From contig OZ022596.1 of assembly GCA_963669155.1 (NCBI GenBank), forward strand, positions 9,978,353 through 10,042,352: a stretch of DNA of 64,000 nt. The letters run 5' to 3'. Made by a program: the position numbers and the translations under genes. The stretch is from Arbacia lixula (Eukaryota > Echinodermata > Echinoidea > Arbacioida > Arbaciidae). The notes beneath the pieces were generated by a model. That model was not told the DNA's origin, searched no databases, and was given only the letters and a program-made list of their open reading frames with translations. Of the stretch, positions 1 through 64,000 are shown piece after piece. Positions within the stretch are counted from its first letter, which is position 1; every line of letters starts with the position of its first letter.

Positions 1-2391
1 CCAACTTTTAAGACACACCAAGAGTTCTTTGAAAGGGGTTCTGTAAAATTATGTGGATGTGAAATACAAAATGTGAGGTCAATTGTGTGTACCAATCAAA
101 GTGTTTTTGAAATAAACGCTGCCGCAATTGATGAAGCACAAGAGCACTTAAACAAATTTGGTCCACAAGAAGATGCTTGGGGTCTTCTGTGTCCAGAAAC
201 TGAAGTAGAGCGACTTGAACATACGAGAGAGAGTGTAGACTTAGAAGATTGTGATGGAGACCTTGATATCCCTGATTTAAAACGTGAGCCAAAAAAAGAT
301 GATTATAGCATAGAATTTCGATCAACAAAAATATCTAAACAAGATGGACATTCTTTGATGAGGTCTTTGAATGAAAAGCAACAGAGTGTGTTTTATAAAG
401 TACGTCAATGGTGTTTAGATACAGTGAATGGAAAAGTGGTGGAACCTTTTCATATATTCATAACTGGTGGTGCTGGCACTGGAAAGAGTCATTTGGTTAA
501 ATCCATTTACTATGAAGTAAGTCGTATACTAGCCAGAATGTTACACCATCCTGATGATGTCTCAGTACTGAAAGTGGCTCCTACTGGAGTAGCTGCATAC
601 AATATCAATGGCCATACGATACACAGTGTTCTTTCAATTCCAATTAACGCACAGATGCCCTATCAGCCACTTAGTGAAGAGAAAATAAGTGTCCTTAGAA
701 ATAAACTAAGTCAATTGCAAATTTTAATCATCGATGAAATATCAATGGTCGATCAAAAGTTGATGTACTATATCCATAGTCGACTCCGTCAAATAAAACA
801 ATCCCGTAATCAAACTGCTTTTGCTGGTGTTTCGGTTATAGCTGTGGGAGATATGTATCAATTACCTCCTGTATTTGGAAATTCTTTATATAATGACACA
901 CTCGAAGGTGGATTGTGGAATGATAATTTCAAGAAAGTAGAACTGGAGGACATTATGAGACAGAAAGACGATATTGAATTTGCCCATCTTCTGAACAGAT
1001 TACGTGTTAAAGAACATGCCGATATTTTGTGTGATGGAGACATAGCCATGCTTACATCTCGTGAAACTGGTGAAGAATGTGCAAATGTTCTCCACATATA
1101 TTCAAGTAACAAAGAAGTAGATGCTTGGAACAAGAAATTATTGCATAAAAAATGTGATGATGTGATATGTATAAAAGCAGAGGACACTGAGAAAGACGCT
1201 AGAAATGGAAATAAAATCCGTGAAAAACCTTGTACAAGAAAAAAAAACCAATTGCCTAATTATTTATGGATTGCTGTTAATGCTAGAGTCATGTTGATAA
1301 AGAACATTGATGTAAACAAAGGCCTTACAAATGGATGTTTTGGTAATGTAGTAGAAATAATATGGGATCAGACAAAGTTTAAACCAGTTTGCATTCGAGT
1401 TGATTTTGACAAAGCTGATGTTGGTATTCATTCAATTAAATTGTCTCAAGAGTCAATTGGTAAGAAAATTATAAGGCAACAATTTCCTCTTAAACTTGCT
1501 TATGCATGTACCATTCATAAAGTACAAGGTTTGACATTAGATAAAGCTGTTGTGTCATTAAAAACTATTTTTCAATCTGGACAAGCATATGTTGGGCTCA
1601 GTCGGGTTACTTCCTTATCTGGACTTGTCATAGAAAATTTTGATCAAAAACGCATACACTGTAATCCACAAATCAAAGAAAGCATGGATAAAATGACTCC
1701 TTTTATCGAGGAAAGCACTTCGGAAGATGTCAATGTTCACAATTTCTCGTTGATCATGCAAAATATACAGGGTTTGAAACAGCACTTTATAGATTTCAAA
1801 TCCCAGTGTCAATTTTTAAATACAGATTTTATATGTTTTACAGAAACATGGATAAACAATGAGAATATTTTGGATGTTCTTATAGACAACTTTAGATTTT
1901 ATCATCAGCCACGACATCTTTCATACTGCAATTCTGGTGATGGAAAGCAATTCAAAGAACAATCACATGGAGGTGTTGCAATGTATATCAAGCATGCACA
2001 TGTATCTAGATTAAAGATTCCTGTTGACAACTTGGAATTTATTGCAGTTCTTATAACAAATCCCATATCTGTTGTTATTTCAGTTGTATATCGACCTCCA
2101 TTATATAGCATGAAATCATTCTGTCAATGTCTAGACAATCTACTTAACGAATTACACAAAAGAAGCACGAGATGCATTGTAATGGGCGATTTTAATGAGG
2201 ATTTGTTTAAAGACTCTTCACAAGTCATGAAACTAATGTGTAATAAAGGATATAAACAGCATGTTTCAAGTGCTACAACTGAGAATGGAACTTTGATTGA
2301 TCATGTATACAGCAAAGGATTAGATTCAGTGGAAACAGAAGTTGTTAGTACATATTACAGTTATCATGAAGCTGTTAAGATTCTATTTTAG
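1..2391 (+). CDS. Helentron (Helitron-type transposon) protein, C-terminal part: PIF1-like helicase plus AP-type endonuclease; 5' partial
   Basis: The frame is open from base 1 to the TAG at 2389-2391, about 796 codons. The first ATG-like codon near 73 is really GTG and is internal, so the true start lies outside the window. Seen: Walker A GGAGTGKS (~466-489), Walker B IIDEIS (~727-744), motif GDMYQLPP (~847), and the C-terminal helicase motifs ACTIHKVQG (~1505) and YVGLSR (~1585). From ~1738 an endonuclease/exonuclease/phosphatase fold follows: QNIQG, FTETW, YRPP, GDFNEDL, LIDHVYSKG and a terminal SYHEAV. Helicase fused to an AP-like endonuclease is typical of Helentrons, whose N-terminal HUH replication initiator would lie to the left. 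The helicase would unwind DNA during rolling-circle transposition. No internal stop is present, so this part could be recent or functional. It is not host PIF1, because of the fused endonuclease. Confidence 0.88.
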   Translation, partial: PTFKTHQEFFERGSVKLCGCEIQNVRSIVCTNQSVFEINAAAIDEAQEHLNKFGPQEDAWGLLCPETEVERLEHTRESVDLEDCDGDLDIPDLKREPKKDDYSIEFRSTKISKQDGHSLMRSLNEKQQSVFYKVRQWCLDTVNGKVVEPFHIFITGGAGTGKSHLVKSIYYEVSRILARMLHHPDDVSVLKVAPTGVAAYNINGHTIHSVLSIPINAQMPYQPLSEEKISVLRNKLSQLQILIIDEISMVDQKLMYYIHSRLRQIKQSRNQTAFAGVSVIAVGDMYQLPPVFGNSLYNDTLEGGLWNDNFKKVELEDIMRQKDDIEFAHLLNRLRVKEHADILCDGDIAMLTSRETGEECANVLHIYSSNKEVDAWNKKLLHKKCDDVICIKAEDTEKDARNGNKIREKPCTRKKNQLPNYLWIAVNARVMLIKNIDVNKGLTNGCFGNVVEIIWDQTKFKPVCIRVDFDKADVGIHSIKLSQESIGKKIIRQQFPLKLAYACTIHKVQGLTLDKAVVSLKTIFQSGQAYVGLSRVTSLSGLVIENFDQKRIHCNPQIKESMDKMTPFIEESTSEDVNVHNFSLIMQNIQGLKQHFIDFKSQCQFLNTDFICFTETWINNENILDVLIDNFRFYHQPRHLSYCNSGDGKQFKEQSHGGVAMYIKHAHVSRLKIPVDNLEFIAVLITNPISVVISVVYRPPLYSMKSFCQCLDNLLNELHKRSTRCIVMGDFNEDLFKDSSQVMKLMCNKGYKQHVSSATTENGTLIDHVYSKGLDSVETEVVSTYYSYHEAVKILF

Positions 2392-2856
2392 ATTTATATC
2401 ATATAGTGAATTTACTGACAACTACATGTACAAGAATTAATAGTCAAGTGCAACTTGATTTATATTGATATACAAAGAAAATTATAAGACAACCATGAGA
2501 AATAGATAAAGAAATAGATATAACATAGACATTTAAACACAAAGATTTACTGTAAGAATGCACATTGGAAAGAAAGATAACAGACAAATGAACAAGCAAA
2601 CCATTGTGCTAGTAATTGAATTATGTATTTTTGTATTAATGATGAGCACATACATGCATGTATTTTACGCATTAATGTCACTTTTCATTTTAGTTGTTCT
2701 CATGTTGTAAAATTGAATTGTAATTTTGAATTAAGTTTGCTGCTATTTATTTTTTATCTCCAAATTACCTGATACAACAGAGTGTTTTGTTAGTAATGAC
2801 CTATAAACGATAGATGTGTGATCCATTCCATTTTTGTTATTTTTGCAATGAGAACT
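2392..2856. other. AT-rich non-coding stretch after the Helentron ORF
   Basis: No open frame or RNA gene is seen. It is probably the 3' flank of the Helentron, but I could not place a convincing terminal hairpin or CTRR end. Confidence 0.4.
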
Positions 2857-3177
2857 ATTTCTTAAAGCACCAGCACTGATACATGTAGCTAGTATAATCA
2901 TTAATTGTCAAAGTAGTATTGTTGTACTGCTAGTACACTAAGAAGACAATCACCAGTTTAATGACTGTACAGTAATGTATTTATATGACAATTAATAAAT
3001 GTATGCATGTTTGCTTAAAATCTTCTTTTCATTCTGATCAAGTTCAGTTATATTGATAGATGGAAAGACAAGCGAAGGTACAACGTGTCTTGCATCGAGT
3101 ACTCCAGTGCTGACTTCACCTGTGACCCTGACCAGTGCTTTCCGTCTCAATGCCTCCTGTCCCATCATGTAGCATCC

Positions 3178-3278
3178 CTCTGAAAAATGCAACAAGGCAG
3201 GTGCTGTTCTAGTGGATCTCACTGCAGCTTACGACACAGTGTGGCATCATGGTTTGACACTAAAGCTTCTCCGCACCA
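3178..3278 (+). pseudogene. Stub of the same jockey-like LINE in repeat unit U1
   Basis: The left ~100 bases of the LINE of unit U2 (motif A, VDLTAAYDTVWH) recur here. They join directly to the uninterrupted unit sequence at CCGCACCATGTACCAG. CACCAT occurs both in the LINE and in the empty unit, so deletion or unequal exchange at this microhomology would explain the junction. Confidence 0.7.
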
Positions 3279-3846
3279 TGTACCAGTCCTCTGAACAGGT
3301 ACAGTGATCTAACACGCTGCTGTAAGGTTACACATAGCATGTGTTTTGTACCACCAAGACGTACAGAAGAATGCACTAAAAGATCGTATGAATGGATTAC
3401 TCCTTTCACATAATGACATGGTGCTCTTTGCATAGTTCTGGAGGCTTTAAGACAGAAAAAACACACCAAATAACACTAGAAGTAACAAATTATGGTCACC
3501 ACCTTTAGCTTTAATAAAAAGTAACATTTCTTAAAGCACCAGCATTGATAGGTAGTATAATCATTAAATGTCAAAGTAGTATTGTTGTACTGCTAGTACA
3601 CTAATAAGACAATAACCAGTTTAATCACTGTATGGTAAATTATTTATATGACATTTAATAAATGCATGCATGTTTGGTTAAAGTCTTGTATTCATTCCTA
3701 TCAACTTCACTTATATTGATAAATAGAAAGACAAGCGAAGGTACAACGTGTCTTGCATCGAGTACTCCAGAGCTGACTTCACCTTTGACCCTGACCAGTG
3801 CTTTCCATCTCAATGCCTCCTGTCCCATCATGTAGCATCCCTCTGA

Positions 3847-5219
3847 AAAATGCAACAAGGCAGGTGCTGCTCTAGTGGATCTCACTGCAGCTTACGACAC
3901 AGTGTGGCATCATGGTTTGACACTAAAGCTTCTCCGCACCATCCCAGACCCTCACCTAGTGCAGTTCCTCACAACAATTCTGGCGAACCGTAGCTTCATA
4001 GTCGAGACCAGCGATGGACAAAGTAGTCGGACACGCTGCCTACGGAACGGGGTGCCCTAGGGCTCAGTTCTGTCCCCCATGCTCTTCAATGTGTACATCA
4101 GCGACCTACCTTGCACAGCTTCACGACAGTATGGCTACGCAGATGACCTGGCACTGTTGTATACTGATAGGAGCTGCAACAATGTAGAGAGCGCGCTTAC
4201 AGCAGACATGGGGCTACTCACAGACTTCCTCAAGATGTGGAGACTTAAGCTAAGCGTTGCCAAGACTACTGCAACTGCCTTTCATCTCAACACAAAGGAA
4301 GCCAAGCGACAGATAACTGTTCTTTGTAACAGGACACCATTACCGAACAACCTCCACCCAACATACCTCGGGGTGAAACTGGCCCGTCAGCTGACGTACA
4401 GACGGCACCTCGAAGCCCAACGAGCAAAAGTATTGGCAAGGAACAACTTGCTGCGTTGCCTGGCTGGCAGAGCATGGGGTGCATCCACATCCACCCTTCG
4501 CACAGGAGCCCTAGCCCTGGTCTACAGCTCTGCTGAATATGCTGCGCAAGCGTGGTGCAGGAGTACCCACACCAAAAAGCTGGATCGTGTCCTGAATGAC
4601 ACCATGCGGCTCACCACGTCTCCGTCCTACACCGACAGATCTCCTCCTAGTCCTCGCTGGAATCGCACCACCAAGGCTACGACGTGACAACCTAATGGAC
4701 AAGCTCACAATCAAATCCCTTGCTGATGCTGAACACCTCCTATACAAAATCACGACTGAATCCCTGAACCTAGGCAACCAACGCCTCCAAACACGCCAAC
4801 CTTTCTCCCGTCATGCAGCTGCCCTCAGCAGATCCACCTTTAGTCGCTGCAAGAGTGGGAAAGGTGCTGGGAAAGGACGGCTCGTCCAAGGCAATTCACT
4901 GTCCCCCCCGGCATCAAAGCTTCTGCTGACTCGGACCTACCTCGGAGGAAGTGGGTCACACTGAACCGGCTATGGTCTGGGGTTGGGAGATTCAATGCCA
5001 GCATGTACCGATGGAAACTCAGGGATTCACTGGCATGCACCTGTGGTGCAGACAAGCAGACAACAGGTCATATCCTGTACCACTGTCCCGACCTCCAACC
5101 CCTTGACGGGATGACTGATCTGTAGTGCCCAAAAGACGCACAACTCAACTGGCTTACGCAGCTCCAAGAAATAGCTTGATGTTCTACTACCTCACAAGAA
5201 AGAAGAAGGAGAAGCCCTG
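3847..5219 (+). pseudogene. 5'-truncated, decayed jockey-like LINE reverse transcriptase
   Basis: Translation from 3851 gives a reverse transcriptase that starts inside the palm: VDLTAAYDTVWH (motif A), then GVP-stop-GSVLSPMLFN (motif B) with a TAG at 4058-4060 where Gln is expected. YADDLALL (motif C) and LSVAKTTATAFHLN follow. Near 4620 the frame shifts from the 4079-4687 frame to the 4596-4964 frame, where LRPTPTD and VLAGIAPPRLRR continue the thumb/connection region. The tail at ~4947-5125 reads LNRLWSGVGRFNASMYRWKL, then a C-x-C..H..CP motif, and ends with an A-rich tail near 5200. The element lacks the endonuclease and the start of the RT, as in 5'-truncated insertions. Flanks CCCTCTGAA and CCCTGTGAA look like an imperfect target-site duplication. 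It cannot be active. The exact LINE clade is uncertain. Confidence 0.82.
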
Positions 5220-6672
5220 TGAACAGGTACAGTGATGTAACACGCCGCTGTAAGGTTACACATAGCATGTGTTTTGTACCACCAAGGCATACAGAAGATT
5301 GCACAAAAAGATCGTATGAATGGATTACTCCTTTCACATAATGACAATGTGCTCCTTTTAATACTTCTGGAAAGTTCCAAACAGGAAAAAACACCAAATG
5401 ACACCAGTAGTATGAAATTATGGCCAGCACCCTTACTGTAATAAAGACTAACATTTCTTAAAGCACCAGCATTGAAATACATGTATAGTACAATCATTAA
5501 ATGTCAAAATAGTATTGTTGTACTGCTAGTACACTAATAGGACAATCACCAGTTTAATGACCGTACAGTAAATTATTTATATGACATTTAATAAATGTAG
5601 GCATGTTTTGTTAAAATCGTGTTTTCATTGTTATCATTTTACTTATATTGTTAGAAAGACAAGCGAAGGTACAACGTGTCTTGCATCGAGTAGTCCAGAG
5701 CTGACTTCACCTGTGGCCCTGACCAGTGCTTTCCATCTCAATGCCTCCTCTCCCACCATGTACCAGTCCTCTGAACAGGTACAGTGATCTAACACGCCGC
5801 TGTAAGGTTACACATAGAATGTGTTTTGTCCCACCAAGACGTACAGAAGAATGCACTGAAAGAATATGAATGGATTACTCCTTTCACTAAATGACATTTT
5901 GCTCTTTTCATAGTTCTGGAGACTTCAAGACAGAAAAAAACCACACCAAATAACACTAGTAGTATCAAATTATGGCCACCACCCTTAGCTGTAATAAAAC
6001 CTAACATTTCTTAAAGCACCAGCACTGATAGGTAGTATAATCATTAAATGTCAAAGTAGTATTGTTGTATTGCTAGTACACTAATAAGACAATAACCAGT
6101 TTAATCACTGTACGGTAAATAATTTATGACATTTACAGCATTGAAATATAGTACAATCATTAAATGTCAAAATAGTATTGTTGTACTGCTAGTACACTAA
6201 GAGGACAATCACCAGTTTAATGACCGTACAGTAAATGATTTATATGACATTTAATAAATGTATGCATGTTTGGTTAAAATGTTGTTTTCATTCTCATCAA
6301 CTTTACTTCTATTGATAAATAGAAGGACAAGCGAAGGTACAACGTGTCTTGCATCGAGTAGTCCAGAGCTGACTTCACCTGTGACCCTGACCAGTGCTTT
6401 CCATCTCAATGCCTCCTCTCCCACCATGTACCAGTCCTCTGAACAGGTACAGTGATCTAACACGCCGCTGTAAGGTTACACATAGCATGTGTTTTGTACC
6501 ACCAAGACGTACAGAAGAATGCACTTAAAGATCGTATGAATGGATTACTCCTTTCACATAATGATAATGTGCTCCTTTCATAGTTCTTGAGACTTCAAGA
6601 CAGAAAAAAAACACCAAATAAGACCAGTAGTATCAAATTATGGCCAGCACCCTTAGCTGTAATAAAAAGTAA

Positions 6673-7329
6673 GATTCCTAAAAATTTGTCTCCATTCCTT
6701 TTGTGCATTTGATAGTGTCATATGTGCCTTACACTACATAATGATCTCCATTCTTCATAATGCACTGCTGCATAACATCAAATTGATGAAATGTTAGAAA
6801 TTATTAAAACTTAGTGCCTTGTGATAATGATGCCTTTTTCTTTCATTACATGTTTAGTAAACATAACAATTCATGCACAATTCCAACACAGGTCATACCA
6901 GCGTATGTGCAGGTTCATGCTGATCAATGCCTACACCGGGTAGAGTCCTCTCACCTGGGGCCCCAGCACCTGTCCTCTTGACGTCCTCCCACGCACCATC
7001 CCTTAGCAACCTCTTCATCATGTAGAAACACATCTTCATGGAGGTTCGCCAACCTAGCTAGTTCCCAGTCCCTGGACACACACAAAAGCCTATCCAGCTG
7101 ACGGATGCCACTGAGGTAGTGGGTGACCAGAACTGACTATGTGCTCACAGACCAAGCCACTTGAATGTCAACATGCACCAATAGAGACACATCACCACAC
7201 ATGACCAGTCTACATTACGAGATAGAAGAACATTCTCCATCAATTCTTTGTTGCCATACTGCACATTTTCTTTACTGTTTATCAGCTTGTGTTTACATAA
7301 ACGTGTGGATAATAATCATGTCCATTACT
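6673..7329. other. Intergenic; GC-richer block at ~6890-7140
   Basis: No gene is recognised. The block 6890-7140 is clearly more GC-rich than its surroundings and stays open for ~45-50 codons in two minus-strand frames without any motif I recognise. It may be a worn fragment of a mobile element. Confidence 0.3.
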
Positions 7330-7720
7330 TTGTATAGTAATAATAATAATGACAATAATACGTAGAATTTAAATAGTGCACTTTCCATCTGAATTAGATG
7401 TTCAAGGAGCTACAGAGCAAATTAAAGAGGAAAAAGAAAACAAATAGAATACAAGTACGAACTTTACAACTTAAAACATATGGCTGTGTGTCAAAAAACA
7501 TCATTATACGGGTATGTTTGTCCTTGACCGTGGTCACTGACGTCAGGGTTTTCAAACTCTGTGAAAGAGAATTCCACAGGGTTGGCCCTGCGTTAGCAAA
7601 GCTCCGTTTTGCTCACAATTTCTTTGAACCGGGAACTTGCAAAAAGCCGGGTGTGGGGGATCTTAAGGTTTGTGAGGGCTGATAGTTGTGAATGAAAGAT
7701 TTATTGTAACTGGGGGAAGT
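7330..7720 (+). repeat. Dispersed repeat with (AAT)n start
   Basis: It begins with an AATAATAAT tract and a 'TTTAAATAGTGCACTTTCCATCTGA' type sequence, split here as TTTAAATAGTGCAC then TTTCCATCTGA. The 94-codon open frame at 7398-7682 has no domain I recognise. Shorter relatives of the opening ('TATATAGCGC' after AATAATAA) occur at ~47605 and ~55300. That suggests a retroelement 3'-end family, not a gene. Confidence 0.45.
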
Positions 7721-8862
7721 TCCATTGACAATATGAAAGACTGAAAGCACTATTTTTGCATATGAAGCCATATTTAAAAATGTCAATAACTTTCATGTCA
7801 AGTTCGCTATAGATGTTATGTATATTAACCACTGGTATTGGTGTCCTTTCTTGTATTTTCTAATACAATCAAGCATTCCACATGTTATTAGCATGTACTG
7901 TAAGAACTCCCAAAGTTTGCTTCAATTCATTGAGCTTCAAACCACCTGTTTACATGCAGACCTTTGGATATGTTGATTTGTCTTGTTAATACCATAGTAC
8001 AATATACTTATTGCTTCTCACTGTTGTATATATCGGACCGCTAAACAATATCGGACCGCTAAGCCTCTCACTAGAGTGAGCCTGAGCCGATTGTCTTGAC
8101 AGCATGCTCATGGAACGACACCACTTCGGTGCTATATTCTCTCTCCTGTGTTTCTTGTTCTATGCCACACTTTGTGTTTCATTATAAGGAGCGAGTTTCT
8201 TGGTTGTATTTTAAACACATCTAGTATTTATTTTTGGAGCCTCACGCTCTTTATGGTGAAAAGTCAGGAATGTGGATAGTTGTGATACTGCGACGCATCC
8301 AAGAGCAAGTTGCTTGATCGTGCCTATAACTTTGGCAGGTCGCAAGGTAATTTTCCTATGCAACCAAGTTCTTAGCTCACTCATACTATTGGTATGATTG
8401 AGCCCGCCGAGGTTTTTCGACCTTGCTTGGGTGGTGCATAGTCACATATTTTGTTGTAATTCAACTTGCCATCGGGGCATAATTATATATAATTATGGAG
8501 GTATACATAAGCACATTATATTTCGACATATTGATATTACATACTGTTTACTCTGTTGATTATTGTCTTAGCTGTTAATCATTCGTTTGGTTTTGTTTTT
8601 TGTTTTTGTTTTGTTTTTGTCTTTTTTTTTTAGTGTGTTTGCTTGTATTAGGCTTTCTTTGATTATTTCTTAAAGTACGTATTTGTATGTGATTTTTGTA
8701 CTCAGGTTCACCTTATACTGTATGTAAATTAAATAATGGACTTCATACTTACGTGTATTGAACCACATGTTAAAGGTTATCACAACTCACAAGCCATCAG
8801 CTTTCTGTTGATTCCTTATATTCATTGATTATAAAAGTTATGTATTTTTCCTTGTTACATGA
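7721..8862. other. No gene seen
   Basis: AT-rich DNA. A short tandem duplication of ATATCGGACCGCTAA lies at ~8030-8062 and a T-rich tract at ~8590-8632. No coding signal is seen. Confidence 0.4.
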
Positions 8863-9008
8863 ATTTAGAATTTCTCCTCACTAAAACCAGTACGGTAATA
8901 ACCTGTCCTGTTGATGACATAAAATAACAAGAAAGAGTGTGCAACATAGAATGCAGTGCATATCACAGGTTATTACCGTACGAGTTTTAGTGAGGAAAAA
9001 TTCTAAAT
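8863..9008. repeat. Foldback element with 44-nt arms
   Basis: Arms 8863-8906 and 8965-9008 are near-perfect reverse complements. The outer ends read ATTTAGAATT / AATTCTAAAT and the inner ends AATAACCTGT / ACAGGTTATT. The loop is ~58 nt. It looks like a small foldback MITE. Confidence 0.75.
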
Positions 9009-10236
9009 CGAGGTCAAATCGTGACATGTCATTTGACATATAATATACTGAATTTCATAAAACCTGGTTCAAGTGTGATATATGACAGGTAATATGACAG
9101 GTAATATATGATATATATGATATATGACAATTCTAATGTGGGTCAGAAAGATCACATCAAGATAAAATTGTAAATGCTGTTTAATTATGTGACGAATTGT
9201 GAAATATTAAACCAAAATATCACTTAATGTGGTACATTGATGATATATCACAATTCTCTGTTAATTAAGTCATACTTCACAACAAAATATCAAATTTTCC
9301 ATATATTAGACTGAAATTTTACTAAAAAAAAGATATTTGGGCAATAGGTCAGTATCTGCGCAGAAAGGCTGAAACATACCAGTATGTGCACTCTCAAATT
9401 TCTGTAGTTGATTAAACATGCATTTCCATAATACATGGCAAAACAGGCTGTAAAGATGTACATCTATTTTGATCCATGAATTCGACAGCATCTTTGATAT
9501 GCCTAAAATTTCATCCAGCTTGTGTAAAATATATTGGCAGGAATGGTACAGAAATAGACTATAGTGATTTCATAGAATTTATTATATTGTACGTATTAGT
9601 AGTAGGTGTTTAGAAAAAAAATACTCGTTTGAAAGTTAAAACATCAATTCGACCAAATCTAACTAAAATTTACACATCCAATAGGACCAGGATAATATGT
9701 CATAAATGCCATTATGTCATTTATTAAACTTTTGAAATATCCTGGAAGTAAAACGTGTTTATTAGTCTTTTTACAGTGTACATTCGTTATGAAATATTTA
9801 TTAACTTTGCCTGATATCAACATGATATTTTTGACCGGACATGCAGTATTTCCACTCGATCAAGTCCAACCCAGACAGAGAGCAAACAAAGTGTATAAAG
9901 TGTATGCATTTGCATGCATGAGTGTACATGCGTGTGTATGTGTTTGCATGTATGGGTGTCTGTACGCGTATGCGTTTGTTTGTCCCTGTGCGTGTGTGTG
10001 TGTGTTTGTGTGTGTACGTGTTTGTGTGTATGTATGTGTGTGGACGTGACATACACAATAGTAATAAACTATCCTAACTGCCAACTTCAAAGTCTACTCA
10101 ATACACTGTTTAATTAAATAAAACTGTTAATCAAATAATCATTGAGTTAGAAAAAAATTAAAAATACAATATAAAATGATTTAATATACTTTGGGATCAG
10201 CACCTAATGCAAAGACGGAAGTGCTTATACTATGTA
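9009..10236. other. No gene; GT-rich low-complexity stretch at ~9897-10048
   Basis: AT-rich sequence, then ~150 bp of degenerate TGTGTG/TGCATG repeats that create long artificial open frames on both strands. No gene is supported. Confidence 0.6.
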
Positions 10237-10365
10237 ATTGATCATTAAGTAAGATAAATTGGGGAGAGAAGAAATGGAAAAGAGCATCTCAAAGAGAAGG
10301 CCAAGTGAGGGAAAGAACAGAAGAAGGTGGCAAAAATCACATTGCAAATTGAATGACCCCACCCA

Positions 10366-10440
10366 AACCAGGATTCGAACCGGGGTTGCGCGTTCCTAAC
10401 AAATGGAACCTGAACTACTAGTAGTTTATCCACAAATCTT
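10366..10440 (-). repeat. tRNA-like (SINE head) copy 1, degenerate
   Basis: On the minus strand the Pol III B box reads GGTTCGAATCC exactly (10371-10381). The A-box side is decayed. It sits in partial unit U0. Confidence 0.55.
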
Positions 10441-10734
10441 TTCTTTCACTTAACACGTAATACACAAAAGGGGTTGCAATGATTTAGAAATATGGTGACA
10501 TCAATTCATTAGAAATCAAAGGCAGCACGCAGGAAAGAGACTTGCCTAAGTCGGCACATGCATGTAAGTGCTAACAACGTGTAATTAATAGTCATTTAAG
10601 ATAAAGGGGCGAGAAGAAAAAAATGGGAAAGAAAATATCAAGGAAAATGACGATGTGAGGGATTGAACAGAAGAAGCAGAAGTAGGTCGCAAAATATACA
10701 TAGCAAAAGGAATGAAAAACTGACCCTTCCCACA

Positions 10735-10802
10735 CCAGGACTCAAACCGGGAGCCTCACGTGCTTAAGACGTCGCCTTACCCATTAATTGAGCCACAAAT
10801 CC
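10735..10802 (-). repeat. tRNA-like (SINE head) copy 2
   Basis: Minus strand: an A-box-like TGGCTCAATTAATGG with a small insertion, and a B box GGTTTGAGTCC. It sits in unit U1. The D-stem does not pair properly, so it is not a working tRNA. Confidence 0.6.
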
Positions 10803-13614
10803 TCGCATTCACTTAACACGTAATGCCCAGCAGGGGCTAGAATGATTTAGAAATCGATATTCAAGCTGAAGTTTTGCCATGATTCCGATACAAAATGACA
10901 AAATGGAGACCACGTGGCCGAAAGCTACTAGATTCAGCTACAACATACTAAAATTTCAGACTAAAAGATCGTAACATAGGAAAAGATATAGCTACTGAAA
11001 ATTGCCATGTCATTTCATGACTTTAAATAAATGACCCTCCCATTGACATTACACGTAGAAACGTCTGATTTTTACATTAATGCGTATAATCATATTTACA
11101 CCTTGAAGACTTTGACAAATTGAAAAAATTAAGTCAACCCTGCCATAGAGCAATGTCTTAGGCACAACATACTAAAATTTGGGAGAAAATTGACAAAGGA
11201 TTACTAAGATATGCAAAAGCGGGTAAAAAAGTTCATGACGTCATAATTGAAAATTCATTTTTTCGATTCATATGGCAATATGATGACGTCACAATGTACT
11301 TACCGGTAAAATAACACATAAAATCACATCTAAATTTTATACTCTTTCAAAATATTAGAAAAAAAATGGGGGTCACCGGCCATTCTGAAGAGCTATGGCC
11401 GATTAAAGACAGTCATGTTTTTTGCAATATTTGCACACAATAACGTATTGACGCACGCGCGGACTTTCAACTTTGACGCACCCTCACGACCTTGTTATTG
11501 CATGGAAATGGCTCAAAATTGCAGGATGTGTTGTTTGTAGTGTCAAAGACATGAAACCAGTAAAAAAATGGAATTTTGAGGCTGCGTACGCGTTACGCAC
11601 GAAAAAACGCACGAACGCGCGCACACGCGCGGAAATTTTTGAGATGCTTAAAATGACCTAAAACATATGCAAAACAATTTTGAGTTGATTTGGAGCATTT
11701 TAAAATTTTGCGCGCGCGTTTTTGCACTAACGTACGCGTACGCGCGCGTTTTTATTTATTGAAATTAATTGTGTTATTATTAAATTTATGCATATCAATT
11801 TTCATTTGCTATAAATGATTGGTTCTAGAGCTACATGAGGTAATAGGTTTTCATTAAACTGCTCGTAGATGACGTCACGATGACGTCATGACCTTGAAAA
11901 TGTTGCTGGACCATGTTCACATATATACCTATACATGGTGAACATTTCATGAAATATGGCTCATGCATTGTTGAGATATCAATGCCACAAAAATTTGGAA
12001 TAAAAATAAATAAATAAACGAGACATACTTGTGGACAAGTATAAGGTGGTCTGCATTGGCAAATTTGTGCACAAACATGGTATAGTTAATGCAGGGCGAT
12101 ACCATCGTCTTTCCATGGTGACACCATCTATTTATTAGAAATCAGAGGCAACGCTCAAGAAAACTCATCAATCCACATACAATATACTAACATTTCAGAG
12201 ACTTGACAAAATGATCACACCTTCCATTGACATAATACGTTCATGCGTCCGTTTATGACACTAATGCGAATAATGAAATTTACACCATGAAGACATCAAC
12301 AAAATGACAAAAAAATTTACTCTTGTATAGAAGAAGGTCTCGGCTACATCATAGTGAAATTTGGGATAAAATTGACCAAGGATTCCTGAGATATGCAAAA
12401 GCGGGTAAAAAAATTAATGACGTCATAATTGAAAATTCATTTTTTCGATTCATATGCCAATATGATGACGTCACCATGTATTTACCGGTAAAATGACACA
12501 TGAAATAACATCTACATTTCATATTCTTTCCAAATATTAAAAAAAAATTGGGGGTCACCGGCCATTCTAAGGAGCTTTGGCCGTTTGAAGGTAGTCATGT
12601 TTTTTGCAATATTTGCACACAAAAACGTATTGACGCACGCGCAGACTTTGAACTTTGACGCACCCGCACGACCTTGTTATTGCATGGAAATGGCTCAAAA
12701 TGACAGGATGTGTTGTATGTAGTGGCAGAAACATGAATCCAGTAAAAAAACGGAACTTTGACGTTTTGTTCGCGTTACGCACGGAAAAACGCGCGAACGC
12801 GCGCGCACGCGCGGAAATTTTTGAAATGCTAGAAATGGCCTGAAACATATGCAAAACAATTTTGAGTTGATTTGGAGCAATTAAAAATTTTGCGCGCGCG
12901 TTTTTGCACTAACGTACGCGTACGCGCGCGTTTTTATTTATTGAAATTTATTCTATTGTTATTAAATTTGTGCATGTTAATTTTCATTAGCTATAAATGA
13001 TTGGTTCTAGAGCTACATGAAATAATAGATTTTCATTAAACTGCTCGTAGATGACGTCACGATGACGTCATGACCTTGAAAATGTTGCTGGAACATGTTC
13101 ACGTACATATCCATGCATGATGAAAATTTCATGAAAAATGGCCAATGCATTGTTGAGATATCCATGCCACAAAAATTTGGAATAAAAATAAATAAATAAA
13201 GAAATAAAGAAAGAAAATTCGGACAAACACAAGAGGTGATCTGCATGGCAGACCACCTAATAAACGAGACATACTTGTGGACAAGTATCAGGTGGTCTGC
13301 ATTGGCAAATTCATGCACAGACATGGGCTGGAAAATGCACGGTGAACTATAGACCTTCATTCGTGACACCATCTATCCATAAGCAATGTGAGACTGAAGA
13401 AAGCTCATAGGGCACCTATTTTACTAATATTTCAGAGAATTTCCTAAATGGTAACATGTTTATGCTAACGTGATTAATAGTCATGTAAGAGAATGGGGCG
13501 AGAGAAAAAAGAATTGGAAAGAAAATCTCAAAGAGAATGACAAAGTGAGGGATAGAACAGAAGAAGATGGCAAAATAAACATTGCAAAAGGAATGCAAAA
13601 GTTGACCCTACCCA

Positions 13615-13680
13615 CGCCAGGAATCGAACCGGGGGCCTCGAGATCTTAAAACGGCGCCTTACCTATTGAGCCACAAATCT
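13615..13680 (-). repeat. tRNA-like (SINE head) copy 3
   Basis: Minus strand: A box TGGCTCAATAGG and B box GGTTCGATTCC, with a TTTTAAGA loop resembling the anticodon loop of a Leu-type tRNA. A degenerate D-stem and missing long variable arm argue against a functional tRNA. It sits in unit U3. Confidence 0.65.
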
Positions 13681-15320
13681 TCCCATTCACTTAACACGTA
13701 ATGCCCAGCAGGGGCTAGAATGATTAAGAAATCGATATTCAAGCTGAAATTTCACCATGATCCCGACATCTGATTAAAAAATGGAGGCAAAGTTTCGGAA
13801 AGCTCGTAGACTCAGCTACAACATACTGAAATTTCAGAGTGAAAGCTTGACATATTAGTGAGATACATCTCCTAGAAGCTCGTCATGTCATTTCATAAAT
13901 ACCACTTCCATTGACATAACACGGAAGTGCGATTTTGACATTCATGCGTATAATGAAATTTACACCGTGAAGACGTCATCAAAATGAAAAATGAAGGCAA
14001 CTCCTACCATGGAGCGAGGTCTCAGCTACAACATACTGAAATTTGGGAGAAAATTGACCATGGATTACTGAGATACACAAAAGCGGGTAAAAAAGTTCAT
14101 GACGTCATACATGAAAAATCATTTTTTCGATTCATATGGCAATATAATGACATCAACATAAATTTAAAAGGTAAATCGAACATTAAATCACATCAACATT
14201 TCCCACTCTTTTAGAATATTGAGAAAAAATTGGGGGTCACCAGCCATTCTGAAGAGCTATGGCCGATTGAAGGTAGTCATGTTTTTTTACTATATTTGCA
14301 CACAAAAACGTATTGATGCACGCGCAGACTTTGAACTTTGACGCACCCGCACGACCTTGTTATTGCATGGAAATGGCTCAAAATGACAGGATGTGTTGTA
14401 TGTAGTGTCAGTAACATGAATCCAGTAAAAAAAACGGAATTTTGACGTTTTGTTCGCGTTACGCACGGAAAAACGCGCGAACGCGCGCGCACGCGCGGAA
14501 ATTTTTGAAATGCTAGAAATGGCCTGAAACATATGCAAAACAATTTTGAGTTGATTTGGAGCATTTTAAAATTTTGCGCGCGCGTTTTTGCACTAACGTA
14601 CGCGTACGCGCGCGTTTTTTTCAATGAAATTAATTAGCTACTCATTAATTATATGCATGCCAAATTTCATTACACAGAAATGACCAGTTCTACAGCTACA
14701 TGAGATAATAGATTTTCATTTAATTGCTCGTAGATGACGTCACGATGACGTCATGACCTTGAAAATGTTGCTGGAACATGTTCACGTATATAGCAATGCA
14801 TGATTAAGATTTCATGAAAAATTGCCCATGCAATGTTGAGATATCAATGCCACAAAAATTAGGAATAAAAATAAATAAATAAATAAATAATAAAGAAAGA
14901 AAATTCGGACGAAAACAAAAGGTGATCTGCATGGCAGACCACCTAATAATAACGAGACATACTTGTGGACAAGTATAAGGTGGTCTGCATTGGCAAATTC
15001 ATGCACTGACATGGGCTAGAAAATGCACGGTGATATGGACCTTCAATCGTGACACCATCTATTCATAAGCAATCATGCAGAGACTCCGCTCAAGAAAGTT
15101 CAGAGCGCACCTACAATGTCTACTAACGTACATTTCAGAGACATGCCAAAATGGTTACATGTATATTGTGCTAACATGTAATTAATAGCCACGTAAGATA
15201 AAGGGGCGAGAGAAAACGAATGGGAAAGAAAATCTCAAAGAGAATGACAAAATGAGGGATAGAACAGAAGAAGATGGCAAAAAAAGCATTGTAAAATGAA
15301 TGCAAAAGTTTACCCTACCC

Positions 15321-15389
15321 ACTCCAGGAATCGAACCGGGGGCCTCGAGATCTTAAAACGCGGCGCCTTACCAATTGAGCCACACATCT
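15321..15389 (-). repeat. tRNA-like (SINE head) copy 4
   Basis: The best-preserved copy. Minus strand A box TGGCTCAATTGG (15371-15382) and B box GGTTCGATTCC (15327-15337), with the TTTTAAGA loop between. It is followed by a pyrimidine-rich body shared with the other units. It is tRNA-derived, as in SINEs, with possible internal Pol III promoter activity. Confidence 0.7.
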
Positions 15390-16650
15390 TCCCATTCACT
15401 TAACACGTAATGCCCAGCAGATTAAGAAATTGATATTCAAGATGAAATTTCGCCATGATCGCTACATCTGATTAAAAAATAAAGACACGTCCCCGAAAGC
15501 TAGTAGACTCAGCTACAACATACTTAAATTTCAGAGTAACAGAATTGAACATAAGCGAGATACAGCTCCTAGAAGATCGTGATGTCATTTAATAAATACC
15601 CCTTCCATTGACATAACACTTACATACAATCGATTTTGACATAAATGTCTATAATCAAATTTATACCATGAAGATGGAATCCTATTGAAATATTAGGGCT
15701 AATTTCTCATAGAGCAATGTCTCAGCTATCACATACTGAAATTTGGAACAAAATTGACCAAAGATTACTGAGATACGCAAGAACGGGTAAAAAAGTTTAT
15801 GAAGTCATACATGAAAATTGATTTTTTCGATTCATATGGCAATATGATGACGTTACAATGTATTTAACGATCAAATGATACATGAAATAGCATCTACAGT
15901 CCCCACTCTTTCAAAATATGAAAAAAAAATGGGGGTCACCAGCCATTCTGAGGAGCTATGGCCGATTGAAGGTGGTCATGTTTTTTGCAATATTTGCACA
16001 CAAAAACGTATTGACGCACGCGCGGACTTTGAACTTTGACGCACCAGCACGACCTTATTATTGCATGGAAATGGCTCAAAATTTCAGGATGTGTTGTTTG
16101 CAGTGTCAGAAACATGAATCCAGTGAAAAAATGGTTTTCCGACGTTGTGTTTGCTAAACGCACGGAAAAACGCGCGCGCGCGCGCGTACGCGCGGAAATT
16201 TGAAAAATGCTAGAAATGGCCTCAAACATATGCAAAACAATTTCTAGTTGATTTGGAGCATTTTTTTATTTTACGCGCGCGTTAATGCACTAACGTACGC
16301 GTACGCGCGCGTTTTTTTTCATTGAAATTAATTGTCTTGTCATTAATTATATACATGCCAAATTTCATTACACAGAGATGAACGGTTTTAGAGCTACATG
16401 AAATAATAGATTTTCATTAAATTGCTCGTGCATGACGTCACGATTATGTAATGACCTTGAAAATGTTGCTGGAACATGTTCACATATATACCTATACATG
16501 ATGAACATTTGATGAAACATGGTCAATGCATTGTTGAGATATCCATGTCACAAAAAATAGGAATAAAAATAAATAATAATAATAAAGAAAGAAAATTCGG
16601 ACAAAAACAAGAGGTGATCTGCCATGGCATGGCAGACCACCTAATAACAT

Positions 16651-17449
16651 GACAAAATATGCCAGATTTATTCTTACATTTCACACACCCATATGACGAA
16701 AGAAAGAAAAACAAGCCCAAGGAAACACAAAATTGAATATATACATTGTTAATGTATTATGGAAACGTTGTACATTGTATCGCTTATATCAACGGATTTG
16801 TGTTGAAGTGGTACGTCAACCAAAGCATATCACCTTACAATGAGACCATAAGGAATATACATCATTAATGTATCATGGAGAACTAACATGTATCGGTTAT
16901 ATAAACGGAATCGTGTCGGAGTGATACATCAACCAAATCATATCACAAGAGCGTCCAGGGCGGAATTCATATTGGGCATCATGAAGGATATTGTTGCGCT
17001 CATATTGGTTCATCACTTGACTAAAGATGATGTGCTCCACAAGCTTGCTGCAGATGGCCGTAATTCATGCAGGACGATAGTTGGAGGAAATGCAACGGTC
17101 AAGTGATACGTACTTATACAGCGCCACCATGCGGCGAGCGTCGAAGCTAGCTATACGCTCAAAGGGAACCTCCAGGCATTACAAAACCAATGCTTCGCTG
17201 TTTTGGTACTAGAATTGAATATCAATCATCTTGTTGAGAGGTGTCATATGTTTCTATAATTAGAGAAAAAATCATAAATCAATACATCGCACAGAACATC
17301 TGCTATCTCGATGTTCCGCGCGTCTATTTGTTTTGTACGTCTGCTAGATCAATACGTGTACGTTAAAGCAAGTATGCTTAAGTACATGGATATCCATCCC
17401 TTTGAACAAGGCTTTATTCCGCCACTTGATATTTAATATTCATGACTAG
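16651..17449. other. Non-coding; direct duplication of ~100 bp
   Basis: The segments ~16732-16836 and ~16852-16952 are imperfect copies; both start GGAATATA or GAATATATACAT and both end CAACCAAA..CATATCAC. The remainder shows no gene. A 72-codon frame at 16888-17106 begins inside the duplication and matches nothing known. Confidence 0.55.
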
Positions 17450-17985
17450 CAGTTGCTCTCAACAATATGATGCATACGCGATTGTGTCACGTTCACCTGG
17501 ATTTTATGATAGGTCATACACATTCCTATACATGCATACATTTCAGCTTTCCCTGCTGAACTGAGTGCTTATTGGGTACTTTTGATACTTTTTGAGATGA
17601 AAATACTAGCTTGGGTGCAGCTGGGCACGTTTGTCATGTTACTTGTCCGGAAAAAAAATATTGGAAAGTAACGTTTCATGCATTTTTAATGGAATATGAT
17701 GCGGAACGTTGTGAAATTGAGACTTTTGTACTGCTACTTGATATCCCGTTTAGAGCCTTTTTGCCATATTGTAACAATATTCCTCGATTTAATTTTTATA
17801 GATGAATCGTAGGTATTACATGTCACAACTGCACAAGTATATGCGGTAAGGATATTTCCCCAAATTCTGCGCATCCGATTTTGTTTATCCGTCAAATCCA
17901 GGCAAAAATCATCCAGATAATCAGCGGTTTTGAACATGGGAGGTCAAAGGGAAAATCTTTGTAAAGCGTTCTTCTGTGACTAGAT
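17450..17985. repeat. Dispersed duplicated segment, copy 1
   Basis: This ~0.5 kb segment is homologous, in the same orientation and with gaps, to 35690-36016. Shared blocks include CAACAATATGATGCATACGC, GTCACGTTCACCTGGATTTT and, further on, GCGCATCCGA and GAAAATCTTT. No coding potential is seen. Confidence 0.65.
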
Positions 17986-18004
17986 GTTTTTTACTATTTT
18001 CTCC

Positions 18005-18640
18005 CAGATCAATTACAAGATACAAGATACAAGATATTTTATTCAGTCCAAAATCATGGAAATTTGCTTTCCACCAGCACAATAGCACAACAATATATAG
18101 CGATACTTGAGACACATATAAATGATAAACAATAAACAATGAACAATGAGTTAGAAAAACATATCTAAACATGGTTGTAATTTGTATGTGTATATGTAAA
18201 TTATGTACTGTATATGACATAATAATTATAGACTGAAATATCATTAACTTCGGAAATTGGGTTCATATTTTTGATTTCCTTCTCGTTCTATTCCTGGTGT
18301 AATAAGATATATTATATTTACTTTGTTTATTCGCCAATTCTGATATATTGTCATATAAGAATGAAACAAATCAAAACAATTGAATTCAGTGCAAAATGAT
18401 GGAGATTTGCTTTTGACCAGCTCAAATTTCGGGCACATATAAAAGAACAAAGAGTTGTGAAAAACATATGTAAACATGACTGGAATTCACCTATGTGGTT
18501 AAAGGTGACATAAGTTAGCTGCATTGTTATTTACTTTGTATATTCGTAAATTCTAGTACATTGTCATATGAGATACAGATACAGATTAAGGTATTTAATT
18601 CAATGCAAAATGATTTGCTTTTCACCAACCCCAAAACATT
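18005..18640 (-). repeat. Three copies of a retroelement 3'-end-like repeat
   Basis: Segments at ~18017-18175, ~18340-18480 and ~18557-18640 share CAATGCAAAATGAT/TCCAAAATCATGG followed by ATTTGCTTTTCACCA. They lie just downstream (minus strand) of the reverse transcriptase at 18827-20072. They may be repeated 3' tails of that LINE family. Confidence 0.5.
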
Positions 18641-18647
18641 ACGATTC

Positions 18648-18678
<31 letters not shown>

Positions 18679-18780
18679 TATACATATATATTCACATATT
18701 TCAAAATTTCAAAAATGTCATGAATTTCAAAATTTCAACAATTTCATCAATTTCAAAATTTCAACAATTTTACATTGTCA
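18641..18780. repeat. (TA)n microsatellite and AAATTTCAA minisatellite
   Basis: TA dinucleotides at ~18648-18690 are followed by repeated TTTCAAAATTTCAACAATTT blocks to ~18770. Confidence 0.7.
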
Positions 18781-18826
18781 TATAAGATAGATACAGAATA
18801 CATTATTACAATATCACATTATTATA

Positions 18827-20072
18827 CTATCGTTTGACAATTTGGTTGAACGTATGAATGGAGTTGGGAACAAAGGATTGACGGAAGCGTGTTCGATTTG
18901 TACGTGGGGCTCGCAGCCTGATACCAGAACGATTGAATGTGTAGTATTGATTGAGTGGGTGACTCTGATCTCTCATTATGTTATCCGTTTTTGATAATAG
19001 TCTCTGTTCGAACAAGTTAGTGACAGAGAGCAGATCGTTTCCTATTATGCGCTGTGCCGCCCGTCTCACTCGGTCTAAGCGATTCCGATTTTGTTGCGTC
19101 GCGTTGCCATAGTAGCACACTAAGTTATACGATAGTATGCTCTGGATTAGGGCCTGGTAGAACAAAGTCAGGATTGTCTTGTCTACATGAAGATTTTTCA
19201 TCATCCTCAGAAAGTACAATCTCTGATTCCCCTTTTTGCTTAGGCCATGTGTATTTTCTTTCCAGTCAAGAGTGTTGCTAATTGTACTACCCAGGTACTT
19301 GAACTCGTTCACTCGTTCAACCTCCTTGTCGTGCAAAATAAGCGGTTCGTGTTGTACAGATTTCTTTCGAAAATCGAAGACTACTTCTTTTGTTTTCGAT
19401 GCATTTAAATGAAGGTAATGTGCATCGCACCACTCCGTGAAGGCCGTAACAGTTGACACATATTCATGTATTTTTCCCTCTGTGAGAAAACCAGTTACTA
19501 CCATGTCATCCGCATATTTAATGATAGTACACGTTTCACTGTCACTTACAACTTCGCTAGTATACAGGGAGAATAAAGCGGGAGATAGTACACACCCCTG
19601 AGGAGCTCCTATGCTAATTACTTTGGTTTCAGATTTAAAGTCGCCAAATCTTACTGTTTGTGGTCTTTCTAACAGGAAGTTATGAATCCATAGCACAGCT
19701 AGAGGGTGAACATCCATTTCTATGAGTTTATTGGCAAGTAGGTGTGGCGTAATGGTATTAAATGCACTAGAAAAATCGACAAAGAGTGCTCTGACGAAGT
19801 TCCCACTGACATCCAAGTGTTGAAACACCCCGTGAAGAAAACATAACACTGCGTCATCTACCCCTCTGTTCTTACGGTATGCAAACTGTAGTGGATCAAG
19901 ATGGTTACCGATCTGACTCATGAGTCTTTTCAACACTAATCTTTCTAGGCATTTCATAGCACTGCATGTCAACGAAACTGGTCTAAAATCTTTATACTCC
20001 GTGCACCTGTTACTTTTTGGTACAGGTATTATTGTCGATGTCTTCCACAAAGTTGGGAATTGAATGAGTCAT
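18827..20072 (-). CDS. CR1/L2-like LINE reverse transcriptase, 5'-truncated, frame intact
   Basis: An uninterrupted minus-strand frame runs from a TGA near 20072 to TAG at 18827-18829. The 407 codons from 20050 start at a TTG, so the start is not real. Reverse transcriptase motifs in order: FRPVSLTCSAMKCLERLV, LQFAYRKNRGVDDAVL, ALFVDFSSAFNTI (motif A), GAPQGCVLSPALF (motif B), IIKYADDMVV (catalytic YADD), LHLNASKTKEV and FKYLGSTIS. A thumb region follows to the C-terminus. The family usually has an upstream AP endonuclease, which is missing, so this is a 5'-truncated insertion. Absence of stops or frameshifts across ~1.2 kb suggests recent insertion. The assignment to the CR1/L2 group rests on motif wording and is inferred. 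Confidence 0.85.
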
Positions 20073-20239
20073 TCATTGACATTTTGGTTTAAACATAAAT
20101 TGCAATAGTAATACAAAAAAAGTAAAAAAAAAAGTACATTTCTATAATTATTTTACAAAACATTATCATACAATCAAAAATCTTGAAAGAAAAGTTTTGT
20201 CCATTTATTCTCCCCTCCCCGTTAAACATACTTCCAACA

Positions 20240-20340
20240 CCTTCACCACACACCCAAATTCACACAGATGTACGCACCGTCACACACACACATACACACA
20301 GCACACAAAACACGCACCCTCCTCCCACACACACACAATG
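20240..20340. repeat. CA-rich microsatellite
   Basis: Degenerate ACACAC repeats create two short spurious frames. No gene is present. Confidence 0.7.
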
Positions 20341-20399
20341 GAAATTGAAGATGGGAGAGAAGACATTACACATTTGCTTTTGTTTATGATTGTGTTTTG

Positions 20400-21142
20400 A
20401 TATACTCATTGTTACATACATGTATGTTATGGTTGTGTGTTGAATTGTAAAAGCAGGTTCTTTTAGAGAGCAGTATTTTAAACCATTGAAGGAGCAACAC
20501 TGTAAACAAATACGTACGTAATTTAATTAACTATCAATACAATTTTTCATGAAGATATTTTTCTATATAGCTCAACTGAAACCTGATACATGCGCAAAGT
20601 TGAATAACCAGGAGCCTTGACGTAATATGACACAGAAATGTCAGTTATGTTTCTCTTTATCATGTATTCAATCTCATTTTGTCCTTTTGGCGAAAACAAG
20701 TATGCAAAAAGGTTTGACCATATGTCGAAATGACGTGCTCGAATTGGAAGTCATATCCATAGGTCTATATAAGTATCATCAAACGTTTATCTTTAGCATT
20801 CTGATTTTTCTGAGTGTAGAAGATTGACAATTAAAAACAAGATGAAGGTTAAATAGAAGCAGGGTGTTATTTATCGATGTGACTGCAGTCGGAGCACAAT
20901 CAATTTGATTTTGTACACAATTATTGCGATCGCCGAATGCAATCAATTTGAATCCGATGCAGTCAGCTGCATGCGTGTCTGTACAATAATTGAAATCAAG
21001 CGCAAGCAACTTCGATGTACTGAATGTGTTTGTACGCAGTTATAACAATTACTGAATGCAATCATTAGCAGCCCGCTGAAAAGTGGGATCTCAGGTTCCA
21101 CTGTAGTTTTACGATTTTGATGTATTAAAAAAAAACACGTAT
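20400..21142. other. No gene; degenerate repeats at ~20890-21060
   Basis: Three loose repeats combine TGTACACAATTATTG-like and GAATGCAATCA-like blocks. No coding signal is seen. Confidence 0.4.
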
Positions 21143-21946
21143 TTTTAAAGGTGATATTCATAGGAAATGAAATCAAATAAATATAGTTTATTTTATAATT
21201 TATGCAGCTAACTTGCCATGAAAGTGTTCAGTTTTGTGTTTTATGAAAATCAAACTTCACTAAATTGACTCCCTCCTGACCTGCGAAATCGCCTGAAGGG
21301 AGAGAGGTTTTGTGCGTACGTCACAGCCGGGATATGCTTCACGCAGCTATAGAGACTAACTGCAATCTACACACAAATGTTCATAGAGTGGATGTCAGTG
21401 TCAGGCGAAGTCTCCGACTGATATGCCATGCAAAGTGAAACTACATGGTGGTAAAAAAAATCGCCTCATAGTATGCAGGCTTGCTGACAAAGCCGGGGAC
21501 ATGCACAGCCATAGTTTTACCCTTTTCCTCCATTTTTCAACCTTTTTGTTGCACGAATATTATATTTCTTAGAATATCAAGATAAATATATTAATAACAA
21601 GTAACTTACACACGATGTTGCATTATAATTTATTCTATAGTCAGGAAAAATAGATAGGTTGAAGCTGTGTTTTCAGCCTTAAATTGTAATACATGCATTC
21701 TACTCGATACCCGGAAGTGGCACACTAGCCACGCTTCCCCTTTCTTACGTCATAACTAAAGGCCGTTTCGGATGACGTAGGGCAAATTTGTTCCAGCAAA
21801 TAGGGTGATTGTTTTCACCCTAATTTCGCTTTTTGGAAGTGATATATTATTTGAAAGTCATCCAAGCTCATTGTATGGCTTATAAGCTTTCTGTAGATAT
21901 GAATATCTTCATATTTTTGGATTTTCTATGAATATCACCTTTAAAA
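21143..21946. mobile_element. Non-autonomous DNA transposon, ~0.8 kb, with ~26-bp TIRs
   Basis: The left end TTTTAAAGGTGATATTCATA (21143-21168 region) is matched by the inverted right end ATGAATATCACCTTTAAAAT (21921-21946 region). The interior has no transposase-like frame. Confidence 0.7.
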
Positions 21947-22347
21947 TGATTCATGACATGTGATGCAGCATTCTCTGTTAATGTAAAAGCTTAGAGTAAT
22001 GGGAAAGAGACTTTAAGGACATGCTTTAATAATGAGAAATGTAAAAATGAGCAGTGTAGCTAATGTCACTCTGAAAATGACTTGCACACACTTTGTGAGA
22101 TGATGTTGTACAGTACATACACACGTTTCATACCGAGTCCGTGTGCAGCTAAAATAGTGATTACACTGTCATAACCATACCGCAAAGGTAATTTGGCCAA
22201 TATTAATCAGAAACGATAATAGGACCTACATGTACCATTCATGCATGTACAGTATGTGTATCACATCTTCATCTATCCGATGTTGGTGCTCAAAGTGGAA
22301 TAAAAAATGTCCGAAATCTCGTGTATTTCCAGGTGCATGTCCATATT

Positions 22348-22690
22348 TATATCCCTCATTAATATATTCCAGTTCGTTGATTGGTTCGATACAATTTTCA
22401 TTGATTCATCCCAGGTAAATGCGCGACACGCAAAATCTACGCGATACATATCTTTCCAGCTGCTTTTTGGCGCTTTAGCGGAAAATTATTGGGCGCGCTG
22501 CCGGAACTCCCGCGGTGTTGCGGCCGAGGTGCAACTTGAATTTCCGTTGGTTTGCTCAAGCCGCAGGAAATAACAAAACATCTGAATCGGGCTCCTGCGT
22601 TCGGAGCTTAGAGCATGGGCACTTTATTACAAGGTCCATGGTAAGGATTAAATTATTGAACGAAGAATATATTAATGAAGGATATAAAAC
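22348..22690. mobile_element. Small TIR element, ~340 bp
   Basis: The left end TTATATCCCTCATTAATATA and the right end TATATTAATGAAGGATATAA are inverted copies. The interior (GCGCGACACGCAAAATCTAC...) recurs inverted at ~39975-40132, and a TIR copy lies at ~40330-40345. A second, diverged copy therefore sits in intron 2 of GPCR B. Confidence 0.6.
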
Positions 22691-22870
22691 AAATATTTCA
22701 TGATCTTTATTCGGCAACTTTGCCGAATCTATTGGTCCCCTCGGTGAAGTGGAGGGCGTGCGGTACCATTTTCCCTCGACCTGCGGTCTCGGGAAAATAG
22801 TACCGCACGCCCTCCACTTAACCTCGGTGCAAATAGATTCCACAAGATCCCTCATGGTCATGAAATATTT
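22691..22870. repeat. Foldback element, 180 bp
   Basis: The outer arms AAATATTTCATGATC / GGTCATGAAATATTT and an inner stem (GTGGAGGGCGTGCGGTACCA with its inverse around 22797) form a long hairpin centred near 22783. It directly abuts the element at 22348-22690. Confidence 0.75.
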
Positions 22871-23317
22871 GTACAATAGTATATGGAACTGATGTATAGA
22901 TTGATAAGTAACCACATTGTGAAATGGACTAGATGCATTCGATGTCAATATTGGGTTCTTCAAACGTGCTTGCTTTGTTACTCCAATGGAGTATAGTGTA
23001 AATCAGTGAAAATGAAATTTCCAATTGGACAATACATTGCAATATCAATATCAATATCAATGCATCATTTTTGCTATATTTGCGTGGAAATTTTGTGTGT
23101 TTCCATGTACTTGTGCATGTAAGTGATCCATGTAAAGATTTATTGGATATGTATCGTAACACCTGTTTCGTATATTCACATGGAGGTCAGGGGTTGCAAT
23201 GTTCAGTTATTCATACGTTCTTGATTTGTTACCGCCACACAATTACACGGAGGTGGTAATTGCACATTTACGCTTTCTCTGTCAGATAATTTATGGGAGA
23301 AAGGTCACAGAGTGTGA

Positions 23318-24267
23318 AGAAAGAGAGATAAATAGTGAGAGAGAGAGAGGAGAGGGAAGGAAAGGAAGTGAACGAGAGAAAACAATGGACGATGTAAGTC
23401 GATGGAAAAAAGACTTGAACATCGAGGGAACATGGGCCTAAAGCCTTACGCCTTCCTGAAGGGATGTAGGCGGGTAGTAAATAGGTTAACCACAGAGAGA
23501 GGAGAGAGAGAGAGAGAGAGAGAGATGGGCGGGGGGTTGCAAAAGTAATCTTCAGAGAGAGAGAAAGAGAGAGAGAGAAAGAGAGAGAAGGGGGAAGGAC
23601 AGAGAGAAAGGGAGAGAAGGGGGAAGGAGAGAGAGAAAGAGAAAGAAGGGGGAAGGAGAGAGGGATAGAGAGAAGGGGGAAGTAGAGAGAGAGAGAGGGG
23701 GGGAGGGGAAGTAGAGAGAAAGAGAGAGAGAGGGATAGAGGGGGAAGAGAAGGGGGAGGTAGAGAGAGAGATAGACGGGGGGGGGGGGGGGGGAGGGGGA
23801 AGTAGAGAGAGAGAGAAAGAGAGCGAGAGAGAGGCCTAAAGCCTTACGCCTTCCTGAAGGGATCTAGGCGGGTAGTAAATAGGTTAACCACAGAGAGAGA
23901 GAGAGAGAGAGAGATGGGCGGGGGGTTGCAAAAGTAATCTTCAGAGAGAGAGAAAGAGAGAGAGAAAGAGAGAGAAGGGGGAAGGACAGAGAGAAAGGGA
24001 GAGAAGGGGGAAGGACAGAGAGAAAGGGAAAGAAGGGGGAAGGAGAGAGGGATAGAGAGAAGGGGGAAGTAGAGAGAGAGAGAGACGGGGGGGGGGGTGG
24101 GGGGAGTAGAAAGAGAAAGAGAGAGGGATAGAGGGGGAAGAGAAGGGGGAGGTAGAGAGAGAGATAGACGGGGGGAGAAGGGGGAAGTAGAGAGAGAGAG
24201 AAAGAGAGCGAGAGAGAGGGAGAGAGAGAGAGAGATAGAGAGATAGGGGTGGAGGAGGAGGATGTAG

Positions 24268-24314
<47 letters not shown>

Positions 24315-24335
24315 AGTAGAGGGAGAGAGAGAGAT
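23318..24335 (+). repeat. Polypurine (GA)n/G-run tract with ~400-bp tandem duplication
   Basis: A long AG-only tract with poly-G runs. A unique marker (GGCCTAAAGCCTTACGCCTT, ending AGGTTAACCACAGAGAGA) occurs at 23435 and again at 23833, showing a 398-bp duplication. The 199-codon minus-strand frame here is pure repeat. Confidence 0.85.
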
Positions 24336-24559
24336 AGTAAACTAGAAAGAAAGGATCTGAATAATTGAGGTAGAGAACGGCGCCTGCTTTCGATCTAGAT
24401 CGACTGGAAGTGAACGAGAGTTTTTTTCTTACTCGGTACCAAGCCAGGAAAAATCCCTTCATATGACACACATTCCTTGCAACCGTGCTACTGAATGAGT
24501 TAAAGATAACCAGGAACCCCATGACTCTAGTCAACTCCAAATCTCGAGCGCTATGTGTA

Positions 24560-25100
24560 CTTCCGTCTTATCGATCCTCAAGGAATAGCTCACTCTGAAA
24601 TTAACTTGGTTTCAACAAAAGCAGACACATGATAGAAATATGTTAGTAAACGTTTGACTAAAAATCCGCCAATTCATAAGAGACTTATGATCTTTACAAG
24701 GATTTTCTGACGTCACATGCGAGGTGATCCGTCTTATCGATCCTCAAGGAAGAGCTCACTCTGAAATTAACTTGGTTTCAATAAAAGCAGACACATGAAA
24801 GAAACATGTTAGTAAACGTTTGACTAAAAATTCGCCAAGGCATAAGAGACTTATGATCTTTAGAAGGATTTTCTGACGTCACATGCGAGGTGCTCTCCCA
24901 TGTGTTTTTTACACTCTTTTAATGTAAATTTTCTCTAAAGATATACATCCTTTCCCAGTACCCTTGATACACAATTAGAAACATCTTTTTACACACGTAC
25001 ATCGATGTACATCCCATGTGACGTCACCAAATTGTAATGTTCCGTTCATATTTCTGTTTTTATTAAAACCAACTCAACCTCGGGGTAGACTATCCCTTTA
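24560..25100. repeat. CRE-MITE family: tandem and inverted copies
   Basis: Direct copies at ~24560-24730 and ~24731-24897 share CTCACTCTGAAATTAACTTG, AGCAGACACATGA, GTTTGACTAAAAAT and TTTTCTGACGTCACATGCGAG. An inverted arm lies at ~25018-25100. The second copy plus that arm would make a ~370-bp foldback MITE. Related copies lie at 31120, 32577, 34987, 35260, 37935, 39045, 39611 and 52147. Confidence 0.65.
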
Positions 25101-25780
25101 AACTGTTTAATCAGATTTCAGAGTTAAGAGCAAAAGATTGACCTAAAACCTTAGTGTTTTGATATTGGAAGATACAAACCAATTATTCAGATTCTTATCT
25201 AAAAAAAATCATCTACCCATGTGAGTGTGTACGCGCGTTTGCAAATATGTATACCCACATATATGTATACGGATTTACTGTATTATATATTCATTGGATA
25301 TGATATTGGCAATTTGGATTACACTATCAAACGATAATACACGGGTCGATTGATGTCAGCCGGTTGATTTTTTTAGGAAAACTTCAAATTAGTGAAAAAC
25401 AAGATACACTGTACACGTGTAAAAAGAAAAGTAAAGCTACTCAGCACACTAAGACATATCTCCAACAATATCTTCAACCAATCAACACTCACACATTAAG
25501 TCGCGACTTTCTGTAATTCCTTTTTTCCCTGATCCACTTGTTTTGACCAACTAGATGTGCCGAATCCCATCCCTGCTATTGCGCATGGTAACAACGAAGC
25601 CACATTAGTATGCATGGATTGAAATAAACGAATTAGCCCAACGCAAAGGGAAGTTACTTGTATTTTGTGTAGAGAGCGCTAGCACTTTAATTGTGCTGGC
25701 TCAGCCAACTCCATGCTCGACGACCCCTTGGGAGCACATAAAATGGAAAGGGCATGCAAGAATTGCAAAGGCAATGAACG
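25101..25780. other. No gene seen
   Basis: AT-rich DNA. Its last ~100 bases may be the worn 5' part of the LINE that follows. Confidence 0.35.
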
Positions 25781-27660
25781 AGAATAATCGATGGACTCTA
25801 GTTTTCACGTTAACACACAAAGTTAAGGTTTGAAACTGGCTCATTTGAATATTTGTAGCTTGTTCTCAAAATGTGATCACATACATGAGAAATTTGATAA
25901 AAACTTGCCTTTTGATATATTTTCATTTTCTGAAACTCACCTAGATGGTACTATAAATGATACAGAAATACAATTGGAAGGATACTCAAAAGAACGAAAT
26001 GATCGAAATCGCCAGGGAGGTGGTGTTGCAGTATATATATATCCAACACAATAGTTTATAAGCGAAAATACGACTTAGAACACCCACATATTGAAATTGT
26101 TGCACTGACGTACATTACATTGACCAAATCTAAGCCTATGCTGATTGAGACATTTTACCGACCTCCTTCGTCAGGAATGGATTATTATGAAGTTATAGAT
26201 AATACTTTTGTTCTAGCTACCCACGCAGGCCTTGAATGTTACATTTTGGGTGATTTTAACTATGATATGTATTGTAAGAGAGAAGGTCGAATTGTCAAAC
26301 CGTTGTGTAAGCAACATATGTCAAATGATCAATGATCCAACCAGAGTCACCAAAATAGTTCAACTCTGATAGACCTTGTTCTTACAAATCGTCCATCTAA
26401 TGTATGTGAGACAAATGTTATTTCACATGTAAAAGTGTCCACAGGCTAGTGTATGTTGTTTGTAAACATTTTAGACCGAAGGAAAAACCCTGTGTTGTGC
26501 GTACATGGGCCTTTCCACGTCTGAATGTACAGTCTTTTTGTGAAGATTTGCAAGACACGGACAACATTGTTAAACTAGAAAATGTAGACGATGGGTAGAA
26601 CACGTGGAAGAGTGTTTTTATTTGAATATTCAACAAGCACGTTCCTTTTGTTACATTGAGATTAAAAGGAGTAAAACACCATGGGTTACTACAGAATTGG
26701 TTAATTTATCATGTGAGAGAAAGGGCTGAAGGTTCACGGGAGAAAGTACAGTGGAAACATTCCATAACCTGTCGAAACTATGTTTAATAATAACACATTA
26801 AGAAAGGAGTTTTGTCATCAGCAAATTGTGTCAAACAAGTCTAGCCCTTCTGAATTGTGGAAGATACTTAAGAGTATCACTCCTACTTCAATACAAAGTG
26901 TACCCACTAGCTTAAATCTCCTTGATTCTTTTTAGACTGGCCCTCTTAAATTGGTAAATGCTTTTAATAAGTTCTTTGTGTCTATTGGAAGTGAACTTGC
27001 AGCGGGATTTTACACTGCAGAATCAACACCTTCCTTACTCAATCTGTCTGAGATTACCCAGTCGTGCTTTGCTTTTGTAAATGTAGAAGAGGACTTTGTT
27101 CGTAGAGAATTGCAACCTCTTAACATTAAAAAGGCATCAGATATTGATGGTTTAAGTGCCAGACTTCTGAAGATTGCTGCACCCTTAATCAGTAAACACA
27201 TCAATGAGCTATTCAACCTCTCGCTCAGGCTAGGTGTTACCCCTCAAGAATAGAAACAGGCAAGGGTAACGCCTATTAACAAAGGTGGGCAATGCTGGGG
27301 ATAAGGATAATGTGAACAATTACCGTCCCAAACCTATTATTCCAGTAATCATGAAGGTATTGGAGAAGGCTGTGCACAGTCAGTTAGATGAGTACCTAGT
27401 TGAGATGGATTTACTTACCCACATTAGTCAGGTTTCAGGAAGGGGTATTCTACAAATACTGTGATGACATATGTGAGTGACTTTTTATAGAAGGGTATGG
27501 GTAGTAGTAGGTTGACGAGAATAGTATTTTTGAATATTAGAAAGGCTTGCGACTCGGTAAACCATAACTTATTACTTCAAACATTTTACTTGTTCGGCGT
27601 TCGTGATAATGCATTGATGTGGTTTAAATCTTATTTAACAGGTCAAACACAAAGTATACT
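25781..27660 (+). pseudogene. Decayed LINE (AP endonuclease plus partial reverse transcriptase)
   Basis: The endonuclease starts at ~25830 with LAHLNICSLFSKCDHIHEKF, FSETHLDG and GGGVAVYI. It is broken by a TAG near 26052 and resumes with ETFYRPPSSGMDYYEVID and YILGDFNYDMY. Then come frameshifts, a linker (~26951-27253) with KKASDIDGLSARLLKIAAP, a stop at 27253, and RT pieces NNYRPKPIIPVIMKVLEK, GFRKGYSTNT and KACDSVNHNLLLQTFYLFGV. Sequence stops resembling RT near 27650, before the catalytic YADD. At least five frame breaks make it a fossil. Motifs resemble CR1-like LINEs; the clade is inferred. Confidence 0.8.
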
Positions 27661-28494
27661 AATTTAATATATTGATTGGACAATCGGTTTTCGAGATACT
27701 ATTGGTATTGGAATATTCCTCCCAAAGGATCGAAAAACTGCCCCAAAATTGTCATTTTGGTTTAAAATTCACTATATATATTCACTATAATCACTGCAAT
27801 TGGTGAAAATGAGACAGCTGTCACTGGCCAATCAAATGCTTATAAAATCAAACTTATTTTTTACTTCAATTTTTTACAGCAGGCTTCAGAAAACGCCATC
27901 TAGTGCAAAAACTACGATCCGCAAACTCGGAAATCCCTTAAAAATGACTAAGTACAAGTCATTGATATGCGAAAATGGATTTTATAAAGTTCTGTAGTAT
28001 AACACTACTATTTGATATGTTGGTAAATTGTGCTTAAGTTCATTTGAAAAAAACGTCAACATCTCATGTAAAATGAAAATTAGCTAGTTATATATTCAAA
28101 TATCAAATATGCAAATATGCGACCCGCCAACTGTCTGTTATCAGGGTGAGCATTTTCATACACAAGTATAGTTTTTTAAACTTTGTTTGAATGAGAAACC
28201 TTTAATGGTTCTAAAAGAAGTACCATTTGTTTGTACAACACGGTTGATAATCCAATATAAAATTCATCAGCTTGGAGATGACCTAATTAGACATGCGCAC
28301 ACTTTCGAAAGCCGTAGAAGCTAAACGATCAGACATATTACCACAGCATCTGGACTATTATGATATATGCATGGAAAATGGATTAGCAGCAATTTCCTTT
28401 TCAATATCTATATGAACGGGAGTGTACTGTGTTCCATTGGACTCACAAAATACATTCTTACACACTTTAAGGTGTAGAACCTCAGTTACATTCA
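27661..28494. other. No gene seen
   Basis: AT-rich DNA. A 65-codon frame at 27800-27997 has no recognisable domain. Confidence 0.35.
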
Positions 28495-28775
28495 TAACCA
28501 GTGGTGGATCCAGAAAAGGGGAGGGGGGGGGGAGGGGGTCGGCTCCTTTTTTCGTTGAGAAATCTACTCATTTTGAAGGAGGAAAAACAATAACAAGAGA
28601 AATGCAAAAGAGGCATTTGGGGCTCGCTATCTTTTTCAAGGGAGCGGGGGGTGGGGGGGGGGGGGGGGGGAGTGGTGGATGGGCTGATTGAAGTGAAAAA
28701 TTCTTGTTTTGCTTGTAAGGGTTTTCTCAGCAACTTCAAACCTCGTGCTGGTCAATCCTGGAACCGCCCCTGTTC
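28495..28775. mobile_element. MITE-like element with imperfect TIRs and poly-G runs
   Basis: The ends CAGTGGTGGATCCAGAAAA and (inverted) CAGGGGCGGTTCCAGGATTG are similar. Two poly-G tracts lie inside and create artificial frames on both strands. Confidence 0.45.
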
Positions 28776-29749
28776 ATGATAAACACTTTAGACGAGGTTA
28801 TAATTCACACTTGACTTGACTTTGATCACAATATACTTTCGTGCAAAAAAAAAGAGATATCTAATTGTAAAGTTTTCCATTTGGTATCAAAACATTCACA
28901 TGATTTCGAGCAAATCATCATCCAACTCTTTGTTCAGAGGATAGGCAAACTGTTAGTCATATGGTGAGTCGTATTTATGTAGTAGAAGTGATAAACCTTT
29001 TCTAAAAATGACTTGTGCTCATCTTTCATCTTTCTTTGTGCTCTTTTGTAGAACTTGGCCATAATATGCAACAAGACTTAACCCATTATGACGCATGGCG
29101 AATTTCTGCATGCATAGTTGTTGTCCTCACAATGGCTACAAAAAATTACCTTTAGTCAAATCAGTGAGCTCAGGTTCTTGATGTGTTTCTGGAGTGCTAC
29201 ACTTTATGTTTAGTAAGATGAAGAACACCACACAAATCGTTAATGTTTCTACTACAAGGATATGCCTTCATGCGATCAAAATAGTCTATTATTGAAGGAT
29301 TTATGAGCGCTTCAAAGATTTTCGTCCGATACACTTTAACTTCAGATATATGTATGGTAGCCTAAACGTTAACCAATGGTTGTGAAGAAGAAATCACAGA
29401 CCACCACATGTGGTAATGCCATGCCCATACATGGTGTGCAACACTCCAGGCAAGGTGATTTTATCCAAGAGGTCCCCCATCACTAAATGCCCCTCTGTTT
29501 GCTGGCCAACCAGGGTGAATGATTTTATTCATTTCATATTCGTAAAAATACCTGTCAGTTAGATATAACAATGTCTTTTTCAGACAATATGAGTGTAATG
29601 CTCATGTAAAGGATAGTGAAAAGAGAATGTTTATAGCTTATTTCGTGTTTCTTCTACCTTAGTTTCAACTATTGAGGAGAAATTATTTTCTGCATTTCTT
29701 CATAACTGGCAGGTTTCACACACGGCCCGTGTGCTATGTCTACTAATAG
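28776..29749. other. No gene seen
   Basis: Unremarkable AT-rich sequence with no supported frame. Confidence 0.35.
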
Positions 29750-29855
29750 TACGGGGAGAGAAAGAGAGAGAGAGAAAAGGCATAGAGAGAATAAGGGAGA
29801 GAGAGAAAGTAAGAGAGAGATAGAGAGAGGGAGAGAGAGAGAGAGAGAGAGAGGG

Positions 29856-29905
<50 letters not shown>
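29750..29905 (+). repeat. (GA)n microsatellite
   Basis: An almost pure AG tract that explains the Leu/Ser and Arg/Glu-rich open frames on either strand. Confidence 0.85.
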
Positions 29906-29907
<2 letters not shown>

Positions 29908-31100
29908 GATATCGGTTACACATGCACATTGTCGCCGGGCGCCAATTACAGTGAATCTCCGTGTAAGGGTCAGTTTCTTGGATTTTTAATGAACCTTACA
30001 TATTCCACATATAAGCTAGATTTTCTTACGTCAGAATTCGTGAATTCCAGTAAATGTCATTTGCGGACTAGTCCAATAAAACTAGAGGGTTATTTATAAC
30101 CTTCAGAGTGTTTGGGCTTCTGGATTCAACCGGCCATAAACATGTAAACCGTGATTTGAGGCGCGGAAATGACGAATGGAATTATACATGTATCACATAA
30201 CACCCCTTTTCTTTCAAAAAGTGGCTTCCGTCATTTCTTCTTTCAGAATGAAATTGATACATGAAATAACATTCTACACTGTGAACAAACTTTTCATTGT
30301 TTAACTTTGATCGAAGTTCATATTACTCTACATTCTCTCTCCCTCTCTATCTTTCAATGCATCAGTTGCAATGCCATTATACGATACATTGTTCAATACT
30401 AATTCCATGTCCTCTGTAACCTTTCTCTCACTTGATACTAGAAGAAAAATTACACATCATACATATTTTTTTTATTCTTTCCTTCCGTTTGCAGATTTAT
30501 GCAACTTATGTTTACATTTGTCAAATCATTAATTGAGATTAAATGCACTTAAATACAGGTAAAAACTTCTCTTTTAGAAAAAAGTCCCAACTAAAGTATG
30601 ATTATCCTTATTCTTTCAAATCAAATACACACTCGTCACATTTGTAACTCGTGAAGTATTAACTGTACTTCCATTGATTCAATCATGATACACAATGATC
30701 ATCACTTGTTCCTTTAACTCTGATAATTACATCGTTCATTTGTGTTTGCAATTAGCATCCAATTACTACAACAACTCTTGATATGATATTAACCTGAACG
30801 TACCTCGAATGAAACTTCATGAGGCGTGTGGGTGCTCTCAAGATAATGAAGTTATTAATATAATCACATTAGGCCTTAGGTTTAGATTTTCTATCAATCT
30901 CTCCTTAATTTGTGGAATTGCAAAATCATGAAATGTCAATGTTGTGGGTAACACTTGCACTTTCAAACTTGCTTAGCTGCTTACACAACATGACAAAATC
31001 GGATTTTTTTTTTCATCTAGGTTTCTGAAATACATCTCTCACATACTGAAATTATTTAAGTATCAACATTACTTTGTATGGCGATCCCTTTGAAGATCTA
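29906..31100. other. No gene seen
   Basis: AT-rich intergenic DNA. A CRE-MITE half copy begins at ~31120. Confidence 0.35.
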
Positions 31101-31369
31101 AAAAGGGGATATGTGAGTATCAAAAGAATATTCCACCCTGAAGATGAGTTAATTTCAATCAAAACAGAAACATAAAAAAAATATTTAAGTGAAGGTTTGA
31201 CGAAAATCTGTCAAAGGATAAGTAAGTTTAATATGATCTTATGAAATTTTAATTTTATGACGTCACGCGCTTTCCCATGTGGTATAGTGTATGATTTCAT
31301 CAATTGCTCTTTTTCCGTTTTTTGACAACGGAACGTTCTGTTTAAAGTGTGCAAATAATGATACGAACG

Positions 31370-31817
31370 CATACATGAGCAGATAGAATCACGACACCGT
31401 CCCTGGCTCTCAAACAATGTGATGCGTGTCTATGCCTTTAAAGCGCCCTCCCTCCCCTCCTGTCTTTAGACCGTCTCTCATTGAGTAGGCCTACAGCTTT
31501 ACATCTCCTCCCTCCTCTCTCCGTGAAGCACACGCCATCATCCGGGCGACAACAAGCCACCCGAATCTTCCGTCCAGACGACTGCACCCAATTGTTATAG
31601 CCAACAGCCCCATCAGCTATATTTAATTGTAGAATAAGCCCGGATGAGTATTCTTCATTAAGTCTATGCGTCTCGCATGTGTATTTATGCACAAGTAATA
31701 CACATCAATCCCATAAATCACCATTTTGTCTGGCATACAAAGCCTTACAGGACTGATCGATCTTTTGATCTTAACTGATCAGTTATATAAAGTTATAACC
31801 TACCTATTATATTCAGC
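31370..31817 (+). promoter_or_regulatory. 5' flank of GPCR copy A, homologous to the flanks of B and C
   Basis: It shares with 36912-37375 and 49309-49728 an ordered set of blocks: TATGCCTTTA(A/T)AG, GTCTTTAGACCGTCTCTCAT, CGTGAAGCACACGC, CAAGCCACCCGAATCTTC and TATTTAATTGTAGAATAAGC. Conservation in all three copies suggests promoter and 5'-leader sequence. TTTATAG in B and C could be a TATA box. Confidence 0.5.
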
Positions 31818-32372
31818 ATGAACGGCTCCGTTGTCGACATCGACTATGATCTCTACAATGATATGACAAACCGTACCGATGGTTCCTCCGACGTCTGGTA
31901 ATACACACCAATCCCACAAAGCACCATTTTGTCTAGCGTACAAAGGGTAACCGCTAAATTCCCACACAGCAAGGAGTGTAGAGCTCTGAAATACCCAACC
32001 TATCTGGACTAGACAGAAACGATGAGTCGTGTATCATATTCAGCATTAACGGTTCCGTGGTCAACATATACTACAATCTCGACAGCGCTGAAGTAAAGCG
32101 CAGCAATGATTCCTACGACGTCGGGTACGGCCAAGATTTATACGCCATGATGTACGTGGCTATCGAAGTCTTCAGGTACGCTCAGCTGGCCATCTGCGGA
32201 GTCGGCGTGGCCGTGAACGCCATGATCGTCGGTATCATGGTCGTCGACACGTCGTTCCACAACTCCTCCAGCTACTTCATCGTGAACCTAATCGATAGCC
32301 GAGTCAATTCCCTACTGGAAGGGCGATTTTACGTGTAATGGTCATGATGGTCCCTCACAGTACCTGCAATAT
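31818..32372 (+). pseudogene. GPCR copy A: recombinant, inactivated exon 1
   Basis: Two exon-1 beginnings lie in tandem. The first (ATG at 31818) reads MNGSVVDIDYDLYNDMTNRT and ends after DVW with TAA at 31899-31901, where the sequence switches to a C-type 5' flank (TAATACACACCAATCCCACA). The second begins at 32045 with ATT in place of ATG. It continues through TM1 (LAICGVGVAVNAMIVGIMVV) and loses ~29 nt of TM2 after NLI, shifting the frame to a stop at 32338. It keeps the donor site (CAATAT-GTAAGT, 32373). A 9-nt duplication (TGGTCATGA) is also present. No exon 2 or 3 follows before gene B at 37376. It is related to genes B and C and almost certainly cannot make a receptor. Confidence 0.85.
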
Positions 32373-33275
32373 GTAAGTACACTTTTTAATATATAATTTG
32401 GCTTCTCCTTTTGCCCAATTATATCATTGTTACGGCCACAGCAGATGACACGATTTTAGCATAGTGGCCTTTAGACCTAAATGTAACGGCTATCCATCTA
32501 GCACAAAAAAATTAACGTACGAGAGTTTTAGGGGGCACCTGTATAATCGTTTCGTTATTCTTGTTGCAGACCGTTCTTTAAAAGGATACTTCACCCTGAA
32601 ATTAGGTTGGTTTTAATAAATGTCAAAAGGGTCGGGCTACCTTTAATGTATTCATGGATTTACTTCATCACGCATGTTATTACGCCTATCAAATATGTAT
32701 GTGACAAATGTATTTTTCACTAGTAATACAAACAAATCCTGAAGAGGTGCATGTTTATCTTGCACGTTAAAGGTAGCCTGTCCCTTTTGCGGACCTAATT
32801 CTGAAAGTTCCCTGACTTCGGTAATTGATCGAGCTTTCTTTTTTCGTACCACGAAAAAAGTTTATATCTAAGTGAGAACGAGTTAGATTTTCTTTTATTC
32901 TACGGGAATTATAGTACCCTTGACCTTAAAATTTCACACTTAGTATCCCAAAGATACGTGGTAAACATGTGCAAAGTTTGCAGATAAAAAGGGACGGGCC
33001 ATCTTTAAGGGATGATTAAATATCTCTATACACGCATAATTAATGTTGAAGTATCTTATAAAGTCATATGAGAATGATTTGTATTACCAGCGCTCAATAT
33101 GCCACTATGCCAAGAACATGTACATGTACATCAAATTGCTTCAACATTATCATAATTCGTCATATGATTTTATCCATGTCATATATGATCAATATCTCTA
33201 GCAGTATTCCGTACGCCTTGTAGTATGTAAACGTGGACATTCTGCAGTGTTTTTTGTTCATGAGAATGGGTGATA
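32373..33275. other. Former intron 1 sequence of copy A and repeat fragments
   Basis: The first ~200 bp match the start of intron 1 of GPCR B. A CRE-MITE fragment (~32577-32622) and scattered inverted pieces (GGGTCGGGCTACCTTTAA at ~32628, TTAAAGGTAGCCTGTCCC at ~32766, AAAGGGACGGGCCATCTTTA at ~32987) follow. No gene is present. Confidence 0.5.
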
Positions 33276-33370
33276 TATACATATATATTTATATATATTT
33301 ATATATATGTTTATATATATATATGTGTGTGTATATATATATATATATAGATAGATATATATATATTTAA
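33276..33370. repeat. (TA)n microsatellite
   Basis: TATATA tracts with GTGTG interruptions. Confidence 0.8.
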
Positions 33371-33507
33371 GTGTAAATGAAGAAAAACAAAGTCTCTTAG
33401 ACTATTTTGTTTATTTACATTTATATACTCTGGAGCAACCGCTTGTCATGTCAAAGTTGAGAACTCTCGCACTTTTGATTTTTGAAGGTTTGCATGGTGG
33501 TATGATC

Positions 33508-33931
33508 AATCATGAGAGAGGTTTACGGTACACCATGTGTAAAGTCCTGGGAGGACTGAGATGAGAAAACGTGGATAGAATTGAAGGTGAAATGGACAGG
33601 CGAGAAAGTGGAGATTTGAAAGTAGAGTATTCTTTCGAAATGTGAGTGTAGTCCTGAAAAGGACTGTAAACCAGAAAGCGTGATTGACTGTCCGTCTTTA
33701 GACGGACAGTCAATCTGCCCGAAACGTCGAGTCCACCTCTCTACTCACCAGCTCTTCACGCTTTCTGGTTTACAGTCCTTTTCAGGACTACACTCACATT
33801 TCGAAAGAAAACTCTACTTTCAAATCTCCACTTTCTCGCCTGTCCATTTCACCTTCAATTCTATCCACGTTTTCTCATCTCAGTCCTCCCAGGACTTTAC
33901 ACACGGTGTACCGTAAACCTCTCTCATGATT
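33508..33931. repeat. Large foldback: 176-nt inverted arms with nested hairpin
   Basis: Arms 33508-33683 and 33756-33931 are nearly perfect reverse complements, both reading ..TCCACTTTCTCGCCTGTCC.. on the right strand. The 72-nt centre starts with a perfect 32-nt hairpin at 33683-33714 (stem ATTGACTGTCCGTC, loop TTTA). Confidence 0.88.
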
Positions 33932-33954
33932 CTCGCACTTTTATTTCTCTATCT

Positions 33955-33994
<40 letters not shown>

Positions 33995-34986
33995 TCATCT
34001 CACAGGACAATGCTCAACGCCTTAAGTCATTCCTTTCTTTTTTTACCCCAAAGCCCGCGAAGTTCAAAGAATTACGAGATGACCTAAGCCAAAAGGCGGT
34101 AGTCTCATCCTTCGTTCTCTACTGTGCGAAGAACGAAGCGGCATGGGAAGACTACTCCCTTTTGGAAAAGTAACCACTTTTCTGCCCCGCAATTCGTTCT
34201 CCAGGGTATTGAGAATATTATGCTACAGGGGTGGAAATGCTCAATGGAAAACAAATATCCACGTCATTAATAACAATGCTTTTTAGTCTTTGTTTTGATG
34301 TTACTCTTTGGCGTTACTCTCCATAACAGCAAGACGAAGACCGCATATTTGTCTCCCGACAAAGCATCAATTATTCGAATAAGATATGGAAATATACATA
34401 ATTTCAAAGAAACGTCCAATATTGATCGAGTGCAAATGTTTGTAAATGACATTCTACGATTTACCATATTTCAATGTATGTCTATTCTAGAATGATATTT
34501 GTACATCAGATTTATCACTATTTAAAGGAATGTTTATTATATCATATAAACATATTGCGTTTTCATTTCCCCCCTCTCAATGGAGTAGGACACTAGCCGT
34601 AACGATTGCCGTTTTTTCTCTCTTCTTTGATACAAATTACATCCCACCTTTTCTTTTTAAAGTAAGGAAAATAACTTTTTGTTTTCTGTGTTGTAATCCT
34701 TGTATATTGAATCGATGATGTTTTCCTATGTAAACGTATATTTCTCGCCCTGCATTCAACATTAATTGGCCATGACCTGGGCTTTGTATATTTATTTTCC
34801 TTTATTGTTTCTAAATGTCTAATAAAGTGATCTTGAAAAAAAAAAGAAAAAAATATGAATATTCAATATAATACAGGGACTGGTTTACATGTAAATATTA
34901 ACTCTTTCTGTGCCACATATGAGTTTAGGCAAAAGTTGAACAAACATATCCCAAAGAGCTACATCTTGCCTGGCACTGACACGATT
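33932..34986. other. No gene; short (CT)n at ~33957-33992
   Basis: CT-rich microsatellite, then AT-rich sequence without a supported frame. Confidence 0.4.
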
Positions 34987-35385
34987 AAAGGGATATTTCA
35001 CCCTGTAATTAAGTTTGCTTTAAAAGAAGCAGAAACATACTAAAGGTTTGATAAAAAATCCGTCCAAGGATAAGAAAGTTATTTTGTTTTTACATTTTTA
35101 AACAATTTTTTTTTCTCAAAAGAATATTCACCATTTCACATATGCATTTCATACATCAATGGAAACACGCATGGACACACATACCTTCATGACATAATTC
35201 TTCATCAGAATCAGGAAAAGAGCAATTTACAGAATCAGGCATCACATAAAAGATTTGTAAAAGATCATAACTATTGAATCCTTTTACGAATTTCCGTCAA
35301 ACCTTCACCAGTATATTTCTTTTATGTGCCTGCTTTTAGTGAAACCAAATTAATTGCAGGCAGAACAACCCCTTTCAATACGCTT
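34987..35385. mobile_element. CRE-MITE family, ~400-bp copy with ~95-bp TIRs
   Basis: The left arm AAAGGGATATTTCACCCTGT (~34987-35085) and the inverted right arm (~35260-35385) resemble each other over ~95 bp. This is the only copy here with both long arms and a spacer in one place. Confidence 0.6.
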
Positions 35386-35689
35386 TGGACGCAATCAACT
35401 TGTCCTTTCTCTCAGCTACTAACGAATATTGCTTTTTACTTTTCATGAGTCATTTCCGTAATACCCTTAGCTTTTCAAAGTGGTGAATGTACCTTCATTA
35501 ATCAAGACAAACATTTGCCTGGGGGCATATACGAGTTGTAAAGCAAACCTAAAATTATGAAATAGTACAGTATGAAACGACTAAGATGAGTTAATATATA
35601 CTAAATATGTGAAATAAAGACATACATCTTAGTGTCACCAAGGAGGTACTAGGCGAGCTGGAGATACAGCTCGCGGAAATTCTTTCTAC

Positions 35690-36016
35690 CAGCTTCGAAG
35701 CCGCCTCGTACCAACAGCTGTTCTCAACAATATGATGCATACGCGATGGCGTCACGTTCACCTGGATTTTATAATAGGTCATACACATTTCTATACAGGC
35801 ATTCATTTTAGCTTTCGCTGCTAAACTATTCATGTTGCCACTAGGTAGTCGTTAATGAGAACAAGTGAACACGAATTTTCATCCTTTTTGAGATGAACAT
35901 TTCCTACAATCCTTTTGCGCATCCGAGTTTCTTTCTCCAAGTTTGTTATTCCAAGCAAAAATTTAAGATCTAAGAGAAAATCTTTTTAAAAGAGCTCTTT
36001 TGTGACGGGAAGGAGA
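35690..36016. repeat. Dispersed duplicated segment, copy 2
   Basis: Homologous to 17450-17985, shortened by internal gaps. No coding signal is seen. Confidence 0.65.
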
Positions 36017-36299
36017 ATAAAATTAACCTGCATTAATTAAACGGCTGCTGGCACTCCATGTGCTTAAACATCCTTTGTGTCCTTGGTATAAAAGTAACTA
36101 TAAATATTATCTCAAGCCTGTTTACCTTGACCATTCCCTAAAGTTTTCATTAATTGGTTATTCAGCTTCATAGTGCCAACAATTATTAATCAAGTGACAT
36201 TTGCTTCTCTAATTCTTTCCCCAAAAGTGTATAAATGTCGAAAAACAAATTTATCTTAGTTTTTCCATATGTAATGTTTGATATTATAATTTCTTTCGT

Positions 36300-36514
36300 C
36301 GCAATGTTCTGACTTGTTGAGGACTGCTAATATAACTGCTTGGCAGGTCATTTCTATATATCTCGTGATAATAGCCAACACATTAACCCATTAATTTACA
36401 AGAGCCATTCAGATTTTATTTTTATAATGTTGTAATCATTTCCCCCTCATTTCTCCCTTTTTCGGTATCACCCCGCCCCCGTCTCTCTGTCTCTCTTCCA
36501 ATTTCTCTATTTCT

Positions 36515-36545
<31 letters not shown>

Positions 36546-36911
36546 CGAGAGCTCTCTCTGTATATCTGTGTGTCTGTATGTCGCTGTATCTGTCTTTCTC
36601 AGGTATTTCTCTCCTGGTACATGCATATCTCCGCCTTTTTATCTTCAAATTTGTCCCTCTCCTTGTCAGTATCTATATTATGTAGCTTTTCGTCACTTAA
36701 ATTCTAATGACTGTAGCTCTCCTTGGTGCATATGTATCTTTCTAGCATAGACTGTAGTTTATTAATGCGTCTCATTGTAGTAATTGATTAGCGAAATTCC
36801 ACGACCTTCGTTACGTTGACCTCCGCTGAGGCTATGTGGTGCTACGTACAATCTAAATCACAACGTATGGAAGTATGGAGTTGACGTCCGCGCACGTATC
36901 AACACCAAATA
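36300..36911. other. Outer upstream region of GPCR B; (CT)n at ~36490-36545
   Basis: Patches such as ACTGCTTGGCAGGT and AAAAGCCATTCAG-like text align with 47840-47960 upstream of GPCR C. The duplicated block therefore starts at least 1 kb before the coding region. The CT tract has also expanded upstream of C. Confidence 0.5.
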
Positions 36912-37375
36912 ATGACACGCGCGCACGCATCAGCATATGGAACCATTACACCGTCCCGGGTTCTCAATCAACTAGATGCGCGTCTTATGCCTTTATAGCT
37001 TGCTTCCTCTCCCCCTGTCTTTAGACTGTCTCTCATCGAGCTCCGCGTTACATCGGCTCCTTCCTCTCTCCGTGAAGCACACGCTATCATCCTAGCAACA
37101 ACGAGCCACCCGAATCTTCCGTCCAGACGACTGCACCCAATTGTTATAGCCAACAGCCCTATCAGCTATATTTAATTGTAGAATAAGCCCGGATGAGTAT
37201 TCTTCATTAAGTCTATGCGTCTCCCATGTGTATTTATTCACAGGTAATACACATCAATCCCATAAATCACCATTTTGTCTGGCATACAAAGCCTTACAGG
37301 ACTGATTGATCTTTTGATCTTAAAATATCCAAGTTATATGTTATATTAGGTTTTAACCTACCTACTATATTCGGC
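36912..37375 (+). promoter_or_regulatory. Promoter/5'-leader region of GPCR B
   Basis: Closely matches the flank of copy A and the flank of gene C. A CCTTTATAGCTTGCTTCC block at ~36990 could hold a TATA-like element. CACAGGTAATAC at ~37240 resembles a splice donor. The start codon context is GGC-ATG-A. Confidence 0.45.
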
Positions 37376-37723
37376 ATGAACGGTTCCGTTGTCGACATCG
37401 ACTACGATCTCTACAATGATATGGCAAACCGCACCGATGGTTCCGTCGACGTCTGGTACCCCACAAGATTACACTACATCCTCCACATGACTCTCCTAGT
37501 CTACAGGTACACTCAGCTGGCCATTTGCGGAGTCGGCCTTGTCGTGAACGCCATCATCGTCGGTATCATGATCTTCGACGTGGCGTTCCACAACGCATCC
37601 AGCTACTTCATCGCGAACCTAATCGTAGCCGATCTCGGGATGTCCGCCTCAGCAGTGGCTGAGTCAATTCTATACTGGAAGGGCGATTTCACCTGTAATG
37701 GTCCCTTACAGTACCTGCAATAC
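37376..37723 (+). CDS. GPCR B exon 1 (N-terminus, TM1, TM2)
   Basis: 116 codons, phase 0. ATG at 37376; TM1 LAICGVGLVVNAIIVGIM with the conserved Asn; TM2 NLIVADLGMSASAVAES with Asp2.50; the extracellular loop 1 Cys is in DFTCNGPL. The donor is TAC-GTAAGT. The open frame runs on past the donor to 37936, but those residues are intronic because gene C shares the splice position and not the downstream frame. Confidence 0.88.
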
Positions 37724-40700
37724 GTAAGTACACTTTTTTTTATATATATAATTTGGCTTCTCCTTTTGCCCCAAAATATCATTGTTACGACCAACGTAGA
37801 CGACACGATTTTTATACAGTGGCCTTTAGTCGTAAATGTAACAGCTATCCATCCAGCACAAACGAAATTAACGTACGAGAGTTGTGGGGGCACCTGCATA
37901 ATCGTCATATTACTCTGGTTGCAGAGTGTTATTTAAAAGGATAGTTCACCCTGAAATTAAGTTGGCTTCAATAAAAGGAGATACATGAAAGAAGAATAAT
38001 AGGAAAGGTTTGATGAAAATCCGTCAAAGGATAAATGGAGCTTCTTTATGCTTTTGGATGAAGGCTTTCTGCTCTAACATAGCAAATATAATGAATCTTG
38101 TAATCCCAATCCTCACATGAAATAAGTATACATTTTATTATCATATTCGTCGTCATAAAAATATTGTCAGTTGTTTTACCACCACGGGGGATTCATGTCA
38201 GCATGGATGATCAAATCAAATGATCCTTCAGAATGATATCGACATTTCAAAGCTGATAACGCAAAGACATCAAGATCAACCACCCAAGGACATCACAGGT
38301 CTAGAAGCTAAGTAATCCCGAACATTTTAAGAAATCAGCTGATTGTATAAATGATAAGCTTTTGTCACTTGCATCGTACGTACATATTTATTAACTTCGC
38401 CTTTGAACATGTTGATCTCTCCTTCAAAAAGAAAATCAAAAGATGTACATGATGTACTATGTAAATTCAACTTGCAGGAAACCTCAATTTGAGATAAACA
38501 TCAGTGATAATTTTACGTGAGCTTGCTCATGAATTATTTTTCCTATTGCCTTTTCTCACTAGCATGACTAGGTTTCCCACAAAATCTAAACTAAAAAATT
38601 TGTCTGATTTGCGACCAATAGCTGTATTTGTTTCATTAAAAAAATTGCTGAATCCTTTTATTCCAAAATGGATGTGCGATAATTGTGAGATAATTGATAA
38701 CAGCGAGATAATTGATAAAAAATCAACGTGGAGACCCCGGAACCTTTAAATTTGACATTATCTTATTGCAATATTACACAGTCTAAACCAAAATGCCGAT
38801 GAAGAGAAAATAATATATACGTTTGTTAAAAGTGATTTATCGAAAACACTTGATCGAAGTGATCTTAAGATTGTGATTCTTAAATAAATGTGCGTCTATA
38901 AGTTATTTCACTATTACAAGATCTCTTATAAAGCATTTTAGTTTTTAACTAAGTGATCTTGTCATTACTCACATTATTATCATATTGTCATTATCTTAAA
39001 ATCTTAAAAGGAAAAATACACAACGTATGAAAAAGAGCATCTCGCACGTGACGTCATAAACAAAGACAGATTTTTATCAAGCCTTTAATACAAGGTGTCT
39101 TTCATGTTTCTGCTTTCATTGAAACCCACTTTATTTCAGGGTGGACTATTCTTAGTAATCTTTATTGTGTGAATGCAACATTCTCACTAATAGTGGGATT
39201 TTTCGCGAATACCCCGGTATTTTGAGGAATGTGCGTATAACGATCAAGGAGCTTTCTGGCTAGGAAGAGTTCGGTAAATCCGCGCATATTTTTTTGTTAA
39301 GAAGCCAGGCTGGTTCCGAAGATTTTTTTTCCTACATTTTTTTTCTCTATTAATCCAGGTCATTTTTCAGGGCGCTTTCTTGTTAGTGCGAATTCGGTAT
39401 ATTTTTGTGTTAAGAAACTAGGCTAGTTCTGAATAAGAACATTTTGTTATTTTCTCTCCCTTAATCCAGGTCTTTTTCCAAGTCACAGGTTTCGCTTTGG
39501 TTCTCCTCACTCTAACCCGCTATGATGCCATCATCTACCCACTCGCCTCGCTGACTCGATGGAACAATAAACGAGTTCTGCTGAGTACTACCGGAAGTTG
39601 GGCATGTAAGTTAAAGGGGAAGTCCACCCTGAAGTTAAATTGTTTGTTATCATATCAGAGAAATGGCAGCAGTACAAAAGTGAAGGTTTGGCGAGAATCC
39701 GTGAAAGTTTCATTTTGTGACGTCACCTGTGAGCTGCTCTCTTATACGTTGAGTCCTCTATGATCACATACGTTGCTATCGCGATAGTTTCTTGGTGAAA
39801 GGATACGTTTGTTTCCTAGGGGAGGTGCGTGTGAAAAAAAACACAAAACCTGTGTGGCTTATTACATATCAAATGACAATGGAAGTTTAAAAAACAGAAA
39901 TAGTACGCAACATTTAGCACATTAGCTTGCAAGTGACGTCGCAATATTAAGCATTTCAAAAGTTATGTATCGGCTTGAGAAAGCCAACGGAAATTCAAAG
40001 TTGCGCCTGGGCCATAACACTCCGAGACCTACCCGAGCGCGTCCTGTGGTTTTCCGCTGAAATGTAAAAGGCAGCTGGAAATATATGTATCGCGTAGATT
40101 TTGCGTGTCGCGCATTTATTTGGGCTGAACCGTTATCGAGACCCTGGGGAGAATGAGATTATTATTATTTTGGTTTTCTAATGACCATGACGACATCACG
40201 AGATAGTCTTTTCTCCACCTTTGACGAACTCCTATTTTTTCTTCCCTCTGGGCTTCTTTGCTCTCTCTCTCTCGCAAATATTTCAAATATGAATGGTATT
40301 TTATATACTTTGAACTAATGAAATAATTGGAATGTATCAATGAAGGATATAAAAACAGATAGCTTGACAACATGCTAATATGACGTTTCATTTTAGTACT
40401 CTGCAGTGAGGAGCGGAGAGCCAGATGATGTGAATCGTAAATTATAGAGTAACTTCTCTCTAATGCTAGGTTCACACTGCCGATCAGATCAAGTTTGATC
40501 AAGCCCGATTACCCATTTTACCCAGACCAATCTCGACCGAATGCTTGATCTTCTTTCAACAAGATCCCTTCTAGACCGCTATTCGATCGTTTACGACCTA
40601 CACCCGACCATTTACGATTCCTCTAGTTCATCTTCTCGAACATACCGATCTATTCTCGATCAATACACGATCGATACATGGTCTGTACTCGATCTGTACT

Positions 40701-43699
40701 AGACCGCGTAGACCAACTCGACGTCTACACGATTTCTACACGATCTTAATTCGAGCAGATCCGCATATTCGCACAGTGATCAAAGAATTGGCTGGCGACA
40801 GCTATTCATTTGGTTGTAGGCGACGGAGCTACGTAGGTGTTTTGCACTTGACGGAGGGTGTGTGTATTGGGGGGGGGGGGTGCCTTTGATATCGCGCCCC
40901 TTGAACGTTTTGTAACATGTACATACCACGAACTCATCATCGACAAGTCGTGTCTGATTTTGGACTATGGAATTTGGAACAAAGTTGAGAGGTTTTCATG
41001 AAAAAAGGGAATCAACCATATTCACAGACGCTCTTAAAATATTTGCAAATTCTTACCCCTGCCCGGCCCCCTCCACAATTGTCCATGTTGTAGGCGAAAT
41101 AGAGCCACTGTTCATACTAAAAAGGGCGCAAGTTCAGTCCCTTGTGATCATTTTTGTATGTAGTTCAATACTTCATGAACTACAATAATTTAAAAGTTAT
41201 ATTATAATGTGTACATGAAATCACTATCCAAACGAACACCGTACCAAAATATCAACTTTAATTAAACTCTATAGTATAATAATATTTGAAATGATGGAAA
41301 TTTGACCAATAATTGATGTAATTGCCTATAAAGTGACAGGGACATTCGCGGCTCCGCAGAAACAATGACATGTTGCTTTTCTTCTCGGCTCCGTCCGACA
41401 TTGTTTCTTTGGGTCACTCTTATCATTAGGCCAATTGTCATCGTTGTTACGACATTGTGTTCACGATCATCATGATAAATATCATTGTCATAATTTGTAT
41501 GAACTCTAATTTCGTTATTAACAATGTTATTACACTTATTATGTAACCGTTATGGGCAATAGTACTTGCAGTAACTGTAGTAAAATTTGTAGTATACATC
41601 ATAGTTGTATAAGTAGTAGTCGTACTTATACTACTACTAGTAGAAGTAGGAGTAGTAGTAGTAGTAGTAGTAGTAGCAGCAGTAGTAGTTGTAGTAGTAG
41701 GGGAGAGCGGGGTAAATACGGACATAAAATTTCAAACTTCTGTATTAGCACAACGAGTAGTCCCATCATCAAATGGACATCGTATCATGTAACTAGGCGG
41801 TATACCCTCATTATGTCATCGTTAATGGCAAACAGCGTTATTTTTTTAAAAGTTATCTTTAAAAACGTATTGTCATAGATGTCCGCTATTCCCCGACAAA
41901 AAGTGGGGAATTACGGACATGTGGTGAGGTAAATACGGACGGAGAACAAGGTTGACTGTTTCGAGCCTACCCTAATTAAGCTACCCCCTCCCAACGCTTA
42001 ATCAATCGAAGCAGTCACTAGCTATTCCGTAGATTGTTTTCTTATCTTGCCTTCAGTGAAGTTTCTTAGTCCAAACCTATGCATTGAGAAGCGTACTTAT
42101 TATGTACAATAGGTTCATTATTTGATCTGCATATTATTGATCCATTTGTACAAGTTTAAGCTAAGCCTCATGTAATTTCATTCGTTAATGAGAAGATATC
42201 GGACTGATTTGAATAACTAAAATGTTAATTCAGCTTAGATTTCACGAGCTATAACACAAAACGCATTGTCTGTGGAACACGTTTTATTCTTTATTTAAAA
42301 GGAACTTACCAATCTTTCAGAGAGTTAATGAAGTACCGTTTGAGTCATTGTGCTTATATGAGAAGAGAAGTACTAAGTAAAGTTCAGTTTAACATTTTGT
42401 GAGAAATGTGAAAATTAACAACAATATGGATTTGTAAAGAAAAATTAGATGGCAAGCAAGTCTTTCCTTGAACAACGAACAACAGTACTGGGAAAGTATG
42501 TCATTACATGCTGCAATAACGTGTGCTAGTCGAGTTGCGTTTGGATCGATCGACTGCGGTCGAAAAGTACTCGAGATGTGATCGAGTGTGGTCTGGTGTC
42601 GGTCGAAACGTAATCAAGTTCAGTCGAGTAGAGATCGATAGCAGTCGTGTATCGTTGGCGCAACAGTCGAGTCATTCATGAAATGGACAATTTCTGGATC
42701 GAGATGATCGGGAACCAATCGTGTAGTATTCGAGCATAAATCGAGATGATTGGGAACTATGTGGTTGGAAAATTCCATCTCGACCGAACAGGATTTCTAT
42801 GCGACCGTTTCCCGATCAACTCGACCTCTTCTCGATCCCGGGTTCTCGATCACTACCCGATCTGTTGGCACTCGGGCCTCCTACTCGATGATTTTTGACT
42901 GCCAAAAATTATCGAGAAGGCAGCAGGAGCGATGTCGATCAAGGTAGACTAACCCCGAATACCCTTGGAGAGCGGACGCGATCAGGCCAAAATAGCTTGA
43001 TCGGGATTGATCGAGTTGATCTGATCGGCAGTGTGAACCTAGCACCAACCCCGCTCCTAACCCCACACCGTATCCATTGCTCACATTCTTATACAGTGCA
43101 TCATTTTGTTTCTGTCTTGTACAGTGTGCTTTTTGGCCATGCTCCCGGTCTACTTCCAATCATGTGCGCCCTCAACGACACTGGAAATCCTATCCCATAT
43201 CTACACATTTTGCGTCATGTTTATGTTGCCCGCCCTAGCACTTTTCTTCATGTACGCGCGCATTGGATGGGCGGTCCTACGCACTAACTTCTTCGTACAA
43301 GGCGACGCGCAAATGAACAACGCGCGCGCCAAACAGCATAAGAGACTGACCCGGATGATCATTGTCATTGTGCTCACCTTCTACATCTGCTGGGGCCCAT
43401 TGCCCACTTTCCTGGTCTACAAGTTCTTAGACGGCTGGGCCACAGTCTACTGGGTTAGGGACCGCATAGTCATGTATGTGCTGAAGTTGTTGGCTGATCT
43501 GATCGTTGTTGTGAACCCGCTTATATACATTCTCCTCGCTCCCAGCTTCCGGAAATATTTACAGAAGATAAAGTGCTCGGAGAAGATGTCCAATCGGGGA
43601 CTCGGTACAGGTGTCAATTCTAACTGTACCAGCGAACAGGGACCTAGCGCGAGTCACGTGACCTATACCGAGGACGCGCAGGCTGAGAATGCGTGCTGA
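37376..43699 (+). CDS. GPCR B: rhodopsin-class (class A) seven-transmembrane receptor, three exons
   Basis: Exons 37376-37723, 39470-39605 and 43125-43699 join in phases 0 and 1 with GT-AG introns to give 352 residues. The parts have the class A layout: extracellular N-terminus with N-glycosylation sites (N2, N18 region), TM1-TM2 in exon 1, TM3-TM4 in exon 2, TM5-TM7 and the cytosolic tail in exon 3. The role is inferred: a plasma-membrane receptor signalling through G proteins. The ligand is unknown; there is no Asp near position 3.32, so an aminergic receptor is unlikely. The usual DRY motif is TRY here. Intron 1 is 1746 bp with a LINE relic. Intron 2 is 3519 bp, mostly nested transposons. 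AATAAA lies at 43839-43844. Paralogue of gene C, ~12 kb downstream. Both could belong to an expanded marine-invertebrate orphan GPCR family. Confidence 0.87.
38461..38960 (+). pseudogene. LINE reverse transcriptase relic in intron 1 of GPCR B
   Basis: Decayed text such as LSDLRPIAVFVSLKKLLN resembles the DLRPIS.. motif at the start of LINE reverse transcriptases. The same relic, with different mutations, lies at 51030-51570 in intron 1 of gene C. The insertion therefore predates the duplication. Confidence 0.6.
39470..39605 (+). CDS. GPCR B exon 2 (TM3, TM4)
   Basis: 136 nt starting GTCTTTTTCCAA after an AATCCAG acceptor and ending GGGCAT before GTAAGT. It encodes VFFQVTGFALVLLTLTRYDA with TRY in place of DRY, then IIYPLASLTRWNNKRV and the start of TM4. 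A decoy acceptor-like copy (TTAATCCAGGTCATTTTTCA) lies ~115 bp upstream. Confidence 0.87.
39611..39745 (+). repeat. CRE-MITE copy at the start of intron 2 of GPCR B
   Basis: AAAGGGGAAGTCCACCCTGA..GTGAAGGTTTGGCGAGAATC..TTTTGTGACGTCACCTG. The same insertion is found at the matching place in gene C (52147-52270), so it is older than the duplication. Confidence 0.6.
41560..41699 (+). repeat. (TAG)n microsatellite
   Basis: TAG/AGT triplets, imperfect, ending exactly where the next element begins. The Ser/Thr-rich frames here are artefacts. Confidence 0.85.
41700..42465. mobile_element. Truncated copy of the GGGGAGAGCGGGG element nested in the 2.58 kb transposon
   Basis: It begins GGGGAGAGCGGGGTAAATAC right after a TA-G of the TAG repeat and is homologous, inverted, to 61785-62540. 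The opposite end is missing. Insertion at TA is likely. Confidence 0.8.
43125..43699 (+). CDS. GPCR B exon 3 (TM5-TM7, cytosolic tail)
   Basis: 575 nt after the acceptor CTTGTACAG; TGA at 43697-43699. Loop 2 Cys in VYFQSCAPS; TM5 CVMFMLPALALFFMYARIGW; TM6 MIIVIVLTFYICWGPLPTF with the CWxP motif; TM7 ending VVVNPLIYILLAP (NPxxY), followed by helix-8-like SFRKYLQKIKC. The tail is Ser/Asn-rich and ends ENAC. The stretch 43241-43455 is identical, base for base, to gene C. Confidence 0.9.
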
Positions 43700-45621
43700 A
43701 GTCGCTTGTCATCAAAGCGCCTGCAGTAACGGCGGATGGAGAAGCAACGTCCTGTACATTACATGCACAATTTGTGTTTGTTTATAAACTATATCTTGCC
43801 TTAGTAAGGATTTTGCTCACACGTAATACACACACTTAAATAAAAACAAGTTAGTTTTTCACTTTTCAATGTAAGTTGAGCCACGGCAGTTACATTTAAT
43901 TAAAGTCACCGTTTGGGCAAACCGTTGATTCGTGCCGTGCTTAAAGACAGGTTAGCCTTTCTGTTGTTTAACAAAGTTTCAAAGAGTGTAAACAACACGG
44001 AAATTGAAGAGAAAACTGTATAAGACCTTCCCTCTTAATCGAACTTGAGACTGAATTTAAGCTGAATCATATTAATTGCTTCACCTCGACTAGGTTTTGG
44101 GCGGATCGTCCAATACTTAGCAGTTCCTTTACCCTAGAGATTGGAGGTCGTAACGGCCCAAATGGCGGCTCACCACTATGCGGTGATACGTTGCGCCAAT
44201 GTTGCAATGGTTTGGGATAAGGTAACTAATATAGCGCCATCTATGGCCTCATCTAGTCCCTCTCCTGAAGGAGTAAAAAAGCTCCTAGTACTCAGCATAT
44301 CATGTACAGTGTAGTCCAAAAAAAAACAGTTATCATTTCGTATTTGGGCGAATAAAGATTTTATGGTTGGTCCCCCTAGCATCGGTAAAATATATTAAAA
44401 ACAAAAACATTTTTGTAACAGACCAACAGACTAACAGGAAAAGTGATCACTAGGTCTCTGCCGAACTCTGTTCAGGCGAGACAAAAATGATATTTATGCT
44501 TTTCTGTAAATTACCTGTATGAAAACACTTATTTTGTAAATGGGTCACAGTTTTGTTTTCCTCGTGTAATAAGCCAGTTGATAGTTATATGATCGGCCAC
44601 TACACTGAATCAAGAACGACTAGGGATTTGGTTATGAAGCTGTCTATGTGTGTTATTTTACAGCGTGCCCATAACAACAAGAAAAGTAGGTACACATGGT
44701 GAAATGTCCTTTTACTACGTTCTCAGAGCTAAATCGCTGTTGTCATATCTGCATTATAATTCGTATAAACGTGGTCAACTACCGATGGAATTTCCATTTT
44801 TCTCTATGATTGTACAATTGGCCCGAGGTCATTCGTACCAGTAATAATCTGCTCATGCAAACATTGCAACTATGGACTAGCGTATTTGGCTAATCCGACC
44901 TATAATGTAGCGCGGATGAATATCTTTCACATTGTTTGCTTTGAAATGATAATTTGACATCTGCTGTCACATTATAAATGCAAAAAAAAAACCGACGAAA
45001 GTGCAATTTAATCAGTCGAGAAGCATTCCTAAGTAATCCCGTATATAGGATTATTATATACGGAACCATGATTAACAACAAATGATTGACAATAAATGCA
45101 CAAATTGATATTTTCTCGTATCACATAGATGGATTGTAATACTAGTACAATCTTCCTCCTATGTGGAAGAAAGCAGGGGGTATGGATGGTGTATATCGAT
45201 TACTAATAATACTGATATTTGTGTATAATGTGAATTGAAAAAAGAGAAAAACTATAATAGCACATATAACACGCATAAACGTGTCATATACTTGTCTGTA
45301 TTTGTCTCAGATTAAGTTGTAAAAGAGGAAGAGTCATACAAAATAGAAAAGGTAGAGGTAGAGAGAGATAGAGAAAAACAGATAAACAAATAAAGAGCGA
45401 GAGAGATAGACAGAAAGAAAGAGAAAGAGAGAGAGAAAATAAGATGGGGAGATAAAGAGACTGGGAAAAGTTCATAGAAAAAGAAAGAAAGAGGGAGTTT
45501 CGTGGATTATTATTTTGTGTTTTTGCTGTGGCACAAAACGAAATTGGACAGAAACATTTAAACTAGCATCTCCAAGAAAATTTATTTTATTTTTCATTTC
45601 CAATATTAAAATATGCGATAT
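43700..45621. other. 3' flank of GPCR B and intergenic DNA
   Basis: The first ~110 bp resemble the 3' flank of gene C (CAACGTCCTG..ATGCACAATTTGTGTTT). A repeat TATAGCGCCATCTATGGCCT occurs at 44233 and again at 45783, with a relative at 46068. No further gene is seen. A GA-rich stretch lies at ~45350-45440. Confidence 0.45.
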
Positions 45622-45758
45622 GGGTTCCAACAAGCAGCTGTATTGGAGGACAAACAATAAAAAACCTGTGCATCAGACCATGAAATGCAATTGTTTTCAT
45701 GGTTTGATGCGCAGGTTTTTATTGTTTTGTTTTCCAATATAGCTGCTTGTGGGAGCCC
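45622..45758. repeat. Foldback hairpin, ~64-nt arms
   Basis: Arms beginning GGGTTCCAACAAGCAGCTGT and ending AGCTGCTTGTGGGAGCCC are inverted copies with few mismatches. The centre is at ~45690. Confidence 0.75.
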
Positions 45759-46618
45759 TCTCTAACCCACAATACAGTCAGTATAGCGCCATCTATGGCC
45801 TCATCCTTTCCTCTTATGGCTTCAAAATTCTAAGCAAATCATGCAGCTAAAAGAAAAAAAATCGACATTTCTTGCTATTTGTGAAAATGGCAATGCCATG
45901 GTTGTCCTGCGTGCGATCGGTTAAAGATATGGAGCCATATCCATGCATTCTCTTAATATATTTTTATATTTTGGGAATGGCTTGGATTGCCGTCACATTA
46001 TTGTTTTCTAAAAAAAATGAGGCTCGTGCAACATTGAGACTCATTCTCCAAGATGGCAGGATTTTGTATAGCGCCACCTAGTGTCGAGACTTAGTTACCT
46101 CTATGTTTATTGAGCAACTATTATATTTAGCGGCAGTGAGCTGCTGGGGCAAGTAAGAGATAGGCCAGTCCGCCAGCTACTAGGCCAGCGATGCAGGCTT
46201 GCTTTACTCCAGTAAGCCGTAAGACGAGTTTGTATCGAAAACTGCATGTGTCTGTGCAATTGTTATTTGTATTGCTGTGGACGACTAGGGGAAATCCCTT
46301 CTGCCTATCTGCACCTAATATACTAAGACATGACAATCGGCGTAATTTGTTTATTATTTTCCTTTGCACTAATGAGCTCAGTTACACTGTTTACTGCTAT
46401 TGTTGATATTTAACTGCCCTACATTGACAAAAGGAAACAACTATTAACAGTCAATGCCTCCTTTATTGTGCTTCTTAGCTCAGAGTAGTTATATTTCCTT
46501 TGTAAATAACACCTCACCCAGACAGCTCTTCCAAATTCCAGAATTGCCTAGGCAGTACAAATTGCGCAATGTTGATTTCACCAAGGAGGAATTTCACAAG
46601 CACATAGACTGCTTCTAT
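45759..46618. other. No gene seen
   Basis: Short frames only; none has a recognisable domain. Confidence 0.35.
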
Positions 46619-46993
46619 ATTAAAGGGCATATACTGTACTGGGAGGGCCAAAAAGCCTTCAAAATGTAATTGTTAGCAATCTTCTTGCCAATGGTCTTAA
46701 TTTCATGTATTGCCTATTTTAGAAGCTTGCTAAATGTTATTTGCCCTCAAATGATCTACATTTGGAGTAATGAGTGATTAAATCACAAATCCTCAAAATG
46801 TTCGGGCCGAACATTTTGAAGATTTAATCATTAATAATTAATTACTCCATGTGTGGATCATTTGAGGGAAAATAACTTTCAGCAAGCTTCTAAAATAGAC
46901 AATACATGAATTTAAGACCATTGGCAAGAAGATTGCTAACAATTACCTTTTGAAGGCTTTTTTGACTTCCCAGTACAGTATATGCCCTTTAAT
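46619..46993. repeat. 375-bp near-perfect palindrome
   Basis: Arms of ~187 nt meet at AAAATGTTCGGGCCGAACAT (~46797-46816) with almost no spacer. Outer ends: ATTAAAGGGC / GCCCTTTAAT. A 71-codon frame running into it (46454-46669) is not convincing as a gene. Confidence 0.88.
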
Positions 46994-47960
46994 GGCTACA
47001 TGTATAGCTAACACAAATGAATAACATATGATACACACAAATTGTGAGGTCCAAATTTTTCCCAAAGTTAAAATATCAATTAAAATTCCAAGTAGTAACT
47101 TTACTTTGTTGACGTAAACCTGAGTTAGGTCGAACGTTGCCGTTTACCGGCTAGACTTCATCAAAAAATAAAAATAAAAATAAAAATCGAAGCACGTGAA
47201 GTGTCCAACAAAGTAAGGGAATAGCCAAGTACAAGCGATTGACGTCATTCACAAGCTCTCGGATCGTTTAACATGCAATTATAAAACACAAGGCAAGAAG
47301 TACATGACAACTTGCATAAAAATTGGCATGACAGAAATGACGAGCAAAATTTTAGTTTTTAACGTATAAAGTGTTACGTGCTACTGGTCTGTCGCATCAA
47401 CTCATAGGAAGACCTTACTAATCTAAGTATTTATTTTTAAACATTTCAGAAGTATGCAGAAGTAATTTATCATAATATCATAATAATGATCTCATAAATG
47501 TATCAACAAGTACGCAAAAATGATTTCCAAAGCTAAACTTAGTTAAGAAATAATGTAATATTACCGAGCGTCTGTGGTGAGTTAATTACATACCGTCAGT
47601 TGATTAAATAATAATAATAAACCGTTTGTATATAGTGCATAACAACTATACGTAATAACGTATATATGCGCTATTACAAACACCAGAGTCGCTAAAATGA
47701 ATAGTTGACTTGAGTTTTTCTTTGAGAGAAAGAATTCGACAAGCTAATTTCAATTGATTAATAATGGTTTCGTACGGAAACTATAGGCAATGGTAACGTT
47801 GAGCGAGCTTCAGATATTAATATGTTCATATTAATTTTCATGTTGCGTTTTCCTGACTTAATGAAGTCTGCTGTAACTGCTTGACAGGTAAGCATCATTA
47901 AGCTTGCAATAATCTGCCACACATCAACAATTTTCAAAAGCCATTCAGTACTTTTGGGAT
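46994..47960. other. No gene; far upstream region of GPCR C
   Basis: Contains an AATAATAATAA..TATAGTGC dispersed-repeat fragment at ~47605. From ~47840 it begins to align with sequence upstream of gene B. Confidence 0.4.
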
Positions 47961-48025
47961 AATGCTATTTAACCATTTTCTTTCCTCTCTCTCCCCCTCT
48001 CTCTTTCTCTATCTGTTCCACTTGC

Positions 48026-48066
<41 letters not shown>

Positions 48067-48569
48067 GTAGGTCTTTTGCTCCCTCTTTCTTCTAGCTCAT
48101 GTATCTCTTTTTCTCTCTTCCAGTGTTTCCCTTTCTCGTCGAGTCTCTCTCTCTCCTCTTTTTCTGTACGTATTTCTTTCTCTCCATCTCTGCTAGGCTG
48201 TTTCCCCTCTTTCTCTTCCAATCCATCTATCTCTCATATCTCTCTACCTTGCAGACTCCTTTTCTCTCTCTCTCCCACCTCTCTGTGTCAACCAGGCTCT
48301 CTCTTTCTCTCACCCTCGCCCTCTCTCTCTCTCTTCTCTCCCTCTTTTTCTCTCTATCTCTCTTTCTTTTTTCTCTCTCCCGTTCTTCCTTTCTCCCTCT
48401 CTCTCTCTCTCTCTCTCTCGCTCTCTCTTTCTTTCTTTCGCTCTCTTTCTCTTTCTCTATGTCACTATCTGTCTTCCAGGCTTTCTCTCTCTCCCTCTCT
48501 TTCTTTCTCTCTCTCTCTCTATCTGTCTCTTTCATTCGCTCTATCTGTCACTCCCTGCCTTCCAGCTTA

Positions 48570-48601
<32 letters not shown>

Positions 48602-48695
48602 CCCCCCCCTCTCTCTCTCTCGCTCACTCTCGCTCTTTCTCTCTTTCTCCCTCTCTCTGGCATTCTATGTCTTCCAGGAACTCTTCCTCTTTCTC
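47961..48695 (+). repeat. Polypyrimidine (CT)n tract
   Basis: ~730 bp of CT-rich repeat. It explains the 247- and 235-codon Leu/Ser-rich frames and their Glu/Arg-rich reverse frames. Corresponds in position to the shorter CT tract upstream of gene B. Confidence 0.88.
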
Positions 48696-49308
48696 TTCCA
48701 AATAGCAGCAGGAAATCGAAGATATTGCTTTATTCTTACAAAAGTTTCTTTTATACGAAACATTAAAACAACTTCAAGAAATCAAAATAATAGTAAACGA
48801 CCATGATGGCTTATTGATCTTAAAAAAGGAAAGCACTTGCGCGCGTCGCGATGGTGTGATTGTGTATCAATTACCCACACTTTTACACTTAAAATATAAA
48901 CGAATGTTGTTAGTTGCCTTCATACTACATCTGCAGCGTTGATTGTCAGGGTAACCTTCGTTGATTGATTGGAAACAAGTGCATCCAATTGCCTTTGTCA
49001 GTCTGTAACAGTACTATATTATTCATCTTTTCATCATCTGAATGCTAATCAATTTAGCCATTATTGCTGCATACAGCCCTCTTATAACACGAGGCCCATT
49101 GAAATGTCTGTTTACCTTTATTAAATAATCATCTAATGCGTCTGATACATTAATGAGTTAGCAGAGTACCGACCCGCTATGACCTTTATGACGTCACAAT
49201 CCGGTGGACAAGGCTAGCGCGCGACGCCGAATAAAATCGTGAAAGGAATTCAGCATTGTGCGAAAAGGATGCACACAAACTACAAAACGCCCAATAATTA
49301 TATTCGCG

Positions 49309-49728
49309 CGCATACATCAGCAGATTAGCGTGCCTATGCCTTTATAGCTTGCTTCCTCTCCCCCTGTCTTCAGACTGTCTCTCATCTCACTCCGCGTTAC
49401 ATCGGCTCTCTCCTCTCCCCGTGAAGCACACGCTATCATCCTAGCAACAACGAGCCACCCGAATCTTCAGTCCAGACGACTGTACCCAATTGTCATAGCC
49501 AACAGCCCTATCAGCTATATTTAGTCGTAAAACAGGCCAGGGTGTGTATTTTTTGTTACGTCTATCTCGCGTGTGTATTTATTCTCAGGTAATACACACC
49601 AATCCCACAAAGCGTTATTTTGTCTAGCATACAATAAATGAATTCCCACACAACAGGGGGTGTAGAGATCTGAAATACCCAATATATCTGTAGCAGGCAG
49701 AAACGAAGAGTCGTATATCTTATTCAGC
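49309..49728 (+). promoter_or_regulatory. Promoter/5'-leader region of GPCR C
   Basis: Aligned with the flanks of copies A and B over ~400 bp, including CCTTTATAGCTTGCTTCC and CGTGAAGCACACGCTATC. The start context AGC-ATG-A has the favourable purine at -3. Confidence 0.45.
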
Positions 49729-50076
49729 ATGAACGGCTCCGTGGTCGTCATCGACTACAATTTCGACAATGCCGGAGTAAACCGCAGCGATGATCCCTCC
49801 GACGTCTGGTACGGTCAAGCATCGTTTGCCTTGCTGTTCATGACTGTCGAAGTCTACAGGTACGCTCAGCTGGTTATTTGCGCTGTCGGTCTGATCCTGA
49901 ACGCCTTCATCGTCGGTATCATTGTCTTCGACAAGTCGTTTCACAACGCATCCAGCTGCTTCATCGCGAACCTAATCGTATCTGATCTTGCGATGTCCGC
50001 CGCAGCGATAGTGGAGTCAATTGTCTACTGGCAGGGCGATTTCACGTGTAATGGTCCCTTAATGTATCTGCAATAC
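49729..50076 (+). CDS. GPCR C exon 1 (N-terminus, TM1, TM2)
   Basis: 116 codons ending QYLQY-type text (MYLQY) before GTGAGT. TM1 LVICAVGLILNAFIVGIIVF; TM2 NLIVSDLAMSAAAIVES; loop Cys in DFTCNGPL. The frame runs into the intron to 50217, which is not coding. Confidence 0.88.
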
Positions 50077-53000
50077 GTGAGTACAATATATACATACATA
50101 TATATTTATATAATTTGGCTTCTCCTTTTGCCCAACCATACGATTGTTACGGCCATCACAGACGACACGACTTTGACACGATTCTTCAGTAGTAAGGACC
50201 TGCGACTGGAAGTGTGACGTCACCTTCTTGCACAAATTCAATGGCCGGGTCCAGCGACTTAGACCAGTTAGTGTCCTACGGCTGATCGGGTCGTGTCGCC
50301 TGTGGTGTTCTTTAGACGCAGACGTGCAACGGCTTTCTATCTAGCAGAAATGTTATATATATATATATATATGTAACGTATGAAAGTTTTAGGGAGCATC
50401 TGTATAATCGTTTCACCACTCTTGTTGCGGAGTGTTTTCAAACTTTTTTTTGACAGTAATATCTGCAATATTGATGAAAGCCAACATGGCCAATGGTCGA
50501 AATGTGAAGTGAAATAATTTTATCTAATATTTGTTTTCTTAATGTTTTTAATGGGTGTAATTCGAGTTATTTGGCGATTTAAAGGAGATTGAAATCAATA
50601 TGGGTAGAAAAGTATGCGTTAATGAAACTTATATGTGCTTTTGCTTGAAGGCCTTTAACAGCTTAAGCAAAAGGAAACTCATAATGAAATAAGAAGCCAA
50701 TGTTCATAGCTTATTTTTATATAATATTCTTTTTAATGGCAATATTTTTAGTTATGCTAGCAGCGCGAGGGATTCATGTCAGCGTGGATGATCAAATCAA
50801 ATTATTATCCAGATTGGTATACATCGACATATCAAAGCTGATAACATGAGGTCATCAAGATCAACCACTAATACACATACCAGGTCTTGAAGCTGATCAA
50901 CATGAACATTTGAGAAGATCAGCTAATTGTATAAATATTGAGCTTTTGTCACCTCCATCATATGTATGTATGTACTTTGCCTTTGATCATGTTGATCTCT
51001 CCAACAATACAATCAAAGGATATACGTGATGTACTGTGTAAAATCAACTTACAGAAAACCTCAATTTCAGATGAAAGAACAGTAAGAATTTTACGTCCAT
51101 TTGCTCATGAATTTTCTTTCCCGCATTAGCTTATATACACAATTATGCCATTTCTCACTAGGTTTCCCACAAATCTGGAATAAATTTTGGTAAAAATATA
51201 CCAATACCAAAATCTCAACTAAAAATTGTGTCTGATTTTGTTTCCCCATAGCGTTATTTTTCCTTCACAAATTGCTGAATCCTTTATTCCAAAACTGTTG
51301 TGCAAACTCATCAGCGAGATAATTGATGAAAATCAGTGTGGAAATCCCGGAGCCCTTCATTTTGTCATTATCGTTTTATACCAAAATGCAGATAAAGAGC
51401 ACATAATATCTACATACATAGTTTTAAATGGTTTATTGAAAGCTTTTTATCGAAGTGATCATGATATTGTGATTTGTAAATTGATTTCAATAAGCCTACG
51501 CCCATGGTGTTATGCAATTAATGGTAAACCTCTTATAAAGCGTTTTGATTTTTAACTAAATAATCTTGTCATTATTAAAAAAATAAGATTTAAGATTATC
51601 TCGCTCCACTATTTATATGATATTATATGCACTTGAGTGGTATATCTGATATACCACGAAAGAAATACAACATTATTATTACTATACATTCAAACTACTT
51701 TCCACAAGAGAAACAGTGGTTTAGTCACCCGTATAATTTCGTTCTCAAGCAATCCAACAACATTGATCGAATACATCAATTACTTCGGGTTAAATTTATT
51801 ATCGTACAGTGACACCTTAGATGCATATGAGGCTCTTTGACTTAGCCTAAAACTTTAATAAATAAACACATTTAATTGTTACCTCACCATGGGACTGTAC
51901 ATTTCAATTTAAGAAATGACCAGGAATACCATTAATTCAATTGTTAAAAACTATTAGATCCCAAAGTAGTCCTCTTTTGATACTTAATTCGTATTTTAAT
52001 TCAGGTCTTCTACCAGGCCACAGGTTTCGCTCTGATACTCCTCACTCTAACCCGCTATGACGCCATCATATACCCGCTCGCCTCACTGACTCGATGGAAC
52101 AATAAACGAGTTCTGTTGAGCACTACCGGAAGCTGGGCATGTGAGTTAAAGGGGAAGTCCAGCCTGAAGTTATATTGTTTGTGATTATAACAGAGAAATG
52201 AAAGTTGCACTTAAGTGAACGTTTGGTGAGGTTTCATTTTGCGACGTCACCTGCGAATTGCTCTTCTATATGTTGAGCGCTGTATGATCCCCTAAAAGAC
52301 ACTTCCGATGGTTTCTTGAAGAAAGAATGCATTTCTTTAATAGAGGAGGTATGTGTGAAAAAACACTTGTCCAATTTCCTATCAAATTACATAAAAAGTG
52401 AAATGGTATTGATATTATTTTTTAGAGAATGTATCACTGCTGTTTACTGTAACCATATACTCTAGAATCATTTGTTTAAACAACATGCGACGTCGTACTT
52501 TCGTGCTGTATACTGAGAAGTAGAGAGCCAGAAGTTGCCCCTGTTAAAAAAGTACCCAATACCTTCTCTTTGATACCGTCTCTCTAAACTCTCCGTCTCA
52601 ATTTCTCTAGTTCTAATACAGTGACTCTTGTTTGTCTTCTTTGTGCAGTGTGCTGTCTAGCTATGCTCCCAGTCTACTTCCAATCATGTGCGCCCTCAAC
52701 GACACTGGAGACCCTATCCCATATCTACACATTTTGCGTCATGTTTATGTTGCCCGCCCTAGCCCTTTTCTTCATGTACGCGCGCATTGGATGGGCGGTC
52801 CTACGCACTAACTTCTTCGTACAAGGCGACGCGCAAATGAACAACGCGCGCGCCAAACAGCATAAGAGACTGACCCGGATGATCATTGTCATTGTGCTCA
52901 CCTTCTACATCTGCTGGGGCCCATTGCCCACTTTCCTGGTCTACAAGTTCTTAGACGGCTGGGCCACAGTCTACTGGGTAAGAGACCGCATAGTTATGTA

Positions 53001-53223
53001 TGTGCTGAAGCTGTTGGCTGATCTGATCGTTGTTGTGAACCCGCTTATATACATTCTCCTCGCTCCCAACTTCCGGAAATTTTTACAGAAGATAAGGTGC
53101 TTGAGGAAGATGTCCAATCGGGGACTCGGTTCAGGTGTTAATTCTAACTATATCAGCGAACAGGGACCTAGAGTGACACACGTGCCATATACCGATGACA
53201 CGCAAGCTGAGAATGCGTGCTGA
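49729..53223 (+). CDS. GPCR C: rhodopsin-class seven-transmembrane receptor, three exons
   Basis: Exons 49729-50076, 52005-52140 and 52649-53223, the same sizes and phases as gene B, give 352 residues. Introns are 1928 and 508 bp with donors GTGAGT and acceptors TCAG/GCAG. All seven membrane segments and class A motifs are present: TRY at the end of TM3, CWGP in TM6, NPLIY in TM7. No stop or frameshift was found. Exon 1 differs from B at about 40 of 116 residues, mainly in the N-terminus and TM1-TM2. Exon 2 differs at 3 of 45 residues. Exon 3 differs at 16, of which 14 are in the C-tail. B and C therefore probably sense different ligands or have diverged in regulation while keeping the same signalling core. 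The ligand is unknown. Confidence 0.87.
51030..51840 (+). pseudogene. LINE reverse transcriptase relic in intron 1 of GPCR C
   Basis: Pieces such as IAESFIPKLLCKLISEIIDE, then NQCGNPGAL and LLKAFYRSDHDIVICKL, resemble the NQFGFRKG..AFD.VDH.ILL region of LINE reverse transcriptases. Stretches up to ~51570 align with 38461-38960 in gene B. The part after 51600 looks like further relic. Confidence 0.65.
52005..52140 (+). CDS. GPCR C exon 2 (TM3, TM4)
   Basis: 136 nt between TTCAG and GTGAGT: VFYQATGFALILLTLTRYDA, then IIYPLASLTRWNNKRV. Phase 1 at the 3' end, as in gene B. Confidence 0.87.
52147..52270 (+). repeat. CRE-MITE copy in intron 2 of GPCR C
   Basis: AAAGGGGAAGTCCAGCCTGA..TTTTGCGACGTCACCTGCGA, at the same distance from exon 2 as in gene B. 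Confidence 0.6.
52649..53223 (+). CDS. GPCR C exon 3 (TM5-TM7, cytosolic tail)
   Basis: 575 nt after TTGTGCAG, TGA at 53221-53223. Motifs as in B: SCAPS, FYICWGPLPTF, VVVNPLIYILLAP, then NFRKFLQKIRC. 52765-52979 is identical to 43241-43455 of gene B. Confidence 0.9.
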
Positions 53224-53389
53224 AGACGCTTGTCATCTTGATGCTGGCAGTAACGGCTGGTGGAGAAGACTACTTGACGAACGGTGACACTAGGAATTAT
53301 AGTTTCCAGCAACGTCCTGCACAATTCATGCACAATTTGTGTTTTGCATATAAACGATAGCTTGCTCATATTCTTACTCCACATATTCC

Positions 53390-53640
53390 TTCACGGCTTT
53401 TTCAATATATATTGGGGGAGTGACCGGATTATTTCATACACGCTGAGGCTGGCGTCTGAACTAATCGTTATAATAAATCCCCTTTTGTATATTCTCCTTG
53501 CACCAAGTTTCAGAAATATATCCGAAAGATGAAGTGTCTCAGGGGAGGCGGAGCGGGTTCCAAAATCTACGTGGAAAGGCAGTTTGAGAACGCGTTTTAT
53601 TTCTTTGAGTGCCACGTGTGTATTTATTCACTAGTAACTC
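53390..53640 (+). pseudogene. GPCR copy D: isolated TM7 and tail fragment with a frameshift
   Basis: The frame reads FFNIYWGSDRIISYTLRLAS, then ELIVIINPLLYILLAPSF, which aligns with TM7 of B and C (NPxxY = NPLLY). One base is missing after SFR, so the frame ends at a TGA (53530-53532). In the next frame the helix-8-like KYIRKMKCLRGG continues, and a longer tail ends at a later stop. It is more diverged from B and C than they are from each other. No TM1-TM6 sequence is nearby. It lies ~170 bp downstream of the gene C stop, so it is the leftover 3' end of a lost fourth receptor. Confidence 0.75.
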
Positions 53641-54000
53641 ACACATATCACATACAGGAGCATTTTGTTTGGCACACAGAGAGTTAAGTTATCAATGGAT
53701 CCAGCTTATAGCTTTTAGATTCGCCTTACCACGCTGCTTCAACAAAAAACAAATTCACTAATCATATATCACTATGCGAAAATGTTAGGGAGCACATCCA
53801 TATTATTTTGGCAGCGTGCACGCCGCGGGCACACCCCCGCTGCGGTGATTAGTGAACAGGATGTAGCTCGCCGCTAGATGCAGCTCGCGGCAGCGCGCTG
53901 CACAGATTAAAGCGGATTAACAGGAAGAATCGATCGTAGATTATCCTTGCAGCTTTCTCGCAGCTTGCACGCCGCCTGCACGCAGTCGGCTGTGTTGCTA

Positions 54001-56321
54001 GCGAATCTCTTCTTTTCACTTAATTCGGTCTATTGATTGTCTTGTCGACAGGTCCAGGTTTCAAGTTAAGTTATTTTGAATACAGAACGATGTATTTTCG
54101 AAATGTTTTATGTTAGGCACAATCTGTTTGATTGACGATGCAATGCATTTTTGGTATATTTTGAATGTTTTGTGACGAGTAAAAAGCTTAATACACTAAG
54201 TGAACACTCACGTCCCGTTTTTTCTCGTCTGTTGTGTGAATTGTGGAGGTTTGTTCATGTATTTGTTTTGATGTCTAAATTATGGCGGATCACAGATATA
54301 ATCTTGCGTGGCCCTCGGTTTTTGAACGGGGATTGAATTTGTAAGTTTTACTGTGATACTTTGAATCAACCTTGCAATTAACGTCAAAAATATCCCATTT
54401 GTAAATCTGTGGAATAGTCGGACCTATAATCGGTGTCACATGCATTTATCATTATATCTCTCAATCTAATCGACATATTATAACACTCTTACTTTTCGAC
54501 GTGATTTTTTTTTTCGATAAAACGAAATATGCATAATCGACAATAACTCACGAAGTAAATGCGACAATGATGCTGCCCCGATAATATTGCTGCACCGACA
54601 TTTTCTCCGCTGTCCTTTTTTTTTTTACAAACAAAATATTTGTATTACATGTAGCTCCTCGACGTTATTGTTTCTTTCTTTTTAATAGTTGTATCTTTAT
54701 TTGTTCGTACTTGTGCAATGTTCGTCATGACAGAATTAAGAAATGTAATAGTTATACTTATGTTCATTATAATGATGATACTAAAGATAGTGAAAGTGCA
54801 GTGGCGTAACAGGCAGGGTGCAAGGGGCGGACTGCTCCCCCGCCCCCGCGGAGCTCACCGGGAAAATGAAATCATAAATAATGTGAAAGAGGAAATGAAA
54901 AGGGGAGAAAGACGGAAAAGGGAAGAAAAGGAAGAAAAGGAGAGAGGGAAATGGAAAGGAAAAGGTCAGAAAGAACATATAGATAAGATGAAGGATAAAA
55001 CGGAAGGAACGATAAAAAAGGAACATATGAGAGAAAAATCTCTATATTAGAATGAGTGAGGAAGTGGGTACAATTTAGGAAATGACAAAATGGAACTGGA
55101 ATTTGTGATGGAAAGGGAAAGAAAAGGAGTAACGGGAAATGGAAGAACAATGTAATGTAAGGTAAAAACATATAACCGCTTTTCATCAAACAAAATTGCG
55201 GCCATCTTTTTGATTGGCTCGGTTGGGGGCATGGCCTTCAAAAGTTATACGACCGAGAACAAAAAAAAAAAGAAAAGGAGAAAAAACGACCGGAAAAAAA
55301 GAATAATAAGTAAAGCTTATATAGCGCATTATAACCATGACGGTTCTCTACGTGCTTCACATTAATATTAACAGAATATACAAAGGCTTTTACCTTACAT
55401 TACATGGCTTTTCATTTGACCCCCCCCCCCCCCCCCCCTTCCTCTACCAAACACCACTGTAACGCCCCGGAGATGACGTGGAGATAATACTCTGTCCTTA
55501 GTTTTGCTTTTACTTTGCTTTTATTCTTTGTTGATGAAGGCCTATTTGACAGAAAGCTTTTGCATAGATAAAGACTTAAAAAAATTAGCTCGATGTGGGC
55601 GAAATAGCGTGCTTGTTCTGAAGAAATCTGAGCTCGCGAGCTAGCCGCAGCGTCTTCATTGGCCTGAAAATTTCCCGACCTCGGCATGTATCAGCGCGCA
55701 CGAGGCATTGTTTACGTTTTTTATACGTGCGTGAATGCGAGCTCACAACCGAAACCACGCGGTCGTGGCCTGTTCCCGTCGCACACTGCGCATGTGCGAA
55801 CATCGGGATAATTATGCATCCCGAGTTTCGAGCTTACGTTTCGAGCTAATGAAGACGCGATTGCAAAATCTGGCTAGTTCCCCGGATCAGCAAACTAGCT
55901 CGCTATTTGACGAGAACACGCGTCAATCTTACATTATCTTGTATGACCTAATGACAGATTTGTTGAAAAACAGCCTTGCGGTAGACAACATTCATACAAT
56001 CATAATAATTGAAAATTTAAATTCATGCGGGCATTATGATGTCTCCATTGCGAATGATATATCAGTATTTTCAATTTCACGGATGTTAAAAATCAAAATA
56101 TGAGTTTGAATAATAGTATATAATGGAGTATACATATCAGCCCGCTCGTCCGGTTTTTATAAACTTTTTAGTGTTTTCTGTGGCTGAATTTACATTTTAT
56201 CTGTCGAGTATATTATGTTACTCTCAGCCTGAAAATTTATGTATGATAGGAAAAGAGAATAATACAATTCAGACGAATGAAGTGGGGTGGAAGAGGCGAT
56301 TTTGGTGTGGAAGATCGAGTG
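54001..56321. other. Interior of the 6.85 kb element, left part
   Basis: AT-rich with an AG-rich stretch at ~54880-55150, a (AATAAT)..TATAGCGC fragment at ~55300 and a poly-C run at ~55420. A 122-codon frame at 55735-56103 has no recognisable domain. Confidence 0.4.
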
Positions 56322-56545
56322 GGGCAGAGGTGATTCGAAGTGAGAGAGAGAGAGGGACGGGCAGAAGAAATAGGGAATATCAAAGAGGTGATTTGGAATG
56401 AGAGATTGAGGAGGGGGGGGGGGGGAGGTGGCGAAACGAAAGAAGTGAAGGAAGAAGAGGTAATTCGGAGTGAGAGATAGAGGGGGGGGGGGCAGAATAA
56501 ATGGGGAATATCAAAGAGGTGATTCGGAATGAGGGATAAAGGCGG
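56322..56545 (+). repeat. AG-rich tandem duplication
   Basis: Two ~120-bp copies share GGGGCAGA and GGGAATATCAAAGAGGTGAT, followed by AGAGATTGAG/AGGGATAAAG. Poly-G runs separate them. Confidence 0.6.
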
Positions 56546-56567
56546 TCGTGGCTTCCTTGTAGGACTA

Positions 56568-56952
56568 CAGCATGCGTGCATATAAAGCGGCGGAAGACTT
56601 TGAACAGAATTGTTAACTTGTCGAATAAACGGAATCTTGGATTAAAATACCCTTCTGAAAAAAACCCCGGAAACGTTCGTTGATTATAAGAATCTGCAAT
56701 TATTCATGTCCAAATTTTGAAAAGTAGAGAATCGAGCTCTACCCGCAGCCTACCGGACATTTAGAATGGTTAGGAAAGATAGCGACAGGGGCCGCGTATG
56801 TTGAAAAGCCCGCTTTCTTTGGTAGGACGCTGTAAAATAGTGAATAAACCTCATAACAATTTAAAAAGAACAACTTGCCGAAAACAGGATCTTGAATTAA
56901 AATACCCACGTTAATGATAATCAAGTGTTCTCTTTGTTGTTAGTAAGAACGT
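56568..56952 (+). repeat. LTR-like direct repeat, left copy
   Basis: ~385 bp, ~95% identical by eye to 59197-59588. It contains CATATAAAG (TATA-like, ~56579) and AATAAA (~56622), the order seen in retrotransposon LTRs. No TG..CA ends could be fixed. Confidence 0.65.
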
Positions 56953-57074
56953 CCTACTCCGGGAGCCCAGAAGATTTATTCATGTGAAAAGGGCCGGAAC
57001 AACTGACCCCAGGCCATAGGTCGAAAGGATATACCCTGGACATCACAAAAATGTTTTGCTGGCAAGGTGTACCC

Positions 57075-57180
57075 GATGCCCCCCCCCCCCCCCCCCCTCA
57101 AATCACCACAAATGTGACGTCACTACCGGAAAGCCTTTTTTTTTCAAAAATGGTTGGAATATATACATGGTACCATCTAA
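57075..57180. repeat. Inverted arm (left) with TGACGTCA-containing core
   Basis: A poly-C run, then AATGTGACGTCACTACCGGA and ATGGTTGGAATATATACATG; inverted copy at 59105-59200. Confidence 0.7.
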
Positions 57181-57459
57181 CAATAATTTGGAATGTAGGC
57201 ACGGTCCCGTAATGTGACCCCGTAATCCTTACGACGAGCAGGATTAACAGGGCACCCACATGTGCTCAATACTTAATAGTGTAAACGAAGCATGTCAAAC
57301 GGATTATGATACATGTACATGCAAAATTTCAACACCAAAACAGACATGGCCGCTGCACACCTTAGTCGTCGATGTCGCCGGAAAACACATGAGCTATTGC
57401 GTCCATACCGTGTAGGCAACTGAGTTAAAAATTGGGGTTACTATCATTATGGGCCGTTA

Positions 57460-58930
57460 TCATGGTGGAACCATTCTGCCGTCACCACTGGGTCTGATCA
57501 TATACTTTGGTACTTTTGGAGGGAAGGTCATGGTCATGCTCCGTTACATTATTGATCGGGAGATGACCATAGGAGTGACAATATGTAACATCCATATATG
57601 TTTTGAAAAGCGGAACAAAAACGAAAAACATCAGAACAAATTAAAATGAAATGTGTGGTACGGTTCTTGGATTGCAATGATTTTAAAAAGTTTCAATCAA
57701 AGAATAACACGTATCCAAAATATACGCGTTTATTGTTTATAGAACGTACACAGTATTTTGTCGGATTTTACGCTCGTTCTTCCAAAAAGTGACATTTTGT
57801 TCTTGGTCAGTGGATGACTATAAGCGTGATAATATCTAACATAATTGTATGTTTTGAAAGGTGGAAGGAATGCCGAGATCACCTGAACATGTCGAAAAGT
57901 AATATGTTGTATGGTTCTTGAAGTACAAGGATCTAAAAAGTTTAAACCGAAAAGTAACACGCACGCAGGATATACACGTATGCAGTTAATACGCAATATT
58001 TTGTCCGATTTCACTCAATTCTTCCAAAATACTCCGTGACATTATTGATCCAGGGATGACCATAGGTGTGACAATGTGTAACATCCATATATGTTTTGAA
58101 AAGCGGAACAAAAGCCAAAAACATTAGAACAAATTGAAAGGAAATGTGTGGTACGGTTCTTTGATTACAATGATTTTAAAAAGTTTCAACCGAAGAGTAA
58201 CACGGGTCCAAAATACGCATTTATAGAACGAACGCGTATTTGGTCGGATTTTACGCACATTCTTCCAAAATGTGACATCATGTCATTGGTCAGTAGATGA
58301 CTATAAGCGTGATAATATTTAACATCAATATATGTTTTGAAAGGTGGAAGGAATGCCGAAATCACTAGAACGTGTCGGAAAGTAATATGTTGTATGGTTC
58401 TTGAAGTACAAGGCTCTAAACAGTTTCAACTGAAAAGTAACACGTGCAGAATATACACGTATGCAGCTAATACGCAACATTTTGTCCGATTTTACTAAAT
58501 TCTTTCAAAATGCTCCGTTACATTATTGGTCAAGAGATGACCATAGTTGTGACAATATGTAACATCCATATATGTTTTGAAAAGCGCAAGAAATGCCAAA
58601 AACATTAGGCCGACTTGAAAGGAAATGTGGGGTATGGTTCTTGGATTACAAGTATTTGAAACGCTTCAACCAAAAAGTAGCACGTATCCAGTATATACGC
58701 GTATATAGGACGTACGCAGTATTTTGTCCGACTTTACGTGCATTCTACCAAAACGTTACGCTCTATTATTCGTCAGGAGATGACCATTAGCGTGAGCAAA
58801 TGTCCCATTCTTATATGTTTTGAAAAGCTTGAGAAATGCCGAACACAGCAAACTAAGTTTGAAATAAATATTTGGAATGGTGTGTGAACTACAAGAATTG
58901 AAAAAGTTTAAACCGAAAAAGTGCACAAAA
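57460..58930 (+). repeat. Six ~240-bp tandem monomers of two alternating types
   Basis: Monomers start near 57537, 57787, 58027, 58267, 58507 and 58750. Type A holds TGACCATAGG-like and AACATCCATATATGTTTTGA. Type B holds TGACTATAAGCGTGATAATA and GAAAGGTGGAAGGAATGCCG. The order A-B-A-B-A-(B-like) makes a ~480-bp higher-order unit. Confidence 0.8.
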
Positions 58931-59104
58931 ACGAACAAAAGTGTTGCATTTTGCTGACGTCGTCACGATATATCGTCGTCGACGACGTCACCCACGTAGC
59001 TGTCCTTGCCAAAACAAGTCAATGGTGATGTTGCACATTTACCAGGCAACCAAACTATACCAATCAAGTTTGATAATTGGGCATAAAAAATGTGCGTTAA
59101 CATC

Positions 59105-59200
59105 TTTGTTATGATGGCACCATGTATATATTCCAACCATTTTTGAAAAAAATGGTTTTTCGGTAGTGACGTCACATTGGTGATGGGGGGGGGGGGGAGC
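59105..59200. repeat. Inverted arm (right)
   Basis: ATGTATATATTCCAACCATT..GGTAGTGACGTCACATTGGT then a poly-G run: the reverse complement of 57075-57180. Confidence 0.7.
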
Positions 59201-59588
59201 ATGCGTGCATATAAAGCGGCGGAAGACTTTGAACAGAATTGTTAACTTGTCGAATAAACGGAATCTTGGATTAAAATACCCTTCTGAAAAAAAAAACCCG
59301 GAAACGTTCGTTGATTACAAGAATCTGCAATAATTATGTCCAAATTTTGAAAAGAAGAGAATCGAGCTCTACCGGCAGCCTATCGGACATTCAGAATGGT
59401 TAGGAAAGATAGCAACAGGGGTCGCGTATGTTGAAAAGCCCGCTTGCTTTGGCAGGACGCTGTAAAATAGTGAATAAACCTCGTAACAATTTAAAAAGAA
59501 CAACTTGCCGAAAACAGGATCTTGAATTAAAATACCCACGTTAATGATAATCAAGCGTTCTCTTTGTTGTTTAATAGTAAGAACCTCC
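59197..59588 (+). repeat. LTR-like direct repeat, right copy
   Basis: Starts AGCATGCGTGCATATAAAGC and ends AGTAAGAACCTCC. Differs from the left copy by scattered substitutions and a poly-A length change. Confidence 0.65.
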
Positions 59589-59848
59589 CCATCTTCGTTT
59601 CTATTGTTTTACTCTTTGATCGATAGTGCAGAGCAGGAGACTCACAAAAAAAGGACATCGGGATTTCATTGATTAAGGGTAACTAAGTTCAGATCCTGCT
59701 TTTTGTTTGGTAAGGTCTTTTACAAGTTTCATACAATTGGAGAATACGTTGATATGAAATGTATTGCGTCATGCAGCTAGAAAGCGGGCTTTTCAAGCCG
59801 AGAGGTAGGAAAAGATGAGTGTGTGAGAAAAAAGAAAGGGGAGATAAA

Positions 59849-59985
59849 TATTTCGCCAAGTTGACATAAATTTTTTTGTAAGTCGACTTGGCAAAGCTAA
59901 AATATCTCGCCATGTTGACATATAACTTTATCTAAGTCAACTTCGCAAGATAAGTATAAAGTATAAAGATAAAGTATCTCGCCAA
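59849..59985. repeat. Repeated small hairpins (CGCCAAGTTGACAT / AAGTCGACTTGGC)
   Basis: Two successive imperfect hairpins, then a third half-copy ATCTCGCCAAGTCG. Confidence 0.65.
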
Positions 59986-60639
59986 GTCGTACCTAGTACA
60001 GTAATAAATTGCGATAATAATTGTTATCCAAATCGTTCGAGCACGTGGCCGTGGAAGTTGATCGCTACTCGGTCGCCGTGCATGCGAGACGACACGGCGC
60101 ACTGGCTAGCTGTACGCCGTTTCGAACTTTGGTGCGTGCTATACCATGCTTCGCTACGGACATCAAATAACGCCTTTCGTTGACATGCTTTTAAATTAAG
60201 AAATAATTAGAAGTCGAACACTAGTACTACACGTGGAACTATAGTACAGGCACATGTTACATCTTCATTCGAGAGCAAGCTCCGCCGCGGAATTGAAGTC
60301 TAGTGGCCACGGGAATCATAGAAATTGCATCTGCGAATTCTGATAGACATGATACGGGGGCAGCAATAGCTCATTTATAGCTGCAGTTGCCGCCAGCTTG
60401 CTTGCAGCGAGCTGCCGCTAGCTGCAGCGGGCCGGGGATTAAAGCTATAATCCGACCGATTAAGAAGTATGGCAGCAAGCGGCAGCGGGCACAGGGGGAG
60501 CTGCGAGAGTGGATGTGAGTTCTATTGTGCTTTAATTATCTCAGCTAGCTGCCGCTGGCTGACGCTATTATCCCGTCTTAGAGCGTGCAGGCGTACGCTC
60601 GCGGCGTGCACGCTGCCAAAATAATATGGATGTGCTCCC

Positions 60640-60835
60640 TTATTGGGTTGGTACTTGTTTTGTGATAAATGTGATCATGCTGTGGTTCAGGGTATATGGT
60701 ACTTCCTATTGTACCTGAAATTCATATATCACTGCGCGAAAATGTTATTGGGTTGGTACTTGTTTTGTGGTAAATGTGATCATGCTGTGGTTCAGGGTAT
60801 ATGGTACTTCCTATTGTACCTGTTGTTACTATGCT
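60640..60835 (+). repeat. Tandem duplication (~106 bp) of the insertion-site sequence
   Basis: TTATTGGGTTGGTACTTGTT..TATTGTACCTG occurs at 60640 and 60746. The second copy preserves the site interrupted by the 6.85 kb element. Confidence 0.8.
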
Positions 60836-61039
60836 AAATACGACACATTTTTCTTGTACAGAACGGGGCAGTTGTGCCCTAACACATATTTTGCATATCA
60901 AATGATTACTAAACAAATACGCTCGAATGGTTCTTGACATAGATTTATTCACATGCTTTTAACCACTTTAAATTGGCAATCAGTTAAACAAATATCCAGT
61001 ATTCCCACAACACGAACATAATTCATGGAAAGATTAATT

Positions 61040-61163
61040 TCCTAAAATCAGAAGTGCGTCGTATCACCACGCTAAATGTCACAGGTACATCTGTGATAGT
61101 TACCACACTTAATATGACAGATGCATGTATGGTAGTTACCACACTAACTACCACAGGTATATA
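61040..61163 (+). repeat. Minisatellite, left part
   Basis: Degenerate repeats of ACCACGCTAAAT..CACAGGTACATCTGTGATAG. Interrupted by the element at 61164-62540. Confidence 0.65.
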
Positions 61164-62540
61164 GGGGAGAGCGGGGTAAATACGGAAAGGGGTAATACCA
61201 GACAGGCCTGTTTCAGGACTATCGCAATAGATGTCGTTCTAAATGTATCCTGGATGACATGCTCTGCACGTGATAAGTCAAGCTCCAGAAAAAAGTCTTT
61301 ATTTCCGTCATTTAATGAAAAGACAAAATGCAATTTATACCCACAGAATGGGTTTATAGATTTCAGTTTATCGATTCATTGCTTTAAGGGGGTTAGATTT
61401 ACAGTACTTTTTGCAACAAAGTTTTATTCAGTGTGATCCATTGTTTAACACAAATGCAGTGTTAATTGTTATGAATCAGCGGTTTAGGCTGTATAAAGGT
61501 ATCATGGGTCAAAGGTCAATGTGGGGTTATAGCGGACGGGTGTACGTTATTGCCCCACGTTGTTCGGTATTACCGGTAACATAATATTTACTCTCATATA
61601 ACGAGGAATCTAAAGTAACAGGGTGAATATATCATTGTCCACAAAAGCTCGTTATAAGAAGCAAGTTCTACTGCTTATGATAATGATTACACGCGTCGTA
61701 TTTTACAGGACCTACATCTATAAAATAAAACACTGAAGAACGACTTGAAACATGGATGCCATATACGTGCAGGGTAAGATGTTTTTGACTTGCCATTTAC
61801 ATTTGCTTTAAAAATCCACATTGTTGATTATTTCCACATTTCTCACAAAATGTAAAACTGAGAATTACTTATTACTGCTCTGCTCATTAAGCACAATGAC
61901 TCAAACGGTAATTCATTAACTGTCTGAAAGAGTGGTAAATTCCTTTCAAATAAAGAATAAGTATTCCACAGAACTTGCGTTTCGTGTTATGGCTTGTGTT
62001 TGGTTTCAGTAAAAGAAAACTCAGCTGAATTAACATTTCAGTTATTCAAATAGTCCGATATCTTCTCATTAACGAATAAAATTCCATGAGGCTTAGCTTA
62101 GGTATAAATGGATCTATAAGATCCAGATCAACATTAATAAATAAACCAAAATGTACATAATTAGTACGCTTCTCAATGCATAGGTTCGGACTAAAAAACT
62201 TCACAGAAGTCAACATAAGAGAATTTACGGAATAGTTAGTGTCTTCTTCGAGGGTTAGCTTAATTAGGCAAGGCTCGAAACAGTCAACCTTATCTTCTGT
62301 CCTTATTTACCTCACCACATGTCCGTAATTCCCCACTTTTGGTCGGGGAATAGCGCACATCTATGACAATACTTGTTTAAAGATAACTTTAAAAAGAATT
62401 AACGCTGTCTGCCATTATCTATGCCATAATGAGGGTATACCGCATAGGTACATTATACGATGTCCATTTGATGATGGGAATACTCGTTGTGCTAATACGC
62501 AAGGTTGAAATTTTATGTCAGTATTTACCCTGCTCTCCCC
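61164..62540. mobile_element. 1.38 kb DNA transposon with GGGGAGAGCGGGG TIRs
   Basis: Left end GGGGAGAGCGGGGTAAATAC, right end (inverted) GGGGAGAGCAGGGTAAATAC. Flanked by TA on both sides. No transposase-like frame. A truncated inverted relative lies at 41700-42465. Superfamily not assigned. Confidence 0.8.
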
Positions 62541-62815
62541 TATGTGGTACTTACCAAGCTAAATACCACAGGTACATGTGTGATAGTTACTAACCTCCCC
62601 GTGGTGCTTCTTGGGGTACCCGTTGCTACCACGCTAAATACTACGGGTACATCAGTGGTAGTTACCAACATGCCCAGTGCAAATTCGTGTGGTACCTGTT
62701 GCTATAATACTAAATACCACATGTACATCTGTGCTCTTACCAAACTGTCCTGTGGTACTTCCTGGGGTATCTCTTGTTACCATGCTAAATAGCATGGTGG
62801 TATACTATAGTAGAT
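62541..62815 (+). repeat. Minisatellite, right part
   Basis: About three ~80-90-bp repeats of TACCA-GCTAAATACCACAGG, GTACATCTGTG and GTGGTACTTCTTGGGGTA. The 95-codon frame here is repeat-derived. Confidence 0.7.
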
Positions 62816-62939
62816 AATGCTTTAGATTAGCGGGTAGTATGAATTGTATTTGTATAACCAATGTACTACTACTACTGACTTTTCCTATTTTTATTCTCAA
62901 CTGTGAAGAGTAAATCATGTTCTACCAAATAAATATTAA

Positions 62940-63180
62940 GATATTTTATATATTACTGCCATACAGGTGCGCCTAAGCTATCAAGCTTCTACAGCTTTTA
63001 CAGGCGTCCCTTTTTCCCCATTAACCATTCATACATTCAAATTCTTAATACATGTCAAATATTACTTGTTTTGTTCATTATCTATGAAATGTATTTTTAT
63101 GTTTGTATCATTTTTTAAGTTGATTGAAAGAAATAAAGTTCAATCAAACAATCAATCAACCAATCAATCAATAAACAAAA
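62940..63180 (+). repeat. Retroelement 3'-tail-like sequence with (CAAT)n
   Basis: TTTTTAAGTTGATTGAAAGAAATAAAG is followed by imperfect CAATCAAT repeats, as at the 3' ends of CR1/L2-type LINEs. The first part is written here only as landmarks: TTGATTGAAAGAAATAAAG at ~63120. Confidence 0.5.
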
Positions 63181-63860
63181 AGGATTTTTTTTACCCTTTT
63201 ATTCCTAAAGAAAAAGTTGAGATATATCGTCTTCAAGAAACAAGCGATAATTCCATACTCACCTGTTTTTTGGTCATGTGATATCATTTGGCATAAACTT
63301 CAACAAAGTTCAATAATTTATGCTCTCAATACCAAGCCAGGAGAGACTCACTGACTTATTACACATTACATGCACTTATTATTGTTTGGGTTTAAAATTA
63401 GATTATAAGCACCAATGTTCAAGTAATGGCTCTATTTTTGTTGTAAAATATAGGTAGCAATTAACGTGTTTCTTCGATTAGTTACGGTATCAATTAAATT
63501 TTTTTTGAAAAAATGCACTTTAATCGTACAGTTCAGCTAACTATCAATTTCAAAATACAAGTACGTGTATCATGGTATGACTATTCGTTCGGGGAGAAAT
63601 TGTCATTTCAAATACACTGACCTGAATCTTATTAAGTATGAACACTGATGGTTAGAAGTAATCGCTTTGATATTTCTTGTTATCTTTTCAAACATCTTTA
63701 TATTTATCAATTACAAATGCGCCATTAAGGCATTTTTGCACTGGTAATACACACATATTTATTTAATGCAGTATGGAATCTGGTAGAGAACAAGTTGAAT
63801 CACCGTTTGCTGTACGATGTAAATTGTTTGTAATAAATGCAACATAGCCCTGTATGTTAT
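63181..63860. other. No gene; 3' flank of the minus-strand gene
   Basis: AT-rich. On the minus strand AATAAA lies ~10 nt after the stop of the gene at 63869-64000. Confidence 0.4.
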
Positions 63861-63868
63861 TTATTATT

Positions 63869-64000
63869 TTATGCTTTATCTGACTTCTTCGACTTTCTTC
63901 GTGTCAAGACGCAGGCGACGATGATAACGACGAGGAATATGAGAGCAGTGATGACGACCACGATGATGATGATTCGCCGGTTGAACTTGTTCATCACGTG
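63869..64000 (-). CDS. C-terminal exon of a single-pass membrane protein, 5' partial
   Basis: The minus-strand frame is open from the window edge to TAA (63869-63871), 43 codons. It reads HVMNKFNRRIIIIVVVITAL then IFLVVIIVACVLTRRKSKKS and DKA. That is a ~24-residue hydrophobic segment followed by a short basic tail, the usual end of a type I membrane protein. The AATAAA signal just downstream supports a true 3' end. The extracellular part and any family assignment lie outside the window. The Ile run comes partly from a GAT-rich stretch, so chance cannot be excluded. Confidence 0.45.
   Translation of the reverse strand, partial: HVMNKFNRRIIIIVVVITALIFLVVIIVACVLTRRKSKKSDKA

Follow-up and report, generated by a model that had tools for sequence, protein, structure and literature searches.

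Two adjacent receptor genes, their surroundings and their paralogues

This study is based on one genome assembly of Arbacia lixula, from which a stretch of 64,000 nucleotides, here called the window, was analyzed over its whole length; there is no N within it. The window contains two adjacent and intact genes on the plus strand, B and C, with three exons each and 353 codons each including the stop codon, the splice sites of which were placed by eye and with the help of the open frame (Table 1). The third exons of the two genes are spaced 9.5 kb apart on the same strand and correspond to each other in a register with an offset of 9524. In a profile search, residues 58-296 of the B protein matched PF00001 (7tm_1) with 86.6 bits (cut-off 30.5) and an E value of 2.5e-24, and B and C are tandem duplicates belonging to the rhodopsin-type (class A) GPCR genes. 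Motifs characteristic for class A receptors are DRY closing TM3, CWxP in TM6, and NPxxY in TM7. CWGP and NPLIY/NPLVY were found, and the TM3 motif is TRY, not DRY, in B and C as well as in their paralogues E, F, and G. The best relatives of B/C with a solved structure were KISS1R (1.1e-16), SSTR4, and SSTR2, with scores too similar to assign B and C to any one subfamily of the kisspeptin/somatostatin/galanin-type peptide receptors. Helix positions given throughout were inferred from the alignment to solved GPCRs and from characteristic motifs, not from a model.

Table 1. Location of genes B and C, of related copies, and of shared sequence in the window.
Feature	Position	Strand	Remarks
Copy A, chimeric exon-1 pseudogene	31400..32620	+	B-like 5' piece to about 31898, then second 5'UTR/exon 1 piece
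5' flank block of gene B	36974..37176	+	resembles copy A and the flank of C at about 49322-49525
Gene B exon 1	37376..37723	+	N-terminus to about the start of TM3; GT donor; 40/116 residues unlike C
Gene B exon 2	39470..39605	+	about TM3-TM4; 3/46 residues unlike C; dS 0.385
Gene B exon 3	43125..43699	+	about the end of TM4 to the stop codon
Wider low-divergence patch, gene B exon 3	43146..43651	+	scan optimum 43148-43651; 8 differences in the first 398 nt
Identical tract, gene B (core of the putatively converted patch)	43241..43455	+	215/215 nt; 0/46.7 silent sites changed
Gene C exon 1	49729..50076	+	
Gene C exon 2	52005..52140	+	
Gene C exon 3	52649..53223	+	
Wider low-divergence patch, gene C exon 3	52670..53175	+	same register, offset 9524
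Identical tract, gene C	52765..52979	+	215/215 nt
Fragment D	53395..53560	+	decayed; TM7/tail portion of the exon 3 of a more distantly related copy, just downstream of C

Copy A combines a B-like promoter region and the first 81 nt of exon 1 with a short shared motif, after which a second 5'UTR/exon 1 follows whose exon 1 piece carries a 29-nt deletion; no exon 2 or 3 for copy A was found by tblastn in the whole window. When the proteins of B and C were used as queries in tblastn (E up to 1e-3), no further relatives were detected in the two 60-kb stretches that flank the window, and scans of the window with Rfam (gathering thresholds) and for tRNAs gave no matches. Between A and B an inverted repeat (33508-33683 / 33756-33931) with 176-nt arms, 99% complementary and 72 nt apart, looks like a foldback element. 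A palindrome (46619-46993) with 187-nt arms that are 89% complementary and 1 nt apart is located between B and C, and intron 2 of B harbors an interspersed repeat (41698-42456) that recurs in opposite orientation and with 83% identity at 61789-62542. A tandem array (57472-58927) is composed of units of about 240 nt, and some copies that lie two units apart are the most alike (88-89%), as in a higher-order repeat. On the minus strand, 1-2388 and 18830-20068 hold a reverse transcriptase frame as well as an open frame whose domains are a PIF1 helicase and an endonuclease; the latter frame would presumably fit a Helitron-like element.

A search of the genome with the exon 3 protein produced at least six matches at E values up to 1e-10 (150 of 269 candidates were scored), all of them on one contig (C21). 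The exon 3 matches listed are B, C, fragment D, and the three genes E (78%), F (64%), and G (59%). The opposite strand carries E and F, which are separated from B by about 0.56-0.59 Mb and from each other by 35 kb, and G is 3.4 Mb away. These three genes are full-length and show the same three-exon layout with open frames; the sequences of E and F as used end inside their stop codons.

Silent divergence and extent of the homogenized patch

According to the original prediction, 215 nt of exon 3 are identical in B and C even at third codon positions. The identity turned out to be exact, with single differences flanking it at 43240 and 43456, and no difference exists at any of the 46.7 silent sites of the tract. 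The span proposed for it was likewise recovered, as the tract would start where TM5 ends, include ICL3 and TM6, and stop shortly ahead of TM7 when helices are placed by inference as described above. In the proteins, B and C differ at 40 of 116 residues encoded by exon 1, as had been stated before, at 3 of 46 residues encoded by exon 2, and at 16 of 191 codons of exon 3 (stop codon counted).

Comparing B and C exon by exon, it is evident that synonymous divergence is not uniform. Values for dS (NG86) were 0.315 in exon 1, 0.385 in exon 2, 0.262 in the part of exon 3 preceding the tract, and 0.147 in the part following it, and the absence of silent differences in the tract (0 of 46.7) contrasts with 31 differences at about 115 silent sites in exons 1 and 2 (Fisher P 1.1e-5). 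Exon 2 serves as an internal control, since its protein is conserved yet its silent sites have diverged, indicating that a conserved protein alone does not hold silent sites in place. In alignable intron sequence, 267 of 1173 sites differ between B and C, and this value of about 23% is a lower figure from which introns past aligning are excluded. Alignable pieces of 5' flank, introns, and 3'UTR are 18-30% different, apart from one 9-nt piece with 11%; in the 3'UTR, 18 of 101 sites differ and there is one 41-nt gap. The end of intron 2 (30% different) and the 3'UTR (18%) are collinear on the two sides of the patch, and both third exons have identical splice phases. GC3 is 0.761 in the tract compared to 0.707 and 0.681 in the unconverted exon 1; with exon 1 nearly as high, GC3 gives no distinctive sign of biased conversion.

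When the whole coding sequence was scanned for intervals of low silent divergence, the best interval was 43148-43651, with 7 of 116 silent sites changed, and was matched by 4 of 5000 codon shuffles. A scan confined to exon 3 was matched by 179 of 5000 shuffles and a silent-run test inside exon 3 only gave P 0.04; one reason why tests restricted to exon 3 are weaker is that low silent divergence covers most of this exon. The 215 nt had been proposed as the whole tract and hold as its core but not as its full extent, the homogenized patch measuring about 0.4-0.5 kb (approximately 43146-43651). Codon-bootstrap 95% intervals for silent differences were 0.163-0.357 for exon 1, 0.158-0.514 for exon 2, and 0.025-0.134 for the patch at 43146-43543. 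The interval for the C-tail (0.017-0.227) overlaps those of both patch and exon 1 and the 3' end of the patch is therefore vague. In the patch, dN is 0.003. Its silent divergence is about 0.07, roughly one fifth of the level seen for exons 1 and 2, which places a conversion well after the duplication. The stretch 43146-43543, an interval picked after inspection of the data, contains 8 differences in 398 nt, and a gap of at least 215 among eight randomly placed differences has a P of 0.016, which weakly suggests that the core reflects a younger event on top of an older one.

A GENECONV-style test for shared runs was performed with our own script, not with the GENECONV program. The longest run in which B equals C comprises 82 of 470 family-polymorphic columns, from 43243 to 43455, and no match to it occurred in 2000 shuffles. 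Over 217 polymorphic codons at which the B/C residue is kept, the run was 52 (matched by 69 of 20000 shuffles); the evidence is weaker over the 70 codons that are silent in all five genes, where a run of 18 was matched by 1424 of 20000 shuffles and is not significant alone. Low-scoring runs were also obtained for other pairs, namely C-F with 13 columns in exon 1 (0/2000), B-E with 18 (5/2000), B-F with 10 (29/2000), and F-G with 9 in silent codons (40/20000), and as such short runs score low, the test must be considered liberal for genes with rates that differ from part to part. In length, the run shared by B and C far exceeds that of every other pair. Within the tract, dS is 0.29 for B/C-E, 0.78 for B/C-F, 0.46 for B/C-G, 0.64 for E-F, 0.62 for E-G, and 0.99 for F-G, and silent sites in the tract are thus free to change.

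Conflicting trees and a possible older exchange

In the quartet of B, E, F, and G, the sites uniting B with E, B with G, and B with F numbered 5, 14, and 4 in exon 1, 2, 4, and 4 in exon 2, and 0, 2, and 3 in exon 3 before the tract. The corresponding counts were 6, 4, and 2 in the tract, 10, 0, and 1 in TM7, and 12, 2, and 1 in the tail. Sites uniting B with E thus made up 7 of 38 informative sites before the tract versus 22 of 26 after it (Fisher P 1.5e-7), and when C replaced B in the quartet, 2 of 29 versus 22 of 27 sites united C with E (P 1.1e-8). The informative sites of exon 2 were also considered for sorting the relations of E, F, and G, and with counts of 4, 2, and 4 they gave no resolution.

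In trees, whose clades were named after inspection of the data so that support values are indicative, E grouped with F when exons 1 and 2 were used (94/94, not starred) and a B+C+E group was rejected (p-AU 0.035; exon 2 by itself gave no decision, p-AU 0.13), whereas the sequence from 43456 to the end united B, C, and E (100/99) and E+F was rejected (p-AU 0.0027). In the tree of 43125-43240, F and not E was placed beside B/C (85/83), and the start of the E/F conflict is consequently not fixed; the tree of the tract was poorly resolved. That exons 1-2 and the last part of exon 3 group the genes differently suggests an older exchange within the family. The partners were probably E and the ancestor of B/C, because dS between E and B/C is lower in exon 3 (0.37-0.38) than in exon 1 (0.64-0.75) and exon 2 (1.03-1.47). 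An exchange between F and G is a possible alternative source of the conflict, as F and G are closer in exon 2 and TM7 (dS 0.58 each) than in exon 1 (1.03). Either exchange could have been produced by conversion or by chimeric duplication. Trees of the B/C/E/F/G family that are built from exon 3 may misplace genes, E or F above all.

Probable gene conversion between B and C and alternative explanations

On the basis of the sequence comparison, we consider it very probable (about 0.9) that part of exon 3 of one gene, B or C, was overwritten by that of the other through interlocus gene conversion. Conversion as originally predicted is upheld by the non-uniform dS, the exon 2 control, the silent divergence among paralogues, and the diverged but collinear flanks, whereas the adaptive part of that proposal is not. 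After tandem duplication, B and C would first have diverged to roughly 0.3-0.4 substitutions per silent site, and then the homologous part of exon 3 would have been copied between them, leaving a converted patch of about 0.4-0.5 kb, from around 43146 into the C-terminal tail, with the 215-nt core devoid of differences. This may have happened in one event followed by a few later mutations, or in two events, the younger of which covered the core. The diverged collinear flanks on either side of the patch would fit a non-reciprocal transfer. Fragment D was considered as an outgroup that might show which gene was the donor and was discarded, since its alignment, judged by eye, reaches no more than about the final 20 nt of the tract. 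The cause is likely to be mechanical, with conversion occurring during repair between copies that are close and in the same orientation, and exon 3, being the longest exon and hence the longest intron-free homologous stretch, may have aided it.

An adaptive version, which is compatible with conversion, would have selection preserve the exon 3 conversion and push the two first exons apart for ligand recognition. It can draw on the 45 N-terminal residues, where dN is 0.374 and dS 0.333 compared with the patch dN of 0.003, and on the apparent exchange of exon 3 more than once in the family, but we regard it as unlikely. The ratio of about 1.1 in these 45 residues is indistinguishable from 1, and in exon 1 overall dN/dS is 0.72. 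Exon 2 was left unhomogenized as well despite its conserved protein, so that the sparing of exon 1 does not require selection. In the E-F pair, dN is 0.264 in exon 3 and 0.228 in exon 1, so that exon 3 is not the better conserved of the two and conservation of the rear half is no general trait of these genes. Exon 3 also encodes ECL2 and the pocket-forming parts of TM5-TM7 and for this reason is not purely a coupling module. The selection on ligand recognition that had been suggested may have acted but is thus not demonstrated, given an N-terminal dN close to dS and the escape from conversion of the protein-conserved exon 2.

A related, rather doubtful proposal is that exon 3 might be a shared signaling cassette with at least two exchanges in its history, the first involving E and the ancestor of B/C and the next B and C, with exon 1 free to diverge; gene E is now about 590 kb off on the opposite strand. 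If this were true, the family would vary its ligand end while retaining one common coupling end, and it would offer a system for testing whether receptor families hold on to a common coupling half as the ligand half diverges.

An assembly artefact, by which two near-identical stretches collapsed into one or the sequence of one served to fill in the other, is very unlikely. Although the assembly has gaps, with 200 N in the 60 kb upstream of the window, the window itself has none, the 215-nt tract sits in a wider patch with 8 differences in 398 nt between diverged flanks, and among the exon 3 matches listed only B and C exceed 78% identity, with no leftover haplotype copy seen. Still less probable is that exon 3 was kept identical in this part by constraint on protein and silent sites together, for example by an RNA element or a splicing enhancer, with no exchange. 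A low dN of 0.041 between B and C in exon 3 and the conserved receptor motifs inside the tract would agree with such constraint, but comparisons among B/C and the three paralogues give dS values of 0.29-0.99 for the freely diverging silent sites of the tract, and exon 2, equally protein-conserved between B and C with 3 of 46 residues changed, has a dS of 0.385. It is similarly improbable that one gene acquired its exon 3 from the other by recent insertion or segmental duplication and not by replacement of a homologous exon already in place. Similarity does peak in exon 3, but the end of intron 2 and the 3'UTR are collinear and differ as much as is usual for the paralogues (30% and 18%, apart from one 41-nt gap in the 3'UTR), and the splice phases are the same in both exons.

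Conversion limited to exons or domains is already documented among receptor and adhesion paralogues (PMC3125219, PMC1852091, PMC3213168, PMC2644715). Gene conversion in the receptor paralogues TLR1/TLR6 and avian TLR1A/B was seen in many species (PMC3125219), and there are, as for B/C, a homogenized C-terminal part, a diverged N-terminal part, and evidence including identical codons at conserved residues. In contrast to B/C, which are GPCR genes studied in one genome with a patch of about 0.5 kb, TLRs are type I membrane proteins with C-terminal tracts of about 0.6-1.3 kb (PMC3125219). The clustered protocadherin paralogues of fugu resemble B/C in the sharp edge at which a diverged 5' part gives way to a near-identical 3' part, but many genes are homogenized there and GC3 is clearly raised, whereas in B/C one pair is affected and GC3 is close to that of exon 1 (PMC1852091). 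Gibbon L/M opsins are, like B/C, arrayed rhodopsin-type GPCR genes that exchange sequence while a functionally different part is kept apart; their tracts are mostly intronic and exons differ more than introns, unlike the exonic tract and diverged introns of B/C (PMC3213168). In the mouse V1R cluster of chemosensory GPCR genes, conversion was likewise deduced from anomalous dS, there from the divergence of orthologue pairs between species and here from a tract within an exon of one genome (PMC2644715). Among the titles listed in a partial literature search, which is no proof of absence, none dealt with conversion in an echinoderm or other receptor family recognizable as that of B/C. Most likely, the B/C tract is a clear but ordinary gene conversion and a new instance of a known process. 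Its use is as a small and clean worked example of exon-limited conversion in GPCR genes, with exon 2 as control and the paralogues speaking against silent constraint.

The 5' flank block of gene B has, over 36908-37123, a match of 72% in gene G, located about 5 kb ahead of the first of the three G exons, as would suit a promoter or a first exon that is untranslated. Over 137 polymorphic columns of the 5' flank, a run of 26 is shared by A and B (1 of 10000 shuffles) and a run of 7 by B and C (14 of 10000). These runs may be further exchanges, and constraint is an alternative, given the match of this block in gene G.
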